Source: Sideroxydans lithotrophicus ES-1 (lineage in GTDB: Bacteria > Pseudomonadota > Gammaproteobacteria > Burkholderiales > Gallionellaceae). Taken from it: DNA of 64,000 nt. The stretch spans positions 1,665,063-1,729,062 of the forward strand of contig NC_013959.1 in the NCBI RefSeq assembly GCF_000025705.1, in the 5' to 3' direction. Positions 1-64,000 of the stretch are shown in pieces. Both the position numbers and the translations under genes were made by a program. Each line of letters starts with the position of its first letter. Within the stretch, counting starts at the first letter, position 1. The notes below the pieces were generated by a model, which worked only from the letters and a program-made list of their open reading frames with translations, was not told the origin of the DNA and made no database searches.

Positions 1-63
1 GAAACGGGTCTGGTGTCCGAAATGGACGCCCGCTTCCAGCATTTGACGCATGGTTACTTGCAT
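1..63 (-). CDS. rpsB: 30S ribosomal protein S2, N-terminal fragment (cut by window edge)
   Basis: The minus strand from position 63 down to 1 reads M-Q-V-T-M-R-Q-M-L-E-A-G-V-H-F-G-H-Q-T-R-F. This is the highly conserved N-terminus of ribosomal protein S2, a component of the small subunit needed for bs1/S1 docking. Only 21 codons lie in the window; the rest continues beyond base 1. A Shine-Dalgarno sequence GGAG (minus strand, about 68-73) sits roughly six bases before the ATG at 63. The gene has its own leader and promoter upstream. It is normally followed by tsf, which is not visible here. The identity is seen directly from the short but diagnostic stretch. Confidence 0.9.
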   Translation of the reverse strand, partial: MQVTMRQMLEAGVHFGHQTRF

Positions 64-158
64 TTAGTGCTCCAATCGTTAAGGGTTAAGTCTTCCACCC
101 GTCAGCCTGATCCTTTAATCCAAAGGACACCCCAACATGAACGGATGTGCGAATTACC

Positions 159-184
159 GTTTATTCGGCGGATGCCGGATAAAC
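159..184 (-). promoter_or_regulatory. Hairpin in the rpsB 5' leader
   Basis: On the minus strand the predicted rpsB leader contains an outer stem GUUUAU/AUAAAC. One mismatch separates it from an inner C-GGC/GCC-G stem, with the loop AUCC. It lies just after the expected transcription start and about 100 bases before the rpsB ATG. In other proteobacteria the rpsB leader carries a structured element for autoregulation by S2, so a similar role is possible here. The hairpin is seen; the regulatory role is inferred. Confidence 0.45.
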
Positions 185-193
185 AGGGCGCGC

Positions 194-222
194 ATTGTAA
201 CCGAAGCGGCCCGCGGACTCAA
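194..222 (-). promoter_or_regulatory. Sigma-70 promoter for rpsB
   Basis: On the minus strand a -35 box TTGAGT (217-222) and a -10 box TACAAT (194-199) are separated by exactly 17 bases. Matches to consensus are 4/6 and 5/6. Transcription would start near 187, giving an rpsB leader of about 125 bases. It lies only about 40 bases past the stop of the PilZ gene on the same strand. Confidence 0.65.
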
Positions 223-262
223 CGGCTGGATGCATGATGAACTTGGCTGGCTTCAGGCGCAG

Positions 263-1198
263 CTAAACCAGCATGTGCGGGTTCTCGATCAGTTGCTGAT
301 AGATCAGACTTTGCAGGATGACGCTGTCATTCGGCGGTAAATCCTGGAATTCGATGCCGTGGCGCACCAGGGGCGGCTTCGCAGTACCATCCTGCCCGGT
401 GGTGAATGTTGCCCGAATGATGCCCTTTAGCGACAGGTATGCATCGATATTGTGCAGCTGTACCCGGAACGACAAATTAAGGGTATCTCCTTTACCACCC
501 AGTGCACTCCTCGATTCCAGGGAAACCCCATTGGCGCTGATGTCGGAAATAAGCGCCGATATTTGCTCTGCCTCCCCGCTCTTGCTACCCCTGACTGCCG
601 CAATGATCCGCGTCCTGACGCGTGGCGCCTTGCGGATCATGATTCCCTGGATGTCCCCTGGAATCGAGAGATGCATATATTCATAAGGGATCTTGCATAT
701 CTTCAGGATGGTACAGGCGAAGCCAAAGGCATTCTGGCCAGAAAAAGAGCGCATGACGACCTTTTCCTTTTCCCTGAGTTGCAGCCGAAGTCCGTTGGCG
801 GTGATCGGCATGGATACCAGCAGGCTGGATCCCCTGAGAAATCCGATCACCTTGACTGTGAAGCGTTCATGGGACAATTGGGCCGGCGGTTCAAGTTGCA
901 GCCTGTCTTCCGATTTCAGATTCAAGTCGTCAAAACCAAAGGAGGTCTTCGCTCCATTGGCTCCAGACGCCCCGGTAGCCGCCTCTTCCAGGGCGGAAAA
1001 ACGCTCCTCCTCCACATTGTCCGGCACTTCCCACGACAATTCGTGGCGGGCGCCGCCAGCAAGCAGTGCATCAAGGTGTTCCTCGTCCCGTACAAGCTCG
1101 CCCCGCCCAAGCAATAGCGTGTAGTTCTGGTCATACAGCGGCCACGGGGCCGGCTTGCCGACCATGACCTCATTGGGCTTTAGCAGTATCAGGCTCAT
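263..1198 (-). CDS. PilZ-domain protein, YcgR-like c-di-GMP receptor
   Basis: The product has 311 residues. The C-terminal half carries the two PilZ signatures that bind cyclic di-GMP: R189-K-A-P-R193 and D219-x-S-x-x-G224. The segment before it (about 105-185) resembles the flagellar-brake (YcgR N-terminal) domain, with an LRGSSLLVSMP-type strand. The first 100 residues are variable. Proteins of this architecture slow or redirect flagellar motors or other surface machinery when c-di-GMP rises; the partner here is unknown. The gene follows glnB on the same strand after about 70 bases and precedes the rpsB promoter. No strong ribosome-binding site precedes the ATG. Two large c-di-GMP proteins are encoded elsewhere in the window. 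Confidence 0.8.
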   Translation of the reverse strand: MSLILLKPNEVMVGKPAPWPLYDQNYTLLLGRGELVRDEEHLDALLAGGARHELSWEVPDNVEEERFSALEEAATGASGANGAKTSFGFDDLNLKSEDRLQLEPPAQLSHERFTVKVIGFLRGSSLLVSMPITANGLRLQLREKEKVVMRSFSGQNAFGFACTILKICKIPYEYMHLSIPGDIQGIMIRKAPRVRTRIIAAVRGSKSGEAEQISALISDISANGVSLESRSALGGKGDTLNLSFRVQLHNIDAYLSLKGIIRATFTTGQDGTAKPPLVRHGIEFQDLPPNDSVILQSLIYQQLIENPHMLV

Positions 1199-1268
1199 GC
1201 AACAGGATCAGCCGGAATGGTCATGGCAGATGGATATTCAATCCTGCCGTGCATGGCGGCTAGGTCGA

Positions 1269-1640
<372 letters not shown>

Positions 1641-3245
1641 CTAAAAGTCGTCCTGATAACGTACCGTAATCGGGTAGCGCCAGTCTTTACCGAATCCGCG
1701 ATCCGTGATGCGGACTCCGACCGGGGCTTGGCGGCGCTTGTACTCCGCTATCCGGATGAGTCTCACCACTCGCAGAACATCTGCGCTGGCGTATCCCAAG
1801 TCCTCGATTTGCGCGATGTTCATGTTCTTCTCGACATAACAGGCCATGATCGCATCCAGCACGTCATACAGAGGCAGGCTATCCTGGTCGGTCTGATCCG
1901 GCTTCAGTTCGGCACTGGGCGGTCGCGTGATGATGCGCTCCGGGATCACCCTGCCCATGCTGTTGCGCCAGTTGGACAGGCGATATACCCAGGTCTTGCT
2001 CACATCCTTGAGCACCGCAAAACCTCCGGCCATGTCGCCGTAGAGCGTGGCGTAGCCGACCGTCATCTCGGATTTGTTGCCGGTGGTCAGTACCAGCGAG
2101 CCGGTCTTGTTGGAGATCGCCATCAGCAGGTTGCCGCGTATGCGTGCCTGCAGATTCTCTTCGGTCGTATCTGCGGGCAGGCCCTTGAACAAGGGCGACA
2201 GTGTCTCCTGCAGCGCAGTGAAGGTTGGCAGGATATCCAGCTCCTCGTAGCGCACGCCGAGCAGCCTCACCATCTCGCGCGAATCGTCGATGCTCATCTG
2301 CGCGGTGTAAGGCGACGGCATCATCACCGCCAGTACCTTGTCCGCGCCCAATGCATCCACCGCCACCGCCAGCGTCAACGCCGAATCGATACCGCCGGAC
2401 AGCCCCAGCAGCACTCCGGGAAAACGATTCTTGCCGATGTAATCGCGTACGCCGACGCACAAGGCACGATAGATGCTGGCCTCGTCCTTCACCACGTTCT
2501 CGCACTTCCCCGGCACCAGCTTGCCATCCTCAAACTCTACAAGACCCAGCAACTCGTCAAAGGCCGGGAATTGATGCGTCAGCTCCCCTTCGTTGTCCAT
2601 CACGAAAGAGGCTCCGTCGAACACCAGCTCGTCTTGCCCGCCCACCATGTTGGCGTACACCACGGCCAGACCGGTGTCGACTATGCGTTCGCGTATGGTC
2701 TCGTAACGGGTGTCCTGCTTGTTGAAGTGATAGGGCGATGCGTTCAATACCAGCAATACCTGCGCCCCAGCCTCTTTGGCGCGGATGGCGGCGTGCTCAT
2801 GCCAGACATCGGCACAGATATTGATTCCGAATCTGACACCGTCCAGCTCGATCAGGCAGGGCTCGTTGCCATGTGCGAAATAACGCTCCTCATCGAACAC
2901 GCTGTGGTTGGGCAAGGCATGTTTGTTATAGGTCGCAACGATCTTGCCGTCGCGCAACACCGATGCCGAGTTGTAGAAATGCCTGTCGATCTTGCGCGGA
3001 TGTCCGACGATCAGCGTGATGCCCTGTGCTTGCAGCGCAAGGTCGCGCAATGCGGTGTCGCAGGCATGATAGAAACCGTCGCGCAACAGCAGGTCTTCCG
3101 GCGGATAGCCGCAGAGGCTGAGTTCAGGCGTGAGCAAGATTCCCGCGCCCTGTTTTTTTGCACGCTGCGCGTATTCGGCGATCTTGGCGGCGTTGCCGGC
3201 GAGGTCGCCGACGGTGCAATTGATCTGTGCGATTGCGATCTTCAT
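1641..3245 (-). CDS. nadE: Glutamine-dependent NAD+ synthetase
   Basis: The product has 534 residues and two domains. The N-terminal nitrilase-type glutaminase shows its catalytic triad as Glu41, Lys108 and Cys144. The C-terminal synthetase domain has the P-loop SGGIDS at 283-288. The enzyme amidates deamido-NAD+ with ATP, using ammonia tunnelled from glutamine, in the last step of NAD biosynthesis. Length and domain order match the usual single-chain bacterial form. The start codon overlaps the stop of the upstream rmuC by four bases (ATGA), showing translational coupling. glnB follows 33 bases downstream. Confidence 0.95.
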   Translation of the reverse strand: MKIAIAQINCTVGDLAGNAAKIAEYAQRAKKQGAGILLTPELSLCGYPPEDLLLRDGFYHACDTALRDLALQAQGITLIVGHPRKIDRHFYNSASVLRDGKIVATYNKHALPNHSVFDEERYFAHGNEPCLIELDGVRFGINICADVWHEHAAIRAKEAGAQVLLVLNASPYHFNKQDTRYETIRERIVDTGLAVVYANMVGGQDELVFDGASFVMDNEGELTHQFPAFDELLGLVEFEDGKLVPGKCENVVKDEASIYRALCVGVRDYIGKNRFPGVLLGLSGGIDSALTLAVAVDALGADKVLAVMMPSPYTAQMSIDDSREMVRLLGVRYEELDILPTFTALQETLSPLFKGLPADTTEENLQARIRGNLLMAISNKTGSLVLTTGNKSEMTVGYATLYGDMAGGFAVLKDVSKTWVYRLSNWRNSMGRVIPERIITRPPSAELKPDQTDQDSLPLYDVLDAIMACYVEKNMNIAQIEDLGYASADVLRVVRLIRIAEYKRRQAPVGVRITDRGFGKDWRYPITVRYQDDF

Positions 3246-4495
3246 ACCTTGTCTTCCAACTGCTGTGGTTGATCCAGTTCGACCCGTTCTATCCTGGCGA
3301 ACTGTTCAGTGATCTTGCGACTGCTGATCTGAACATCGTCCACATCCTTGTTCGCCTGACGGATGTGTTCCGCCAGTTTCTTCATGCGTTCGTCGAAGCG
3401 GCCGAAGTCTTTGCCCAGCTTGCCCAGCTCGTCCTTGATGATGTGCACCTGCTTGCGCGTCTCCACATCCTTCATCACCGCGCGTGCCGTGTTCAGCACA
3501 GCCATCAACGTGGTCGGGGATACGATCCACACGCGCCGCTGCATGGCGTAATCCACCACATCGGAATGGTGCGCGTGGATCTCGGCGAACACCGCCTCGG
3601 CGGGAATGAACATCACCGCGCCGTCCGAGGTCACCTCGGGAATGATGTATTTTGCGGAGATATCGTCCACGTGTTTTTTTACGTCCGCCTTGAATTGCCG
3701 TTCCGCCACCAGTCTTTCTGCAGGGCTCGCCGCATCGAACATGCGGTGATAGTTTTCCAGCGGGAATTTGGAATCCACCGCCACCATGCCGGTGGGCTCG
3801 GGCAGCTTCAGCACGCAATCGGCGCGGCTGCCGTTCGGCAGGGTGTATTGCATCTCGTAGGCCTGCGGCGACAGGATGTTGCGCACCAGACCTTCCAGCT
3901 GCACCTCGCCGAACGCACCCCGCGAACGCTTGTCGCCGAGCAGTTCCTGCAGGCTTACCACGTTGGTGGTCAACCCGTCGATCTTCTTCTGCGCCTCATC
4001 GATGGTTGCCAGCCGCGCCATCACGCTGACGAATGTCTCGTTGGTCTTCTTGAAGCCTTCATCCAGGCGTTCGTTGACCTTGCCGCCGATCTGTTCCAGC
4101 CGACCATCCACAGTCTTGCTCAGGGTCTCGATACTGTTGCGCAGATGCTGCGATGCATTGTTGAACGATTCCTGGATCAGCTTCTGGTCTGCCCGCCCCT
4201 GTTCCGCCAGCTTCTCCAGCATCTGCGCCAGCATCTCGGTGCGCAACGCACCAATGGCGTCGCGCGTGGCGCGCAATTCTTCGCTCACGGCAGAACGCAG
4301 GCGTTCGGATTCCGCGACCTGAGTCGCGATCAGACGATCGCCCTGCTTGTTCAAACCATCGTGCAGGTCGGTGAGCATGGCACGATGCTGTTGTTCCAGC
4401 ATCTGTGCGGTCCGCGCGGGAGCCCTCCACTGCATTGCCAGCAATACGGCCAGCAGCACCAGCGCGGCAGCGATCAGAAATACTTCCAGCGTCAT
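3242..4495 (-). CDS. rmuC: DNA recombination protein RmuC homologue
   Basis: The product has 417 residues. An N-terminal membrane anchor (about 4-22) is followed by a long coiled-coil-rich stretch (about 30-190) and then the RmuC domain (about 190-390), with LPNGSRADCVLKLP and AVDSKFPLENY motifs. RmuC proteins limit inversion at short inverted repeats and are thought to be related to nucleases; the biochemical activity is not well defined. The gene overlaps nadE by four bases and lies 20 bases after a dienelactone-hydrolase-like gene. Confidence 0.9.
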   Translation of the reverse strand: MTLEVFLIAAALVLLAVLLAMQWRAPARTAQMLEQQHRAMLTDLHDGLNKQGDRLIATQVAESERLRSAVSEELRATRDAIGALRTEMLAQMLEKLAEQGRADQKLIQESFNNASQHLRNSIETLSKTVDGRLEQIGGKVNERLDEGFKKTNETFVSVMARLATIDEAQKKIDGLTTNVVSLQELLGDKRSRGAFGEVQLEGLVRNILSPQAYEMQYTLPNGSRADCVLKLPEPTGMVAVDSKFPLENYHRMFDAASPAERLVAERQFKADVKKHVDDISAKYIIPEVTSDGAVMFIPAEAVFAEIHAHHSDVVDYAMQRRVWIVSPTTLMAVLNTARAVMKDVETRKQVHIIKDELGKLGKDFGRFDERMKKLAEHIRQANKDVDDVQISSRKITEQFARIERVELDQPQQLEDKV

Positions 4496-4515
4496 ATCAC
4501 TTACCAGTCAAATTT

Positions 4516-5307
4516 CTATTTGGTCTTGAATGCCTCGGCCATGAGAGCCATGCCCTTGCTCCAGGAATCCTTGTCCGCCGCGGCGTTGTAGGCCATGGGC
4601 AACTTGAATTTCTTGCCAAGCCTGTCCGCCTCCGGGCTGGTGAAGCTGTGCATGGCTCCTGGATAGGTCACCACCAGGGGCGTCACACCGGCTTTCTCCA
4701 TTTCCTGGCGAAATGCCGCAACCTGCTCGGCGGGGATAAACGGGTCGGCTTCGCCGGTGAACGAGGCGATGCGCGCCTTCACCACACCTGGCTCGGCCGG
4801 ATGCATCGTCTTCAGCCCGCCGTGGAAACTTTCCACCACCTTGAGCGGTTCGCCTATGCGCGCCATGTTCAGCACCACCGAGCCACCGAAGCAATAGCCG
4901 ATAGCGCCGATGTTGTCGGCATCCACCGACTTCTGCTGCCTGAGCAGTGCGAGTGCCGCCTCGAAGCGCGCCTTGGCCAGTGCCTCGTTCTGGCTCACTT
5001 CGCTGGAGAATTTCTGCGCATCGTCGGGATGGTGCGCCATCTTGCCGTTGCCGTACATGTCGAGAGCGAGCGCGGTGTAGCCTTGCTTGGCCAGCATGCG
5101 TGCGCGCTTGCGCGCGTAGTCGTTGAGCCCCCACCATTCATGCACCACGAGGACACCCGGGCGCTTGCCCTTGACGACATCGTCATAGGCAATATAGCCC
5201 TTGAGCTTGACACCGTCGGCTTCGTAGCTGACTTCCTTGCCCTGTACCGCAGCATGGGCCGCCACTGCCGCGAACATGAGTCCGACGAAACATAGCAATG
5301 TTTTCAT
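4516..5307 (-). CDS. Secreted dienelactone hydrolase family protein
   Basis: The product is a 263-residue alpha/beta hydrolase with a cleavable signal peptide (MKTLLCFVGLMFAAVAAHA), so it is probably periplasmic. The catalytic triad of the dienelactone hydrolase family can be placed: Cys in GYCFGG, Asp in GEADPFIP, and His in GAMHSF. The VVHEWWGLN strand-loop is typical of the family. The natural substrate is unknown; members cleave dienelactones and other small esters. The start at 5307 is preferred over 5313 because GGAGA stands seven bases before it. No aromatic-degradation genes are nearby, so a catabolic role is not supported by context. Confidence 0.85.
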   Translation of the reverse strand: MKTLLCFVGLMFAAVAAHAAVQGKEVSYEADGVKLKGYIAYDDVVKGKRPGVLVVHEWWGLNDYARKRARMLAKQGYTALALDMYGNGKMAHHPDDAQKFSSEVSQNEALAKARFEAALALLRQQKSVDADNIGAIGYCFGGSVVLNMARIGEPLKVVESFHGGLKTMHPAEPGVVKARIASFTGEADPFIPAEQVAAFRQEMEKAGVTPLVVTYPGAMHSFTSPEADRLGKKFKLPMAYNAAADKDSWSKGMALMAEAFKTK

Positions 5308-5357
5308 GGTCATTCTCCGGTTGTGAGTGTGCAGCCAGTATAAATCAAGATGAAATG

Positions 5358-5383
5358 ACAAGGGACGCCGTAGCGTCCCTTGT
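5358..5383 (-). terminator. Hairpin downstream of typA
   Basis: A perfect 11-bp inverted repeat, ACAAGGGACGC with loop CGTA, lies about 25 bases beyond the typA stop codon. On the minus strand it is followed only by a broken T-rich stretch (TCATTTCATCTT), so it may be a weak or Rho-assisted terminator or an mRNA-stabilising hairpin. It separates typA from the downstream hydrolase gene. Confidence 0.6.
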
Positions 5384-5408
5384 CGGTCAGATTACATCCG
5401 GACAATGA

Positions 5409-7241
<1,833 letters not shown>

Positions 7242-7311
7242 GATGTGTACTACCTGTGCAGGATTCAAAGGGCGCGCATTCTAGCACAGAGCCGGTAGAC
7301 AGACAGGATAA

Positions 7312-9012
7312 CTATGAGTCGGCAAAACACACCCGATTCCGGCCGGCGGCTTTGGCCTGGTACATCGCGGCATCGGCCAGCCTGATCAGATCCTCCTGGG
7401 TAACGCCATGATCGTTGAAAAGCACCACGCCGATACTGGCTGTGCAATGGTGCTCGACGATGTGCGGCTCCACCCCGTCCTTTTTCGACACAGCCAGCCG
7501 GTAAGTTTCCCCCAGAGACTGCCTGATCTTTTCGGCAACGACATTGGCCTGATCCACCGAAATGTCTTTGTCGGTATCCAGCTCGCTCAACATCACCACG
7601 AACTCATCGCCGCCGAAGCGCGAAACGGTATCGACCTCGCGCACACATTTAACGATGCGGCGCGCCACCTCCACCAGCAGGATATCCCCCACATCGTGCC
7701 CATGCTCGTCGTTGAGCGGCTTGAAATTATCCAGGTCTATGAACATCAGCGCCGCATAGCGATTGTTGCGTTTGCAGGCGGAAATGACCAGGCTGAACCT
7801 GTCCTGGAGCAGGCGCCGATTGGGCAGTTGCGTCAGGGTATCGTAGAAAGCCAGGTTGCGGATCTGCTCCTCGGCTTTCTTGCGTTCGGTGATGTCGCGC
7901 ATCACCCCCAACAGGATCATTTCATTCCGCTCGTTTCTGGCGAAACTTGTCGTCACCTCGCACCACACGACAGAACCGTCGCGGCGGCAGTATCCCACTT
8001 CGTCCAGATACACATGATCGCCATCTGTGCCGCTCAGGAATATCTCGCTGCGTTCGCGGATCCACCTTTGGACATCTGCCCTGGATTCGGCTGTCAGCGT
8101 TTTTTCCATCGGATATTGCATGATCTCATCGACACTGTAGCCAAGCAGTTTGCTGATAGACGGGCTCATATAGACCCAGTGCTGCGATTTCGGCTCCAGC
8201 ACCCAGATGACATCGGAAATATTATCGGCAAGAAAACGATACTTGGCCTCGCTCTCGTGTATCAGTTTTTTTTGATCTTCAAGCGCATCCAGCATGCGAT
8301 CCAGATGTCGCGCCAGCACGCCGATCTCATCGGCGCGCCCCATATCGGAACGTCGCTTTCCCCAGCCGTGCTCCACTGCTGCCGCGACCTGCATCAAATG
8401 GCTAAGCCCGCGCGTCAATCGCCTCGCCAGCAATAGCGCAATCAGCGAAACCGCCAGCACCGCGAACAGGATGAACTCGATCCACATCCGGGTGAGTTCG
8501 GCAAGATTCTCATTCACCGTATCGCGCGTCATCTCGACACGCACCCAGCCCAGAAAACGGCCTTCATCCAGTACCGGTTGGGCGATGACGATCAGGTTGG
8601 GCTGATTCACCAATATGGCTTGCTCACGATTCAACGAGGCCAGCATGTCGCGACTTGTCTTGTCGGTCACGAAGAATCCAACTTCATCAGGGTTGGTCGA
8701 GGCCAGCACCTCACCGTGTGGGTTCAGGAAATAGGCCCGCTGCAGATCCTGCGTCCTGGCAAAGCCCTGCACCACCTCCTGCAGCCCCACCAGGTCATTT
8801 GCCAATGCCCATGAGGTTCCACTGATTGCCAGCGCGCGTGCGAGTGAAGAAGCGCGTTCCTCGGAAGATTGATAGAGTGCCCCACGTTGTTGCTGGAGGA
8901 TCAGGTAACCAAAACCCAGCATCAACGCGAGCGATGCTATGGCGAAACCGAGGATCAGCTGCCTTCGTATCGAGCCGCGCCACAGGGTGCTGAATTGTCT
9001 GAATATCTTCAT
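7312..9012 (-). CDS. Membrane-bound HAMP-PAS-GGDEF diguanylate cyclase
   Basis: The product has 566 residues. A transmembrane helix (about 19-39), a periplasmic sensor loop (about 40-175), a second helix (178-198), a HAMP linker, a PAS/PAC domain (about 255-385) and a GGDEF domain (about 390-560) follow in order. The active-site GGDEF is intact at 467-471, and an inhibitory-site RxxD lies at 458-461, so it should make c-di-GMP with product inhibition. The ATG shares a base with the stop of the upstream solute-binding lipoprotein gene (TGATG), so the two are translationally coupled. The lipoprotein is therefore a likely ligand-loaded partner of the periplasmic loop; that is inference. Confidence 0.9.
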   Translation of the reverse strand: MKIFRQFSTLWRGSIRRQLILGFAIASLALMLGFGYLILQQQRGALYQSSEERASSLARALAISGTSWALANDLVGLQEVVQGFARTQDLQRAYFLNPHGEVLASTNPDEVGFFVTDKTSRDMLASLNREQAILVNQPNLIVIAQPVLDEGRFLGWVRVEMTRDTVNENLAELTRMWIEFILFAVLAVSLIALLLARRLTRGLSHLMQVAAAVEHGWGKRRSDMGRADEIGVLARHLDRMLDALEDQKKLIHESEAKYRFLADNISDVIWVLEPKSQHWVYMSPSISKLLGYSVDEIMQYPMEKTLTAESRADVQRWIRERSEIFLSGTDGDHVYLDEVGYCRRDGSVVWCEVTTSFARNERNEMILLGVMRDITERKKAEEQIRNLAFYDTLTQLPNRRLLQDRFSLVISACKRNNRYAALMFIDLDNFKPLNDEHGHDVGDILLVEVARRIVKCVREVDTVSRFGGDEFVVMLSELDTDKDISVDQANVVAEKIRQSLGETYRLAVSKKDGVEPHIVEHHCTASIGVVLFNDHGVTQEDLIRLADAAMYQAKAAGRNRVCFADS

Positions 9013-9908
9013 CAGTATTCGATCGGCCGTACGGTTTCGGAAAAATCCTTCAGATATTGCTCGACCGGCCTGTAGGTCTCATTGCTGGCATGTTCGAAAC
9101 GGGTGATACCCAGCCTTTTGAGTATGGCCCTTCCCTCGCTGGTTTTACCTATGTCGACCAGCGCCCTGCCGACCTTCACGGTCAATACGGGTGGCACATC
9201 GTCACGTGCCACCCAACCGTTGTTCGGCAACGTTCCCGTCTGCCACTTCACCTCGAGTTGCGCCGCCATTTCCGGCTTTTCCTGCTGGAAGACCTTCCAC
9301 GGCACGGGCCATGTCGCTGCAGCGGCGACATGGCCGCGCAGTACATTCATGATGGAAGATTCTTGCGAACCGACGTACAGGTTCTCGATGTCGCGCTTCA
9401 CGTCGATGCCGTGCGTTTGCAGATAGTATTGCGGCATCATGGTCGCCGCCAAAGCGGTCGGCGCTGGATAACACACCTTCTTGCCTTTAAGATCGCTGAC
9501 GCGGCTAATACCGCTATCCCTGCGCACCAGGATGATGCCGCGGAACAGTTCGTCGTTGCCCATCTTGCCGAACACCCGGTAACCATACTTGAGCGAACGC
9601 ACAGTCTGATAGGGATTCGGCATGGCGAAGTCGAAATGCCCGTTGTAGAGTTTCTTCTCGAACTCTGCGTAGTTGCGGGAAGCTTCCAACCGGAAGCGTG
9701 CCTGCGGAATGGCAGCATTGAGGTAGTCGATGACGGGACCGTACACCTCCACCAGACGCTTCGGATTGTGCAAGGGATGGATGCCGACGATGTATTCCTT
9801 GGGCTCATCCGCTCCGCGTTCCGAGAATGTGGGTTGATAGGTTTCTTCTTGCTGTTCGCCGCAGCCGACGATCAGCAATGCGGCAAGCGCCACAACATGC
9901 CATTTCAT
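9012..9908 (-). CDS. PhnD-like phosphate/phosphonate-type substrate-binding lipoprotein
   Basis: The product has 298 residues with a lipoprotein signal ending in IVGC. It has the PhnD-type type-2 periplasmic-binding fold: YIVGIHPLHNPKRL near the start, then the DFAMPNPYQTVR loop and the SDLKGKKVCYPAPTALAAT hinge motif. Family members bind phosphonate, phosphite or other oxyanions. No ABC permease or ATPase gene is adjacent. Instead the gene is followed immediately by a GGDEF sensor, so its role is more likely ligand sensing than uptake. The start at 9908 is supported by GGGGAG about six bases upstream and by the signal peptide beginning there. Confidence 0.85.
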   Translation of the reverse strand: MKWHVVALAALLIVGCGEQQEETYQPTFSERGADEPKEYIVGIHPLHNPKRLVEVYGPVIDYLNAAIPQARFRLEASRNYAEFEKKLYNGHFDFAMPNPYQTVRSLKYGYRVFGKMGNDELFRGIILVRRDSGISRVSDLKGKKVCYPAPTALAATMMPQYYLQTHGIDVKRDIENLYVGSQESSIMNVLRGHVAAAATWPVPWKVFQQEKPEMAAQLEVKWQTGTLPNNGWVARDDVPPVLTVKVGRALVDIGKTSEGRAILKRLGITRFEHASNETYRPVEQYLKDFSETVRPIEY

Positions 9909-10245
9909 CTTTAGCTCCCCAGATCGCCCAGCAGCCGGATGACTTGTCAACTCAAGTGCGGAATATACTCGCAATCCCAATGCCAGCAAACGTCCCCGGC
10001 CTTGCCCAACATAACGCTGGCTTTTATTTTCTTGCTGAGTATAATGCGCGCCTTGCCGCCTTTGGGGCGGTATTGAGTCCATCGTTTTCTGACCCTCCAG
10101 CGTCCATTTTGGATGCGCCAAGCTTCACCGGTTAGCGACGATGTTTGTTTGCGCCGGTAGAGGTATTAGCATTTCCCCTACTGAATTTCATTGTGTGGCA
10201 TTGAGCCACGCATGCGCTGTGTCTGATAAAAATTAAGGAACAACT
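9909..10245. other. Divergent intergenic region between the PhnD-like gene and rhlE
   Basis: This stretch of about 337 bases holds no convincing gene. It must contain the promoters for the minus-strand sensor pair and for the plus-strand helicase. A TATAAT box on the plus strand at 10040-10045 lacks a good -35 partner. The helicase-proximal end carries a duplicated start region, described separately. A long minus-strand open frame that enters the region from 11406 is the antisense of the helicase gene and is not considered real. Confidence 0.5.
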
Positions 10246-10258
10246 GTGTCTGATAAAA
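10217..10258 (+). repeat. Direct duplication of the rhlE start region
   Basis: The 15-base string CTGTGTCTGATAAAA occurs at 10217-10231 and again at 10244-10258, exactly 27 bases apart. The downstream copy contains the GTG start of the helicase gene. The upstream copy reads GTG TCT GAT AAA AAT TAA, a five-codon open frame in the same phase as the helicase that stops just at its ribosome-binding site. Whether the upstream copy is translated is unknown. Confidence 0.7.
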
Positions 10259-11781
10259 TCATCGCAACTGCTGCACCCGAGACTACCGAAGCCGTAGCCA
10301 CCTTTGCCACACTGGGTTTGAACCCGGCGATCCTGAAAGCCGTGCAGGATGCGGGTTACACCGTACCTTCTCCTATCCAGGCGCAAGCCATCCCTGAAGC
10401 GCTGGCCGGCCATGACCTGATGGCATCCGCCCAGACCGGCACCGGCAAGACCGCCGCTTTCATCCTGCCTGCATTGCAACGCCTGTCCGTCGAATCTGCC
10501 GTACGCAGCAAAGGCCCGCGCGTACTGGTACTGACCCCGACGCGCGAACTGGCGCAACAAGTCTCCGACGCCGCCAACAAATACGGCAAGAACATGCGCG
10601 TCAAGGTGGTGAGCATCCTCGGCGGCATGCCCTACCCGCTGCAAAACAAGCTGCTGTCCGGATTCGTCGATATCCTGGTTGCCACACCAGGCCGTCTGAT
10701 CGACCACATCGAACGCGGCCGCATCGATTTCTCGCGCCTTGAGATGCTGGTGCTGGACGAAGCCGACCGCATGCTGGACATGGGTTTCATCGACGATGTG
10801 GAGCGCATCGCCGCAGCCACGCCGGCTACACGCCAGACCCTGCTGTTCTCTGCCACGCTGGAAGGCGTGATCGGCAATCTGGCCCAACGTCTGTTGAAAA
10901 GCCCCAAGCGCATCAGCGTCACCTCCGCTCAGGCCAAGCACGAGAACATCGAACAGCGCCTGATGTATGTGGACGACATGGCCCACAAGAACCGCCTGCT
11001 CGACCATCTGCTGCGCGATGTGGACTTGAACCAGGCGCTGGTGTTCACCGCCACCAAGCGCGATGCCGATTCGCTGGCTGACGAACTTTCCGCTGCCGGC
11101 CACGCTGCCGCCGCCCTGCATGGCGACATGAATCAGCGCGAACGCAACCGCACCCTGCTCAACCTGCGCCGCGGCAATGTGCGTGTGCTGGTCGCCACCG
11201 ATGTCGCCGCACGCGGCATCGACGTGGCAGGCATCACGCACGTCATCAACTTCGACCTGCCCAAGTTCGCCGAGGATTACGTCCACCGTATCGGCCGTAC
11301 CGGCCGCGGCGGCGCTTCGGGCATCGCAGTCTCGTTCGCCTCCAACCGCGACGCGATGCACCTGAAGAAGATCGAACGCTATACCGGCCAGCCCATCAAG
11401 ACGCACACTGTCGAAGGTATGGAGCCGAAGTTCAAGCCGCGTCCGGCTTCTTCACAACCTCGCAGCGGCGCTGGTCGCAGCAACGGTGGCGGTTTTGGAC
11501 GCAACAATGGCGGAGGCAACGGTGGCAACTTCAGCCGTCACGCCGCCCCGGACAGTCGGCACGAGCATCCGCAAGGACAGCGCCGTGAAGGGCACAAGCA
11601 CAGCCGTTTCAGCAACGATGCTCGTCCTCGCAGCAATGCAGCGGTGAATGGCAACGTGAACGGCAATGTCAACGGCAATCGCGCACCTTCAGCTCCTCAT
11701 GCCGGCGCACGCCGTCCTCAAGGTACCAGCTTTGCTTTGGGACGCGGTCATAACAGCAGCAATACCGGCAACAAACGCTGA
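10246..11781 (+). CDS. rhlE: DEAD-box ATP-dependent RNA helicase, RhlE type
   Basis: The product has 511 residues. It shows the Q motif PSPIQ (41-45), Walker A AQTGTGKT (62-69), the DEAD box in VLDEADRMLDMGF, SAT, and the C-terminal helicase motifs ending in HRIGRTGRGG. The last 110 residues are a low-complexity Gly/Asn/Arg/His-rich tail with a short NGNVNGNVNGN repeat, typical of RNA-binding extensions in RhlE. It unwinds structured RNA in ribosome maturation and mRNA decay. The start is GTG, with AAGGA seven bases upstream. The gene stands alone and ends at a strong bidirectional terminator. Confidence 0.93.
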   Translation: MSDKIIATAAPETTEAVATFATLGLNPAILKAVQDAGYTVPSPIQAQAIPEALAGHDLMASAQTGTGKTAAFILPALQRLSVESAVRSKGPRVLVLTPTRELAQQVSDAANKYGKNMRVKVVSILGGMPYPLQNKLLSGFVDILVATPGRLIDHIERGRIDFSRLEMLVLDEADRMLDMGFIDDVERIAAATPATRQTLLFSATLEGVIGNLAQRLLKSPKRISVTSAQAKHENIEQRLMYVDDMAHKNRLLDHLLRDVDLNQALVFTATKRDADSLADELSAAGHAAAALHGDMNQRERNRTLLNLRRGNVRVLVATDVAARGIDVAGITHVINFDLPKFAEDYVHRIGRTGRGGASGIAVSFASNRDAMHLKKIERYTGQPIKTHTVEGMEPKFKPRPASSQPRSGAGRSNGGGFGRNNGGGNGGNFSRHAAPDSRHEHPQGQRREGHKHSRFSNDARPRSNAAVNGNVNGNVNGNRAPSAPHAGARRPQGTSFALGRGHNSSNTGNKR

Positions 11782-11800
11782 AGCGAACAGTAGGCACAAT

Positions 11801-11830
11801 AAAAAAGGCACGCCGAAGCGTGCCTTTTTT
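11801..11830. terminator. Bidirectional Rho-independent terminator
   Basis: A perfect 13-bp inverted repeat (AAAAAAGGCACGC, loop CGAA, then its complement) gives a GC stem flanked by an A-run on one side and a T-run on the other. It can terminate both the plus-strand helicase gene and the minus-strand lipoprotein gene that converge here. Confidence 0.92.
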
Positions 11831-11845
11831 GTTTATCAGTTCCAA

Positions 11846-12172
11846 TCAATCATCTTCTTCATCGTCCCGCTGGTGCCTTCTGTGCTTCTCCCGGCGACCA
11901 TGATCATGCTCGCCATCATCCTCACCGGCATCGCCTTGTTCGGCAGGTGCCGTAGATGCAGAAACCTGCGCGTTATTGCTGCCACCCACTGCCGCCCCCA
12001 CTGCGCCGCCAACAGCACCGCCTATCACCGCCCCATTCTGTCCGCCGACCTGATATCCCACAGCCGCGCCAGTACCCCCTCCGACTGCGCCACCCAATAC
12101 CGCCCCCAGATTGCCATCGTCAGTTGCACAGCCAGCCAGCAATAACACAGCGATCACAACAATATTCTTCAT
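11846..12172 (-). CDS. Small glycine-zipper lipoprotein with charged tail
   Basis: The 108-residue product has a lipoprotein signal with lipobox LLAGC. A glycine-zipper stretch (about 22-65) follows, full of GxxxG repeats such as GGAVGGGTG, related to the glycine-zipper 2TM or SlyB/OsmB type. The last 35 residues are unusual, densely charged and rich in Asp, Glu, His and Arg (for example EHDHGRREKHRRH). It is probably anchored in the outer or inner membrane. The function is unknown; glycine-zipper lipoproteins often respond to envelope stress, and the tail could bind metal. The gene is monocistronic between the terminator and the map promoter region. Confidence 0.8.
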   Translation of the reverse strand: MKNIVVIAVLLLAGCATDDGNLGAVLGGAVGGGTGAAVGYQVGGQNGAVIGGAVGGAVGAAVGGSNNAQVSASTAPAEQGDAGEDDGEHDHGRREKHRRHQRDDEEDD

Positions 12173-12347
12173 CTAAAACCCCTAATCAATTGTCCATATT
12201 CATATCCGGCATAAACAAGTCTGCCTGACCCGCACCTGCGGCGCGCTTCGGCATTCTACTATCTCCGTTATCAAAACACTCACAAGATGGTTGTAGTCGC
12301 CAGCGCTATCCTCTATCCTTGCGGCCAGTTGCTATTCATTATTTATC

Positions 12348-13139
12348 ATGTCCATCAGCATCAAAACCCCGCAGGAAATCGAAAAGATGCGCATTGCCGG
12401 ACGTTTGGCCGGCGAGGTGCTGGATTACATCGCGCCTTTCGTGAAAGCAGGCGTTACTACCGACGAACTCGACAAACTGTGCCATGACTACACGGTGAAC
12501 GTGCAGGGCGGCATCCCTGCCCCGCTCAATTATGCACCGGGCGGACACACCCCCTATCCGAAATCCATTTGCACATCGATCAACCATCAGGTCTGTCACG
12601 GCATACCCAGCGACAAAAAATTGAAAAACGGCGACATCGTGAACATAGATGTCACGCCGATCAAGGACGGCTATCACGGCGATTCCAGCCGCATGTATTA
12701 CGTTGGCGAACCGTCCATCCAGGCCAGACGATTGTGCGAAGTGGCCTATGAATCGATGTGGCGCGGCATCCGCATGGTCAAGCCAGGTGCGCATCTCGGC
12801 GACATCGGACACGCCATCCAGACCTTTGTCGAAGGCATGGGTTACAGCGTGGTGCGGGAATTCTGCGGCCACGGCATCGGCAGCAAATTCCACGAAGAAC
12901 CGCAAGTGCTGCACTATGGCAGACCCCATACGGGCGTCAAACTCGAGGCCGGCATGATCTTCACCATCGAACCGATGGTCAATGCGGGAAAAGCTGGCAT
13001 CAAACAGCTGGGCGACGGCTGGACGGTGGTGACCAAAGATCACAGCCTGTCCGCGCAGTGGGAACATACCATTCTGGTCACCGAGACCGGTTATGAAGTG
13101 CTGACCCTGTCTGCAGGATCGCCGCCAATTCCCGCATAG
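12348..13139 (+). CDS. map: Methionine aminopeptidase, type I
   Basis: The 263-residue product removes the initiator methionine from nascent proteins. The dinuclear metal ligands are visible in the standard motifs: Asp in NIDVTPIKDGYHGD (two aspartates), His in GHGIGSKFHEEP, and Glu in FTIEPM together with the last Glu in WEHTILVTE. Length is that of the bacterial type Ia enzyme. No clear Shine-Dalgarno precedes the ATG (upstream TTATTTATC). map-glnD is a common betaproteobacterial and gammaproteobacterial order, and glnD follows after 14 bases. Confidence 0.95.
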   Translation: MSISIKTPQEIEKMRIAGRLAGEVLDYIAPFVKAGVTTDELDKLCHDYTVNVQGGIPAPLNYAPGGHTPYPKSICTSINHQVCHGIPSDKKLKNGDIVNIDVTPIKDGYHGDSSRMYYVGEPSIQARRLCEVAYESMWRGIRMVKPGAHLGDIGHAIQTFVEGMGYSVVREFCGHGIGSKFHEEPQVLHYGRPHTGVKLEAGMIFTIEPMVNAGKAGIKQLGDGWTVVTKDHSLSAQWEHTILVTETGYEVLTLSAGSPPIPA

Positions 13140-13153
13140 ACTCCTCTGCCGCG

Positions 13154-15685
13154 ATGTCCATAGCAGAAATACGTGACAGTCTGCGCAATGCCCGTCGCGC
13201 GCTTCAGGAAGACTACATCGCCCATCCTCACCCCGCCCGTTATCTGCGCGCCCACGCAAAACTGGTTGATGAACATCTGCGCCTGGTATGGAAGCTGCTC
13301 GGCCTGCCCCGCAACCTTGCTTTGGTCGCCGTGGGCGGATATGGCCGGGCCGAGCTGTTTCCGAAGTCGGACATCGACCTGCTGATCCTGCTGCCGCAGC
13401 AGCCGGACGAGCCATTGCAGCATCGCCTGCAGGAACTGGTCGGAAAACTATGGGACATGGGACTGGAAGTCGGCCACAGCGTGCGCACCATCGGCGACTG
13501 CATGTCGGAAGCGTCGGATGTGACGGTGCAAACCAATCTGATGGAGGCACGCCATATCACAGGCAACCGCGCCCTGTTCGTGGAGATGCGCGAAACCCTG
13601 GCAACGCACCTGAGCCGCCGCGCCTTCTATCTCGCCAAGGTACAGGAGCAGGAACAGCGGCATACCCGTTTTGTGGACACCGACTACAACCTGGAACCCA
13701 ATCTGAAAGAAAGTCCCGGCGGACTGCGCGATCTGCAGACGGTGCTATGGATCTCGCGTGCATGCGGATTTGGCCATACCTGGCAGGCGCTGGCCCTGGC
13801 CGACCTCATCACCCCCACCGAAGCGCGCCAGATCGCACACCATGAACACCTGCTCCAGGATCTGCGCATCCGCCTGCATTACCTTTCCGGTCGCCACGAC
13901 GATCGCCTGGTGTTCGAGTACCAGACCGCGCTTGCCGGGCAGCTCGGCATCTCCGCAAGTGCGCAACGCCGTGCCAGCGAACACTTGATGCAACATTACT
14001 ACCGCACCAAGCGGGCCGTGCTGCAGCTCAATGCCGTACTACTGCAAACAATGAGAGCACGCATCTTCCCTGCTACCGAGACCTACCCATTGAACGAGCG
14101 CTTCGTCGCGCGCGACGACAAACTGGAAGCACGCGATGAAGCACTGTTTGAAAAAGAACCCTCCGCCATTCTGGAGAGTTTCCTGCTGCTGGAACAGCAT
14201 CCGCGCCTGACCGGATTCTCCGCCCAGACCTTGCGTGCACTGTGGAGGGCACGCAAATCCATCGGTTCGGCATTCCGCAAAGACCCGCACAATCGCAGCT
14301 TGTTCATGGAGATATTCCGCCAGCCGCAAGGCCTGACCCATGCGCTCAGGCGCATGAACCAGCAGGACATCCTCGGACGCTATCTCCCGCCCTTCGGGCG
14401 CATCGTTGGACAGATGCAACACGACCTGTTCCATGTTTATACCGTGGATGAACACATCCTGATGGTGGTGCGCAACCTGCGCCGCTTCACCTTGGCGCAA
14501 TATGCACACGAATACCCGCTGTGCAGCAAGCTCATCCACGATTTCGCGCGGCCCGAAGTGCTGTATATCGCTGGCATCTTCCATGACATCGCCAAAGGGC
14601 GCGGCGGCGACCACGCCACACTTGGACGCGTCGATGCAGCGCGCTTCTGCAGACTGCACGGAATGATGCGCGAAGACACCGATCTCGTCGTGTGGCTGGT
14701 CGAACATCACCTCACCATGTCGGCCACCGCGCAGAAACAGGATCTTTCCGACCAGGACGTGATCGCCGCTTTTGCCGCCAAGATCAAGAACGAACGCTAT
14801 CTCGCCGCCCTCTATCTGCTGACCGTGGCCGACATACGCGGCACCAGCGCGAAAGTGTGGAACGCATGGAAAGCCCAGTTGCTTGAAAGTCTCTACCACA
14901 CGACCCGGCGCTTCCTCACCAGCGGCAAGGTCGCCGACCAGGTAGGAGAGGTTCGCCGTCTCGCCACCGAGACGCTGAGCCTGTATGCCATCGGCCCGGA
15001 AGTCTATGAACTGCTGTGGGCCCAGTTCGATGCGGACTATTTCCTGCGCCATGAACCGCACGAGATTGCCTGGCATACCCGCTTGCTGGCGCACCGGGTG
15101 AACAGCGACACACCCATCGTCAAGGCGCGGCTTAGCCGCATCGGCGAAGGACTGCAGGTAATGGTGTATACCCAGGACAAGCCGTTCCTGTTCGCGCGCA
15201 TCTGCAATTTCTTCGCACGCATGTCCTACAACATCATGGAAGCCAAGGTGCACACCACACAGCACGGTTATGCGCTGGACAGCTTCCAGGTGATGGATGC
15301 AAACAATGAGAAGACCATATACCGCGACGTGATGAACTACATCGAATACGAACTGGCACAGCAACTGGCCAGCGAGGCGCCGCTGGCTGCACCGAATGTC
15401 GGCAGGGTCAGCCGCCAGCTCAAGCATTTCCCTATCGTGCCGCAAGTCGACATCTCGCAGGACGAAAAAGGAAGACACATCCTGTCCGTCGTCGCCGGCG
15501 ACCGGCCCGGCCTGCTGGCGCGCATCGCTTACCTGCTGGCGAAGCACAACATCGAACTGAGTACTGCCAAGATCAACACCCTGGGTTCGCGTGCGGAAGA
15601 CACTTTCTGGATCAATGGCGATGCATTGGAGCGACCTCAGGAAGTCGCAGATTTGCGCGAAGCCTTGCAGTTGCAGCTCGCATGA
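13154..15685 (+). CDS. glnD: Bifunctional PII uridylyltransferase/uridylyl-removing enzyme
   Basis: The 843-residue product has the nucleotidyltransferase motif GGYGRAELFPKSDID (from about residue 61). A GlnD-specific central region, an HD domain with FHDIAKGRGGDH (about 475-486) and two C-terminal ACT domains (about 660-740 and 770-843) that sense glutamine follow. It adds UMP to Tyr51 of PII when nitrogen is scarce and removes it when glutamine is high; its target GlnB is encoded at 1269-1607. Gene order map-glnD suggests cotranscription. Confidence 0.95.
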   Translation: MSIAEIRDSLRNARRALQEDYIAHPHPARYLRAHAKLVDEHLRLVWKLLGLPRNLALVAVGGYGRAELFPKSDIDLLILLPQQPDEPLQHRLQELVGKLWDMGLEVGHSVRTIGDCMSEASDVTVQTNLMEARHITGNRALFVEMRETLATHLSRRAFYLAKVQEQEQRHTRFVDTDYNLEPNLKESPGGLRDLQTVLWISRACGFGHTWQALALADLITPTEARQIAHHEHLLQDLRIRLHYLSGRHDDRLVFEYQTALAGQLGISASAQRRASEHLMQHYYRTKRAVLQLNAVLLQTMRARIFPATETYPLNERFVARDDKLEARDEALFEKEPSAILESFLLLEQHPRLTGFSAQTLRALWRARKSIGSAFRKDPHNRSLFMEIFRQPQGLTHALRRMNQQDILGRYLPPFGRIVGQMQHDLFHVYTVDEHILMVVRNLRRFTLAQYAHEYPLCSKLIHDFARPEVLYIAGIFHDIAKGRGGDHATLGRVDAARFCRLHGMMREDTDLVVWLVEHHLTMSATAQKQDLSDQDVIAAFAAKIKNERYLAALYLLTVADIRGTSAKVWNAWKAQLLESLYHTTRRFLTSGKVADQVGEVRRLATETLSLYAIGPEVYELLWAQFDADYFLRHEPHEIAWHTRLLAHRVNSDTPIVKARLSRIGEGLQVMVYTQDKPFLFARICNFFARMSYNIMEAKVHTTQHGYALDSFQVMDANNEKTIYRDVMNYIEYELAQQLASEAPLAAPNVGRVSRQLKHFPIVPQVDISQDEKGRHILSVVAGDRPGLLARIAYLLAKHNIELSTAKINTLGSRAEDTFWINGDALERPQEVADLREALQLQLA

Positions 15686-15833
15686 ACATGATCCCAGCCC
15701 GGCCCTGGAAACTTGGTTGCCGCCAAACCGACCGGAATTTAACGGATAATTAACAATCGTGCGGCAAATAATCTGGTCTAATTGAGTTGTGACGTTTACC
15801 CGCAAATCATATTCCACTCAAGATGGAAGAAGC

Positions 15834-17090
15834 ATGAAAGATTCGTCACAAAAAATCGGTGGATCAGGTATTCACACTTGCAGACAGCTTCTTGCCATAT
15901 CGGCAGCCATGTTCATGGCAAGCTTTTCCGCCCAGGCCGTCGAAATCGACACTTTCGAATTCAATGGCTACATGCGCGGGGGTGCATATCTCAGTCCTGC
16001 AGGTACGCCCCGCGGAGGCTACACGTTGGGCGGCGACACCCAGAAGTTCCGGCTTGGCAATGAAGGCGATAACGGCATCGAATTCGGTATCGGAAAGACC
16101 TTCGATGTCGGCAACGGCATGAAATGGGGCGTGCAATACATGCCATCGGTATGGAACGGGAAATATGCCACCGCACAGGGCTTTGCGACGATGTCGGGAC
16201 TGGATTTCGCGCCGGAAGCAACCTTTTGGGCCGGGCAGCGCCGGCTGCGCATACAGGATGTGCATATCGTCGATTATTATCTGATGGATTACGGCGACAA
16301 TACCGGCGCAGGCATGACTGGCTACAATCTTGGCTACGCCAAGCTGGGGGTGGGCGTATTCACCGGGGGCACCCTCGACAACAATACTGCTGCAACCAGC
16401 AACGCCCGCCGCATCAATGTGGACCTGTCGGAAATTCAATCTAATGCCGGCGGCACACTGCGAATCCTGGCTACACTGGTGAACGGAAGTTTTCAGATGG
16501 GAAGATCCGGCACAGGGCTGTCGCTCTCCCATAACCAGTCCGATTTCCTGGTGAACGGGCTCACCAATACCATTTTTCTGCAAAGTGCATCCGGCCATGC
16601 CGGATTGAACGGTCAGTTCCAGGGATTGGGAGACGTCGCAACTGGCAGCATCGAACAGCCCGGAATGCAAAGCATGCGCATCGCAGAGACCGTCACCTGG
16701 CAAAGCGGTGCGTTCGGTGGACAGGCATTGATAGCCCATCAGTCTGCAAAAATCGATGGCGGCATCAATAATGGCCTGAGCACACGCGACTTCTCTTTGG
16801 GGGGGCGCATGTCTTATGCAACCAGCCGAAACTTCAAATGGCTGGTGGAAGCTGGCACGACCTCACGCAGGATCGACGGACAAGCCCCCCAGTATCTGCA
16901 CAAATTCACCTTGGCACCGACACTGGCACTGGCGCCTGAGTTCTGGTCGCGTCCGGAAATGCGTTTTTATGTCACGCGCGCAAACTGGAACAGCTCAGCT
17001 GCAGCAGCCAATTCGGGGGTTGGAGGTTTTGCTGTCGGGGGGCGTACATCGATAACGCTTACTGGCATACAGATAGAGACGTGGTGGTAG
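15834..17090 (+). CDS. LamB/maltoporin-type outer membrane porin
   Basis: The 418-residue product has a signal peptide (cut near FSAQAVE). The mature N-terminus FEFNGYMRGGAYLSPAG is a LamB-family hallmark, as are alternating beta-strand segments and a C-terminal strand ending in the aromatic W-W. LamB-type channels pass maltodextrins or other solutes through the outer membrane. No sugar-catabolism genes are nearby, so the substrate is unclear. The start at 15834 was chosen over 15789 because GGAAGA lies just before it and the signal peptide follows. A solute-binding protein gene follows after 112 bases, and the two could form one uptake or sensing unit. Confidence 0.75.
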   Translation: MKDSSQKIGGSGIHTCRQLLAISAAMFMASFSAQAVEIDTFEFNGYMRGGAYLSPAGTPRGGYTLGGDTQKFRLGNEGDNGIEFGIGKTFDVGNGMKWGVQYMPSVWNGKYATAQGFATMSGLDFAPEATFWAGQRRLRIQDVHIVDYYLMDYGDNTGAGMTGYNLGYAKLGVGVFTGGTLDNNTAATSNARRINVDLSEIQSNAGGTLRILATLVNGSFQMGRSGTGLSLSHNQSDFLVNGLTNTIFLQSASGHAGLNGQFQGLGDVATGSIEQPGMQSMRIAETVTWQSGAFGGQALIAHQSAKIDGGINNGLSTRDFSLGGRMSYATSRNFKWLVEAGTTSRRIDGQAPQYLHKFTLAPTLALAPEFWSRPEMRFYVTRANWNSSAAAANSGVGGFAVGGRTSITLTGIQIETWW

Positions 17091-17202
17091 CATCTGCCCG
17101 GGCTGCCATCATCCGGCCATTTGGTTGCGCGAGGTATACATAAAAGCAATTACGAAATCCGCTCGATACCTGACCGGAACTGGTTGCAAGGAAACTCAAG
17201 GC

Positions 17203-18246
17203 ATGCGTTACATCACTACACTGACACGTTCCATATCACTGGCTATGCTGCTGGCATTTGTCCCTGTGATAGCAAATGCAGGGGAGGTCTTGCGTGTATT
17301 GGCTTGGCCGGGTTATGCCGATGCCGATCTGGTACAGGTCTTCGAACAGCGTTACCGGGTCAAAGTTGAAGTGACCACGATCAGTTCAGATGACGTCATG
17401 TGGCAGCGCCTGTCGGCTGGGCAAGGCAGGGATTTCGATGTGTTCGCCGTCAATACGGCAGAACTTCAGCGTTACATCGACAATGGGATCAGCGTTCCTG
17501 TCGTACCTGCCGACATTCCCAATACCGCGAAGCAGTTGAAACGATTCAGCGACCTTGCCGCAATTCCCGGCATTACCCGCAACGGTGCAGTGTATGCCAT
17601 TCCCTATACCTATTCCGAGATGGGGCTGATCTATGACCGCAAGTCCTTCAAGACTCCGCCCGACACTTTCTCGGCTTTGTGGGACAAGCGCTATAAAGGT
17701 CGCGTATTGGCCTACCAGGCCAGCGAACACAACTTTTCGCTGGCTGCGATGGTGCTGGGCCTGAAAAATCCTTTCCGCATCCCCGCTGCCGATTTCAAAC
17801 GGGTCAGCCGCCACCTGATCGCATTGCGGCGCAATGTCCTGACGTTCTATAGCTCGCCCGAGGAAGCTACGGAGCTATTCATGCGCAATCACGTAGCCTT
17901 GCTGTTTGCCAACTATGGGACGCAACAGCTGGATATGCTGAAAAAGGCCGGCGCAGACATCGGTTATGTCATTCCCAAAGAAGGTGCTCTTGCCTGGCTT
18001 GATTGCTGGTCGATCACGCACGGCGCCAAAAACCGCAAGCTGGCTGAAGCCTGGATCAATTACACGCTGGAAATGCCGGTCAGCCATGCGTTAACTGAAC
18101 GACAGGGATTGTCCAATACGTTGGAGGTACCGTCTACAGTGCATGACAGCGACAAGATCCTTTGGTTGCAGCGCGTGGAAGACGTTGGCAGGCGCGCTGC
18201 AATATGGGAGAAAATCATCTCCGGCACACTGCCGGAAAAGTTCTAG
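17203..18246 (+). CDS. PotD-like polyamine-type substrate-binding protein
   Basis: The 347-residue product has a Sec signal peptide (cut near VIANAGE). It belongs to the type-2 periplasmic-binding proteins of the PotD/PotF group. The mature start GEVLRVLAWPGYADADLVQVFEQRYRVKVEV is close to their N-terminus, and YAIPYTYSEMGLIYDRKSF is the hinge region. Members bind putrescine, spermidine or related cations. No ABC transporter genes are adjacent; the next gene, three bases downstream, is a c-di-GMP sensor with a periplasmic Cache domain. A role as a ligand-presenting partner is inferred. The start at 17203 has AAGGAAA eight bases upstream. Confidence 0.82.
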   Translation: MRYITTLTRSISLAMLLAFVPVIANAGEVLRVLAWPGYADADLVQVFEQRYRVKVEVTTISSDDVMWQRLSAGQGRDFDVFAVNTAELQRYIDNGISVPVVPADIPNTAKQLKRFSDLAAIPGITRNGAVYAIPYTYSEMGLIYDRKSFKTPPDTFSALWDKRYKGRVLAYQASEHNFSLAAMVLGLKNPFRIPAADFKRVSRHLIALRRNVLTFYSSPEEATELFMRNHVALLFANYGTQQLDMLKKAGADIGYVIPKEGALAWLDCWSITHGAKNRKLAEAWINYTLEMPVSHALTERQGLSNTLEVPSTVHDSDKILWLQRVEDVGRRAAIWEKIISGTLPEKF

Positions 18247-18249
18247 CGC

Positions 18250-21200
18250 ATGACAATACCAGCAACCCGACAAGTTGGGATCATGAGGTTCGGCATCGCT
18301 CTCAAGCTAACTGCCATGCTGGCCGCATTCTGTATATTGGCTATCGGACTCACCGGTTATTACACCTACCATGCCACGCGTGAGATTCTGGTCAACAAGG
18401 CCAGTCAGGATATCGTGCTATCGACACGCATCATGGGACGGCGCTTTTCGATGGCGGCAGACGATGTCGCCAAAGATGCGCTTTTCTTTGCGGGGATGCC
18501 AGGCATCCGCTATGTCATCGGCAGCGGACGTGCAGCAGAAATCGCGCGGCAGAACCTGGCCGAGCAATTCAGAAGCATGCTCTCGGAGCATCCCACTTAT
18601 TACCAGATTCGCTTCATCAGCGCGCAAAACAACGGCATCGAACTGGTCAGGGTAGATCGCGACAGCAACGGTTACAAAATCGTCAGAGGCCAGGATTTGC
18701 AGGAAAAGATGCAATTCCCGTATGTATATGAATCCCTCAGGTTGGCAGCAGGGCAAGTTCATTACTCCAACATCTTCATCAACCGCGAGATCGGCGCGCA
18801 TGTCGGCCTCAACAAGCCCACGCTGCAAGTCGCGACGCCGGTACAAAGTGCCGATGGACGGACCCTCGGCGTGCTCGTGATCAATGTCGACCTGAACCGG
18901 ATTTTTGCGCTGCTGAAAGCCGACCTGCGCAGCGAATACCAGCTCTATCTCGCCAACCAGGCTGGAGATTTCCTGATACATCCTGACAATTCCATGACCT
19001 TCGGCTTCGATTACGGTCGGCGTTTTCTGGTGCAGGACACCTTCAAGCCGGTAGCCGCACTCATAAACGAGATCAGCGAGGCAGTAGCGGTGCACTCGAA
19101 TTCCGTCGACGAAAAGAGCGATGTGGTCGGAGGGTTTGTGCGCATTCCATTCGGCGACGAGCGGGCGCAGAGTTTCGTCATCATAGGCATGACGGTTCCG
19201 CTGGATATCGTGCTTGCCGAAACCGATGCCATGGTCAGGAATAGTGTCCGCATCGCGATAGGCATGAGCCTTGCGGCCATCGTCATGTCCATATTGGTCG
19301 CCATGCTGTTTTCCAGGCCGCTCAAGCGACTGGTGAGAGTTGTGCAAAGGTTCTCGGATACGCGGGAACTGACTCCGGAAACCATACATAACCACGATGA
19401 GATCGGGGTACTGGCACAAAGCATCTACCAGATGCAGGAGAATATTCTGGATCATCTGGGAGAACTCAACATACAGAATGAAATACTGCAGCAAGAGATC
19501 CACGAGCGCGAACAGATGGAAAGATACGAACAGTTTCGCAGCCAATCGCTGGAGTTACTTGCGGGTGACAATTCCATACTCAGCATACTGAAGGCTATCG
19601 TACAGGGTGTCGAGAGGCTCAATCCCGGGATGCTTTGCAGCATATTGCTGCTGGACAAGGACGGCAAACATCTGGGCAAAGGGATAGCCCCCAGCCTGCC
19701 TGACTTCTATAACACAGCGATCGAAGGTGTCGAGATCGGCTTGGGTGTAGGCTCCTGTGGAACAGCCGCATACACCAAAGAACGTATCATCGTTGAAGAC
19801 ATTCAAACACATCCCTACTGGGCCCTGTACAAAGAGCTCGCGGCAAAGGCCGGATTGGGTTCGTGCTGGTCACAGCCGATCCTGTCCTCGACGGATCAAG
19901 TGCTGGGCACCTTTGCCATCTACCACCATCAGGCTTACACACCGACCGAATCCGACATACAGCTCATCGAACAGTCCGCCCGCCTGGCCAGTATCGCTAT
20001 CGAGCGCAAGCGCTCCGAAGAGGCGCTGCATTACAGCGAAAAGCGTTTCCGCGATGTGAATGATGCGGCCGGTGAATATGTGTGGGAAATGGGTACCGAC
20101 ATGGTTTACACCTATGTATCCAATCGATCCGTCGATGTTAAGGGATACGTGCCAGACGAGTTGCTCGGTCATACCCCGATGGAATTCATGCCTGTGGAAG
20201 ACATTCCGCATGTGAGAGAAATCGTCAATCGCGCGATCGCCAGCAATACGTCATTCAAGTTGCAACACCGCGACATCACCAAATCCGGCACATTGTTATG
20301 GGAAGAAGTGAACGGTGTCCCTTTCTTCGACGAGCACGGAGAGCTCATGGGCCTGCGCGGTACCGGGATGAACATCACCGATCGCAAACGGGCTGAAGAG
20401 GAGATCAAGAGTCTTGCGTTCTATGACCCGCTGACCCACCTGCCCAATCGGCGGCTCCTCGTCGATCGGCTGCAGCATGCATTGGCTTCCAGTACACGAA
20501 GTGGACGTGAAGGCGCATTGCTGTTCATCGATCTGGACAATTTCAAGACCCTCAACGACACTCTTGGCCACGATATAGGCGACCTGCTGTTGCAGCAAGT
20601 TGCACTACGCCTGGCTTCCTGTGTACGCGAAGGAGACACCGTGGCACGTCTGGGCGGGGACGAATTCGTGGTGATGCTGGAGGAACTCAGCGAACAGACG
20701 CTTGAAGCAGCCGCTCAGACAGAATCCATCGGTGAGAAGATCCTGCTTACCCTCAACCAGCCCTACCTGCTTGCGGCACATGAGTACAGGAACTCGCCCA
20801 GCATCGGCGCCACCCTGTTCGGCAACAAGCCTCAGTCGATAGAAGAACTTTTGAAACAGGCTGATATCGCCATGTACCAGGCCAAGAAGGCAGGACGCAA
20901 TACGCTGCGCTTCTTTGACCCGCAGATGCAGGAAACCGTCATTGCTCGTGCCTTGCTGGAGCGCGAGTTAAGCAAGGCGCTTGAGAATGACCAATTCCAG
21001 CTGTATTACCAGATCCAGATGACCGACCTGAATGAACCGTTTGGTGCAGAAGCATTGATTCGCTGGATCCATCCGGAGCGCGGACTGATACCGCCCAATC
21101 ATTTCATTCCGCTGGCAGAAGAAGTTGGATTGATCCTGCCCATCGGCCTGTGGGTACTCGATACTGCCTGCAACCAGATCAAGATATGGGAAAAGAACGC

Positions 21201-21741
21201 ATCGACTCGCGAGCTGGTACTGGCGGTTAATGTGAGCGCCAGAAGTTTCTTCCAGGATGATTTTGTCACCCAGATACAAACTGTCCTGCAACGTCATGCA
21301 ATCAACCCAAAGCGGCTCAAACTCGAGATCACCGAAAGCATGATGCTCAACAGTATCGAACAGACCATCGAGAAGATGAATGCCCTGAAAAAGCTGGGTG
21401 TTCAATTCGCGATGGATGACTTCGGCACCGGCTATTCATCGCTGCAATATCTCAAACGATTGCCGCTGGACCAGCTCAAGATCGACCAGTCGTTCGTTCG
21501 GGACATCGCCACCGATAGCAGCGACAAAGCGATTGTGACAACCATCGTCGCCATGGCGCACAGCCTGAATCTCGATGTCATCGCCGAGGGAGTAGAAACG
21601 GAACAGCAACGGCAACTCCTCATCGAGAGCGGCTGCAGCCAGTACCAGGGCTACCTGTTCGGCAAACCCGCGCCGATCAGGCAATTCGAAGAATCACTGA
21701 AGCCGGGCTTGCGGCAAGCCAACGTCACTTATGACATTTAG
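18250..21741 (+). CDS. Cache-HAMP-GAF-PAS-GGDEF-EAL c-di-GMP signalling protein
   Basis: The product has 1163 residues. The order is a transmembrane helix (about 15-35), a periplasmic double-Cache sensor (about 40-310), a second helix with HAMP (about 325-400), GAF (about 430-580), PAS (about 595-715), GGDEF (motif near 801-805, with RxxD five residues before it) and EAL (from about 934). The EAL domain keeps its catalytic signatures: E-A-L, NVSARSF, LEITES, MDDFGTGYSSL, LKIDQSF and AEGVE. Both synthesis and breakdown of c-di-GMP are therefore possible. It starts three bases after the PotD-like gene; an alternative ATG at 18283 would still precede the first helix. Confidence 0.92.
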   Translation: MTIPATRQVGIMRFGIALKLTAMLAAFCILAIGLTGYYTYHATREILVNKASQDIVLSTRIMGRRFSMAADDVAKDALFFAGMPGIRYVIGSGRAAEIARQNLAEQFRSMLSEHPTYYQIRFISAQNNGIELVRVDRDSNGYKIVRGQDLQEKMQFPYVYESLRLAAGQVHYSNIFINREIGAHVGLNKPTLQVATPVQSADGRTLGVLVINVDLNRIFALLKADLRSEYQLYLANQAGDFLIHPDNSMTFGFDYGRRFLVQDTFKPVAALINEISEAVAVHSNSVDEKSDVVGGFVRIPFGDERAQSFVIIGMTVPLDIVLAETDAMVRNSVRIAIGMSLAAIVMSILVAMLFSRPLKRLVRVVQRFSDTRELTPETIHNHDEIGVLAQSIYQMQENILDHLGELNIQNEILQQEIHEREQMERYEQFRSQSLELLAGDNSILSILKAIVQGVERLNPGMLCSILLLDKDGKHLGKGIAPSLPDFYNTAIEGVEIGLGVGSCGTAAYTKERIIVEDIQTHPYWALYKELAAKAGLGSCWSQPILSSTDQVLGTFAIYHHQAYTPTESDIQLIEQSARLASIAIERKRSEEALHYSEKRFRDVNDAAGEYVWEMGTDMVYTYVSNRSVDVKGYVPDELLGHTPMEFMPVEDIPHVREIVNRAIASNTSFKLQHRDITKSGTLLWEEVNGVPFFDEHGELMGLRGTGMNITDRKRAEEEIKSLAFYDPLTHLPNRRLLVDRLQHALASSTRSGREGALLFIDLDNFKTLNDTLGHDIGDLLLQQVALRLASCVREGDTVARLGGDEFVVMLEELSEQTLEAAAQTESIGEKILLTLNQPYLLAAHEYRNSPSIGATLFGNKPQSIEELLKQADIAMYQAKKAGRNTLRFFDPQMQETVIARALLERELSKALENDQFQLYYQIQMTDLNEPFGAEALIRWIHPERGLIPPNHFIPLAEEVGLILPIGLWVLDTACNQIKIWEKNASTRELVLAVNVSARSFFQDDFVTQIQTVLQRHAINPKRLKLEITESMMLNSIEQTIEKMNALKKLGVQFAMDDFGTGYSSLQYLKRLPLDQLKIDQSFVRDIATDSSDKAIVTTIVAMAHSLNLDVIAEGVETEQQRQLLIESGCSQYQGYLFGKPAPIRQFEESLKPGLRQANVTYDI

Positions 21742-21829
21742 TCCAGTAGTGAATGTCGAATCAGCCATCTGGCACACGTCGACTGAGGCAGCATCCTGAA
21801 GTAATTCATTGATGCGTTGTCCACAAAAG

Positions 21830-22264
21830 TCAGCCATGCCGCCCCTTGTAGCAGTGTGCCGCAGCATGCACGACTTCCGAATAGGGAATCTCCTCCAGCT
21901 CGCCCCACTTCAGCAGTGCGCCTTCCAGCAGCGCATCGACATTCCCCACTTCCTCGCCGTCATCCAGCACGTACTGCAGCCCCTTCAATCCCCCGCATTG
22001 CACTCGCATTTCCTGTGCATGCGAAAGTACAACGTCATCCCGCACCGTCCCCAGCGCAAAGGCAAAACCATGCCGCAGGCGATCGTGCAATTCAGTACAA
22101 CGGGAAAGGCTATCCGCATCCCGGCAGGTGACCAGTTCGCGCTCGGCGATCTGGACCCGATCCGAACGGTCGCACCCGACACAACGGCTCAGCAAGGACT
22201 TTTCGAACGTACAGGGACGCTCGACCGCCTCGGATAGTTTTCTCCGGAAGGCAGTCTCGTCCAT
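21830..22264 (-). CDS. Conserved hypothetical protein with a four-cysteine N-terminus
   Basis: The 144-residue soluble product has no signal peptide. Cysteines at about 18, 28, 31 and 47 (C-x9-C-x2-C-x15-C) look like a metal or iron-sulfur site. A further Cys-Gly-Gly lies in the middle. I recognise the pattern as a small family seen in sulfur-oxidising and related betaproteobacteria but know no function for it. It is the last gene of the long minus-strand string that begins with dsrA, six bases after the 75-residue gene. Cytoplasmic electron transfer or a regulatory role is possible; no claim is made. Confidence 0.7.
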   Translation of the reverse strand: MDETAFRRKLSEAVERPCTFEKSLLSRCVGCDRSDRVQIAERELVTCRDADSLSRCTELHDRLRHGFAFALGTVRDDVVLSHAQEMRVQCGGLKGLQYVLDDGEEVGNVDALLEGALLKWGELEEIPYSEVVHAAAHCYKGRHG

Positions 22265-22269
22265 GACAG

Positions 22270-22497
22270 TTAATCGTCCCCCAGTTCCGGGGCCGGATCG
22301 CGCACCTGATTGAGCAGATCCTCGGCATGCAGCTCCGATTCGGCATGGATCATCTTGATCAAAGAAGGGGAGCCCACGGCAAGTTCAATCCGCAATTGCT
22401 TGACTCTCGCCGATGCATCCCGATATTGGTCATGTTGCTCCAGCTTCTTCAATTGCCTGAAGGGGAACTCGGTCACTTGAAAAATGTAATAGGGCAT
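22270..22497 (-). CDS. Small conserved hypothetical protein
   Basis: The 75-residue, soluble, charged and mostly helical product begins MPYYIFQVTEFPFRQLKKLE and has no cysteines or membrane segment. A good ribosome-binding site, GAGGAA, precedes the ATG. It sits between the ankyrin gene and the four-cysteine gene, with six bases to the latter, so the two are probably cotranslated. The function is unknown. Confidence 0.7.
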   Translation of the reverse strand: MPYYIFQVTEFPFRQLKKLEQHDQYRDASARVKQLRIELAVGSPSLIKMIHAESELHAEDLLNQVRDPAPELGDD

Positions 22498-22535
22498 GGC
22501 TTCCTCGTTTTATCCAGGCCAGGATGCACGCTGCA

Positions 22536-23108
22536 TCAGGTACCCGGGCGTTTCATGAATGTGACGACGTTGGAGCCGGGAGCATTTTTGGTGGCACAAC
22601 TGCCTTCCCCTGCTCCAGCGAGTTGTTCGGCTTCGTGCAACAGGTTGATGACATCCACATAATGCTTCTGTTTCACCATCATCAGCGCAGTGTAGCCGCC
22701 CTCGTTGCGTGCCAGGACATCCGCGCCTGCCTGCAGGAGAGCCTCGACCACTGCGGTCTCGCCGTATCCCGCTGCCAGCATCAACGGCCGCACACCATAA
22801 CCGATAGCCGCCTCGATGTTGGCCCCGGCATCGATCAAAGTCTGCACGACATCTGCAAAGCCGCGCTTCGATTCCGGGTTGTACACTGCCTTGGCCAACG
22901 GGGCCCAACCGCGTTCGTCGCAGGCATTGACGTCTGCCCCCTCTTCGATCAACAGCTTCACCATGGACAGATCGCCGGCATGGGCAGCCAGCATCAGCAA
23001 CGTGGCATTTTCAGCGTCCCGTGTACCGACATCGGCCCCATCCTTCAGCATCCGCTTCACCGTAGCCGCATCGCCGGCCTTTACGAACTCAATCAATTCA
23101 TTGGACAT
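22536..23108 (-). CDS. Ankyrin-repeat protein
   Basis: The 190-residue product is built of about four ankyrin repeats (about 1-140), with the repeat signature GxTPLxxA appearing as ENATLLMLAAHAGDLSMVKLLIEEGADVNA and equivalents. It has no signal peptide. Ankyrin proteins mediate protein-protein contacts; the partner is unknown. The start at 23108 is supported by GGAGG seven bases upstream. It is part of the minus-strand string after dsr-cysG, and gene order alone suggests a link with the secreted protein upstream (19 bases away). Confidence 0.88.
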   Translation of the reverse strand: MSNELIEFVKAGDAATVKRMLKDGADVGTRDAENATLLMLAAHAGDLSMVKLLIEEGADVNACDERGWAPLAKAVYNPESKRGFADVVQTLIDAGANIEAAIGYGVRPLMLAAGYGETAVVEALLQAGADVLARNEGGYTALMMVKQKHYVDVINLLHEAEQLAGAGEGSCATKNAPGSNVVTFMKRPGT

Positions 23109-23127
23109 ACGAACCTCCACTGGCAAT

Positions 23128-24024
23128 TTATTTCTTGACCGTGTCCTGCAAGGCAAGCCGGATTGCTTCCGGTGCCTTCATGATGCTCATGAAGCTGTTG
23201 CTTCCCATCATGCTGAGATCTGGAAAATCGATGGCAATGCGGAAACGCGCATACAGGGCATAGACCTTGCTGCCCGAAACCAGCACTTCATAGGGCAAAT
23301 GCGCGGTGGATTTCACGTCGCGGAAGTCGATCGCTTTCATGATGAACTGGTCGTCCATATATTTCTTGTCGCCCTCGCCTTTCATGGCCACGCCGAACAC
23401 GGTTTCCTGTTTGCCGGGCACGTCGACGCGATAGACCTTGGATACGCCGTTCTTGTTGCTTGAAAGTTTCGCATCAACGGCCTGAACCGCCTCTTCATAA
23501 CTGCCGTATTCGGCCAGCACGCTGGGCTCGTTGAAATATTCCATGCCGAAAGTGTAGTGGTACTTGCGCGCCTGCTTCGCCGTCATGCCTTCCGCGCCGA
23601 ACTCCTCCACTTTGCCCAATGCCGTTGCCAATGTGGATGCCACATTGCCCAGATCGCTCTGCATGCGGTAAACGTTCGCCATGTATACCGGGTTTGTATA
23701 ACCCACTTGCACTTCCTTGCCGACCTCGGTGATCGATACACGCTGGATCGCGCCATAGCCGCCGAACTCGGAAGCTGCGGCATTCTTCTTCAATTCATCA
23801 TTGGTCACGACGATGATGTCGGCTCCGCCATAAGGCGCATATTCGCCGACCACGGTGAAACCGGCTGTCGTCAATGCTGACTTCACTTGCGCGGACTTCT
23901 CAGCCACTGTTCCTGCGCCCTTTGAAGCCAACACGAACGGCTTGAGCTTCACATCATCAGCCCGGGCAACACTTGTCACGACCATCAGCAACACAGCAAG
24001 CAACATATTTATAATTTTCATCAT
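23128..24024 (-). CDS. Secreted protein of unknown function
   Basis: The 298-residue product has a clear Sec signal peptide (cut near SVARAD), so the mature protein is periplasmic. The mature part has two segments that resemble alpha/beta sandwich folds (KLKPFVLASKGAG and a later YEVLVSGSKVYALYARFRIAIDFPDL), but I cannot assign a family confidently. It contains no cysteine or heme motif. GGGAGA precedes the ATG. It follows the HTH-ferredoxin-reductase fusion by 47 bases in the same direction. A role with periplasmic sulfur handling would be guesswork. Confidence 0.75.
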   Translation of the reverse strand: MMKIINMLLAVLLMVVTSVARADDVKLKPFVLASKGAGTVAEKSAQVKSALTTAGFTVVGEYAPYGGADIIVVTNDELKKNAAASEFGGYGAIQRVSITEVGKEVQVGYTNPVYMANVYRMQSDLGNVASTLATALGKVEEFGAEGMTAKQARKYHYTFGMEYFNEPSVLAEYGSYEEAVQAVDAKLSSNKNGVSKVYRVDVPGKQETVFGVAMKGEGDKKYMDDQFIMKAIDFRDVKSTAHLPYEVLVSGSKVYALYARFRIAIDFPDLSMMGSNSFMSIMKAPEAIRLALQDTVKK

Positions 24025-24071
24025 TCATCTCCCTATTTTGGTTGGCACTACAGGTGAACCATCAAAACGAC

Positions 24072-25565
24072 CTAGTTGACCATCTCTACAAACACACGCG
24101 TCTTGGGCAGGCCGCGCCCAAGAAAGAATTGCTCGGCGACCCCCAATGCCGATTCGGGACCTGCGAGATAGATATCTCCCTGCAACACCCCGCTATCATT
24201 TTCTACAATACCTTTGAGCTGGTGTAGCAACGAGGTTTCCCGTTTGCCGCTTACTGCGCGCAGATCGAATCCCGCCACCAGTTCTGCGTAGTGAAAATTA
24301 TCCAGCGCATCATCCCAGGCCCGTGCCACATTCGGTATGTAGATATGCGCCTTGCTCGAACCGATCCAGTACAGATGGATGGACTCTGCATCGAGCGACA
24401 TGGCATGTTCTATCAGGCTTTTGATGGGTGCGAATCCGCCGTCGAAGGCAAAGAAATATAACGGACGAGGAGATTTTTCGTGCAGGATGAACTCCCCTTG
24501 CGGCCCCTCGATCTCGACGGATTCGTTTTGCCCGAGATGCTCGAACACATAATCCGAGAACAGGTTGCCGGAATGGCGGCGCAGATGAAACAGCACATTG
24601 CGATCATCGCAGGGGCAGCTGGCGATAGGCAGATCCGCACTGAACGATTGTCCGACGCGCAAAGTAACGCGCTGTCCGGCGAGGAAACGCAGACGCTGGG
24701 TACGCGGGGTTTGCAGATGCAGCAGGATCATGTCCTCGCTGATGTCCCCCTTTGCCTTCACTTTGGCGGTTATCTGTTGGAAGGGGATGTCCTGCACACT
24801 GCCGGCTACCGGTGCTTCGATCACGACATCGCTGACCGCCGTGTTGCTGCACAGCAGGATATAACCCTGGTCCTTTTCGGCATCTGGAATGACAAAATCG
24901 TGGTGGCGTGTCTTCTTGACTTCACCCGATACGAGCCTGGCCTTGCACAGACCGCAATTACCCCCGCTGCACCCGTAACTGAGCGGTATGCCGGAACGCA
25001 TCGCGGCTTCGAGCAATGTATCCTGACCTTCCACCAGAAAATCATGCCTGCTCGGCAATATCGTGACCTGTGCCGTCATGACATGCAGCATGCTGTCCTT
25101 GATCGCCAGCGGGTTGCTGAATCCGGGTTCCATCGCCAGGGCCACCTCCTGTTTGATCCACGCCTTCAGCTTATCCATCGTCTCATGAGTCAAAGGGCTG
25201 TCTTTCTCTTCGATCTCGATGAGTTTGTCCCACAAGCCGGCCAGCAGGACATTGAATTTCTTGACCTGGGCCTGACTGATGTCCAGTGTCTTGCTCAGTT
25301 CGGTTATGCGTGCAGCCAGTACTTCCGCATCGGGCAGCGCGCGTTCGAACACGCGTTTGCCAAAGGCTTTTTCCTTGATCTGGGTGACACGCCTGAATTC
25401 GGCTATATCTTCCAGTTGCGCATCCGGATAACAGGCCAACAGCCCCTCGACGGACACCATCCCATCGAAGGAAAGCAGCTCGCCGTTCTTTATCTTCTTT
25501 TGCAAGGCGGTCCGGGTGACCCCTACCAATCTTGCGGCCCGTGTCAGACTCAGCGTATCGCTCAT
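24072..25565 (-). CDS. HTH domain fused to [2Fe-2S] ferredoxin and FAD/NAD(P) reductase
   Basis: The product has 497 residues and three parts. Residues about 1-50 form a helix-turn-helix (LTRAARLVGVTRTALQKKI, then a short wing), as in Fis- or MerR-like binders. A helical linker (about 60-155) follows. Residues about 162-255 are a plant-type [2Fe-2S] ferredoxin with ligands Cys199, Cys204, Cys207 and Cys239. Residues about 262-497 are a ferredoxin-NADP reductase-like flavin/NAD module. The last two parts match reductase components of oxygenases. A DNA-binding domain on such a reductase is unusual and suggests a redox-responsive regulator or a locus-bound electron carrier. It lies 55 bases after cysG in the dsr gene string. 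Confidence 0.82.
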   Translation of the reverse strand: MSDTLSLTRAARLVGVTRTALQKKIKNGELLSFDGMVSVEGLLACYPDAQLEDIAEFRRVTQIKEKAFGKRVFERALPDAEVLAARITELSKTLDISQAQVKKFNVLLAGLWDKLIEIEEKDSPLTHETMDKLKAWIKQEVALAMEPGFSNPLAIKDSMLHVMTAQVTILPSRHDFLVEGQDTLLEAAMRSGIPLSYGCSGGNCGLCKARLVSGEVKKTRHHDFVIPDAEKDQGYILLCSNTAVSDVVIEAPVAGSVQDIPFQQITAKVKAKGDISEDMILLHLQTPRTQRLRFLAGQRVTLRVGQSFSADLPIASCPCDDRNVLFHLRRHSGNLFSDYVFEHLGQNESVEIEGPQGEFILHEKSPRPLYFFAFDGGFAPIKSLIEHAMSLDAESIHLYWIGSSKAHIYIPNVARAWDDALDNFHYAELVAGFDLRAVSGKRETSLLHQLKGIVENDSGVLQGDIYLAGPESALGVAEQFFLGRGLPKTRVFVEMVN

Positions 25566-25620
25566 GCAATCACCCTGTGCCCCTCTGCTGCCCCATCAGG
25601 AACGGATCACGGAAAATCGC

Positions 25621-26997
25621 TCACGTACCGGGATGGAACCAGGCCAGCTTGTCGCGCAACGTCACCACGCCACCGACGATGATGAGTGTAGGTGCCTGCG
25701 GTTTCTCGCGCTCGGCGATGGCAGGCAGCGTCGCCAAAGTGCCGGTGATGACGCGCTGGTTCTGCGTCGTGCCCTGTTGCACGATGGCGATCGGTGTCGT
25801 GTCCGGCATGCCGTGTTTGATGAGTTCGGAACAAAGCGTTTCCAGACCATGCAAGCCCATGTAGACCACCACGGTCTGCCGGGGTCGTGCGAGCGCACCC
25901 CAGTCCAGGTTCATCGTGCCGTCTTTCAGATGGCCGGTGACGAACATGCAGGATTGGGCATGGTCACGATGGGTCAGCGGAATGCCGGCATAGGATGCCA
26001 CACCCGAAGCTGCAGTGATGCCTGGCACCACCTGGAATGGAATACCTTCCGCTGCCAGCGTCTCGATCTCCTCGCCGCCGCGGCCGAAGATGAACGGATC
26101 GCCGCCCTTGAGGCGCAACACGCGCTTGCCTTCCTTGGCCAGCCGTACCAGCAGTTCGTTGATCTCTTCCTGGCGCAAGGTATGGTCGTCGCGCTTCTTG
26201 CCCACGTAGATGCGCTCCGCGTCGCGTCGCGCCATCTCGACGATGGGCTTGGATACAAGGTTGTCGTATACCACCACATCGGCCTTCTGCATCAGGCGCA
26301 ACGCACGGAAAGTGAGCAAGTCCGGATCGCCGGGACCAGCTCCGACCAGATAGACCTCACCACGCTGGATGTTGTCTTCGCTGGCCAGCATTTGTTGCAG
26401 CATCGCTTCTGCACTCGGCTCATCGCCGGTCAGCACCTTTTCGGCGACCACCCCTTCCAGCGCGTTCTCCCAGAAGATGCGCCGCTTGGCCGGGTTGGTG
26501 ACGCGCAGCTTGACCTGTTCGCGAAAACGCTCGGCAAAGGCTGCCAGTCGGCTGTAGTTCTGCGGAATGATCGTCTCCAGTTTGCCGCGCATCATGCGCG
26601 TCAGCACCGGCGAAGCACCGCCGCTGGAGAAAGCGATCATCAGCGGCGAGCGGTCGAGGATGGCGGGCATGATGAAACTGCACAGCTCCGGGTCGTCGAC
26701 CACGTTCACCGGGATATTGCGCGCATGCGCCAGTTCGGACACCTGCTTGTTCACGCTGCGGTCGTTGGTCGCGGCGATGATCAGGGTCACGCCATCGAGG
26801 TGCGATGCTTCGAAACGCGCAACGACCGCTTGAACATCATGCAGCTGTGCCAGCGCCGGATCGATCTCGGGTGCGACCACGCGCACTTTCGCCCCCGCCT
26901 CCAGCAGCACGCCCGCCTTGCGTTTGGCAACCTCACCTCCGCCGACGATCAGGCAAAGACGACCTTTGACGTTATGAAATACCGGCAGGAAATCCAC
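25621..26997 (-). CDS. cysG: Siroheme synthase (multifunctional CysG)
   Basis: The 458-residue product fuses precorrin-2 dehydrogenase/sirohydrochlorin ferrochelatase (about 1-210, NAD site [11 protein letters not shown]) to uroporphyrinogen-III C-methyltransferase (about 215-458, motif [15 protein letters not shown] and [13 protein letters not shown]). It converts uroporphyrinogen III to siroheme, the prosthetic group of DsrAB encoded in the same string. The start is GTG, with AAGGGA four bases upstream, and lies one base after the stop of the DUF4202 gene. Its placement strongly suggests siroheme supply dedicated to dissimilatory sulfite reductase. Confidence 0.95.
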
Positions 26998-26998
26998 G

Positions 26999-27601
26999 TT
27001 ATCCCTTGATGGATTTCAGGATCAGCGGCACCAGCGCTTCCGGCAGCTTGATCTTGCCTGCCAGCGCGAAATCATGGGCGCGGGAAGACATCTTGTTCCA
27101 GGTCTTTTTGACGATCTCGATCCACTTCGCTTCGTCATATTCAGGGTGCTGTCCGGCAAAGTGCAGCATGTAATGCTCGATGAACACCAGGTCGACCACA
27201 TCTTCCATCATCTGCGTTTCCGGATTGACCTTGAGCGCCTTCTTGCCAACGATGGTCTTGACGCGCTCTATCATCTCGTCGTCATAACCGGCTTCCTTCA
27301 TCAACCTGCCCGCGGTCTCGGCGTGGAACTTGTACAGCCCGGTGCGCCATTGCAGATAACCGTTGCGATCCATGGGATAGTTACTGCGCGGGGTCTTCCA
27401 GCGCTGGATGTGCTGGGCGCGGCATGCCAGCTTCACGGCTTCCGATGCCTCTGGCGCATAACGCTCCTGCATCTCGGTCATGCGCTGCGCGTACAGCAAT
27501 TCTTTCGGATATTCCTTGCCGTCTGCCATTTCCTTGTTCGGATCTTCTGCATTGGCCTTGTCGAAGGCTGCGATGGCAGCCTGGTAACGTTGCTGTGTCA
27601 T
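26999..27601 (-). CDS. DUF4202 domain-containing protein
   Basis: The product has 200 residues and no signal peptide. I recognise it as the DUF4202 family by motifs such as [34 protein letters not shown] and [15 protein letters not shown]. His/Asp residues ([17 protein letters not shown]) suggest an HD-like metal site; that is inference. The family is often near sulfate-activation and sulfur-metabolism genes, but its reaction is unknown to me. The start at 27601 overlaps the dsrN stop (ATGA), and cysG follows after one base, so it is tightly coupled to siroheme biosynthesis and modification. Confidence 0.82.
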
Positions 27602-29067
27602 AGTGCTTTCTCGTTGATTGAGGTTGATGGTTGCTCCTTGCATCGCCGGACAAAAGCGACGAAACGGGTGGCCCAATAGCAACTGCCGATGGTGCGCAGA
27701 TGCGTATAGGAAGCCAACAGGTTATTCACGATCAGTCCGTCCCGGTCTCCGTCGATGCCATAGCCGCGCTCGACATGGTAAGCGAAGCGACTGTCCGGTG
27801 GAAGATTCTCCAGACTGGAATAGTGAAACTCGTGCGCCTTGATCTGCTTTGCCGGCGCATTCGGCCGCGGCCAGGGATGTGTCTCGTCTTCTTTCAAATG
27901 CACATAGCCGCGGCCGATGGGCTTCGCATGCATTTTCACATCGCCGGGAATCGCACCGACCATCTCGTAGGTACGATCCTGATACTCGATACTGCGCGCC
28001 AGGTACATCAAGCCGCCGCACTCGGCATAAACCGGCATGCCGTCTTCGATGGCTTGCCTGATCTGCGCGCGCAAGGCCGCATTCGCCTCCAGTTCGGTGG
28101 CGCATGTCTCGGGGAAGCCACCACCGATGTAGAGTGCATCCACTTCCGGCAACTGAGCATCGCGCAGTGCATCGAACGGCACCAGTTCCGCCCCCGCCGC
28201 CTCCAGTGCATCCAGGTCGTCTGCATAATAAAAGCCGAAAGAACGATCGCGCGCGATACCGATACGCACTTTCTCGCCGCAAGGCAGCGGACTCACGACG
28301 GCAGGGAATTTAATAATGTTTTTCGCGTTTGCCTCCTCGCCCGCTTGCGGGAGAGGATTGAGGTGAGGGCTTTGGTGCGGAATCGCCAGCGGCTCTTTTC
28401 GCGACAGCTCAAGCAACCTGTCCAGATCGACCTGCTCGGCGATGGCTTCGCCGATCTGCTTGATCTTGGATGTGGCCACATGCGATTCATTGCTGGGCAT
28501 CAGGCCCAGATGGCGTTCGACGATGCTGAGTCGCTCGTCATGATGGATCGCTCCGATCACCGGCACATCGGTGTAATGTTCAATGACCGCGCGCAACTTC
28601 GACTCGTGACGCGAGCCGCCGAGATTGTTGAGGATGACACCGGCGATGTCGATGTCGCGGTCGAACGCCTGATAACCGAGTATCAGCGGAGCGATGCCGC
28701 GCGTCATGCCGCGCGCGTCGATCACCAGCATCACCGGCAAGTCGAGCATCTTGGCCAGGGCCGCGTTGCTGTTGCTTCCGTCCAGCGCAAGTCCGTCGTA
28801 CAAGCCCTTGTTGCCTTCGACCAGGTTCACTTCCCGGCTATGGCGCGCAAAAGTGGCAACTATGTCGTCACGCTCCATCAGGTACAGGTCGAGGTTGCGG
28901 CAGGCATGTCCGGCTGCCTGGCTGAGCCACATCGGGTCGATATAGTCCGGGCCTTTTTTGAACGGTTGCACGACATGACCGCGCGCCTTCAACGCGGCGC
29001 ACAGTCCGATGCTGACCATGGTTTTCCCGGAGGATTTATGAGCTGCCGAAATCAGCATGCGGTTCAT
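27598..29067 (-). CDS. dsrN: DsrN, cobyrinate a,c-diamide synthase-like siroheme amidase
   Basis: The 489-residue product has an N-terminal ATP-binding amidoligase domain (about 1-230, AHKSSGKT P-loop). Its C-terminal class I glutamine amidotransferase domain begins near RIGIARDRSFGFYYADDL (about 268), with nucleophile Cys350 in AECGGLMYL. In sulfur oxidisers this CbiA-like protein is proposed to amidate siroheme for DsrAB. It is about 35 residues longer than expected at the interdomain linker (about 233-267), where the DNA contains a REP-like palindrome in frame. It follows dsrP by 18 bases and overlaps the DUF4202 gene by four. Confidence 0.92.
   Translation of the reverse strand: MNRMLISAAHKSSGKTMVSIGLCAALKARGHVVQPFKKGPDYIDPMWLSQAAGHACRNLDLYLMERDDIVATFARHSREVNLVEGNKGLYDGLALDGSNSNAALAKMLDLPVMLVIDARGMTRGIAPLILGYQAFDRDIDIAGVILNNLGGSRHESKLRAVIEHYTDVPVIGAIHHDERLSIVERHLGLMPSNESHVATSKIKQIGEAIAEQVDLDRLLELSRKEPLAIPHQSPHLNPLPQAGEEANAKNIIKFPAVVSPLPCGEKVRIGIARDRSFGFYYADDLDALEAAGAELVPFDALRDAQLPEVDALYIGGGFPETCATELEANAALRAQIRQAIEDGMPVYAECGGLMYLARSIEYQDRTYEMVGAIPGDVKMHAKPIGRGYVHLKEDETHPWPRPNAPAKQIKAHEFHYSSLENLPPDSRFAYHVERGYGIDGDRDGLIVNNLLASYTHLRTIGSCYWATRFVAFVRRCKEQPSTSINEKAL
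28335..28371. repeat. REP-like palindrome inside dsrN
   Basis: A 10-bp imperfect hairpin (CCTCGCCCGC, loop TT, GCGGGAGAGG; one mismatch) is followed by ATTGAGGTGAGGGC. This matches a dispersed palindromic element widespread between genes in proteobacteria. Read on the minus strand it encodes S-P-H-L-N-P-L-P-Q-A-G-E-E within dsrN. A second weaker copy may be present near 28268-28295, giving S-P-L-P-C-G-E-K. It is in frame and does not break the gene. Confidence 0.75.
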
Positions 29068-29085
29068 GGCAGCCTTCAGACAGAT

Positions 29086-30267
29086 TCAATCAGGGATATA
29101 GGGCTTGTCATTCGGCATGAAATTCAACACACGCACGCTGACAGTGGTGATGATGAAGGCGATCGCCAGACCGCCGAAGCCCAGCAGGAATTCATAGATC
29201 GAAGGATGATAGATGGCGATCTGTCCATCGCCGAAAGTACTGCTGACCTGATAGCCCGGAAAGATGTCGAGCGGATAGGCCTGACCGCCGATGATGAACA
29301 CATACAACAGGACGAAGGCGCCGAGGATGACCAGCAACGAGGCGACCAGCACGCAGGTGGACTTGCCCAGGCCCGGGAAATAGATCAGCAGCAAGGGGAC
29401 CAGGTTGCCGAACACGACATAGCCCCACCAGAACAGGTTCGGATAGATGCCGCCATCCACCAGGATGAAATGCTCGAACCCGGTGCGGTGTGCAAAATAC
29501 AGATTGGTCAGATGATAGGTGGCGACCATGTACAGCGCGCCGATGACAAACACGCCGAGCAGATTCCTGGTTCGCTGCAGGATCGCCGGATCGAGCGTCT
29601 TCTCGTTCCAGGTATAGATCACCTTCTGCACCACATGAAACACGGCCAATCCCCATGCAAACGACAGCACGATGAACATCGGCGGCAGTATGGCCGAGCC
29701 GTAGGCCTGGCGCGCCGTGAGAAATGCGAAGATCAGGCCGGTACCGGTGGTGAGGATGAAACGCCAGGCGAACACCGCGAGACCTGCCGGTTTCGACCAT
29801 GGATTCATGCGCCGCTCCATCATCGTCCACAAATACAAGGCAACCAGGGTGAACATGCCCGAATACAGCAGCACGTTCCAGGCGAACACCGAGGTCGGGT
29901 TGTAATTGGTGGCAGCCACGATGACGCGATCGGGCCTGCCCAAGTCCAGCATCAACACGGTCAGGCCACCTGCAAGCATGGCAATGGACAACAGGCTGGC
30001 CAGCGGTGCGCGCGCCTTGTAGATGCTCTTGCCGAACACCGAACCGATGGAAGCGACGTTCAGCACCCCGGAGGCGGCGACGATCAGGAAGATCGCGAAC
30101 ACATGCGGCATGCCCCATACGATCTGGTTGTTCATGCCGGTGATGATGTGTCCGTGCGATTCCATCATGTGCACTGCATACAATCCGGCCAGCGCAACCA
30201 AGCCGCCTGCAGCGAGCAGTACATAAAACAAACGGTTCTTGAATCGCAATGCGGTAAGGTCAGCCAT
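29086..30267 (-). CDS. dsrP: DsrP, NrfD-type quinol-interacting membrane subunit
   Basis: The 393-residue polytopic protein has about ten hydrophobic helices and is of the NrfD/HybB/PsrC family. It is the membrane partner of DsrJ and DsrO in the DsrMKJOP complex, which links the DsrC trisulfide/thiol cycle to the quinone pool. It has no signal peptide. It begins three bases after dsrO, and dsrN follows after 18 bases. Length and position match DsrP of other sulfur oxidisers. Confidence 0.95.
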   Translation of the reverse strand: MADLTALRFKNRLFYVLLAAGGLVALAGLYAVHMMESHGHIITGMNNQIVWGMPHVFAIFLIVAASGVLNVASIGSVFGKSIYKARAPLASLLSIAMLAGGLTVLMLDLGRPDRVIVAATNYNPTSVFAWNVLLYSGMFTLVALYLWTMMERRMNPWSKPAGLAVFAWRFILTTGTGLIFAFLTARQAYGSAILPPMFIVLSFAWGLAVFHVVQKVIYTWNEKTLDPAILQRTRNLLGVFVIGALYMVATYHLTNLYFAHRTGFEHFILVDGGIYPNLFWWGYVVFGNLVPLLLIYFPGLGKSTCVLVASLLVILGAFVLLYVFIIGGQAYPLDIFPGYQVSSTFGDGQIAIYHPSIYEFLLGFGGLAIAFIITTVSVRVLNFMPNDKPYIPD

Positions 30268-30270
30268 GTT

Positions 30271-30987
30271 TTAAAGCCCTTGGTAACGGATGCCAGTGTT
30301 CAATTGCAGATCGGCGCGCACCTGCACGGAAACGACGCTGCGTACCTTCTTGGCGATCTCGCTGTTCTCGTCGTTCAGGTTTCCGAACAATATGGCTTTG
30401 TTCTTGCATGCTTCTGCGCAGGCTGGTTGTTGCCCCTTGTCGATGCGTTGCACGCACAAGGTACAGGACTCCACCGTACCTTTGCCGCGCGGCACGTCCG
30501 GTTTCTGGTCAGTCAGGGGTTCGTGCACGAACGAGCGCGCCTTGTACGGGCAGGCCATCATGCAATAACGGCAGCCGATGCAGCGATGCCTGTCCACCAG
30601 CACGATGCCGTCGGCACGCTTGAATGAGGCAGCGGTCGGGCAGACATCCACACAAGGCGGTTCCGCACAGTGCTGGCACATCATCGGCAACGACAACTCG
30701 TGACCGCTGCTGATGTCCTTGAGATCGATCTTGCGTATCCATTGCGAATCGGTCGGGGCCGTGCCGCCTGACAGCCCGTTCTCCTTGTTGCAGGCGGTCA
30801 CACAATCGTTGCAACCTTGCGTACATTGAGCAGTGTCGATCAGCATCCCCCAGCGCACCTTGGAACTGGCCGCTTCCGTATTGCCACGAGCCGTTTCGAA
30901 CAACAGCATGCCCGGTGCGATCGCAACTGCCGCCGCGCCCAGAGATGTCTTCAGGAATTGTCTGCGTTGTGCGTCGGTATCGCTCAT
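30271..30987 (-). CDS. dsrO: DsrO, periplasmic iron-sulfur subunit
   Basis: The 238-residue product has a Tat signal (RRQFLKTSLGAAAVA), so it is exported folded. Four ferredoxin-type cysteine groups follow: CTQGCNDCVTAC, CQHCAEPPCVDVCP, CIGCRYCMMACP and CTLCVQRI. It transfers electrons between DsrJ and DsrP in the membrane complex. The ATG overlaps the dsrJ stop by four bases (ATGA). Confidence 0.95.
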   Translation of the reverse strand: MSDTDAQRRQFLKTSLGAAAVAIAPGMLLFETARGNTEAASSKVRWGMLIDTAQCTQGCNDCVTACNKENGLSGGTAPTDSQWIRKIDLKDISSGHELSLPMMCQHCAEPPCVDVCPTAASFKRADGIVLVDRHRCIGCRYCMMACPYKARSFVHEPLTDQKPDVPRGKGTVESCTLCVQRIDKGQQPACAEACKNKAILFGNLNDENSEIAKKVRSVVSVQVRADLQLNTGIRYQGL

Positions 30988-31352
30988 TTTTCATCCTTCA
31001 TGGCGAGCGCCGTCTGGCGTTTGCTGGAATGACATTCGAAGCAATCGATCTTGACCGCCTCATAGCGGTGGCAACCCACACAGAAACTGTCGTCACGCGC
31101 AATCACGCTGTTGTCCTTCAGACTGGCATGGCAATCCACACAATTCTTCATGCTGACCTGATCATCGCGTATGCCCTTGCGCACCGTCTCGTCGCGCTGA
31201 TGTATGAGCAGGTGCATATGGTTCTTGCGCATCCACTGCGGGTCTCGTACACAGTGCCCACCCTTGCCGATGTCCAGCTTGGGTGCATTCGCATCAGCAG
31301 CCCAGGTCATCGGGATGCACAGGCAAAGCAGCAGGGATACGAGCAGTCTCAT
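30984..31352 (-). CDS. dsrJ: DsrJ, triheme cytochrome c
   Basis: The 122-residue product has a Sec signal peptide (MRLLVSLLLCLCIPMTWA) and three heme-binding CxxCH motifs: CVDCH, CVGCH and CFECH. A conserved single cysteine (GHCVRDP), proposed in DsrJ to be an unusual heme ligand, is also present. It is the periplasmic cytochrome of DsrMKJOP. The start at 31352 was chosen because the signal peptide begins there and it shares a base with the dsrL stop (TAATG). Confidence 0.93.
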   Translation of the reverse strand: MRLLVSLLLCLCIPMTWAADANAPKLDIGKGGHCVRDPQWMRKNHMHLLIHQRDETVRKGIRDDQVSMKNCVDCHASLKDNSVIARDDSFCVGCHRYEAVKIDCFECHSSKRQTALAMKDEK

Positions 31353-33322
31353 TATTCGCCCAGGCCCATTTGGATATAACCGGTCGGACATACATCCGCG
31401 CAGATATGGCAACCGATGCACTTGTCATAGTCGGTTGCAACATAACGCCCCAAGGTAGACTCAGTCTTCTTCACGCGGTACACGGCGGTCTGCGGGCAAT
31501 ACACCACACAGTTGTCGCATTCGAAGCACATGCCGCAACTCATGCAACGCTTGGCTTCCGCCACGGCCTGTTTCTCATCCAGCACCCCCAGACGATCCTG
31601 GAAGTTGCCCAGCGCGCTGTCCTTATCGAGCGTGGTCACTGCCCGCTGATTGCGCGCCACATAGGCGAAATGACCAAGGAATAGCTTGTCATGCGGAATG
31701 ATGTAGCGGTCGGAACGGTTGTCGAAATTGTGCACCGCTACGTTCGTATCGCAGGTACCGCGGATCGGCTCGTGGATCTCCTTGATCTCGAGACCCTTCT
31801 CGGCCATCTTGCGCATCAGGTCGAACTGGTGAGCATCGATCTTCGGACGCTTCTCCAGATCGCGACCCAGCATGAAGTTATGGATGCCATCGGCAGCGAT
31901 CGAACCGTGGCCGATCGCGGTGGTCAGCAGATGCGGACGGATAACGTCGCCGCCGGCGAACACCCCGGGCTGTCCGTTCACGACATAGTTGCGGTCGGTG
32001 GAGACGGCGCCCTTGCCATTGTCGAATTGTTCCAAACCGGTGAAATCGACTGCCTGTCCGATCGCAGACACGATCAGGTCGGCCTCGATGTCATGCTCGC
32101 TGCCCTCGATGTTCTTGATCTCAAGCTTGCCGCCCGCCAGTTTGGCTTCGCACTTTGCCACTCGCAATGCAGTGGCGCGGCCGTTCGCATCGCGTACGAT
32201 GCCGACAGGTGCCAAGCTGCCGAGGATGTGGATACCTTCCGCCAGCGCCTGCTCGATCTCGTGCTTGTTCGCCTGCATCTTGTCGATGTTGAAGATCGAG
32301 GTCAGCGTGACTTCTGCGCCTTGTTTAGCGGAAATGTCGGCCACGTCGTGAGCCATGCGCCCGGCGATGGCGAGCTCGGCATCGGTCGGCTTGGCATGCG
32401 CGATATGACCCAGACGACGAGCCACGGTCGCCACGTCGATGGATGTATCGCCGCCGCCCACTACCACCACGCGCTTGCCGACATGCTGCAAACGGCCGTC
32501 GTTGAAGGCTTTCAGGAATGCGGTCGCGGTCACCACATTCGGTGCTGCGCTATCGGCGATAGGTAGCGCACGGCCTGCCTGTGCGCCCATGCCCAGGAAT
32601 ACTGAGTCAAACTCCTTGCGGATCTGCTCCAGAGTGATGTCGGTACCGACGCGGCATTTCATGCGCGTCTTCACGCCAAGGTCCAGAATGCGCTGGATCT
32701 CGGCATCCAGCACTTCGCGGGGCGTACGGAAACCCGGGATGCCGTAACGCATCATGCCGCCGAGAAATTCATGCTCGTCGAATATGGTGACTTCGTGCCC
32801 CTTCAACACCAGTTGATAGGCACAGGACAAACCAGCGGGTCCACCGCCAAGAATGGCGACCTTCTTGCCGCTAGGAGCGACATTCGGTTTGTTGAACTTG
32901 AGCTTGTTGGCAATCGCATATTCGCCGAGGAAATGCTCGACCGAGTTGATGCCGACGTGGTCCTCGACCTCGTTGCGGTTGCAGCCGCTTTCGCATGGTG
33001 CGGGACATACACGTCCCATCACCGACGGGAACGGGTTGGCTTCGGTCAGCCTGCGCCATGCATATTCTTGCCACGGCATGGTCGGTTTGCCATCGGCACC
33101 GACCGGAGGTTTTTCGGTTCCGCGCACGACGGCCAGATAGCCGCGGATATCCTCGCCAGCCGGGCAACTACCCTGGCACGGGGGCGTGGACTGGATATAG
33201 GTCGGGCATTTATAGGAATAGCTGGACTGAAAGATCTTTTCATTCAGGCGCTTGACTTTGTTGTCGCCATCCTTGTAGCGACGGAACGTGATCTTTTGCG
33301 GGGTTTCGGTAGTTACTGACAT
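31352..33322 (-). CDS. dsrL: DsrL, iron-sulfur flavoprotein NAD(P)H:acceptor oxidoreductase
   Basis: The 656-residue product is similar to the small subunit of glutamate synthase. It has an N-terminal cysteine cluster (CQGSCPAGEDI), FAD site GGGPAGLSCAYQL, NAD(P) site VVGGGDTSIDVA, and C-terminal [4Fe-4S] motifs CMSCGMCFECDNCVVYCP and CIGCHICADVCP. In sulfur oxidisers DsrL is the physiological partner of reverse DsrAB, passing electrons to NAD(P)+. Its presence, with dsrEFH, marks this cluster as oxidative. It lies 15 bases after dsrK. Confidence 0.95.
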   Translation of the reverse strand: MSVTTETPQKITFRRYKDGDNKVKRLNEKIFQSSYSYKCPTYIQSTPPCQGSCPAGEDIRGYLAVVRGTEKPPVGADGKPTMPWQEYAWRRLTEANPFPSVMGRVCPAPCESGCNRNEVEDHVGINSVEHFLGEYAIANKLKFNKPNVAPSGKKVAILGGGPAGLSCAYQLVLKGHEVTIFDEHEFLGGMMRYGIPGFRTPREVLDAEIQRILDLGVKTRMKCRVGTDITLEQIRKEFDSVFLGMGAQAGRALPIADSAAPNVVTATAFLKAFNDGRLQHVGKRVVVVGGGDTSIDVATVARRLGHIAHAKPTDAELAIAGRMAHDVADISAKQGAEVTLTSIFNIDKMQANKHEIEQALAEGIHILGSLAPVGIVRDANGRATALRVAKCEAKLAGGKLEIKNIEGSEHDIEADLIVSAIGQAVDFTGLEQFDNGKGAVSTDRNYVVNGQPGVFAGGDVIRPHLLTTAIGHGSIAADGIHNFMLGRDLEKRPKIDAHQFDLMRKMAEKGLEIKEIHEPIRGTCDTNVAVHNFDNRSDRYIIPHDKLFLGHFAYVARNQRAVTTLDKDSALGNFQDRLGVLDEKQAVAEAKRCMSCGMCFECDNCVVYCPQTAVYRVKKTESTLGRYVATDYDKCIGCHICADVCPTGYIQMGLGE

Positions 33323-33337
33323 TTCGCCTTCTCCTCG

Positions 33338-34867
33338 TTATTTCTGACCCAACTGGATCGCATTGCTTACCAGCTGATGCACACCACCCACCATCTTTCT
33401 GTCGAATCCATAGATGGGCATAACCTTCGTAAATTGAGCCTTGCAGATGGCGCAAATAGTCGCCATGAAATTGACGCCGTGCTCGTCCACCGTCTGTTGC
33501 AGCACTTCCATGCGCGGCAATGCGCCCTTGACACGCAAATCAAGCAGATCGTCGGTGAGCAGGCCGCCGCCGCCGCCGCAGCAGAAGGTCTGCTCACGCG
33601 TGGTATTGGGTGCCATCTCGACGAAGTTGTTGGCGACCGCCTTGATGATGTTGCGCGGGATCTCGAACTGCCCTCCGGGCAGATCCCCCATGCGCGAACC
33701 GCGCGCCACATTGCAGGAATCGTGGAACGTGATGATGTATTTGTCGTTAGCCGTTTTATCGAAGGTCAGGCGCTCGTCCTGGATCATGTCCCAGGTGAAT
33801 TCGCAGATATGCGCTGGCTGTTTGTAGCGATGATCCAGCTGCTTCTGCAGCATCTGCGCAAAGCGGTCGTTGGGATCTGCACCATCGCCTACACCGGTCA
33901 AGGTATTCCAGAAACTGTACGCTACGCGCCAGGCATGGCCGCACTCGCCCACCACGATGCGCTTGACTCCCAGCTCCAGCGCGGCCTGACGGATACGCAT
34001 GGCAATGGTACGCAGCTGGTCGTAGTTGCCGATGAACATGCCGAAGTTGCCAGCTTCCGACGACATTGACGACAGCGTCCAACTGGTGCCTGTAGCATGG
34101 AACACCTTGGCATAGCCGATCAGGCTGTCGATATGCGGCTCGGCAAAAAAATCGGCAGAAGGCGTGACGAGCAGCACTTCCGCTCCCTTCACGTCCATGG
34201 GGAAACGCACATCAATACCGGTGGCGTCTTTGACATCCTCTTCCAGACCTTCGAGCGTATCGCGCAACGCAGGGCCCGGCAGGCCAAGATTGTTGCCGAT
34301 CTTGTGCACTTTGCCGATGATCTCGTTGGAATACTTCTGTCCATATCCGACAGTGTCAAGTATCTCGCGCGCGGCCATAGTGATCTCTGCCGTGTCTATG
34401 CCATAGGGGCAAAACACCGAGCAACGGCGACATTCTGAACATTGATTGAAATAGTTGTACCACTCGTCCAGCACTTCGCGCGTCAAATCGCGCGCGCCAA
34501 CCAGTTTCGGAAACAGCTTGCCGGGCAAGGTAAAGTAGCGGCGATATACGCTGCGCAACAGGTCCTGGCGCGCCACCGGCATGTTTTTCGGATCTTGCGT
34601 GCCGATGAAATAGTGGCATTTGTCGGAACAGGCGCCGCAATGTACGCAGGCGTCCATGAATACTTTGAGCGAACGATATTTGGACAGCAAGTCGCCCATT
34701 TTCGCGATGGCTCGATCATGCCAGTCTTCCACCAGTTGCCCGGGGAAGCCGAGGGCCTCGTTAAGCTTATCGCTGGCAACAAATGGTCCTTTGCCTTCCA
34801 TTGAACCCGGCTTGAGCGCAGGAATGATGGGAATGGTGCGATAGGCCGGTGCAGTGATGTCTGCCAT
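33338..34867 (-). CDS. dsrK: DsrK, HdrD-like iron-sulfur subunit
   Basis: The 509-residue cytoplasmic-facing subunit has ferredoxin motifs CVHCGACSDKCHYF and CSECRRCSVFCPYG. Its CCG-type catalytic cluster resembles that of heterodisulfide reductase (DSCNVARGS and EQTFCCGGGGG). It is proposed to act on DsrC, interconverting thiol and disulfide or trisulfide forms, with DsrM as membrane partner. It begins one base after the dsrM stop. Confidence 0.95.
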   Translation of the reverse strand: MADITAPAYRTIPIIPALKPGSMEGKGPFVASDKLNEALGFPGQLVEDWHDRAIAKMGDLLSKYRSLKVFMDACVHCGACSDKCHYFIGTQDPKNMPVARQDLLRSVYRRYFTLPGKLFPKLVGARDLTREVLDEWYNYFNQCSECRRCSVFCPYGIDTAEITMAAREILDTVGYGQKYSNEIIGKVHKIGNNLGLPGPALRDTLEGLEEDVKDATGIDVRFPMDVKGAEVLLVTPSADFFAEPHIDSLIGYAKVFHATGTSWTLSSMSSEAGNFGMFIGNYDQLRTIAMRIRQAALELGVKRIVVGECGHAWRVAYSFWNTLTGVGDGADPNDRFAQMLQKQLDHRYKQPAHICEFTWDMIQDERLTFDKTANDKYIITFHDSCNVARGSRMGDLPGGQFEIPRNIIKAVANNFVEMAPNTTREQTFCCGGGGGLLTDDLLDLRVKGALPRMEVLQQTVDEHGVNFMATICAICKAQFTKVMPIYGFDRKMVGGVHQLVSNAIQLGQK

Positions 34868-34868
34868 T

Positions 34869-35600
34869 TCAGCTCTTCTCCGATTCCAGTTTGGCAGCCC
34901 AGGTGCTCAGATGACGGTGCTCGCGAGGATCGTCCTTCTGATTGCGGGTCGGTGAAAAAAAGACTCCTGGTGCGTGCAGCAATTTGCTGAAGGGGAACAC
35001 GACCAGGAGCGACACAACCAAAGATAAATGCACGATCAACAACAGATCGGCAGGCAGCGCCTGGATATTCAGGTGCATCAAACCGAGAAAGAACTCCTTC
35101 ACGGCGATCACATCAGTGTGCGCCAGGAACTTCATCGACAAACCCGAAGCAGCGATACCCATGAGCAACAGCAGCATCAGATGATCGGACGGTGTCGAAA
35201 TGTAGCGGATGCGTTCGACGAACAGTCGACGCAGCCACAATCCGCCCAAGCCGAGCAGCATGGTGATGCCTGCATACATGCCGAACGGCTGAATGAAAGC
35301 GACCCAACCCCATACCGGCTCGGTGAAATAGCGCAAGTGCCTCAACAACACCAGCAGCAAGCTGGCGTGGAACAACCACCCCGCTGCCCAGGTCCACAGA
35401 TTGGCCTTGAACAGACTCTCGAAGAACACCACCTCGCGCGTCATGCGCAACACTACGCCGCCATTGGTGGTCGGCGCAGGTGTGGTCGGTATCTTCAGAG
35501 GCGCCGGGGTGCGTGCGTAGGAGTTGATGCGATAGAGCAAACCTACGACAAACAACAGCGTAGCGAGATAAAACAAGATCGCAAAGACCATGCTCGTCAT
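34869..35600 (-). CDS. dsrM: DsrM, NarI-like cytochrome b membrane subunit
   Basis: The 243-residue integral membrane protein has about five helices and histidines placed for two b hemes (for example LFHASLLLVLLRHLRYF and VHLSLVVSLLVV). It is of the NarI/HdrE type. It exchanges electrons between the quinone pool and DsrK. It lies 27 bases after dsrC. Confidence 0.93.
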   Translation of the reverse strand: MTSMVFAILFYLATLLFVVGLLYRINSYARTPAPLKIPTTPAPTTNGGVVLRMTREVVFFESLFKANLWTWAAGWLFHASLLLVLLRHLRYFTEPVWGWVAFIQPFGMYAGITMLLGLGGLWLRRLFVERIRYISTPSDHLMLLLLMGIAASGLSMKFLAHTDVIAVKEFFLGLMHLNIQALPADLLLIVHLSLVVSLLVVFPFSKLLHAPGVFFSPTRNQKDDPREHRHLSTWAAKLESEKS

Positions 35601-35627
35601 GAGTGAGTCCCTATCGCCGATCCAGAA

Positions 35628-35963
35628 TCAAACGCAACCGGTTGGTTTGGGCAGACCAGCGATCTTGCACGCCTGCTTGCCTGGGCCATAAGGGAACAGA
35701 CCATACAGATATTCGCTGTTGCCTTTTTCCGCACCCAGTTTCTTGCCGATTGCCTTGGTCAGGACACGCACGGCCGGAGCGATCTGATATTCCTCGAAAT
35801 ACTCGCGCAGGAAATTGACGACTTCCCAGTGCTGTTCGGTCATCGTGACGTTCTCGGTCTGTGCGATGTAATTCGCGACTTCGGTATTCCAATCGGCCAG
35901 GTTGGTCAGATAACCCTCTTCGTCCGTTTCGTAAGTTTTACCGCCGACTTCGATAGTTGCCAT
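35628..35963 (-). CDS. dsrC: DsrC, sulfur carrier with two C-terminal cysteines
   Basis: The 111-residue product carries both functional cysteines on the swinging C-terminal arm: Cys99 in GKQACKIAG and Cys110 as the penultimate residue in PTGCV. It receives sulfur from the DsrEFH/TusA relay, presents it as a persulfide to DsrAB and is recycled at DsrMK. A paralogue lacking both cysteines is encoded at 40567-40896. Confidence 0.96.
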   Translation of the reverse strand: MATIEVGGKTYETDEEGYLTNLADWNTEVANYIAQTENVTMTEQHWEVVNFLREYFEEYQIAPAVRVLTKAIGKKLGAEKGNSEYLYGLFPYGPGKQACKIAGLPKPTGCV

Positions 35964-35990
35964 GCTGATTCTCCTTCTGTGTGTTACTGA

Positions 35991-36287
35991 TTAAAGCCAC
36001 GATTGGCAGGATTTGTTGCTGCTAGTCAGATCGACGAAGCCGCCATAGTCTACAGGCGATACGCCATCGATAAGCCGATCGCCGAGGCCACGCGCATCCA
36101 GATCCGGCATCAGGACATGGAACTTGAACTGCCCCATTGCCGCGCGCAATCTGGCTTCAGCCGCATTGCCGCGCGTTGCGGCATAGACCGCATCCTCGAT
36201 AAGCAGTATGTCCCCACCTGTTGCCGTGTTCAAACAAGTGTCCAGCGTTACGCTGGTCAGGGGCGATTTGTTGATGATATGTAACAT
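35991..36287 (-). CDS. dsrH: DsrH, sulfur-transfer subunit
   Basis: The 98-residue DsrH/TusB-family protein is a subunit of the alpha2beta2gamma2 DsrEFH complex. It retains the conserved cysteine in LDTCLNTATGGD (position 18, corresponding to Cys20 in other DsrH). It lies nine bases after dsrF and 27 before dsrC. The complex moves persulfide sulfur from TusA to DsrC. Confidence 0.93.
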   Translation of the reverse strand: MLHIINKSPLTSVTLDTCLNTATGGDILLIEDAVYAATRGNAAEARLRAAMGQFKFHVLMPDLDARGLGDRLIDGVSPVDYGGFVDLTSSNKSCQSWL

Positions 36288-36296
36288 GATTCCCCC

Positions 36297-36662
36297 TCAG
36301 AAACTCAAGACCACGTCTTGCTCATCCATCAGCTTGCCCATTTCGGCACGGCTGAGCACAGTGACAGGCACTATAAAATCATCCTCAGTTAGACCACGGG
36401 CATCCATAGCTTCTTTTTCGGCATAAAGCTTTTCGACATCGTAGTCTTCCAGGGCACGATAGGCAGGCGAGAAGTTCTTCGTCTCGATCCCTTTCGTCTG
36501 CTGGCCCTTTTTCAACTGATATACGCCATCATCCAGGAACACCAGCGACACGTCCTGGTCGAAAGCCGCAGAGATCAGTACCACCTCGAGCGACTCCAGT
36601 GCGTAGATCGTGCCGTAAGGAGCCTTGCGGTTGACGAACATGAATTTTTTTGCATCACTCAT
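36297..36662 (-). CDS. dsrF: DsrF, sulfur-transfer subunit
   Basis: The 121-residue DsrF/TusC-family subunit begins with the typical MFVNRKAPYGTIYALESLEV strand-loop. DsrF has no catalytic cysteine in the family, and none is present here. It is structural for the DsrEFH hexamer. It sits between dsrE and dsrH with gaps of about ten bases. Confidence 0.93.
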   Translation of the reverse strand: MSDAKKFMFVNRKAPYGTIYALESLEVVLISAAFDQDVSLVFLDDGVYQLKKGQQTKGIETKNFSPAYRALEDYDVEKLYAEKEAMDARGLTEDDFIVPVTVLSRAEMGKLMDEQDVVLSF

Positions 36663-36673
36663 TCCGTCTCTCC

Positions 36674-37033
36674 TTAATCGCCAAAGGTGACCAGACGGTC
36701 ACACTTGATTCCGGCTTCGACCAGTTGCCCCAGACCGGAGATACGGAAGCCTTGAGCAAGATTCTCTTCCTTGATACCCCGACGCAGCGCAGCTGCGACG
36801 CATACCACCAGATCGATCTTATGTTCCTCGGCCAATTTGGCCCAGCGGGTCACAATATTGCGATCATCCTGAGGCGGCTCGGTCAGCTTGGACGCGTTGT
36901 TGACGCCATCGTGATAGAAGAACACGCGCCAGACCTCATGTCCTTTCTCGATGGCAGCCTTGGCGAACAGATAGGCCGAGTCGCTTGCTTGATGCTGATA
37001 TGGTCCCTCGTTGACGACGATTCCGAATTTCAT
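36674..37033 (-). CDS. dsrE: DsrE, catalytic sulfur-transfer subunit
   Basis: The 119-residue DsrE/TusD-family protein has the catalytic Cys78 (DLVVCVAAALRRG) at the position known from Allochromatium vinosum. It takes over persulfide sulfur from TusA and hands it to DsrC. It is encoded between dsrB and dsrF, as in other sulfur oxidisers; dsrEFH marks the oxidative type of Dsr pathway. Confidence 0.95.
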   Translation of the reverse strand: MKFGIVVNEGPYQHQASDSAYLFAKAAIEKGHEVWRVFFYHDGVNNASKLTEPPQDDRNIVTRWAKLAEEHKIDLVVCVAAALRRGIKEENLAQGFRISGLGQLVEAGIKCDRLVTFGD

Positions 37034-37046
37034 CAGGTTACCTCGC

Positions 37047-38126
37047 TCAGAAACGGATATGCGTCGAAGCGTTCAGGTTATAACGAGAACCACGCCAGTC
37101 GTCGATCAGATACTTGGTGAAAGGCAGGCCAGTCTTTTCGAAGAAGCGCGGCCAGCCGATACGGTCGATCCAGTCTGCCATGCGCTCCCATGGACGTGCG
37201 TCTTCCTTGTATACGCGAATGATGTTCTTCACCGCTTCGCTGACTTCCGGCCAGCGTGGTGCATTGTTCGGATATCCGGAAGCGACCATCTTCATGAACG
37301 TCGGCTTGCCGCGTGCATTGGAGTTCTTGCCGCCCACCCAGATCGCCAGTTTCGAATTCTCCGGGTCGTTGATCTGCATCGGCGGGCAAGGGGGATAGCA
37401 GGCGCCACAGCACATGCACTTGGACTCGTCGATCTCAAGCGAAGGCTTGCCGTTGACCATCGCAGGACGGATCGCTGCGACAGGACAACGTGCAACCACA
37501 GCCGGACGTTCGCACACGTTGGCAACCAAGTCATGGTTGATGACCGGCGGCTTGGTGTGCTGCACGATGATGGCGATATCGGCCTGGCCACCGCAGTTGA
37601 TCTCGCAGCAGGAAGTCGACAGGTGAACGCGGTTCGGCATCTCTTCACGCTTGAACTCGTCGACCAGCTCATCCATCAGCGCCTTGACCACGCCGGAAGC
37701 GTCGGTGCCCGGGATGTCGCAGTGCAGCCAGCCCTGAGTGTGGGCGATCATGGTCACCGAGTTTCCGGTGCCGCCGACCGGGAAGCCATGCTTCTCGAGC
37801 TCGGCAATCAACGGCGCGACCTTCTTCTCTTCCGACACCATGAATTCGATGTTGGAACGGATGGTGAAACGCACACGACCTTCGGCAAACTTGTCGGCGA
37901 TATCGCACAGCGTGCGGATGGTATAGACATCCATCTGGCGCTGGGTACCGGCACGCACCGACCAAACCTCGTCGCCGCTGTGGGATACGTGGTGCAACAC
38001 GCCGGGACGCGGACGGTCGTGATATTTCCAGTTGCCGTAGTTCTTTGCCAGCAACGGATGCAGGTATTTCTTGTTGTCCGGTACGCCAGTCTCTTTCGGC
38101 TTGCGCATCTGTACGGGTGCATTCAT
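37047..38126 (-). CDS. dsrB: Reverse dissimilatory sulfite reductase, beta subunit
   Basis: The 359-residue product has siroheme/[4Fe-4S]-binding cysteines in STSCCEINCGGQAD and VCERPAVVARCP. A ferredoxin insert with CMCCGACYPPCPP follows. With DsrA it forms the heterotetramer that oxidises persulfide sulfur on DsrC to sulfite. It lies 11 bases after dsrA. Confidence 0.96.
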   Translation of the reverse strand: MNAPVQMRKPKETGVPDNKKYLHPLLAKNYGNWKYHDRPRPGVLHHVSHSGDEVWSVRAGTQRQMDVYTIRTLCDIADKFAEGRVRFTIRSNIEFMVSEEKKVAPLIAELEKHGFPVGGTGNSVTMIAHTQGWLHCDIPGTDASGVVKALMDELVDEFKREEMPNRVHLSTSCCEINCGGQADIAIIVQHTKPPVINHDLVANVCERPAVVARCPVAAIRPAMVNGKPSLEIDESKCMCCGACYPPCPPMQINDPENSKLAIWVGGKNSNARGKPTFMKMVASGYPNNAPRWPEVSEAVKNIIRVYKEDARPWERMADWIDRIGWPRFFEKTGLPFTKYLIDDWRGSRYNLNASTHIRF

Positions 38127-38137
38127 CTTCTATCTCC

Positions 38138-39433
38138 TCAGGCTGCTTGCTTTTTGGCTTTGATCTTGGCGACTTCGTCGTCCCATCCATCGGTACGGAC
38201 GTAGGGGTTCATGCGCGGCGAATTGATCATCGCCGGATCGACATCGAGCTCCATCGCGTCAAGGAAGTTGGCCAGGCCGATACGCTCGATCATCTCGCCG
38301 GTACGCTCGTGTTCCAGCGCATTTTCGGCAAAGAAATCGATGGTGCGCTGGGCGAAATCGACCAACTTCTCGACTTGCTCTTCGGTATCCAGCTTCATGA
38401 ACGGGATGACCACGGTACCCATCAGGCCGCCGATCTTCAGGTGGCTCTTGCCGCCAACCAGCACGCTTGCGCCCTTGTCCTTGCCTGGTGCCAGTGCGCC
38501 GGTCATCACGTTGATGCAGTGCATGCAGCGCACGCAATCCTGATTGTCGATCTCGACTCCGTGCGTATCGCTCACAGCCACGGAAGTGATGTGCTCGCCC
38601 TTCTTGATCTTCTTGAGTTCCTTGACCTGGAAGGTCTTGGTCGGGCAGCGCGCAACAACATCGTTCACCAGCTCATCCATTCCGTGCTTGGCAAACCATT
38701 TCTTGGCCAGCGCTTCATCAGAACGGATATTGTCGCGCCAAGTGCCGATCACTGCCATGTCTGAACGCTGGATCGCATTCATGCAATCGTTCGGACAACC
38801 GGAGAACTTGAACTTGAACTTGTATGGCAGGGAAGGACGGTGCAGGTCATCGAGGAAAGTGTTCAGCACGGCGCGATGTGCCTGCGCCTCGTCGTAGCAG
38901 GACTGTTCGCAGCGAGCAGCGCCCACACATGACATCGAGGTGCGCACTGCCGGGCCGGCGCCACCGAGGTCGAAACCCATCTCATTGATCTCGTCAAATG
39001 CCTTTTGCACATTTTCCGTGCTGCAGCCCTGGAACATGATGTCGCCGGACTGGCCATGGAATGCGATCAGGCCGGAGCCGTGCTTTTCCCAGATGTCGCA
39101 GAATTGGCGCAAGGTGCCAGTGTCATAGTGCATGCCGGGTGGCGGCATGACGCGCAAAGTATGGAATTCGGCAGCATCCTTGTAGACGGGCTGGCCATTC
39201 TCATCCTTTAGTTCGGTGAAGCGTGGAATCACGCCGCCGCCATAGCCGAACACGCCGACAGTGCCGCCTTTCCAGTAGCCTTTGCGTGTCTTGTAGGAGG
39301 TTTCGAGCTGCCCGAGCAAATCGACCATGAGGTCTTTTTCTTTGGCCAGACGTTTCAAACCGGTCACAAAACTCGGCCATTCACCCTTCTCAAGCTCATC
39401 CAGATTCGGAGTGTCATACATCTTTTTTGCCAT
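38138..39433 (-). CDS. dsrA: Reverse dissimilatory sulfite reductase, alpha subunit
   Basis: The 431-residue product is the catalytic subunit, with siroheme-cluster ligands in SCVGAARCEQSC and KFSGCPNDC and a ferredoxin-like site DCVRCMHCINV. It is the first gene of the dsr string. The ATG is preceded by AAAGGA. Upstream lies a 294-base divergent region shared with the accessory operon that starts at 39728, containing the TAACCC-N4-GGGG motif about 165 bases from the ATG. Confidence 0.96.
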   Translation of the reverse strand: MAKKMYDTPNLDELEKGEWPSFVTGLKRLAKEKDLMVDLLGQLETSYKTRKGYWKGGTVGVFGYGGGVIPRFTELKDENGQPVYKDAAEFHTLRVMPPPGMHYDTGTLRQFCDIWEKHGSGLIAFHGQSGDIMFQGCSTENVQKAFDEINEMGFDLGGAGPAVRTSMSCVGAARCEQSCYDEAQAHRAVLNTFLDDLHRPSLPYKFKFKFSGCPNDCMNAIQRSDMAVIGTWRDNIRSDEALAKKWFAKHGMDELVNDVVARCPTKTFQVKELKKIKKGEHITSVAVSDTHGVEIDNQDCVRCMHCINVMTGALAPGKDKGASVLVGGKSHLKIGGLMGTVVIPFMKLDTEEQVEKLVDFAQRTIDFFAENALEHERTGEMIERIGLANFLDAMELDVDPAMINSPRMNPYVRTDGWDDEVAKIKAKKQAA

Positions 39434-39596
39434 AATATTTTCCTTTCAAGTCGCGTTGCGCTATGTTACCCCGCGTAGGGCTGGAATTCCGGAGTCGTAC
39501 GGGTTCTGGCACAAACTACCGACCCGGTTTCTTAATGGTTCCGCATGGTACGGCGCTCCAACAAGCCTAACTATCACCCGTAGCGACTATCCAAAG

Positions 39597-39610
39597 TAAC
39601 CCTTATGGGG
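39597..39610 (+). promoter_or_regulatory. Candidate shared sulfur-gene operator, dsr copy
   Basis: The sequence TAACCCTTATGGGG is an imperfect inverted repeat (CCC-N4-GGG) in the divergent dsrA/accessory-operon region. With three further bases on the right (GGT) it matches the soeA/sat copy at 61011 in all but two of its positions. A possible -10 box TATATT for the plus-strand operon is at 39673-39678. The motif is seen; the binding protein is unknown. Confidence 0.55.
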
Positions 39611-39727
39611 GGTGCTTTTCACTTCCCTAGTAGTATTCCAAATCTGGCATCGTTGGGGATAGACTTGGCGTATATATTGGGTATGTCGCTCCACTTTCCT
39701 GCAAATCGAACGTTTAAAAGGGCAAAC

Positions 39728-39943
39728 ATGGCGAAAATTACCGAACTAAGCAAGATCCATGTCCCTTTGGGAGGCCAGCAGATCGAGCTGCAACAAATCG
39801 ACCATGCAGAAGGTGGTATGAGCATGTTGCGCGTCCGCATCCGCGAAGGCAAGCGTTTCACCATCTTTGACATCGACCCGGCAACTGCGGTGCAATGGGC
39901 TGACACCATGCATCAATGGGCCAACCTGCAAGGCACCAAGTGA
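39728..39943 (+). CDS. Small conserved hypothetical protein at head of dsr-divergent operon
   Basis: The 71-residue soluble product begins MAKITELSKIHVPLGGQQIE and has no cysteine. A compact beta-rich fold is likely. I recognise the pattern as a small family found beside sulfur-oxidation genes but know no function. AAGGG precedes the ATG by about five bases. Its stop codon overlaps the GTG start of the Cas6-like gene by four bases (GTGA), so the two are translationally coupled. Confidence 0.78.
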   Translation: MAKITELSKIHVPLGGQQIELQQIDHAEGGMSMLRVRIREGKRFTIFDIDPATAVQWADTMHQWANLQGTK

Positions 39944-40542
39944 CCTCCCCTCACGCCGAAATGATCGATCTGGTATTCGAGATAAGTGGTGGCACCTTGC
40001 CCATCGCATACCACTACGAATTATGGGACGAACTGACCAGACTGGTTCCCCAGCTTGGAGAATGCGAAGAAGTCGGGGTCATTCCCTTGCGCATGGCCTC
40101 GAGCAACGAAGGAATGCTGATACCCAAGCGCGCCAAGCTGGCATTGAGGCTACCGCTCGAACTGGCCGATATCGTGTCCGCCCTGGCGCAAAAGCAGATG
40201 CAGGTGGCAAACAGCGAACTACAACTCGGCTCCTGCAAGACCCGGCCTATACAGCACTACCCTACCCTGCACGCGCATCTGGTGACCGGTGCCGATGATG
40301 AACTCTCGTTCATTGAGGAAGTGTCATCAGCTCTGGCGGCGATGGGAGTCGAAGCCAAGCTGATCTGCGGGCAGCGTCACACGCTGGCCAATGGGGAACG
40401 CACCATCAGTGGATACAGCCTGGTGTTGCACGATCTGAATCCTGAAGATTCACTGCGTGTGCAATACACAGGGCTGGGCAAGGAACGGCGATTTGGTTGC
40501 GGCATATTCGTGCCGTATAAGGTCATCTCTGGTCTGGAGTGA
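39940..40542 (+). CDS. Cas6/Cmx6-like RAMP protein without CRISPR context
   Basis: The product has 200 residues. The pattern fits the MYXAN-type Cas6 (Cmx6) family: N-terminal DLVFEISGGTLP then a His (His25) in YHYELW, a central LRLPLELA segment, LHAHLVTG, and the C-terminal glycine-rich loop GLGKERRFGCGIFVP (178-192) typical of RAMP-fold CRISPR RNA endonucleases. No array or other cas gene is in the window, and the neighbours are sulfur-relay genes. The start is taken as GTG at 39940, which overlaps the previous stop; the ATG at 39961 lacks a ribosome-binding site. The function is unknown; RNA binding is inferred from the fold. Confidence 0.65.
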   Translation: MTSPHAEMIDLVFEISGGTLPIAYHYELWDELTRLVPQLGECEEVGVIPLRMASSNEGMLIPKRAKLALRLPLELADIVSALAQKQMQVANSELQLGSCKTRPIQHYPTLHAHLVTGADDELSFIEEVSSALAAMGVEAKLICGQRHTLANGERTISGYSLVLHDLNPEDSLRVQYTGLGKERRFGCGIFVPYKVISGLE

Positions 40543-40566
40543 CTGTTTTAAGAAAGGGAAAAGAAG

Positions 40567-40896
40567 ATGGGATATACAGTTGCAGGAAACGAATTGGAAA
40601 CCAATGATGATGGCTTTCTGCTGGAACCGGATTTCAGCGAAGAAGCGGTCAGCGTCATCGCTGCGGCCGAAGGGATAGAGCTGACACCCAGACATTGGGA
40701 CGTCATCAACTATATGCGCGATGAATACCGCGAAAATGGCCATACACCGAACTTCCGCAACATGCTGAAGGGCGTCAACGAATTCTGGCCGGAAGCAGAC
40801 AGCAAAGCGTTGTACGATCTGTTTCCGATGGGCCCGGCCAAACAAGCGGCGAAGGTCGCCGGATTGCCGCAACCGCTGGGTAAAGGCGGCTATTAA
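40567..40896 (+). CDS. DsrC-family protein lacking both C-terminal cysteines (RspA type)
   Basis: The 109-residue product is homologous to DsrC/TusE along its whole length (LTPRHWDVINYMRDEY, FPMGPAKQAAKVAGLP). The arm ends QAAKVAGLPQPLGKGGY: the first cysteine is replaced by alanine and the second is absent. It therefore cannot carry sulfur as DsrC does. Cysteine-less DsrC homologues have been called RspA and are suspected to be regulatory. It lies between the Cas6-like gene and the tandem TusA gene, whose ATG follows its stop directly. Confidence 0.88.
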   Translation: MGYTVAGNELETNDDGFLLEPDFSEEAVSVIAAAEGIELTPRHWDVINYMRDEYRENGHTPNFRNMLKGVNEFWPEADSKALYDLFPMGPAKQAAKVAGLPQPLGKGGY

Positions 40897-40908
40897 ATGG
40901 AGACTCAA

Positions 40909-41382
40909 ATGGATCTGGTCAACGTAGTTCTCGATATGAAAGGGCTTTCCTGCCCCAGGCCGCTCATTGGCGCGAAACGCATGGTCGATGAACTTGCCCC
41001 CGGGCAAGTGCTGCTGCTGGTGTCGGATTGTCCGGGCACTCAAGATGACCTGTTCGCATGGGCAAAACAGACCGGCAACCAGATACTGAAGACCGAAAAG
41101 ATGCCCGACGGCGGCACTGGCTACCATATCCAGAAAGGCAAATTGCATAAGCACACAGCCAATGTCACGCTGGATATACGCGGCGCAGTCTGCCCCGGGC
41201 CTATCGTTGAGGCTAAAAAGTTGCTGAGCGGAATGCAGAACGGCGAAGTATTGAAACTGGTCAGCGACTGTCCCGGCGTTCAGTCCGATATCGGCGGATG
41301 GGCATCAGCTACGGGCATGACCCTGCTGGAAACGATCGAGTCCGGTGCCGGTGTGCACGAGTTCTATATCCGTAAAGGCTGA
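40909..41382 (+). CDS. Tandem TusA-domain protein
   Basis: The 157-residue product consists of two complete TusA (SirA) domains in one chain. Each has the sulfur-carrying Cys-Pro-x-Pro motif: CPRP at 15-18 and CPGP at 95-98. Both also keep an SDCPG motif. A normal TusA has about 75 residues; a separate one is encoded at 53985-54212. The fused form could pass sulfur between its own cysteines or bind two partners. The start at 40909 has GGAG five to six bases upstream; an alternative ATG at 40897 directly abuts the previous stop codon. Confidence 0.88.
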   Translation: MDLVNVVLDMKGLSCPRPLIGAKRMVDELAPGQVLLLVSDCPGTQDDLFAWAKQTGNQILKTEKMPDGGTGYHIQKGKLHKHTANVTLDIRGAVCPGPIVEAKKLLSGMQNGEVLKLVSDCPGVQSDIGGWASATGMTLLETIESGAGVHEFYIRKG

Positions 41383-41385
41383 CCC

Positions 41386-41982
41386 TTGCGCATCAAGAGC
41401 AATTGGTACAAAAGCGGACGCGAACGTACACCGCAGGAGATATCCGATGCTTTGGCATTCGTCGTCTCGCGCATCGCAGACAATGCCCTGAAGAACACGC
41501 GCAAGGACAAATTCGAAATCGAGGTCGGCACGCAGTATTTCGAGTTCCTCGCCGAGTTCCTGATATTCCTCATCCTGGTCGGCGACCGCATCGTTTACCG
41601 ACAGCTCTCTGCAGAGGACAGGCTCGCATTCACCGGCAATCTGGCGAATCGTGTGGGCGAAACCTTTGCTGAGAACCGCAGTCGTTTGCTCGTTGAAGAC
41701 TTCAAGGAATGCAAACAGCGCTTCATCGACCAACTCAACCAGCGCGCCGGAGAATATGCCGACTTCGGCTTTACCGAGAAGGGCCCGGAATATTCCTTCT
41801 ATCGCTATCTCGCCTATTGCATCAGCCAGATCATGAATGAGGCCGACAGCGGCTGGATCATCGACCAGATGATCAGCTTTGAAGCGCCTGAAGCGGTGCA
41901 GATGGTAGAGAAGACTCTGCGCGGATTGTATGAGGCGGAACCCAGGCAAACTCGCCGCCGCGCTTCAGTCAGTGGAGACTGA
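41386..41982 (+). CDS. Conserved hypothetical protein, mostly helical
   Basis: The product has 198 residues and starts at TTG (AAAGG eight bases before) three bases after the tandem TusA stop. It is soluble and mainly alpha-helical, with a hydrophobic helix FEFLAEFLIFLILVGDRIVY near the middle and a basic C-terminus. It contains no metal-binding motif that I can see. It ends directly before the dioxygenase ATG. I do not recognise a named family. Operon position suggests a role with the sulfur-relay proteins. Confidence 0.72.
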   Translation: MRIKSNWYKSGRERTPQEISDALAFVVSRIADNALKNTRKDKFEIEVGTQYFEFLAEFLIFLILVGDRIVYRQLSAEDRLAFTGNLANRVGETFAENRSRLLVEDFKECKQRFIDQLNQRAGEYADFGFTEKGPEYSFYRYLAYCISQIMNEADSGWIIDQMISFEAPEAVQMVEKTLRGLYEAEPRQTRRRASVSGD

Positions 41983-42861
41983 ATGAACAATCCGTTCGAT
42001 CTGGACGATACAGCCAGCTACCAGGATTGGCGCAGGCACAAACTGTCCATTGCGCCTAAATCGACGGAAGACCTTATTGTCGAGGTTAACGATCCGCGCG
42101 CCCTGACACCCAACGAACACGCAGCACTGACAGAACGCATCCGCAGTTGCAACATGGCGATCTATGCCGGCAAGATGCACGATGCGGATACCGACATCCC
42201 GCGCCTGCTGGGAGAACAGTTCGGACTGAGACATCTCGATGCCAACTGGCTGGCCGGTGAAGACGGCATCTCGGAAATCCGTGTGTTCGACAACGGCACC
42301 CGCCAGCATTACATCCCCTACACCGATCGTCCGATCAAGTGGCACACAGACGGTTATTACAACCCGCCGGAACGCACCATCCGCGGCATGATATTGCATT
42401 GCGTGCGTAACGCCAGCAGCGGCGGCGAGAACCAGCTGATGGACCACGAATTGGCCTATCTGCTGCTGCGCGACGAGGACCCGCAGCATATCCAGGCCTT
42501 GATGCAACCCGATGCGATGACCATCCCGGAACGGGTGGACGACACCGACGGCGTGCGCGCCGCGCAGAGCGGCCCGGTGTTTTCCCTGGATTCGAGCGGG
42601 AACCTGCACATGCGTTATACCGCCCGTACCCGCAGCATAGAATGGAAACAGGATGCTGCGACGCTGGCAGCAGTCGCGGCACTGGAAGCCATCCTGGCAT
42701 CCAGTCCGCCGCACGTATTCAAAGCGCGTCTCGAGCCCGGCATGGGCTTGCTTTGCAACAATATCCTGCATGACCGCAGCGCCTTTGCCGACGACCCCAC
42801 CCATCCGCCACGTCTGCTCTATCGTGCACGCTATCTGGACCGGATATCGACGATCAGCTGA
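41983..42861 (+). CDS. TauD/TfdA-family Fe(II)/2-oxoglutarate-type dioxygenase
   Basis: The 292-residue product has the iron facial triad His121-x-Asp123 (WHTDGYYN) and distal His263 (ILHDRSAF), with an arginine near 281-283 (YRARYLD) for the cosubstrate. Family members hydroxylate taurine, sulfonates, herbicides or gamma-butyrobetaine. Given the operon, an organosulfur or sulfonate substrate is conceivable but unproven. The start follows the previous stop without a gap. Confidence 0.85.
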   Translation: MNNPFDLDDTASYQDWRRHKLSIAPKSTEDLIVEVNDPRALTPNEHAALTERIRSCNMAIYAGKMHDADTDIPRLLGEQFGLRHLDANWLAGEDGISEIRVFDNGTRQHYIPYTDRPIKWHTDGYYNPPERTIRGMILHCVRNASSGGENQLMDHELAYLLLRDEDPQHIQALMQPDAMTIPERVDDTDGVRAAQSGPVFSLDSSGNLHMRYTARTRSIEWKQDAATLAAVAALEAILASSPPHVFKARLEPGMGLLCNNILHDRSAFADDPTHPPRLLYRARYLDRISTIS

Positions 42862-42985
42862 AAGAATGCAAGCCTGGTTTTGCAACTATCTTGCCAGGCA
42901 GCGGTCGCAGTTCCGGAACCATTCGTCGATACCCTTACGGCAAGACGGCGCTTCCTTCACAACTCGAAACGTAACCAGGATAAAA

Positions 42986-43375
42986 ATGATCAGGACGATG
43001 GTAAGGATGTTTTTCAGGACACTGCGCTGGATATTGATGCCCTTCATGCTTTTATGGGCGAAACTGGCGACACCCAAAGGGCTGGTCCGCAGCGCGGACG
43101 AACAACACAAGACGGACCTGGAATGCGAAAGGATGGTGCTTTACCATTTTCAGACCTGTCCGTTTTGCATCAAGGTGCGTCACGAAATGGCCCGCTTGTC
43201 TTTGCCCATCAAACTGCTCAATGCGCAACACGATCCATTGCGCCGCGAGGAATTGCAACAAGGGGGCGGGAAGATCCAGACCCCTTGTTTGCGCATAACC
43301 GACGACCAAGGCAACGTTCAGTGGATGTACGAGTCAAACGACATCATCAAATATCTGCAGCATCGTTTCTCTTGA
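42986..43375 (+). CDS. Membrane-anchored glutaredoxin-like protein
   Basis: The 129-residue product has an N-terminal hydrophobic helix (about 9-28) that should anchor it. A glutaredoxin/thioredoxin fold follows with active site Cys58-Pro-Phe-Cys61 and the cis-Pro/TPCLRI and ESNDIIKYL motifs of GST-N/glutaredoxin proteins. It probably reduces disulfides or handles glutathione persulfide near the membrane. CAGGA lies just before the ATG at 42986. It lies about 125 bases after the dioxygenase gene and ends the plus-strand operon. Confidence 0.8.
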   Translation: MIRTMVRMFFRTLRWILMPFMLLWAKLATPKGLVRSADEQHKTDLECERMVLYHFQTCPFCIKVRHEMARLSLPIKLLNAQHDPLRREELQQGGGKIQTPCLRITDDQGNVQWMYESNDIIKYLQHRFS

Positions 43376-43419
43376 CTGCATGACCGCCTCAACCGGGATC
43401 GGGCCCCAGCGTTGAATCG

Positions 43420-43875
43420 CTACGGGCGTATGTAGGCCCATCCCTCGTGCTGTTTCCTTATTATTTCCACCACGCCGGCTGGAACATAGCCAATAGACGA
43501 CAGCATGTCCGGCTTGGTCAGCTTCATGTTTTTCATGGTGTTTTCGCATGCCACGATCCTGACTCCGTCTGCCAGCGCCTTGTCTATGCGGGATCCCACT
43601 TCGGATTCGAATTTGAGCATGTCGATTCCCGGGCCATAAGCGACGATCTCGACGTCGACCTTGTCTTTTCCGATTGCGTCCTGCACGTTCTTGGCGTTGT
43701 TGAGCGCCAGGTTCCATTTGGCTGGCACCGAGTCGCTAACCTGGATGACTACCTTCTCGCGTGCAAGCGTATTTTGCCCGGAAGCTGTGTCAGCCGCCTC
43801 AACGCCTGATGATGCAAAAGCGAGCGCGCAGAAGAATGCTGTTGCGACAACCTTGAGCCGAGCGATATGTTTCAT
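43420..43875 (-). CDS. Secreted DsrE-like protein
   Basis: The 151-residue product has a signal peptide (cut near VEAADT), so it is periplasmic. The mature part is of the DsrE/DsrF-like superfamily: KVVIQVSD strand, ALNNAKNVQDAIG helix, VDVEIVAYGPGIDML strand, then the single Cys110 in VRIVACENTM, and LLSSIGYVPAGVVEIIR...GWAYIRP. This arrangement, with one cysteine after the fourth strand, is found in sulfur carriers. It is the last gene of the sox string, after the YeeE-type transporter. It aligns with the periplasmic domain of the anti-sigma factor at 49169-49915. AAGGGGA precedes the ATG. Confidence 0.87.
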   Translation of the reverse strand: MKHIARLKVVATAFFCALAFASSGVEAADTASGQNTLAREKVVIQVSDSVPAKWNLALNNAKNVQDAIGKDKVDVEIVAYGPGIDMLKFESEVGSRIDKALADGVRIVACENTMKNMKLTKPDMLSSIGYVPAGVVEIIRKQHEGWAYIRP

Positions 43876-43927
43876 TGTTTTCCCCTTTGAATATTTCCGG
43901 TTCGAGATTTCCATATTTGCACCGCGA

Positions 43928-45040
43928 TCAGCTTTCCCGCATCAGCAACGCATACTGGATCTTCATGGTTACGGCGGCACCAGCGATGATGGAAGCCAGC
44001 GCCAGAATCGAACCTAAAGAGAGCGTGGAAACGCCGGTTATGCCCTGACCGATCGTGCAGCCCATGGCTGTCACGCCGCCGAACCCCATCAATGTGCCGC
44101 CGATGATGTGGTAGAACATGTCCTGCGCAGAAGAAAATGCTTCCCAGCGAAAAGACCTGGTGAACAGCGCGTAGAGGAATGAACCGATGCCGACGCCAAA
44201 GACTGTGGCAATACCAAAGGTGACGATGTTCGAGGTGTCGGTCCAGTATGCCCAATATTCCAGGGTATAGGCTGTAGGGGCGACAAAGGACATCGATTCC
44301 GCCAAGTGGGAATTGGTGCCCAAGTACGTCATTTCCAGTGTATCCGGATTCTCGCCATAGCCGAGGTGCCCTGCCACGAACCAGCCTCCGACCACGAGCA
44401 ATCCTATGATCAGGCCGGCAAGGTTGTTATCCAGGTTCTTGCGAAATTTTTCGTCCTTGAACACAAAGACCATCATAGCCAATCCGATCACGCCGGCCAT
44501 CACCATCTGAAGGGTATTGGGTGCCAGGCCGCCGATGCCGGACAGAAGGGCCGGCAGTGTCTGGCCATGATCCAGTTGGATGGTGACCGCGGGCGCTTGC
44601 AGCACGTTGACGCGGAATGCACCGAGGATGCCTTTCAGTGTCACCAAGGCGGCAAAGCCCAGATATATGAACACGACAACAGACCTCAGGTTGCCGCCCC
44701 CGACGCGCACCAGCGTCTTGTTGGCACAGCCGGAAGCCAGCGTCATGCCGACACCGAAGCACAACCCACCGACGATATAGGCAAGCCAGGGGAAATTGCT
44801 TCCGGTATAGATGGTCTTGGACAAATCGAGATAGCCAAAATAGGCGAGCGCATTGGTTCCTATCATCGCCACCGCAATGGCGAGCAGCCAGGCGCGCATG
44901 CGCCCCCAGTGTCCCATGTTGACCACATCCGAAACCGCACCCATGGTGCAGAAGTTGGTCTTGTTGGCGATGAATCCGAACACGATACCTAAACCGAATC
45001 CCCACCAGACTATAGTCTTTGTCACAACAGCCGCATCCAT
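43928..45040 (-). CDS. YeeE/YedE-family sulfur transporter
   Basis: The 370-residue polytopic membrane protein has about nine helices. Three conserved cysteine motifs of the YeeE/YedE (TsuA-like) family line the pore: NFCTMGAV, SGCANKTLVRVG and MGCTIGQGITG. Homologues import thiosulfate or other sulfur compounds. In this place it may bring sulfane sulfur from the periplasmic Sox system to the cytoplasmic Dsr pathway, or export it. It follows soxB by about 100 bases and precedes the secreted DsrE-like gene. Confidence 0.88.
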   Translation of the reverse strand: MDAAVVTKTIVWWGFGLGIVFGFIANKTNFCTMGAVSDVVNMGHWGRMRAWLLAIAVAMIGTNALAYFGYLDLSKTIYTGSNFPWLAYIVGGLCFGVGMTLASGCANKTLVRVGGGNLRSVVVFIYLGFAALVTLKGILGAFRVNVLQAPAVTIQLDHGQTLPALLSGIGGLAPNTLQMVMAGVIGLAMMVFVFKDEKFRKNLDNNLAGLIIGLLVVGGWFVAGHLGYGENPDTLEMTYLGTNSHLAESMSFVAPTAYTLEYWAYWTDTSNIVTFGIATVFGVGIGSFLYALFTRSFRWEAFSSAQDMFYHIIGGTLMGFGGVTAMGCTIGQGITGVSTLSLGSILALASIIAGAAVTMKIQYALLMRES

Positions 45041-45139
45041 GTAACGCTCTCCCTAGATAATTATCGAAGACTTCCGATTATTCCTGCATTGATCATTCAA
45101 CCAGCCGCCCCACTCGCCCACGGACAAATCAACGGCACC

Positions 45140-46855
45140 TCAAGCGACACCGTCGTTATCCTTCACGCCGATCATTTTCGGCAGGTTGAGTTTGCGCGGC
45201 GTGATCACTTTCTTGTCCCGCAGATAGCTGGTCACGACATCCCAGATCGGTTCGCCTGTCACTCCCTCGGACACAGGAGCCCATCCGGCCACCTTGTATT
45301 TCCGGTTCGGATCGAGCGCCTTGCCGTTCAGCATCATGTTGTTGATGCGCTTGCCTATGCTCTTGTTTACATCGCATGTGTAGCTTATGCCACCGACGCG
45401 CACCATGTCCCCGCCTTGCTGTTTGTAGGGATCCGGATTGAACAGGTTGTCGCAGACATCTTCCATGATGGCCTTGATGGTTGCGCCGGTCATCTCGGTC
45501 AGCGTCGTTTGCGGATAGGTGATCGCGGTCTGATCCATCACATGCTCGAGAGTGATGTCCTGCCCGGCCAATAGCGATGTACCCCAGCGGAAACCCGGCG
45601 AGAACGCCGCATCCGCTCCTTTCACCTCCATCAGCGCGTCCAGGATCAGTTGATCGAAAGTACCGTTGAAATTTCCCCTGCGGTACAGCGTCCCTTCCGT
45701 GACGGCAAGTTTTTCGCCGAGCTTTTCTTTATACGGTGCGCGCACGGTTTCGATCAGTGCAGCCATTTCCTTATCGGGCTCGATCAGGTTGGCGAAGACC
45801 GGCAACAACTTGTACTTGAAGCCTGCCACTTTGCCATTCCTGACATCCAGATCGAGCACTCCAAGGAACTTGCCGTTGGAACCGGCATTGGTCACCAAGG
45901 TCTGTCCGCGGGCATTCTTGACTATGGATGGCGCTGGCATGCCGTCATGGGTATGCCCGCCCATGATGGCGTCGATGCCGCTGACGCGCCCCGCCATCTT
46001 GATATCCACGTCCATGCCGTTGTGCGAAAGCACCACGACCACCTGTGCGCCCTTGGCCCTTGCCTCGTCGACGACTGTCTGCATGTTGTCGTCCTGGATG
46101 CCGAAGCTCCAATCCGGAGTCATGTAGCGGGGATTGGCGATCGGCGTGTAAGGAAACGCCTGGCCGATGATCGCAACAGGGATGCCGTTGATCGGCTTGA
46201 TCACATATCCCGGAAAAACGGGATCGCCAAAATCATTCGTCTTGATATTCTGCGCAACGAAATCCACTTTGCCTTTGAAGTCGTTATCGACGACCTGCTT
46301 GACCCGCTCTGCGCCGAAAGTGAATTCCCAGTGCCCCGTCATCACATCCACACCGAGGAGCTTCCCTGCATCCACCATGTCCTGTCCCTTGGTCCACAGT
46401 GCTGTGGCGGACCCCTGCCAGGTGTCTCCGCCGTCGAGCAGCAGGGAGCCGGGACGGCTGGCACGGATCTTCTTGACCAGCGTAGCCAAGTGGGCGAAAC
46501 CTCCCACCTTGCCGTAGGTGCGGGCAGCGTTGTCGAAATCGAGATAGGTGAACGCATAGGCCTCCGGCGTTCCCGGACGGATGCCGAACGCCTTGAGCAG
46601 GTGTTCGCCCACCAGATGCGGCGCCTGGTTGAGGCCCGGCCCTACCCCGATGTTGACATTGGGTTCCCGAAAATAGATAGGCAACAGCTGTGCATGGCAA
46701 TCGGTGATATGCAACAGGGATACATTGCCGAACGCAGGCAGATCGTAGAAGCCGCCTGCATCGGTGGCTGACAGCGCAGCACGGCTGTTCAATGCGAAAC
46801 CCGATGCGGCAGCCACAGCCAGAACTTGCATGAACTCGCGACGGTTCATAGGCAT
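45140..46855 (-). CDS. soxB: SoxB, thiosulfohydrolase
   Basis: The 571-residue product has a Tat signal (NRREFMQVLAVAAASG). It is a 5'-nucleotidase-like dimanganese enzyme: LLHITDCHAQ, GGDTWQGS, TGHWEF, and MGGHTHDG carry the metal ligands. It hydrolytically releases sulfate from the sulfonate group bound to SoxY. AGGAG lies seven bases before the ATG at 46855. There is no soxCD in the window, so sulfane sulfur left on SoxY must go elsewhere, consistent with the dsr genes. Confidence 0.95.
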   Translation of the reverse strand: MPMNRREFMQVLAVAAASGFALNSRAALSATDAGGFYDLPAFGNVSLLHITDCHAQLLPIYFREPNVNIGVGPGLNQAPHLVGEHLLKAFGIRPGTPEAYAFTYLDFDNAARTYGKVGGFAHLATLVKKIRASRPGSLLLDGGDTWQGSATALWTKGQDMVDAGKLLGVDVMTGHWEFTFGAERVKQVVDNDFKGKVDFVAQNIKTNDFGDPVFPGYVIKPINGIPVAIIGQAFPYTPIANPRYMTPDWSFGIQDDNMQTVVDEARAKGAQVVVVLSHNGMDVDIKMAGRVSGIDAIMGGHTHDGMPAPSIVKNARGQTLVTNAGSNGKFLGVLDLDVRNGKVAGFKYKLLPVFANLIEPDKEMAALIETVRAPYKEKLGEKLAVTEGTLYRRGNFNGTFDQLILDALMEVKGADAAFSPGFRWGTSLLAGQDITLEHVMDQTAITYPQTTLTEMTGATIKAIMEDVCDNLFNPDPYKQQGGDMVRVGGISYTCDVNKSIGKRINNMMLNGKALDPNRKYKVAGWAPVSEGVTGEPIWDVVTSYLRDKKVITPRKLNLPKMIGVKDNDGVA

Positions 46856-46942
46856 AAAAACACTCCTGAAATTATATTCACAACCAGGATGCCGACACTT
46901 GCGGATAACACGGTCCTGCCAGTGTTATCCGCCATATCGACT

Positions 46943-47770
46943 TTACTTGCGGAACACCGGGGTCTGCATCGGCAGACCGTTGCTCATGTAAGTCAGGAAA
47001 TATTCCAGGTCGTTATAATCCTCGCTGTTGCCCTCTTGCGGCTTTTCGCGCGTATTGTTGTTGCATTGCATGAATCGCTTCTGCAACGTGACGATATCCG
47101 TGCCGGCACGGAACTCAGGCCAGTGGGTCGCCTGGCCGATCATCATGGAAAGCTGCTCGCTACGCAGGAACTTGCCCGCATTCTGCACATGGCAACTGGC
47201 ACAGGAAAAATTCAGCAAGCCGCGTCGAGTGTAGTAGTAGGTCTTGCCTTTCTCGTATGCGGCAAGCGCATCCTTGCCCTTGACCTTGATATTGACCTTC
47301 ATCCCGTCCGACAAGCTTCTGGCATAGGCGGTAAGCAGGCCCATATCCGAATCGGCGTACTTCAGTTCCTTTTCGCCATTCTTTTTCAGGCAGGCATTGA
47401 TGGCATTCTCGAAAGTCACCACACGCTTGGTGGCCTTGTCGAAATAAGGATAGTTGCCGGCGATATTGCGGCCGCCATGCGGGAAGCAGGATGCAAATGT
47501 CTTGCCGTTGGCAAATGACGTTTCCCACACTTTCTGCCCCTTGTCCAGATCGATGGAATAAGGGGGAAAAACCATGATGTCGTCATACTGACTCTTGGCA
47601 TCGGGATTCATGGCCAGAGCCCCGTAGATGTAATCGTTGAACTTGATGTTTGGGAGCGTCTCTTTGTAATGCGCGATCATTGCATTGCGATCCTGCTCCG
47701 GACCGGCGACGGCCAGAAAGGATATTGAGTACAAGAACGCAGCCAGCAGGGATAGATATTTTATTTTCAT
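46943..47770 (-). CDS. soxA: SoxA, c-type cytochrome subunit
   Basis: The 275-residue product has a signal peptide. One classical heme site CASCH is visible (FSCASCHVQNAGKF), and the active-site cysteine that carries a persulfide ligand is in FMQCNNNTREK. The N-terminal site is CFPHGG instead of CxxCH, so this is the mono-heme type of SoxA. With SoxX it joins thiosulfate to the SoxY cysteine. Confidence 0.94.
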   Translation of the reverse strand: MKIKYLSLLAAFLYSISFLAVAGPEQDRNAMIAHYKETLPNIKFNDYIYGALAMNPDAKSQYDDIMVFPPYSIDLDKGQKVWETSFANGKTFASCFPHGGRNIAGNYPYFDKATKRVVTFENAINACLKKNGEKELKYADSDMGLLTAYARSLSDGMKVNIKVKGKDALAAYEKGKTYYYTRRGLLNFSCASCHVQNAGKFLRSEQLSMMIGQATHWPEFRAGTDIVTLQKRFMQCNNNTREKPQEGNSEDYNDLEYFLTYMSNGLPMQTPVFRK

Positions 47771-47815
47771 GTCGTGACTTCCTCTTGGTTGGAAGAATCT
47801 AATTGGGTTAAGCGA

Positions 47816-48130
47816 TCAGGCTACGACCACTTCGCCATCGAATACCGTGCCGAGATTGTCGACCGCATGCACCGCGACCTTGTCACCAACCTTAGCTCCC
47901 TTGACCCTGAAACCGACAAAGGGGTTTCTCGATATACCGACGCCCCATTGCATGTCCAGCACCATCTTGCCGTTCAGCGTGGCACTGACCTGATTGATAA
48001 AGTGTGCGGGAATCAGATTCCCGGTCTTCTTGTCCTTGCGCTGTCCCGTTTCCATGATGTGCTGGATCAGCACTTTCACATCCACCGCATCCCCCTGCAT
48101 CGTCGCGCGCATTTTCATTGCTTCAGCCAT
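47816..48130 (-). CDS. soxZ: SoxZ, sulfur-carrier complex subunit
   Basis: The 104-residue SoxZ product has the typical MRATMQGDAVDVKVLIQHIMETGQRKD start. It forms the SoxYZ carrier with SoxY. It has no signal peptide, as it is exported with SoxY through Tat. Gaps to soxY and soxA are about 50 bases each. Confidence 0.95.
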   Translation of the reverse strand: MAEAMKMRATMQGDAVDVKVLIQHIMETGQRKDKKTGNLIPAHFINQVSATLNGKMVLDMQWGVGISRNPFVGFRVKGAKVGDKVAVHAVDNLGTVFDGEVVVA

Positions 48131-48182
48131 GTTCGTATCCTCTCTTACAAATATTTAGATGAATTTCAGAATCGGGTTGTTC

Positions 48183-48644
48183 TTAACCGCCGCAGCCACC
48201 GATCGTCACCTTAACTTCGCGGCTATTCGTATAGACCTTGCCACCAGCCTTCACCGATGCCCGCACGATCGAAGTCGATGCCATTTTGACGCGCGTTGCG
48301 ATGAATGGCTCGGCACCGTTCATGAATTCAAAGTCGGCGATCATCGGATTGGGATTCTTGTCCACAAAGATCGCGATCGACGTAGTTCCCGGAATATTGC
48401 TGCTGACTTCAACCGGCACCACGGCACCGTTTTCAGCTATGTCCGGCACCTTGATCATGATGTCTTTGTTCTCGGCAGCCCCGGCGTAACCTGCATTTTT
48501 CATGGCATCGGCGGTATCCTTCGATGTGAAGGCCAGATTGTTCCAGGTAGCCGCAAATACCCCACTGGTCTTCAGCAGCCCCGCCGCACACACCGCCATC
48601 ACGGCACCCATGCTTTTCAGAAAATTCCTGCGTAGATGATTCAT
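48183..48644 (-). CDS. soxY: SoxY, sulfur-carrier protein
   Basis: The 153-residue product has a Tat signal (RRNFLKSMGAVMAV) and ends with the GGCGG motif whose cysteine binds the substrate. Start at 48644 was chosen because GGGAG stands five bases upstream and the Tat motif follows. Confidence 0.95.
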   Translation of the reverse strand: MNHLRRNFLKSMGAVMAVCAAGLLKTSGVFAATWNNLAFTSKDTADAMKNAGYAGAAENKDIMIKVPDIAENGAVVPVEVSSNIPGTTSIAIFVDKNPNPMIADFEFMNGAEPFIATRVKMASTSIVRASVKAGGKVYTNSREVKVTIGGCGG

Positions 48645-48672
48645 TTCACTCCCTCTCAATTTGGTTGTCACT

Positions 48673-49026
48673 TCAAAGACCCATTACGTAATCGATAACC
48701 TGGTCGATTTCCTGCTCCGTCAGAATCTTGTTCCTGCCAAAAGGCGGCATGACCGATTCGGGGTTCGCCACGGTGGCATCCCATATCTGGGCACGCAATT
48801 TGGCGGTATCGGGGAAACGTGCCTTCATCCCGGCAAGCGCAGGTCCGATATTGCCGGCCGCCTCGACCTTGGGGTCGCTCGGAATGGCATGGCAGGCAAT
48901 GCAATTGCCCTTGTTTTTGTCGAAGGCTAGCTTCCGGCCTGCGTCAGAGTCTGCTGCGACCGCATTCAAATTGGCCAATCCCAATAAAGCCACAAGAGAA
49001 AGCAAAAAAGTCATTTTAATGCGCAT
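48673..49026 (-). CDS. soxX: SoxX, cytochrome c subunit
   Basis: The 117-residue product has a signal peptide (cut near AVAADS), one heme motif CIACH and the distal Met in ESVMPPFG. It pairs with SoxA. The start at 49026 has a GGGAGG site about nine bases upstream. It is the first structural sox gene, preceded by a 142-base gap after the anti-sigma gene that may hold a separate promoter; I see no clear sigma-70 boxes in that gap. Confidence 0.93.
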   Translation of the reverse strand: MRIKMTFLLSLVALLGLANLNAVAADSDAGRKLAFDKNKGNCIACHAIPSDPKVEAAGNIGPALAGMKARFPDTAKLRAQIWDATVANPESVMPPFGRNKILTEQEIDQVIDYVMGL

Positions 49027-49168
49027 CAAAATATCCTCCCTTTCATAGACATCCACTGTAAATAAAACTCCTGTCCCATAGCGATTCAAGACATATGAAC
49101 TGATTATTTCCCTATTTCAATTTCCCCCTTTAGTACGACCCGATCAAAAATTTGAACAATTCAGCCGC

Positions 49169-49915
49169 CTATATTCGGGCATAGTCCCAGCCCTGCTGCA
49201 GGCGCTTGTTGATCTCCTCTGCCGCAGATGACGCAACCCCGGTGTTAGGCAACAGGTGCACTGCGATGCCGCTACTGCGCAAAGTTCTTATGGCCTGACC
49301 ACAGGCCAGAAAACCAAGATTCGGATACTTGGCCTGCATCAAACCGATTCGCTTCCCATAAGGCGACACATCTGCTCTTAACAAATCGACGCCCTCGGCA
49401 TTCGCCATGATCTCCACATTGAGCTGTCGATTCTCATGCCTGCTGGCTTCCAGCAGACTTTCCGCCTCATCCAGGACGGCCTTGAGCCTGAGCGGATTGG
49501 AAGTACTGACCTGGAAGATGATATTGCCCTGTCCGGTCGCCGAGTTAATGTTGTGTGCCGCCCTGGACACGTACGCGACATAGGAGTGATTCCTTGATTC
49601 CGACTTTGTAGCAATGAACCAGCCCGAGACCCCGCCCAGCAAAAGCAGCAACACACAGGCCGCTATTCTTCTGATGTTTTGCACATACTGCGGCCGTCTC
49701 AAGCGCATGACATTTTCAGCTGCCGCTTCATGCATCGGAGGGTGATGGTAGGCATGCTTCACCATCTCTTTCAGCCCGCGCAGTTCGCACACCCGCCCTT
49801 TCAATGCATCGTCCCGCCCGATCACATCGAGGATCTCACTTTTCTCGTTTGTCTCAAGTTCGTTGTCGACAAAGGCATTCAGCAATTCATCTGAGATGTT
49901 TGCATTGCTCTTCAT
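49169..49915 (-). CDS. Membrane anti-sigma factor with periplasmic DsrE-like domain
   Basis: The product has 248 residues. The cytoplasmic part (about 1-80) has the anti-sigma signature SDELLNAFVDNELE. One transmembrane helix (about 84-102) follows. The periplasmic part (about 128-248) aligns over its length with the secreted DsrE-like protein at 43420-43875: NIIFQVSTS, NVEIMANAEGVDLL, GFLACGQAI with Cys205, and QQGWDYARI. The ATG overlaps the sigma factor stop (ATGA), and AAGGAG lies just upstream. A sulfur-relay fold as the sensor of an anti-sigma factor is unusual; it suggests release of the sigma factor when sulfane sulfur or a partner protein binds. Confidence 0.85.
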   Translation of the reverse strand: MKSNANISDELLNAFVDNELETNEKSEILDVIGRDDALKGRVCELRGLKEMVKHAYHHPPMHEAAAENVMRLRRPQYVQNIRRIAACVLLLLLGGVSGWFIATKSESRNHSYVAYVSRAAHNINSATGQGNIIFQVSTSNPLRLKAVLDEAESLLEASRHENRQLNVEIMANAEGVDLLRADVSPYGKRIGLMQAKYPNLGFLACGQAIRTLRSSGIAVHLLPNTGVASSAAEEINKRLQQGWDYARI

Positions 49916-50472
49916 ATGACTCTCCTTATATGACTGACTCGTGCCGTCTGCTGCGGAGCGAGTTCTTTCAACAGGATCTTCAAGGATTGCCGTGCGCGGC
50001 ATAAGCGACTCATGACTGTTCCGATCGGAATGGACAGGATTGCAGCGACCTCGATATAGGGAAAATCTTCCAGGTCCACCAGGGTCAGCACCTGGCGCTG
50101 CCCCATGGGCAGCATGGCAACGGCATTCCGCACGCGGTCGACGATCTGCGTCTGCGCATGCTCGTCTTCCGGCGTGGTTTCATGGATGCAACGGTGATCT
50201 TCCAGCTCTTCGATATCATCCATGTCCCGGTGTTGACGGAAATGGTCACGCCAGCAGTTAGCCAGTATGCTGAACAGCCAGCTATTCATTAATGCCGGAT
50301 CGCGCAGCTGAGCGGCATTCTTCAGTGCCTTGATCATCGTTTCCTGTACAAGGTCGTCGGCGAGCGCGGCGTTATGGCTCCAGGAGAAAGCGACGCGATA
50401 TAGCTTCGGACGAATTTGTTCCAATTGCTGCTGGAATGCATCTACACCACAGAACAAGGAGAAAATCTTCAT
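49912..50472 (-). CDS. ECF-type RNA polymerase sigma factor
   Basis: The product has 186 residues. Region 2 is seen in RVAFSWSHNAALADDLVQETMIKALKN and NSWLFSILANCWRDHFR; region 4 in AVAMLPMGQRQVLTLVDLEDFPYIEVAAILSIPIGTVMSRLCRARQSL. The start is ATG at 50472, with AGGTGA nine bases upstream; an in-frame GTG at 50478 is less well spaced. It is the first gene of the string that continues with its anti-sigma factor and soxXYZAB, so sox is the likely regulon. An inverted repeat lies about 60-90 bases upstream. Confidence 0.92.
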   Translation of the reverse strand: MKIFSLFCGVDAFQQQLEQIRPKLYRVAFSWSHNAALADDLVQETMIKALKNAAQLRDPALMNSWLFSILANCWRDHFRQHRDMDDIEELEDHRCIHETTPEDEHAQTQIVDRVRNAVAMLPMGQRQVLTLVDLEDFPYIEVAAILSIPIGTVMSRLCRARQSLKILLKELAPQQTARVSHIRRVI

Positions 50473-50533
50473 CGCCACGTTTCACCTGAAGGTTGGAATT
50501 ACGGTCAACATACATATAGACGCAACAGCATGC

Positions 50534-50562
50534 GGAAATATTCCATCGATTCGAAAATTTCC
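50534..50562. promoter_or_regulatory. Inverted repeat between ECF sigma gene and DUF302 gene
   Basis: Arms GGAAATATTC and GAAAATTTCC match as an inverted repeat at 9 of 10 positions, with a nine-base spacer (CATCGATTC). It sits in the divergent region between the sigma factor gene and the DUF302 lipoprotein gene, so it is placed to control both. It is seen directly; the binding protein is unknown. Confidence 0.55.
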
Positions 50563-50611
50563 ATCACCGCGGCTGGCAGGGTATAGACTATTCACAATAT
50601 CCTTCCAGAAC

Positions 50612-51196
50612 ATGAGAGACCTGATGACCCCGATACACTTCCGCTGTTTTATATGGTGTTGCATGTTATTTGCCGCCTTGATGTTGACAGGGTGCAGCAA
50701 CATGAATAAAGGCGGCGATGTCCACCTGCAACCAATCCAGCCCTTATCCAAATCCGATCAGCCTTCATTTCCCGCTTCCGGTAGCACAGCAGACGGCCAT
50801 ATGGCCGTTTTCACCAAGACGGGAAAATTCGAGGATGTCAGGGACGATGTCGAGATGGCGATCACCGGACGCGGATTGGTGGTCAACAATGTTTCCCATG
50901 TGGGCGAGATGCTGGAGCGCACCGGCAAAGACTTGGGAGATGACAGACAGATTTACCTCAAGGCCGAAGCACTGGAATTCTGCAGCGCAGTCGTATCGCG
51001 CAAGATGATGGAAACCGACCCTGACAATATCGTGTTTTGTCCCTACATCATTTCCGTTTACGTGCTGCCGGGAAAGCCGAACGAAGTACGCATCGCATAC
51101 CGCAAACCCCAGATCGTTGGCTCTCAAGCTTCGCAGGCCGCACTCAAGGCGGTCGATGAACTGCTTTCCGGCATCGTCAAGGATGCGCTGCAATAA
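50612..51196 (+). CDS. DUF302 lipoprotein
   Basis: The 194-residue product has a lipoprotein signal ending LMLTGC. The rest is a DUF302 domain: TGKFEDVRDDVEMAITGRGLVV near the start and LEFCSAVVSRKMMETDPDNIVFCPYIISVYVLP. Two cysteines (EFC and VFC) are conserved-looking within it. DUF302 proteins are often near sulfur or redox genes, but no function is established. It is divergent from the ECF sigma factor gene. The start at 50612 is tentative; ATG at 50624 is an alternative with GAGAG before it. Confidence 0.8.
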   Translation: MRDLMTPIHFRCFIWCCMLFAALMLTGCSNMNKGGDVHLQPIQPLSKSDQPSFPASGSTADGHMAVFTKTGKFEDVRDDVEMAITGRGLVVNNVSHVGEMLERTGKDLGDDRQIYLKAEALEFCSAVVSRKMMETDPDNIVFCPYIISVYVLPGKPNEVRIAYRKPQIVGSQASQAALKAVDELLSGIVKDALQ

Positions 51197-51243
51197 CCTG
51201 CCGGTTCGGCCAACAAGAGTTATCCGAATACCGGCCTGATGGA

Positions 51244-51957
51244 TCATTTTTTCTTCGGGCTGGACGAGGTGAGACGTTCGTCGAGCAGCTCCAGCCTCAG
51301 CCAGCCGGGATTCATGATCCCGTCCTCGAACACCAGGGTGGGCGTCACGACGATATTCAGCTTCTTCGCCGCCGCGGCAATGCGGGTCAAGGCAGAGGTA
51401 TCACAGGTCTTTCCCGGTTTCGGGTCCTTCCACTTCAGCATATGATCCTCCCAGGCTTTCAGCCGGTCGGATGAGCACCAGATCGCCTCGGCCTTCTCCT
51501 TGGAACCGGGCAATATCGGCAACACGAAAGTGTAGATCGTGGCATCGGTCAGGCCGACCATCTCCTTTTCCTGCCTCCTGCAATAGGGACAGTTCGGATC
51601 GGTGAAAACAGCCAGTCTTCTCTTGCCGTTGCCTTTCACATTCTTGATCGCCAGATCAAGCGGCAAGGAATCGAAATCGATCGCATAAAGTTGTTTTTCC
51701 CTTTCTTCAGTCAGGTTCTGCATCGTATGCATATCGATGATGTTGCCTGAAAAAAGGTAGGACATATTTTCGTCGGTATAGACCAGTTGGTCGTTCAAGA
51801 CCACTTCATACAAGCCGAGATAGGGAGTCTTGTGGACACTGATGACCTGCTCATAGGGAAATCTCTTTTCCATCGCGGCCTTGATAGCGGCCTCATCGGC
51901 CAAAGCCGCATTGGAAAAGAAAAACAACAGCAATACCAAATAAGAGAATGCGTTCAT
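51244..51957 (-). CDS. DsbC-like periplasmic disulfide isomerase/reductase
   Basis: The 237-residue product has a signal peptide (cut near AALADE). An N-terminal dimerisation domain (about 20-85) is followed by a thioredoxin fold with active site Cys123-Pro-Tyr-Cys126 and cis-Pro in VVTPTLVF. Two further cysteines near IWCSSD and KTCDTS match the structural pair of DsbC. It can reshuffle or reduce disulfides, for example on SoxY or cytochromes. AGGA stands eight bases before the ATG. Confidence 0.88.
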   Translation of the reverse strand: MNAFSYLVLLLFFFSNAALADEAAIKAAMEKRFPYEQVISVHKTPYLGLYEVVLNDQLVYTDENMSYLFSGNIIDMHTMQNLTEEREKQLYAIDFDSLPLDLAIKNVKGNGKRRLAVFTDPNCPYCRRQEKEMVGLTDATIYTFVLPILPGSKEKAEAIWCSSDRLKAWEDHMLKWKDPKPGKTCDTSALTRIAAAAKKLNIVVTPTLVFEDGIMNPGWLRLELLDERLTSSSPKKK

Positions 51958-52016
51958 CTTGCTTTTCCTGATCGAGTCGCACGCCGCGAAAGAATCACCT
52001 GGATTTTCTCGCAGCA

Positions 52017-52051
52017 AATAAAAAGGCTGACGAATCTCTTCGTCAGCCCTT
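52017..52051 (-). terminator. Rho-independent terminator downstream of fadL
   Basis: On the minus strand a 10-bp perfect stem GGCTGACGAA/TTCGTCAGCC with loop GAGA is followed by TTTTTATTTG. It lies about 80 bases after the FadL-type gene stop and before the DsbC-like gene. Confidence 0.85.
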
Positions 52052-52131
52052 GTCACTCATATTGGATTTTCAACCAGGCCCGCTTCATTTTGATGGCAGG
52101 CTTCAGTTGACATCGCTAAGACTAGCAGTGC

Positions 52132-53400
52132 TTACCAACCGTAAGAAACACTGAGAGAGTCTTCGTACATGCTGATGTTTGCATTGCCGCCACCCAGCGC
52201 AGTAGGGATGGATCCTGCGCCATTGACTGTCTGCTTGAAGGCATGGACATAGGCAACAGTCACTTCAGACTTGTCGGCCAGCTTCCATGTGCCGCCCAAT
52301 GACAGATGGTTTTGAACCACTCCTGGAGCCAAGATATTCAACAATGTCTGGCTGGTTGGCACTTGCTGGTTGTTATGGTCATAGCCAACACGCAGAGTCG
52401 TTTTTGAATCCAGGTCATAACTGACCCCAAGTTTGATCACGGTCATGTCCTGCCAGCCAAAGCCGACGCCGTTGGTCGCACCCAGTTGGGGGCCTGTTCC
52501 ACCATATGCTGGAGGTAATGATGTAAACGAGTTACCCACAGAAGGGACCCCGCTGTAATTGATGCGTGTAACATCGAGCGCCACCGTGGTTGCCGGCATG
52601 GCTTTGAATGCGGCACCAACACCATAGGTTGACGGGATGTCGAAACTGCCCTGATCAGCGAACAAGCCGCTGTATTTGGCGAATTTGCCCATCTTGGTCT
52701 TGGTCTGGTAGGTGGCTCCCAAAGTCAACACTGGAGTCACTTCCCCAGTCCAGCCAAACCTGAACCCGTAGCCAGTAGAGGTATCTGTGCCGTTATTGGT
52801 CACATGGCCTGGATTGCTGGAAAAACCTGCGTTATCGAAGGCCTGCAATCCGGTCGCACTGAACATCTGATAAGCCAGATTCAGAGAAACGCCGACTGCA
52901 TTGGTGGAATTGATCTTCATCGACCAGGTAGGTGCGATAAACAGCTGCGACAGGTTGATACCTGCCGGTCCTACGCCACCTAATGAGGCGAATGGATTTG
53001 TGTTGTATTGCGTATTCATGCCGCCGTTACCGAACACAGAAACGCCAACGGATGAGTCAGAGCTGATCATCTTGTTATAGCCAAACGATGGAATGAAGAA
53101 GTTGCTCTTGCCATTTCCATCATATGTTCCGGTCATGCCAGCACCATTGCCAACGATTTCAGCACTACGCGATGGCTTGAACCAGATCAGGCCGACATCG
53201 GCACGGTCTCCCACCATCACCATACCGGCTGGATTGTTGGCAGCAGCGATTGCATCCTTGGGCAGGGCGATACCGGCTCCACCCATACCTTCGGTTTGCG
53301 CGCCATAACCGATTGGCAGATAACCATTGGTAGCGAACGCGGCTGGTGATGCCACCATGCCCAATGAAATTAATGAAGCTACGATCTTTTTGATTCTCAT
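52132..53400 (-). CDS. FadL/OmpP1-family outer membrane transport protein
   Basis: The 422-residue product has a signal peptide (cut near AAFATN). The mature start NGYLPIGYGAQTEGMGGAGIALPKDAIAAANNPAGM is the classical FadL N-terminus (hatch region), followed by amphipathic beta-strands to the terminal W. FadL proteins carry hydrophobic compounds through the outer membrane. Here, between sox and tusA-dsrE2, a hydrophobic sulfur species is conceivable, but this is only inferred from position. Confidence 0.9.
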   Translation of the reverse strand: MRIKKIVASLISLGMVASPAAFATNGYLPIGYGAQTEGMGGAGIALPKDAIAAANNPAGMVMVGDRADVGLIWFKPSRSAEIVGNGAGMTGTYDGNGKSNFFIPSFGYNKMISSDSSVGVSVFGNGGMNTQYNTNPFASLGGVGPAGINLSQLFIAPTWSMKINSTNAVGVSLNLAYQMFSATGLQAFDNAGFSSNPGHVTNNGTDTSTGYGFRFGWTGEVTPVLTLGATYQTKTKMGKFAKYSGLFADQGSFDIPSTYGVGAAFKAMPATTVALDVTRINYSGVPSVGNSFTSLPPAYGGTGPQLGATNGVGFGWQDMTVIKLGVSYDLDSKTTLRVGYDHNNQQVPTSQTLLNILAPGVVQNHLSLGGTWKLADKSEVTVAYVHAFKQTVNGAGSIPTALGGGNANISMYEDSLSVSYGW

Positions 53401-53478
53401 GCTTCTCTCTCCCTGATTGTGAGAGACACCCCGATGGCGTCCCTAAATAACAACAACTTGATTACATCCCGACTTACC

Positions 53479-53949
53479 TCAAATGAACAGACAGATGTCC
53501 GTATCCCCGGCGAAGCTCATGAAGGTTGCTGCACCGCCGTATTCGCACTGCTCGATGAATTCGCTCTTGTCGAATTCAAACAAATCGACCGTCATCTGGC
53601 AAGCGATGAACTTCACGTCTGCCTCCAGGCACAGGTCGCGCAATTCCTGCAGTGAGGCAACGCCATGTTTCTTCAACTTCTGCTTCATCATCATGGTTGC
53701 CATGGATTCCATGCCTGGCAGCATCTGCACCATCACCGGCATCGGGATCGGCATCGGCATCGCTGGATTGGCCAGCGGGCTGATCATCACGCTGGACAAG
53801 TCCTTGCGCAGCAATTGCAGGCCGTAGAAGGTGAAGAACACCTGCACGTCGTATCCCAATGCGGCAGCGGTCGAAGCCAGGATGAATGGCGGATACGCCA
53901 TGTCGAGTGTGCCCTTGGTGGCGATGATCGCCATTCTTTTGGTAGTCAT
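53479..53949 (-). CDS. DsrE2-like protein
   Basis: The 156-residue product is of the DsrE2 (DsrE/DsrF/DrsH-like) type: KRMAIIATKGTLDMAYPPFILASTA at the start, a Met/Pro-rich hydrophobic segment (about 60-88) that may be membrane-associated, and Cys in VKFIACQMTVDLF. DsrE2 accompanies TusA in many sulfur oxidisers, usually with a rhodanese; no rhodanese is present here. AAGGGG precedes the ATG. tusA lies 35 bases upstream on the same strand. Confidence 0.92.
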   Translation of the reverse strand: MTTKRMAIIATKGTLDMAYPPFILASTAAALGYDVQVFFTFYGLQLLRKDLSSVMISPLANPAMPMPIPMPVMVQMLPGMESMATMMMKQKLKKHGVASLQELRDLCLEADVKFIACQMTVDLFEFDKSEFIEQCEYGGAATFMSFAGDTDICLFI

Positions 53950-53984
53950 ACTTGCCCCTTTAAGATTGTTTGAAGAAGATCAAC

Positions 53985-54212
53985 TTACTTCTTCTTCATG
54001 TAAAACACGTATTCGCCATTGACCTCTTCCTGGCTCAACAACGGATTGCCGGTCTGCTCGGCAAACGCCGCCATGTCTTTTACAGAACCGCAATCGGTCG
54101 AAATGACCTTGAGCACCTGGTTGGAAGCCATGTCGGCAAGCGCCTTCTTGGTCTTCACGATGGGCAAGGGACAGGACATACCACGGGCGTTCAGTTCTTT
54201 ATCGAAATTCAT
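53985..54212 (-). CDS. tusA: TusA sulfur-carrier protein
   Basis: The 75-residue single-domain TusA has the sulfur-carrying Cys-Pro-Leu-Pro motif (MSCPLPIVKTKKAL, Cys14). It receives persulfide sulfur and passes it to DsrEFH in sulfur oxidation, or serves in tRNA thiolation. GGGAGA stands before the ATG. It forms an operon with dsrE2 and has its own upstream region with a TATAAT box (54285-54290, minus strand) and the shared TAACCC motif. Confidence 0.93.
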   Translation of the reverse strand: MNFDKELNARGMSCPLPIVKTKKALADMASNQVLKVISTDCGSVKDMAAFAEQTGNPLLSQEEVNGEYVFYMKKK

Positions 54213-54284
54213 TGTATTTCTCCCACAAGTTATTTTGAACAGCTACTAAAACCAAAGTGCATCACTACACAAAACCTGAGTTGC

Positions 54285-54290
54285 ATTATA
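54285..54290 (-). promoter_or_regulatory. Probable -10 box for tusA-dsrE2
   Basis: A perfect TATAAT on the minus strand about 75 bases before the tusA ATG. No good -35 sequence lies 16-18 bases upstream, which would fit an activator-dependent promoter. The TAACCC-N4-GGG motif is centred about 60 bases further upstream. Confidence 0.45.
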
Positions 54291-54340
54291 GGAATATGCC
54301 AGCATACAACGTCCATAGCCACCACGGGTGGAATGGAATA

Positions 54341-54354
54341 GCCCATTAGGGTTA
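54341..54354 (-). promoter_or_regulatory. Candidate shared sulfur-gene operator, tusA copy
   Basis: On the minus strand it reads TAACCCTAATGGGC, matching the dsr copy TAACCCTTATGGGG at 12 of 14 positions. It lies about 130 bases before the tusA start, the same distance as the dsr copy from the accessory operon start. Confidence 0.5.
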
Positions 54355-54458
54355 TCTTTAAGCATCTGCTTATGAAGGTATCGACAGCGTCGAATCTAGG
54401 CCTTCAATATGCGCACATTTATATGTGCTAATCATTTTTTATTATAGCGCCATCAGGC

Positions 54459-56165
54459 TTATGGCAATGGTTCCGTCGGCACTTTTCCATCCAGCCGGCC
54501 GCGTAGCTCATCTATCGCCCAACTGTCTGTGCCAAAGATGTTTTCCTGCCCTATCCTGTCGGTCAGGCCGGTTCGATCCATCACGTCTGAAACCTGTTTT
54601 TTCAACCCGCTGAACGCGAGCTTGATACCACTACTCTTGAAGCGGTCAAGCAGGTTGCGCAACATCTCGATGCCAGAAGCATCGATCTCGTTGATGCCGC
54701 TGGACTGGACGAGGATGTATTCGATCTCGGGATTCTCTCTTTCCAGTTTTAGCAGGGCATCTTCAAAATACGAGACGTTCACAAAGCGTAATGCGCCGTC
54801 GAAACGGATCGCTCCCAAATTAGGATGCAACGGAGGCAGGTTATGCCGTACCGCGTCGCGTAGGGTGGTGTCGCTATGCAAGCCCAGTACCGCCACCCTT
54901 GGGCGCATCATGCGATACAGCAACAATGAAAGCGAAAGGATGATGCCGGTCAGGATGCCGTTCTGGATATTGGGCGCGAATGCCAGCGTGGCGATGAAAG
55001 TGACGATCGCGGCAAGTCCATCGTCCCGGTTCGCCCGCCATGCGTTCCTGATCGACTCGAAGTTGACCAGGTTCATCACAGCCATCATGATGATGGCGGC
55101 CAACACCGGTTTTGGAAGGTGGTAAAGCAATGAAGTAAAGAAGATCAGTGTCAACAGCACGAACACCGCGGAGATGATCGACGAGAGCGGTGTTCTGGCG
55201 TCAGAGGCAAGATTCAAAGCTGATCTTGAAAACGAACCGCTCACCGGCATCGACTGGCTGAATGCGGCGGCCACCTTGGCCAGGCCCTGCCCGATCAATT
55301 CCTTGTTCTCATCCCAGGGCTGACGAGTCTTGATGGCGATCACCTTGCAACTCGACATGGCTTCCATGAAGCTGATCAGCGCGATCACAAAACTGGCTGG
55401 AAGCAACGCCATGGTCGCATGCCAGTCCAGCGGCGGAAGGCTCACGGTTGGCAACCCCTCCGGCACGACACCGACCACCCTCCCGCCCAGATTGGCATAA
55501 CCAACCATGTAGCTGAGCCAGGTCAGGGAGGCTACCGTGATCAACACTCCCGGCAACCTGGGTGCGAATTTCTTGAAACCAAGCAGCAACAGGATGGCTG
55601 CCACGCCGAACCCAATGGAAAGCTCATGCGCGGTATCGATATGCAGCAGCACCCGTGAGATATCGAGCAGGAAATGTTGCGACTGGGCAGCCGGAATGCC
55701 CAGCAAGGTCGGCAATTGCGACAAGCCGATGATCAGCGCAGCGGCATTGATGAATCCCATCAGCACCGGATTCGACAGGAAATTAAGCAGCACCCCGATC
55801 CGCAATACGCCAAAGGCGATCTGGAACAACCCGGAGATCAACGCCAGCAGGATCGCATACGAGTAGAACAGGTCGCTGCCGTGAGCAGCCAGCGGTGCGA
55901 TGCTGGCCGCGGTCAGCAGGGATGTCATCGCGACCGGACCGGTCGACAGCTGGTTGGAAGAGCCGAACAGGGCGCCGATCACCGTGGGGATCAAGGCAGC
56001 ATACAGGCCGTAGTAAGCAGGAACACCGGCAAGCTGGGCATAGGCCAGCGACTGCGGTATGGCGACCAGGGAGACGGTGATACCGGCGATCAGATCGGCC
56101 TTGAGAGTGCCGGAATGGAAGTCGAAGCGACTTGCAAAATTGCCCCAATAAGCGCGCAGATTCAT
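54459..56165 (-). CDS. SulP-family anion transporter with STAS domain
   Basis: The 568-residue product has about 11-12 helices with the SulP signature (LVAIPQSLAYAQLAGVPAYYGLYAALIP) and a C-terminal STAS domain (about 440-550, VQSSGINEIDASGIEMLRNLL). It is likely to move sulfate, bicarbonate or a similar anion. In a sulfur oxidiser it could export the sulfate end product or import bicarbonate. It follows soeC by 63 bases on the same strand. Confidence 0.9.
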   Translation of the reverse strand: MNLRAYWGNFASRFDFHSGTLKADLIAGITVSLVAIPQSLAYAQLAGVPAYYGLYAALIPTVIGALFGSSNQLSTGPVAMTSLLTAASIAPLAAHGSDLFYSYAILLALISGLFQIAFGVLRIGVLLNFLSNPVLMGFINAAALIIGLSQLPTLLGIPAAQSQHFLLDISRVLLHIDTAHELSIGFGVAAILLLLGFKKFAPRLPGVLITVASLTWLSYMVGYANLGGRVVGVVPEGLPTVSLPPLDWHATMALLPASFVIALISFMEAMSSCKVIAIKTRQPWDENKELIGQGLAKVAAAFSQSMPVSGSFSRSALNLASDARTPLSSIISAVFVLLTLIFFTSLLYHLPKPVLAAIIMMAVMNLVNFESIRNAWRANRDDGLAAIVTFIATLAFAPNIQNGILTGIILSLSLLLYRMMRPRVAVLGLHSDTTLRDAVRHNLPPLHPNLGAIRFDGALRFVNVSYFEDALLKLERENPEIEYILVQSSGINEIDASGIEMLRNLLDRFKSSGIKLAFSGLKKQVSDVMDRTGLTDRIGQENIFGTDSWAIDELRGRLDGKVPTEPLP

Positions 56166-56228
56166 TGTCCCTTCCCCGCCTTCATCGAACCGTCCCGGTC
56201 GTTACATCATCGATACTGTACCGCAGCA

Positions 56229-57200
56229 TCAGGAGACGCATTGATAATAAAGGTTCTGTGGATGGTTGGCTTGCGCGAAGAAGAACCAGCGTTCGGCCAG
56301 CAATCCGATGTACTGGAGTATGAATGCAAAGGCGAGCATCGATGGCGTAAACATGCCTATGGCCAGCAACGCGAGTGGAACGACGAAGGCCAGCAACAGG
56401 AAGATCGGCTTGATCGTGCGCATGAATGCAGGACTCTTGCCATGGAAGAACTCGCGCGTATTGAACGATCCGCCCATGAAGCCCATGGAGCGTTGCACGA
56501 TGTTCGGGTGCTTGATCCCGATAGCAGTCTGGATCGTGGATTTCGGTTTCAGGCGCGCGTTGCGCACCAATGACGCCCCCCGCCCGACAAAAGCCAGTAC
56601 GGTGATGATGATGGACCAGCCGACAAAGAAGTGGGTCTGTGCAGGTGCAGCAGAAGATGCATAGAACGACGCCAGAATGAATCCGGATGAGCCGCCGAGC
56701 AGAATGTAGTTGATGACTGTCAACGGTGAATTCCATTCACGCAGGAAGCGCAGACAAGCGTAGATCATGCCGGTGCACACGAACAGCGCAAAAGAGAGCA
56801 GCGTACCGATGACGCCGATCACGGTGGACAGATCGATGACCAGTCCGGTGGGCAGGGTCACGATCGCGGGACGATATCCGGCCAGGTGTGCCGCACCGTA
56901 GAGGAACACCACGCCCATGAACGCCGGCAATACGATGACCTCGCGCGACAACCATGAGGTACGCCATTGCGTGGCCGAACGCCAGGCCCGCTCCGGGCGA
57001 CCCAAATGGAAGAACGAGGCGATCAGCCCACCTCCCAGAAAGAGCAAGGCAAGCGCACTGCCGTAGCCGTAGAACGCGTCCGACTGCATCGGCAGCAGGC
57101 CGAACAGCGCATACGATTGATGCGTGAACAACGCCAGGAACAGGCCCTGTCCGGCACCAAGCAAAGTAGTCAGAAAGATCACAGAGAATGCAGGTTTCAT
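56229..57200 (-). CDS. soeC: SoeC, DmsC/NrfD-type membrane anchor of sulfite dehydrogenase
   Basis: The 323-residue polytopic protein has about eight helices and is of the DmsC-like family. It anchors SoeAB on the cytoplasmic side of the inner membrane and passes electrons to quinone. It begins eight bases after soeB. Confidence 0.9.
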   Translation of the reverse strand: MKPAFSVIFLTTLLGAGQGLFLALFTHQSYALFGLLPMQSDAFYGYGSALALLFLGGGLIASFFHLGRPERAWRSATQWRTSWLSREVIVLPAFMGVVFLYGAAHLAGYRPAIVTLPTGLVIDLSTVIGVIGTLLSFALFVCTGMIYACLRFLREWNSPLTVINYILLGGSSGFILASFYASSAAPAQTHFFVGWSIIITVLAFVGRGASLVRNARLKPKSTIQTAIGIKHPNIVQRSMGFMGGSFNTREFFHGKSPAFMRTIKPIFLLLAFVVPLALLAIGMFTPSMLAFAFILQYIGLLAERWFFFAQANHPQNLYYQCVS

Positions 57201-57208
57201 AATTCGTA

Positions 57209-57940
57209 TTACCAGGCAGAAACGTCGTCCATCGACGACTCACCCTTGCCCGGTTTGGGCAGATGGCCGTCCACTTTGAGCGGATTGTCCGCGCGCTCCA
57301 GCTCATCCTCATGGATCTTGAGCTTGGTCTTGCGCCGCGGCAGATAATGATTGGCTGGCTGCGTGCCCCACTCCGGCATCAGCGCATAACCGCCCTCCTC
57401 CCGTATCGCCTGCGAAACCGCCGATTCAGGATCGTGGATATCGCCGAACAGGCGCGCGCTGGTCGGGCATGCTTTCACGCAGGACGGCTTGCGGTCGATC
57501 TCCGGCATGGACATGTCATAGATGCGATCCACGCAGAGGGTGCATTTCTTCATCACCTTCTGCTTCTCGTCGATCTCGCGCGCGCCGTATGGACAGGCCC
57601 AGGTGCAATACTTGCAGCCGATGCATTTGTCGTAATCCACCAGCACGATGCCGTCTTCCTTGCGCTTGTACGATGCGCCAGTCGGACAGACCGGCACACA
57701 GGGCGGATCTTCGCAGTGCAGGCAGGATTTGGGGAAATGCACCGTCTCGCTGAGCGGATAGGTGCCGACCTCAAAGGTCTGCACGCGGTTGAAGAACGTA
57801 CCGGTCGGGTCGGCAGCATAGGGATTTTCGTCGCACAGCGGTCCCGCCGAGCCGGAGGTGTTCCACTCCTTGCAACTGGTCACGCAGGCATGGCAGCCCA
57901 CGCAGACATTCAAATCGATGACCAAGGCGAGCTGAGTCAT
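57209..57940 (-). CDS. soeB: SoeB, iron-sulfur subunit of sulfite dehydrogenase
   Basis: The 243-residue product has four ferredoxin-type cysteine groups: CVGCHACVTSC, CLHCEDPPCVPVCP, CIGCKYCTWACP and CTLCVDRI. It has no signal peptide, so it acts in the cytoplasm. It passes electrons from SoeA to SoeC. AAAGG lies six bases before its ATG, within a 13-codon frame that bridges it to soeA. Confidence 0.92.
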   Translation of the reverse strand: MTQLALVIDLNVCVGCHACVTSCKEWNTSGSAGPLCDENPYAADPTGTFFNRVQTFEVGTYPLSETVHFPKSCLHCEDPPCVPVCPTGASYKRKEDGIVLVDYDKCIGCKYCTWACPYGAREIDEKQKVMKKCTLCVDRIYDMSMPEIDRKPSCVKACPTSARLFGDIHDPESAVSQAIREEGGYALMPEWGTQPANHYLPRRKTKLKIHEDELERADNPLKVDGHLPKPGKGESSMDDVSAW

Positions 57941-57978
57941 AGCGAGCCTTTCAAATTAAAAATTCCGAGCTGGGTCAT
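57937..57978 (-). CDS. Thirteen-codon frame bridging soeA and soeB
   Basis: The minus strand reads M-T-Q-L-G-I-F-N-L-K-G-S-L-stop. Its ATG overlaps the soeA TGA (ATGA), and its TGA overlaps the soeB ATG (ATGA). Its first 13 bases, ATGACCCAGCTCG, match the soeB start ATGACTCAGCTCG at 12 of 13. It could be a translational-coupling leader or a relic of a short duplication. Whether the peptide matters is unknown. Confidence 0.4.
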   Translation of the reverse strand: MTQLGIFNLKGSL

Positions 57979-60890
57979 TTCGCACCGCCTTTCTTCTTGC
58001 CGCCACCAAAGTAGGTCAACAAGCTCGGATGTATTTTCATACCTGGATATTTCTTCATGGGTTCGAATTGCGGCGAAGTCTGTTCGGGTTCGCCCTCTTC
58101 CGCCTTGTAGATACGCACACGCACGTCGTACCAGGCAGCCTGTCCGGTGATCGGGTCGGAGTTGGAATAACGCTTGCCGTCCGCTTGCGCCGGCAGCTCT
58201 TCCGAGATGACATGATTGAGCAGGAAGCCGCGCTGCGATTCGTTCGCATCGGGCGACAGATTCCACGCCCCGGCAGCTTTGCCGATCGCATTCCATGTCC
58301 ACACCGTGCCGGGTTCCACCGATTCGCTGTAACGCGCCATGCAGCGTACCTTGCCCCACTGCGACTCTACCCATATCCAGTCGCCGTCGGCGATCCCGGA
58401 TGACTTGGCTGTGGCCGAGTTGACGTGGAGGTAGTTGTGCGCATGGATCTGGCGCAACCAGGCGTTCTGCGAATCCCACGAGTGGTACATCGCCATCGGG
58501 CGTTGTGTCAGCGCAGTCAGCGGATATTTGCGCTTGTCGCTGGCTTGCACCTCCAGTGGTTCGAAATAGAACGGCAGCGGATCGAAGAAAGTTTCGATGC
58601 GTTTTGCCAGATGTGCTGGCGGCTGGCGCGTGATGCTCTTGCCCTGTGCCGCAAGACGGAACTTCTGCAACACCTCGGAATACAGATGGATCAGGATCGG
58701 TTCGGCATAGCGCGTGATACCGTTGCTCTGCGACCATTCGAGGTAGCCCTGATTCCAGTTGCGCATGAACTGGTACGAGCGCGGCAGCTTGTAGTGATGC
58801 ACGCAATCGTTCTTGGCATACATCTCCCACTGGTTCGGGTTCGGTTCGCCCTTGATCGATTTCTCGCCCCCTTTGCCGCGCCAGCCGGACAGAAAGCCGA
58901 TGCCGGAGCCCGGCGCAGTCTCCCAGTTGACGATGAAGTCGGGATAGTCGCGGTACTTGCGCTTGCCTTCCTTGTCAACGAAAGCAGGCAGTTTCAGGCG
59001 GGTACCGAGTTCGATCAGCACTTCCTGGAACGGTTTGCATTCGCCTGTCGGCGGCATCACCGGGATGCGCACCGAGTCCACCGGGCCATCGAATTCCGAG
59101 ATCGGTCGGTCGAGCATCGACATCACGTCATGGCGCTCGAGATAGGTCGTGTCCGGCAGGATCAGGTCGGCGAACGCGGTCGTCTCGGATTGGAATGCGT
59201 CGCACACCACCAGGAACGGGATCTTGTATTCGCCGTTCTCTTCCTTGTCGGTGAGCATCTTGCGCACTTCGCTGGTGTTCATCGAAGAGTTCCACGCCAT
59301 GTTGGCCATGAACAGCAACAGGGTGTCGATCTTGTAGGGATCGCCGCGCCAGGCATTGGTGATGGCGTTGTGCATCATGCCATGCACCGACAGCGGATAT
59401 TCCCATGAGAACGCCTTGTCGATACGCACCGGGCTGCCGTCCGCATTGACGAACAGGTCATCCGGATCAGCCGGCCAGCCCAGTGCCATGCCGTCCAGCG
59501 GCGTGTTCGGTTGTACCGCGCGCGGGTCGTTCGGTGTACGCGCGCAGGGCGGGATGGGACGCGGGAACGGAGCTTTGTGGCGGAAGCCGCCGGGCCGGTC
59601 GATGGTGCCCAGCAGCGTCATCAGGATGGACAGCGCGCGTATGGTCTGAAAACCGTTGGAGTGCGCGGCCAGGCCGCGCATGGCATGGAACGACACCGGG
59701 TTGCCGGTGACTGTATCGTGTTCCTTGCCCCAGGAATCCGTCCAGGCGATCGGCAGTTCGATCTTCTGGTCGCGCGCGGTGATGCCCATCTCGTGCGCCA
59801 GTCGCTTGATGGTGTCAGCCGGGATGCCGGTGATCTGTTCCGCCCATTCCGGCGTGTAATCCTTGACGCGATCCTGCAGCAACTGGAATGCAGGTTTTAC
59901 CGGTGTACCGTCTGCCAGCTTGAATTCACCCAGCAGATAGGGGTCGGCACCTTCGGTATGCGTGACCACTGCATGGTTGGTGTTGCGATCCCACCACAAT
60001 TTGTTCTGCGGATCGTAGCAAGCTTCCTCTTCCGGCACTTCCGTGCGCACGAACATGCCGAACTCGTCGTGCTCGGCATCCAGGTTGACCAGTTGTCCGG
60101 AGTTGGTATAGCGCACCAGGAATTCGCGGTCATACAGGCCCAGCGCGATGATCTCGTGGATCAACGCCAGCATCAGCGCGCCATCCGTGCCGGGGCGGAT
60201 CGGTACCCATTCGTCCGCGATGGCCGAATAGCCGCTGCGCACCGGATTGATGGAGATGAAACGGCCACCCTCGCGCTTGAATTTCGACAGCGCGATCTTC
60301 ATGGGATTGGAGTGATGGTCTTCCGCCGTGCCGATCATGATGAACAGCTTGGAGCGTTCCAGGTCGGGGCCTCCGAATTCCCAGAACGAGCCCCCGATGG
60401 TGTAGATCATGCCCGCAGCCATGTTCACCGAACAGAAGCCGCCGTGAGCCGCGTAGTTGGGCGTGCCGAACTGGCGCGCGAACAGGCCGGTCAATGCCTG
60501 CATCTGGTCGCGGCCGGTGAATAGCGCAAATTTCTTCGGATCGGTCGCACGTATCTTGCCCAGTCGCTCGCTCAGGATGGAAAAAGTTTCTTCCCAGCTG
60601 ATCTCTTCAAACTCGCCCGCACCGCGTTCCGATCCTGCCTTGCGCCGCAACGGCTTGGTCAGCCGAGCCGGCGAATACTGCTTCATGATGCCGGAAGAAC
60701 CTTTGGCGCAGATAACCCCATTATTCAGCGGGTGATCGGGGTTGCCGTCTATGTAGCGAACCTCGCCATTGCGCAGATGCACGCGGATGCCGCAGCGGCA
60801 TGCGCACATATAGCAGGTGGTGTTCTTGATTTCGGTCGTGGCATCCGCAACTGGCGGAGCGAAAGGGTCGTGCAATGGAGTCGATGACAT
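57975..60890 (-). CDS. soeA: SoeA, molybdopterin sulfite dehydrogenase catalytic subunit
   Basis: The 971-residue product is of the DMSO-reductase family. An N-terminal [4Fe-4S] site (CYMCACRCGIRV ... GVICAKG) is followed by molybdopterin-binding domains. It lacks a Tat signal, as expected of cytoplasmic SoeABC. It oxidises sulfite directly to sulfate. It is divergent from sat; the 240-base region between them has two copies of the TAACCC motif. No ribosome-binding site is obvious before the ATG. Confidence 0.92.
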   Translation of the reverse strand: MSSTPLHDPFAPPVADATTEIKNTTCYMCACRCGIRVHLRNGEVRYIDGNPDHPLNNGVICAKGSSGIMKQYSPARLTKPLRRKAGSERGAGEFEEISWEETFSILSERLGKIRATDPKKFALFTGRDQMQALTGLFARQFGTPNYAAHGGFCSVNMAAGMIYTIGGSFWEFGGPDLERSKLFIMIGTAEDHHSNPMKIALSKFKREGGRFISINPVRSGYSAIADEWVPIRPGTDGALMLALIHEIIALGLYDREFLVRYTNSGQLVNLDAEHDEFGMFVRTEVPEEEACYDPQNKLWWDRNTNHAVVTHTEGADPYLLGEFKLADGTPVKPAFQLLQDRVKDYTPEWAEQITGIPADTIKRLAHEMGITARDQKIELPIAWTDSWGKEHDTVTGNPVSFHAMRGLAAHSNGFQTIRALSILMTLLGTIDRPGGFRHKAPFPRPIPPCARTPNDPRAVQPNTPLDGMALGWPADPDDLFVNADGSPVRIDKAFSWEYPLSVHGMMHNAITNAWRGDPYKIDTLLLFMANMAWNSSMNTSEVRKMLTDKEENGEYKIPFLVVCDAFQSETTAFADLILPDTTYLERHDVMSMLDRPISEFDGPVDSVRIPVMPPTGECKPFQEVLIELGTRLKLPAFVDKEGKRKYRDYPDFIVNWETAPGSGIGFLSGWRGKGGEKSIKGEPNPNQWEMYAKNDCVHHYKLPRSYQFMRNWNQGYLEWSQSNGITRYAEPILIHLYSEVLQKFRLAAQGKSITRQPPAHLAKRIETFFDPLPFYFEPLEVQASDKRKYPLTALTQRPMAMYHSWDSQNAWLRQIHAHNYLHVNSATAKSSGIADGDWIWVESQWGKVRCMARYSESVEPGTVWTWNAIGKAAGAWNLSPDANESQRGFLLNHVISEELPAQADGKRYSNSDPITGQAAWYDVRVRIYKAEEGEPEQTSPQFEPMKKYPGMKIHPSLLTYFGGGKKKGGAK

Positions 60891-61010
60891 GGGTGGCTGG
60901 TTTAATAGTTATCGAGGCGCGACAGCCTCACCAAAATTGTCGGCTTTTCGGGTCGCAAGTATGCGTTTCACACGCCAGTGCTGCCATAACCGTCATGAGT
61001 GATGATGACA

Positions 61011-61024
61011 TAACCCGTAAGGGG
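61011..61024 (+). promoter_or_regulatory. Candidate shared sulfur-gene operator, soe/sat copy 1
   Basis: TAACCCGTAAGGGG, followed by GGT. Over 17 bases it matches the dsr copy at 39598-39614 at 15 positions. It lies about 107 bases before the sat ATG and about 120 before the soeA ATG. Confidence 0.55.
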
Positions 61025-61035
61025 GGTGTGGCCCT

Positions 61036-61049
61036 CAACCCATGAGGGG
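61036..61049 (+). promoter_or_regulatory. Candidate shared sulfur-gene operator, soe/sat copy 2
   Basis: CAACCCATGAGGGG, 25 bases after copy 1, which is a spacing of about two and a half helical turns. Possible -10 sequence TATACC for sat is at 61106-61111. Confidence 0.45.
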
Positions 61050-61130
61050 TATCGCCGGTTCGGCGATGTTGCTCTAGTGTGCCGGCCTGAGATTCCATAA
61101 GCAGCTATACCTTAATTTAGGGAGGCATAC

Positions 61131-62345
61131 ATGGCATTAGTCAACCCGCATGGCGGGGGCGACCTCAAACCCTTGCTGTTAGAGGGTGAAGAGTTGATCG
61201 CTGAAATGAAACGCGCTCGCTCGTACCCGAAAGTGACCGTGAGTTCGCGCGAAAAAGGCGACCTCATCATGCTCGGCATCGGCGGTTTCACACCACTCGA
61301 CGGCTTCATGCCCCATGCCGACTGGCAAGGCGTCTGCGACGGCATGACCATGACCAACGGCCTCTTCTGGCCCATCCCCATCACCCTCTCGACCAGCAAA
61401 GCAGCAGCAGAAGCGATTCCTACCGGTACCGACATCGCATTGGTTGATCCGGACGATGACAGCATTCTCGCCACGATGAAGGTCACCGAAAAATACTCCA
61501 TCGATAAAGGGCATGAATGCGCAACCGTATTCGGCACTACCGACATCGAGCATCCCGGCGTGAAGATGGTGATGGAGCAAGGCGACGTGAATCTTGCCGG
61601 CCCCGTGAAGGTCTTGTCGCAGGGAGGGTTTCCGCAGAAATATGGCACGCTGTTCATGACGCCGAAAGAGACGCGCGCCCTGTTCAACGAGTTGGGCTGG
61701 AGCAAGGTCGCCGCTTTCCAAACGCGCAACCCGATGCACCGGTCGCACGAATATCTCGCCAAAGTGGCGATCGAAGTCTGCGATGGCGTGCTCATCCATT
61801 CGTTGCTCGGCAACCTGAAACCCGGCGACATCCCTGCCGAAGTACGCACACAGGCCATCATCGCGCTGACCAAACACTACTTCGTCGCCAAGACCATCGC
61901 ACAGGCAGGATATCCGCTGGACATGCGCTACGCGGGGCCGCGCGAAGCCCTGCTGCATGCACTGTTCCGCCAGAACTACGGCTGTTCGCATCTCATCGTC
62001 GGACGCGACCACGCTGGGGTCGGCAGCTACTACGGCCCGTTCGATGCTCATCACATCTTCGACAAGATACCCAAGGGAGCGCTGGAGACACAGGCGCTCA
62101 AGATCGACTGGACGTTCTGGTGCTACAAGTGCGGCGGCATGGCTTCCGCCCGCACCTGCCCTCACGGCGATGCTGATCGCCTGCTGCTCTCCGGCACCAA
62201 ATTACGCAAGATGCTTTCCGAAGGCTCCGACGTGCCAGCCGAATTCAGCCGACCGGAAGTACTGGAGATATTGCGCGAGTACTACGCTGGACTGCAAGAG
62301 CATGAGAAGGTAGAAGTAAAACTGACGGGGCATTCCGCGAAGTAA
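61131..62345 (+). CDS. sat: Sulfate adenylyltransferase (ATP sulfurylase, dissimilatory)
   Basis: The 404-residue Sat has the substrate motif [13 protein letters not shown] and the HxxH-type GRDHAGVG motif. It also has a zinc site, [16 protein letters not shown]. In sulfur oxidisers it runs in reverse, making ATP and sulfate from APS and pyrophosphate. GGGAGG lies about five bases before the ATG. It heads the sat-aprMBA operon. Confidence 0.96.
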
Positions 62346-62404
62346 GGCCAACGGATATTCCGGTCATTTAGGGTCATTCGTCTGCAATTATTGAGGAGAA
62401 ACTA

Positions 62405-63241
62405 ATGTTCACGAGCAATCCCTTTGCCGCACTTTCGGCATCGATTCCAACCGCCTACATGCAGGGGTATATCGTCGTGATGTTCCTGCTGGTCATGGGC
62501 GGGACGATACTCGACATGCTTCACAAGAAAAGCGCGCAATACTTTTTCGCCAATGCGAAAAAAGCGCAGAAGAGTGCAAAACGATCTGTGGGTGGCGGAG
62601 AAAAGGTGGCGATCGCCACTTCCGTGCTGGTAAAGGAAGTTTTGACTTCTGGCGAATTCGACAATCCAAGACGCAGACTTTCCCATCTGTTGACCATGTG
62701 GGGAACCATCATCTTCATCATGACTACCGCAATCATGATCTTTTGCTATCCCACACCGGCAACGCCCACACCTACCCTGCTGCCCCAGCTCTGGCACATC
62801 GGCGCGCTGATGCTGGCGGTGGGTGGATACTGGTTCTGGTTTGCCATCCGCGTTGATGTGGCTGCGGAAGGCCTTTCATGGTTTCGGCTTGAGCGCGCGG
62901 ACTTGTTCATCCTCTCGCTGCTGGCCACCTCGACCTTCGCATTGGCCTGGTCTTTTACCGGCGGTGGATTGACCGTGTTCTTTGCCTTGTTCATCCTGTC
63001 CAGCACAGTGCTCTTTGGCGGCGTGTATTGGTCCAAGTTTGCCCACATGTTCTTCAAGCCAGCTGCGGCCTATCAGAAGAAAGTCATCATGGCCGATGGT
63101 GGGCGCGAGAATCTGCCTCCCGACTATGACCTGACGGATCCTGAAGTACAGCGAAAGTTTCCGGATATCCCCACGTACATGGGCAAGAACCCGCCCAACA
63201 TGGGACTTTGCATCAAGGCTGAACGAGCAAACCATTACTAA
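62405..63241 (+). CDS. aprM: AprM, membrane anchor of APS reductase
   Basis: The 278-residue membrane protein has about five helices. It is found only with sat-aprBA in sulfur oxidisers that lack qmoABC. It is proposed to link AprBA to the quinone pool. GAGGAG lies before the ATG. aprB follows after 43 bases. Confidence 0.88.
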   Translation: MFTSNPFAALSASIPTAYMQGYIVVMFLLVMGGTILDMLHKKSAQYFFANAKKAQKSAKRSVGGGEKVAIATSVLVKEVLTSGEFDNPRRRLSHLLTMWGTIIFIMTTAIMIFCYPTPATPTPTLLPQLWHIGALMLAVGGYWFWFAIRVDVAAEGLSWFRLERADLFILSLLATSTFALAWSFTGGGLTVFFALFILSSTVLFGGVYWSKFAHMFFKPAAAYQKKVIMADGGRENLPPDYDLTDPEVQRKFPDIPTYMGKNPPNMGLCIKAERANHY

Positions 63242-63284
63242 TGCTGTCTTGACCAATTTTCGATAAGAAATAGAGGAGTATCGT

Positions 63285-63767
63285 ATGCCTACCTTTGTAT
63301 ATATGACGCGTTGTGATGGTTGCGGAGAATGCGTAGACATCTGCCCGTCCGACATCATGCACATCGACAAGAAGCTGCGTCGTGCTTACAACATCGAACC
63401 CAATATGTGCTGGGAATGCTATTCCTGTGTAAAAGCCTGCCCGCATCAAGCGATCGATGTACGCGGTTATGCAGACTTTGCGCCGCTTGGTCACTCGGTA
63501 CGTGTGATCCGGGATGAGGAAAAAGGCACCATTGCATGGCGCATCAAGTTCCGCAACGGCAAAAAAGATATGGAGTTGTTGGCGCCTATCACGACCAAGC
63601 CCTGGGGCTCGGCGACACCGAAACTGGCAGACGAACCTGCTCCAAGCAAGGAGATGCGCGACAGCCAACTGTTGTTTAACGAGCCGAAATATATACGCAT
63701 GGATGAAGGTGGCTTACACACACTGGAATCCAATGGCCTGGAAATTAAAAAAGGGGTGCAATACTAA
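63285..63767 (+). CDS. aprB: Adenylylsulfate reductase, beta subunit
   Basis: The 160-residue product has two [4Fe-4S] clusters: CDGCGECVDICP and CWECYSCVKACP. The C-terminal tail wraps the alpha subunit. GAGGAG precedes the ATG, and the stop overlaps the aprA start by one base (TAATG). Confidence 0.96.
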   Translation: MPTFVYMTRCDGCGECVDICPSDIMHIDKKLRRAYNIEPNMCWECYSCVKACPHQAIDVRGYADFAPLGHSVRVIRDEEKGTIAWRIKFRNGKKDMELLAPITTKPWGSATPKLADEPAPSKEMRDSQLLFNEPKYIRMDEGGLHTLESNGLEIKKGVQY

Positions 63768-64000
63768 TGAGCTACCAGACAATTATTGAAGACGATATCG
63801 ACATCCTGGTTGCCGGTGCGGGTCTGGGCGGTACGGGGGCGGCATTCGAGGCAAGATATTGGGGACGGGACAAGAAGATCGTCATCGCCGAAAAGGCGAA
63901 CATCATGCGTTCTGGTGCAGTAGCCCAGGGCCTGTATGCGATCAACTGTTACATGGGCACACGCTTTGGCGAGAACAATCCCGAGGATCATGTGCGCTAT
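63767..64000 (+). CDS. aprA: Adenylylsulfate reductase, alpha subunit (N-terminal fragment)
   Basis: The first 78 codons are present; the gene runs past the window end. The FAD-binding dinucleotide fold is seen in DIDILVAGAGLGGTGAAFEA and in KKIVIAEKANIMRSGAVAQG, followed by the substrate-region GLYAINCYMG. With AprB it oxidises sulfite and AMP to APS. Confidence 0.95.
   Translation, partial: MSYQTIIEDDIDILVAGAGLGGTGAAFEARYWGRDKKIVIAEKANIMRSGAVAQGLYAINCYMGTRFGENNPEDHVRY

Follow-up and report, generated by a model that had tools for sequence, protein, structure and literature searches.

How the regulators of sulfur-oxidizing bacteria sense external sulfur has been called poorly understood, and the sensing route that has been described brings the signal in to a repressor (PMC11582611). 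Cytoplasmic cysteine-based sulfur sensors are already known: the ArsR-type repressors SoxR and sHdrR control sox by sensing sulfane sulfur (PMC10451225), and SoxR needs SoxT1B as a signal transduction unit (PMC11582611). Control of sox by ECF sigma factors is known as well. In Arcobacter butzleri, mutants showed that two ECF sigma/anti-sigma pairs, sigma2 and sigma7, change sox expression, with opposite effects on a broad metabolic set of genes; the parts of that report covered here describe no DsrE domain, signal or cysteine (PMC3445524). In Sinorhizobium meliloti, the sigma factors RpoE1 and RpoE4 (ECF26) and their anti-sigma factor lie beside a sulfur-oxidation gene, sorT, which is also their target. 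They are autoregulated and activated on thiosulfate or taurine, the proposed signal is sulfite made inside the cell, and no DsrE-type anti-sigma is described there, the sole hit for DsrE in its text being DsRed (PMC3511301).

Here we describe a sigma/anti-sigma system that is real, conserved and apparently undescribed, in which the membrane anti-sigma factor carries a DsrE-type domain. The window that we analysed is a stretch of 64,000 nucleotides from Sideroxydans lithotrophicus ES-1. On its minus strand an ECF sigma factor gene (49912-50472; Pfam Sigma70_r2 1.4e-13, r4_2 8e-14) is followed by the gene of a membrane anti-sigma factor of 248 aa (49169-49915, by translation and family alignments), whose start overlaps the sigma stop by ATGA. 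Downstream on the same strand come soxX, a cytochrome c gene (48673-49026; Pfam Cytochrom_C 3e-8, named also by its place before soxY), soxY (48183-48644; SoxY 2.2e-33), soxZ (47816-48130; SoxZ 8.5e-36), soxA (46943-47770; SoxA-TsdA_cyt-c 1.4e-27), soxB (45140-46855; NCBIfam TIGR04486 1.6e-268), a gene for a YeeE/SoxT-type sulfur transporter (43928-45040; Pfam Sulf_transp 7.2e-74) and, last, one for a secreted DsrE-like protein with a cysteine at position 110 (43420-43875; Pfam DsrE 4.6e-9, above the cut-off). The sigma domains and the gene order agree with the initial annotation, which had placed an ECF sigma/anti-sigma pair at the head of a sox string. By gene numbers, the A. butzleri sigma genes, unlike this one, are not beside sox (PMC3445524).

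That annotation knew of no described anti-sigma factor of this design, and neither did we find one. A search of the main text of the literature gave no DsrE-type anti-sigma among the matches listed, judged by title and the start of the abstract, and the word DsrE does not occur in the main text of a study of class I anti-sigma factors (PMC7406223) or of a review of ECF sigma factors (PMC8103513).

We compared the outer part of the anti-sigma factor with the secreted protein and with known structures. The C-terminal half and the secreted protein (43875-43420) share 35 identical residues over 140 columns (25%; BLASTP E 1e-11 in a single comparison), and the alignment contains the motifs that had been claimed for both: QVS, VEI, G-(V/I)-D-(L/M)-L, AC and GW-x-Y-x-R. 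Searched as a single sequence, the window anti-sigma has no Pfam DsrE match even at E 1; phmmer with this sequence alone reaches the DsrE-type protein 1L1S at 6.7e-4. A profile of the anti-sigma family matches the PDB chains 1L1S (9.6e-17) and ST0148 (2PD2; 1.4e-9) as well as the engineered 8UJA (5.1e-6), and 13 of 48 family members match Pfam DsrE at E <=0.1, the best at 4.1e-5. Because both the family profile and its members match DsrE models, we take the resemblance to be homology and not chance.

Structure prediction led to the same place. AlphaFold2, run with an alignment of 48 of the 67 available rows, gave a mean pLDDT of 85 for the whole chain and about 97 for residues 130-247, which are predicted to adopt a DsrE alpha/beta fold. 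Foldseek with this model returned 1L1S at E 3.9e-8 (TM 0.88 by target length), and all five matches at E <=0.001 are DsrE-like or engineered (1L1S, 8UJA, 2PD2, 3PNX and 2QS7). The matched chains of the DsrE superfamily (108-160 aa) have no anti-sigma domain; MTH1491 (1L1S) and ST0148 share the fold predicted for the outer part of the anti-sigma, and in the alignment each has a cysteine where the anti-sigma has one. By fold, by sequence profile and by a cysteine at the family position, the outer domain (residues 129-247; 49175-49531, minus strand) thus falls inside the DsrE superfamily, as first proposed, and the profile and structure matches rule out a chance alignment of two DsrE-like stretches. 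A profile match outside that superfamily, which the initial annotation had named as refuting its proposal, did not come up. In a tree of 120 DsrE domains the anti-sigma domains form one clade (99/91) and the secreted ones several groups, though long branches and few columns make the detail of this tree unsure. The only member of the anti-sigma clade labelled as secreted (L068_S2) is the second anti-sigma copy of its locus.

The domain holds a single conserved cysteine, Cys205 (codon 49301-49303, minus strand), which ends the strand 200-205 of the model and aligns with a cysteine of 1L1S and of 2PD2. It is present in all 125 aligned family rows, a set that includes 15 near-duplicates and counts the window twice, and none of the 125 has a second cysteine beyond the membrane helix, which supports the cysteine picked out in the initial annotation. 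The predicted helix is the best hydrophobic window of the protein (residues 84-102; 49610-49666, minus strand; mean hydropathy 2.3). In 27 of the 125 rows it is weak (best 19-residue window <1.6). The balance of lysine and arginine places the N-terminus inside in 115 rows and does not in the other 10, so that by the positive-inside rule the DsrE domain is predicted to lie outside the membrane, in the periplasm. Between helix and domain, from Trp99 to residue 131, runs a tether of 22-77 residues (median 31) in which the mean frequency of the major residue is 0.27, against 0.61 in the N-terminal domain and 0.55 in the DsrE domain.

The N-terminus is helical in the predicted structure. Known anti-sigma models match it weakly (zf-HC2 in 7 of 48 members, best 0.0037), and against NF052375 it scores 15 bits where the cut-off is 100. 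Zinc-binding anti-sigma factors (ZAS) carry the motif HxxxCxxC. This motif does not occur within the first 90 residues of any of the 125 rows. Cys43, on the cytoplasmic side, is conserved in 120 of them. A DNA-binding repressor of the ArsR type as in SoxR was rejected likewise: there is no such Pfam or fold match, and one cysteine lies beyond the helix, not the two that bridge sulfur in SoxR and sHdrR (PMC10451225).

To see how widely the pair occurs we turned to other genomes. Among 158 genomes of the same family 20 have a match, and 16 of these, the window's included, encode a full-length anti-sigma; the other 15 proteins are 33-59% identical to that of the window. A scan of contigs at species level gave 66 loci from beta- and gammaproteobacteria, most of them metagenome-assembled, with carriers in Gallionella, Sideroxydans, Sulfuricella, Sulfurimicrobium, Thiobacillus and Acidiferrobacter. 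The sigma gene lies directly upstream of the anti-sigma gene in the same orientation in 65 of the 66, and the exception (L097) is cut by a contig edge. In 398 genomes of the phylum, matches from outside the order cover the DsrE part alone or the DsrE part with the helix. Alphaproteobacterial profile matches have the DsrE part but lack the N-terminal domain and were not accepted as members of the pair; at seven such loci, a tblastn search with the proteins of the window turned up no sigma factor. One locus (L068, 9480-12402) has two tandem sigma/anti-sigma (DsrE) pairs, two genomes (G673 and G557) each have two nearby full-length anti-sigmas, and elsewhere a genome has up to three.

The surroundings of the pair vary. 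In the window, a putative lipoprotein gene (50330-51196, plus strand) diverges from the sigma gene and contains a stretch resembling DUF302, which Pfam scores at 21.5 bits (2.1e-4) where the cut-off is 23; a cluster that looks similar to this lipoprotein occurs in 6 of the 66 related loci. A gene for a DsbC-type thiol-disulfide isomerase (51244-51948, minus strand, by Pfam) lies 5' of sigma. A methionine-rich DsrE_2-type protein (53479-53949, minus strand; 9.9e-51) is encoded beside a FadL-type porin, and relatives of both are found near the pair in two loci (L035 and L038). At the far end, a TauD-type dioxygenase gene (41983-42858, plus strand; 2.5e-20) followed by a glutaredoxin/GST-like frame is convergent with the sox string. 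Two neighbours named by eye recur in the set, one desaturase-like (fatty acids) in 22 of 66 loci and one resembling an outer-membrane porin in 19. The porin-like gene, seen in L039-L052 among others, lies 2-6.4 kb upstream of the anti-sigma gene. Many Acidiferrobacter-like loci (L071-L096) have the pair and no sox or adjacent secreted DsrE. Clustering the neighbours of loci without sox gave no interpretable shared partner.

Upstream of the sigma gene we found a conserved motif that resembles an ECF-type promoter, GGAATA-N16-CGTC, which in the window is an exact match 72 nt 5' of the sigma start (50519-50544, minus strand). We examined the regions upstream of sigma in 62 of the 66 loci and in the window, leaving out L040, L046, L063 and L097 as too short or without sigma. 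With spacers of 13-19 allowed, 60 of these 63 regions contain the exact motif, where shuffled sequences predict 0.095. The 61 sites in them have a spacer of 16 in 58 cases, of 15 in two and of 18 in one. Of 59 further loci, 15 are >=80% identical to the discovery set; 37 of the other 44 have the motif with spacer 16 before sigma, or 36 of 43 once the window itself (L102) is removed, one of those counted (L157) lying 999 nt from sigma and perhaps due to chance. A copy facing the opposite way occurs in 27 of the 63 regions, at 22 of 24 loci with a divergent secreted dsrE and at all five with a divergent sox operon.

Over the whole 66 loci (1.055 Mb) we counted 104 sites with a spacer of 15 or 16, where equal base frequencies would predict about 4. 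Sixty stand before sigma, 24 before secreted dsrE, three before dsbC, five before soxY (one of them, in L055, intragenic) and one before yeeE; among the 11 with no assigned gene, one is 76 nt upstream of a further gene for a secreted DsrE-like protein. The dsbC sites (L056, L058 and L060) are 100-123 nt upstream of the gene, so dsbC may belong to the regulon there; the window dsbC has no site. In another locus (L050) a site lies 215 nt before the porin-like gene. These conserved positions are the strongest evidence we have that the sigma factor, which probably recognises the motif itself, activates its own gene together with that of a secreted DsrE and, in part of the lineages, sox; the sequences support this reading well.

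Beyond the pair the motif gave no defensible genome-wide regulon. The window genome (3.0 Mb) holds six exact matches, where about 5.7 are expected at equal base frequencies on two strands with ten fixed bases, and none to the reversed pattern that served as control; only the site before sigma has a frame of >=100 aa starting <=150 nt downstream. Twelve other carrier genomes hold 32 matches to GGAATAWW-N14-CGTC (reversed control, 5), and 16 of these are at the pair itself, 11 before sigma and five pointing the other way; among the five, a DsrE-like frame was seen to be faced by the G348 site only. The remaining 16 are scattered, several within long frames. In the window, no motif with <=1 mismatch stands before soxX or the secreted dsrE, and the two one-mismatch matches are fewer than the 2.7 expected. 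The dsr genes have no exact site; the single one-mismatch match of their region (35865-35890) is inside a 111-aa frame. Since S. lithotrophicus ES-1 up-regulates both sox and dsr on thiosulfate (PMC8788666), another regulator is needed for dsr.

The secreted paralogue accompanies the pair in most loci, which supports the link first drawn from the window. A six-frame search found its gene next to the pair in 35 of 66 loci, divergent in 24 and co-directional downstream in 11, and within the flanks of 10 more. Exactly one cysteine is present in 57 of 60 secreted DsrE domains. The window protein groups with secreted DsrE proteins of relatives; the nearest in the tree (L088_S0) is encoded on the same strand, beyond soxB of the divergent sox genes of its locus. 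This association raises an alternative, which we think unlikely, that the DsrE domain is a docking site and not a chemical sensor. The secreted protein, expressed from the same promoter, would bind it in a mixed DsrE oligomer, binding would either stabilise the anti-sigma as negative feedback or activate, and the cysteine would serve assembly or an intermolecular disulfide. The motif copies that face divergent secreted dsrE genes fit such a partnership, as do the 11 co-directional genes, the association being seen also where no sox was found, the usual single cysteine on each side, and the several separate secreted subgroups that take this position. Yet no secreted DsrE was found in the examined flanks of 21 of 66 loci, six of which have <1.5 kb on one side, and an invariance of 125 in 125 exceeds what docking would seem to need of the cysteine.

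Sox genes lie in the examined flanks of 21 of the 66 loci. In 16 they are co-directional after the anti-sigma gene, with gaps of 28-391 nt and no motif in the gap. In the five with divergent sox each operon has its own motif; four sites are 74-155 nt before soxY, and in L066 the first gene of the operon is yeeE. The gap between the anti-sigma gene and soxX in the window is about 140 nt and also has no motif, so control of sox there would rest on read-through of the gap. It could be argued instead that sox of the window genome has its own promoter in this gap, served by a different regulator, and that the pair controls only itself. The length of the gap and its lack of a motif speak for this, and three genomes of the same genus (G133, G124 and G155) have soxB and no anti-sigma. 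But consensus scans of the gap on the same strand found no sigma-70-like promoter and no terminator-like stem, and gaps in relatives are as short as 28-32 nt; we judge a separate sox promoter quite improbable.

In the proposed search for the pair beside sox in other genomes, sox is near the pair in those 21 loci and absent from the examined flanks of 45, and sox is not a universal target. Co-occurrence across genomes is tighter. Counting as carriers those with a near full-length anti-sigma match, and shorter matches as non-carriers, soxB is present in 65 of 66 carriers against 84 of 303 other genomes in a sample of the class (369 genomes), and above the curated cut-off in 37 of 37 against 103 of 263 in a sample of the order (300 genomes); shared descent inflates these figures and the Fisher values computed from them. 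One genome (G503) lacks soxB, one of the 65 (G547) has a soxB fragment below the cut-off, and in a third (G326) the anti-sigma matches in two pieces. Taken with the gene linkage and the motifs of the divergent operons, these numbers uphold the link of the pair to sox that was first drawn from the window. They also make it very improbable that the pair responds to envelope or thiol stress, from oxidised or misfolded periplasmic thiols, with linked sox as a downstream passenger, a reading that could draw on the dsbC motifs, on DsbC in the examined flanks of nine of 66 loci and on the loci without sox, but that sits badly with the near-constant soxB, with five divergent sox operons under their own motif and with DsrE as a sulfur-trafficking fold.

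The reading that we hold to be probable is that the pair is a transmembrane ECF signalling unit with which sulfur oxidizers monitor sulfur: it would regulate its own expression, and its DsrE domain would read periplasmic sulfur through Cys205. The N-terminal helices of the anti-sigma would hold the sigma factor at the inner face of the membrane, and the outer domain would report the sulfur state of the periplasm. Modification of Cys205, or binding of a partner, would then inactivate the anti-sigma. Since the tether is poorly conserved and of such variable length, inactivation would probably proceed by proteolysis. A flexible tether argues against rigid transfer of a signal and favours a release step in which the anti-sigma is cleaved or a partner binds. 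The freed sigma would recognise GGAATA-N16-CGTC and raise its own operon, which in the window would take in soxXYZAB, the transporter and the secreted DsrE downstream; elsewhere it would raise divergent dsrE or sox operons. This regulatory wiring is well supported by the conserved sites and gene arrangements, from which it is deduced.

What loads the cysteine is a separate matter. Most likely Cys205 would receive sulfane sulfur or thiosulfonate, to which a lone cysteine in a DsrE fold seems suited. Either would come from turnover of thiosulfate or tetrathionate and would reach Cys205 directly or by way of the secreted DsrE protein that is regulated together with the pair. DsrE3A of Metallosphaera cuprina, a sulfur-trafficking protein unlike the anti-sigma, reacts with tetrathionate to form a cysteine-S-thiosulfonate (PMC4175335), and tetrathionate is the only product of thiosulfate found in ES-1 (PMC8788666). 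A conserved cysteine, usual in secreted DsrE proteins too, does not by itself prove sensing. Iron-grown ES-1 cells show a lag in thiosulfate use (PMC8788666), and this lag and the induction by thiosulfate fit an inducible switch and do not identify which. We infer, as a good hypothesis, that the signal is sulfur loaded on Cys205. In its fullest form the proposal is that one periplasmic cysteine of the DsrE type takes on sulfane sulfur or thiosulfonate, either directly or through a co-regulated secreted DsrE relay, and thereby switches an ECF sigma commanding sox in beta- and gammaproteobacterial sulfur oxidizers. This form is tentative, and we would place it a little below an even chance.

The system offers a residue that can be tested, a promoter motif and a candidate regulon of small size, and it hints at what a group of secreted DsrE-like proteins may do. 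If the proposal is true, a fold that carries sulfur has been turned into a signal receptor, and the sulfur signal need not be imported: a widespread system would sense sulfur where it lies, in the periplasm.
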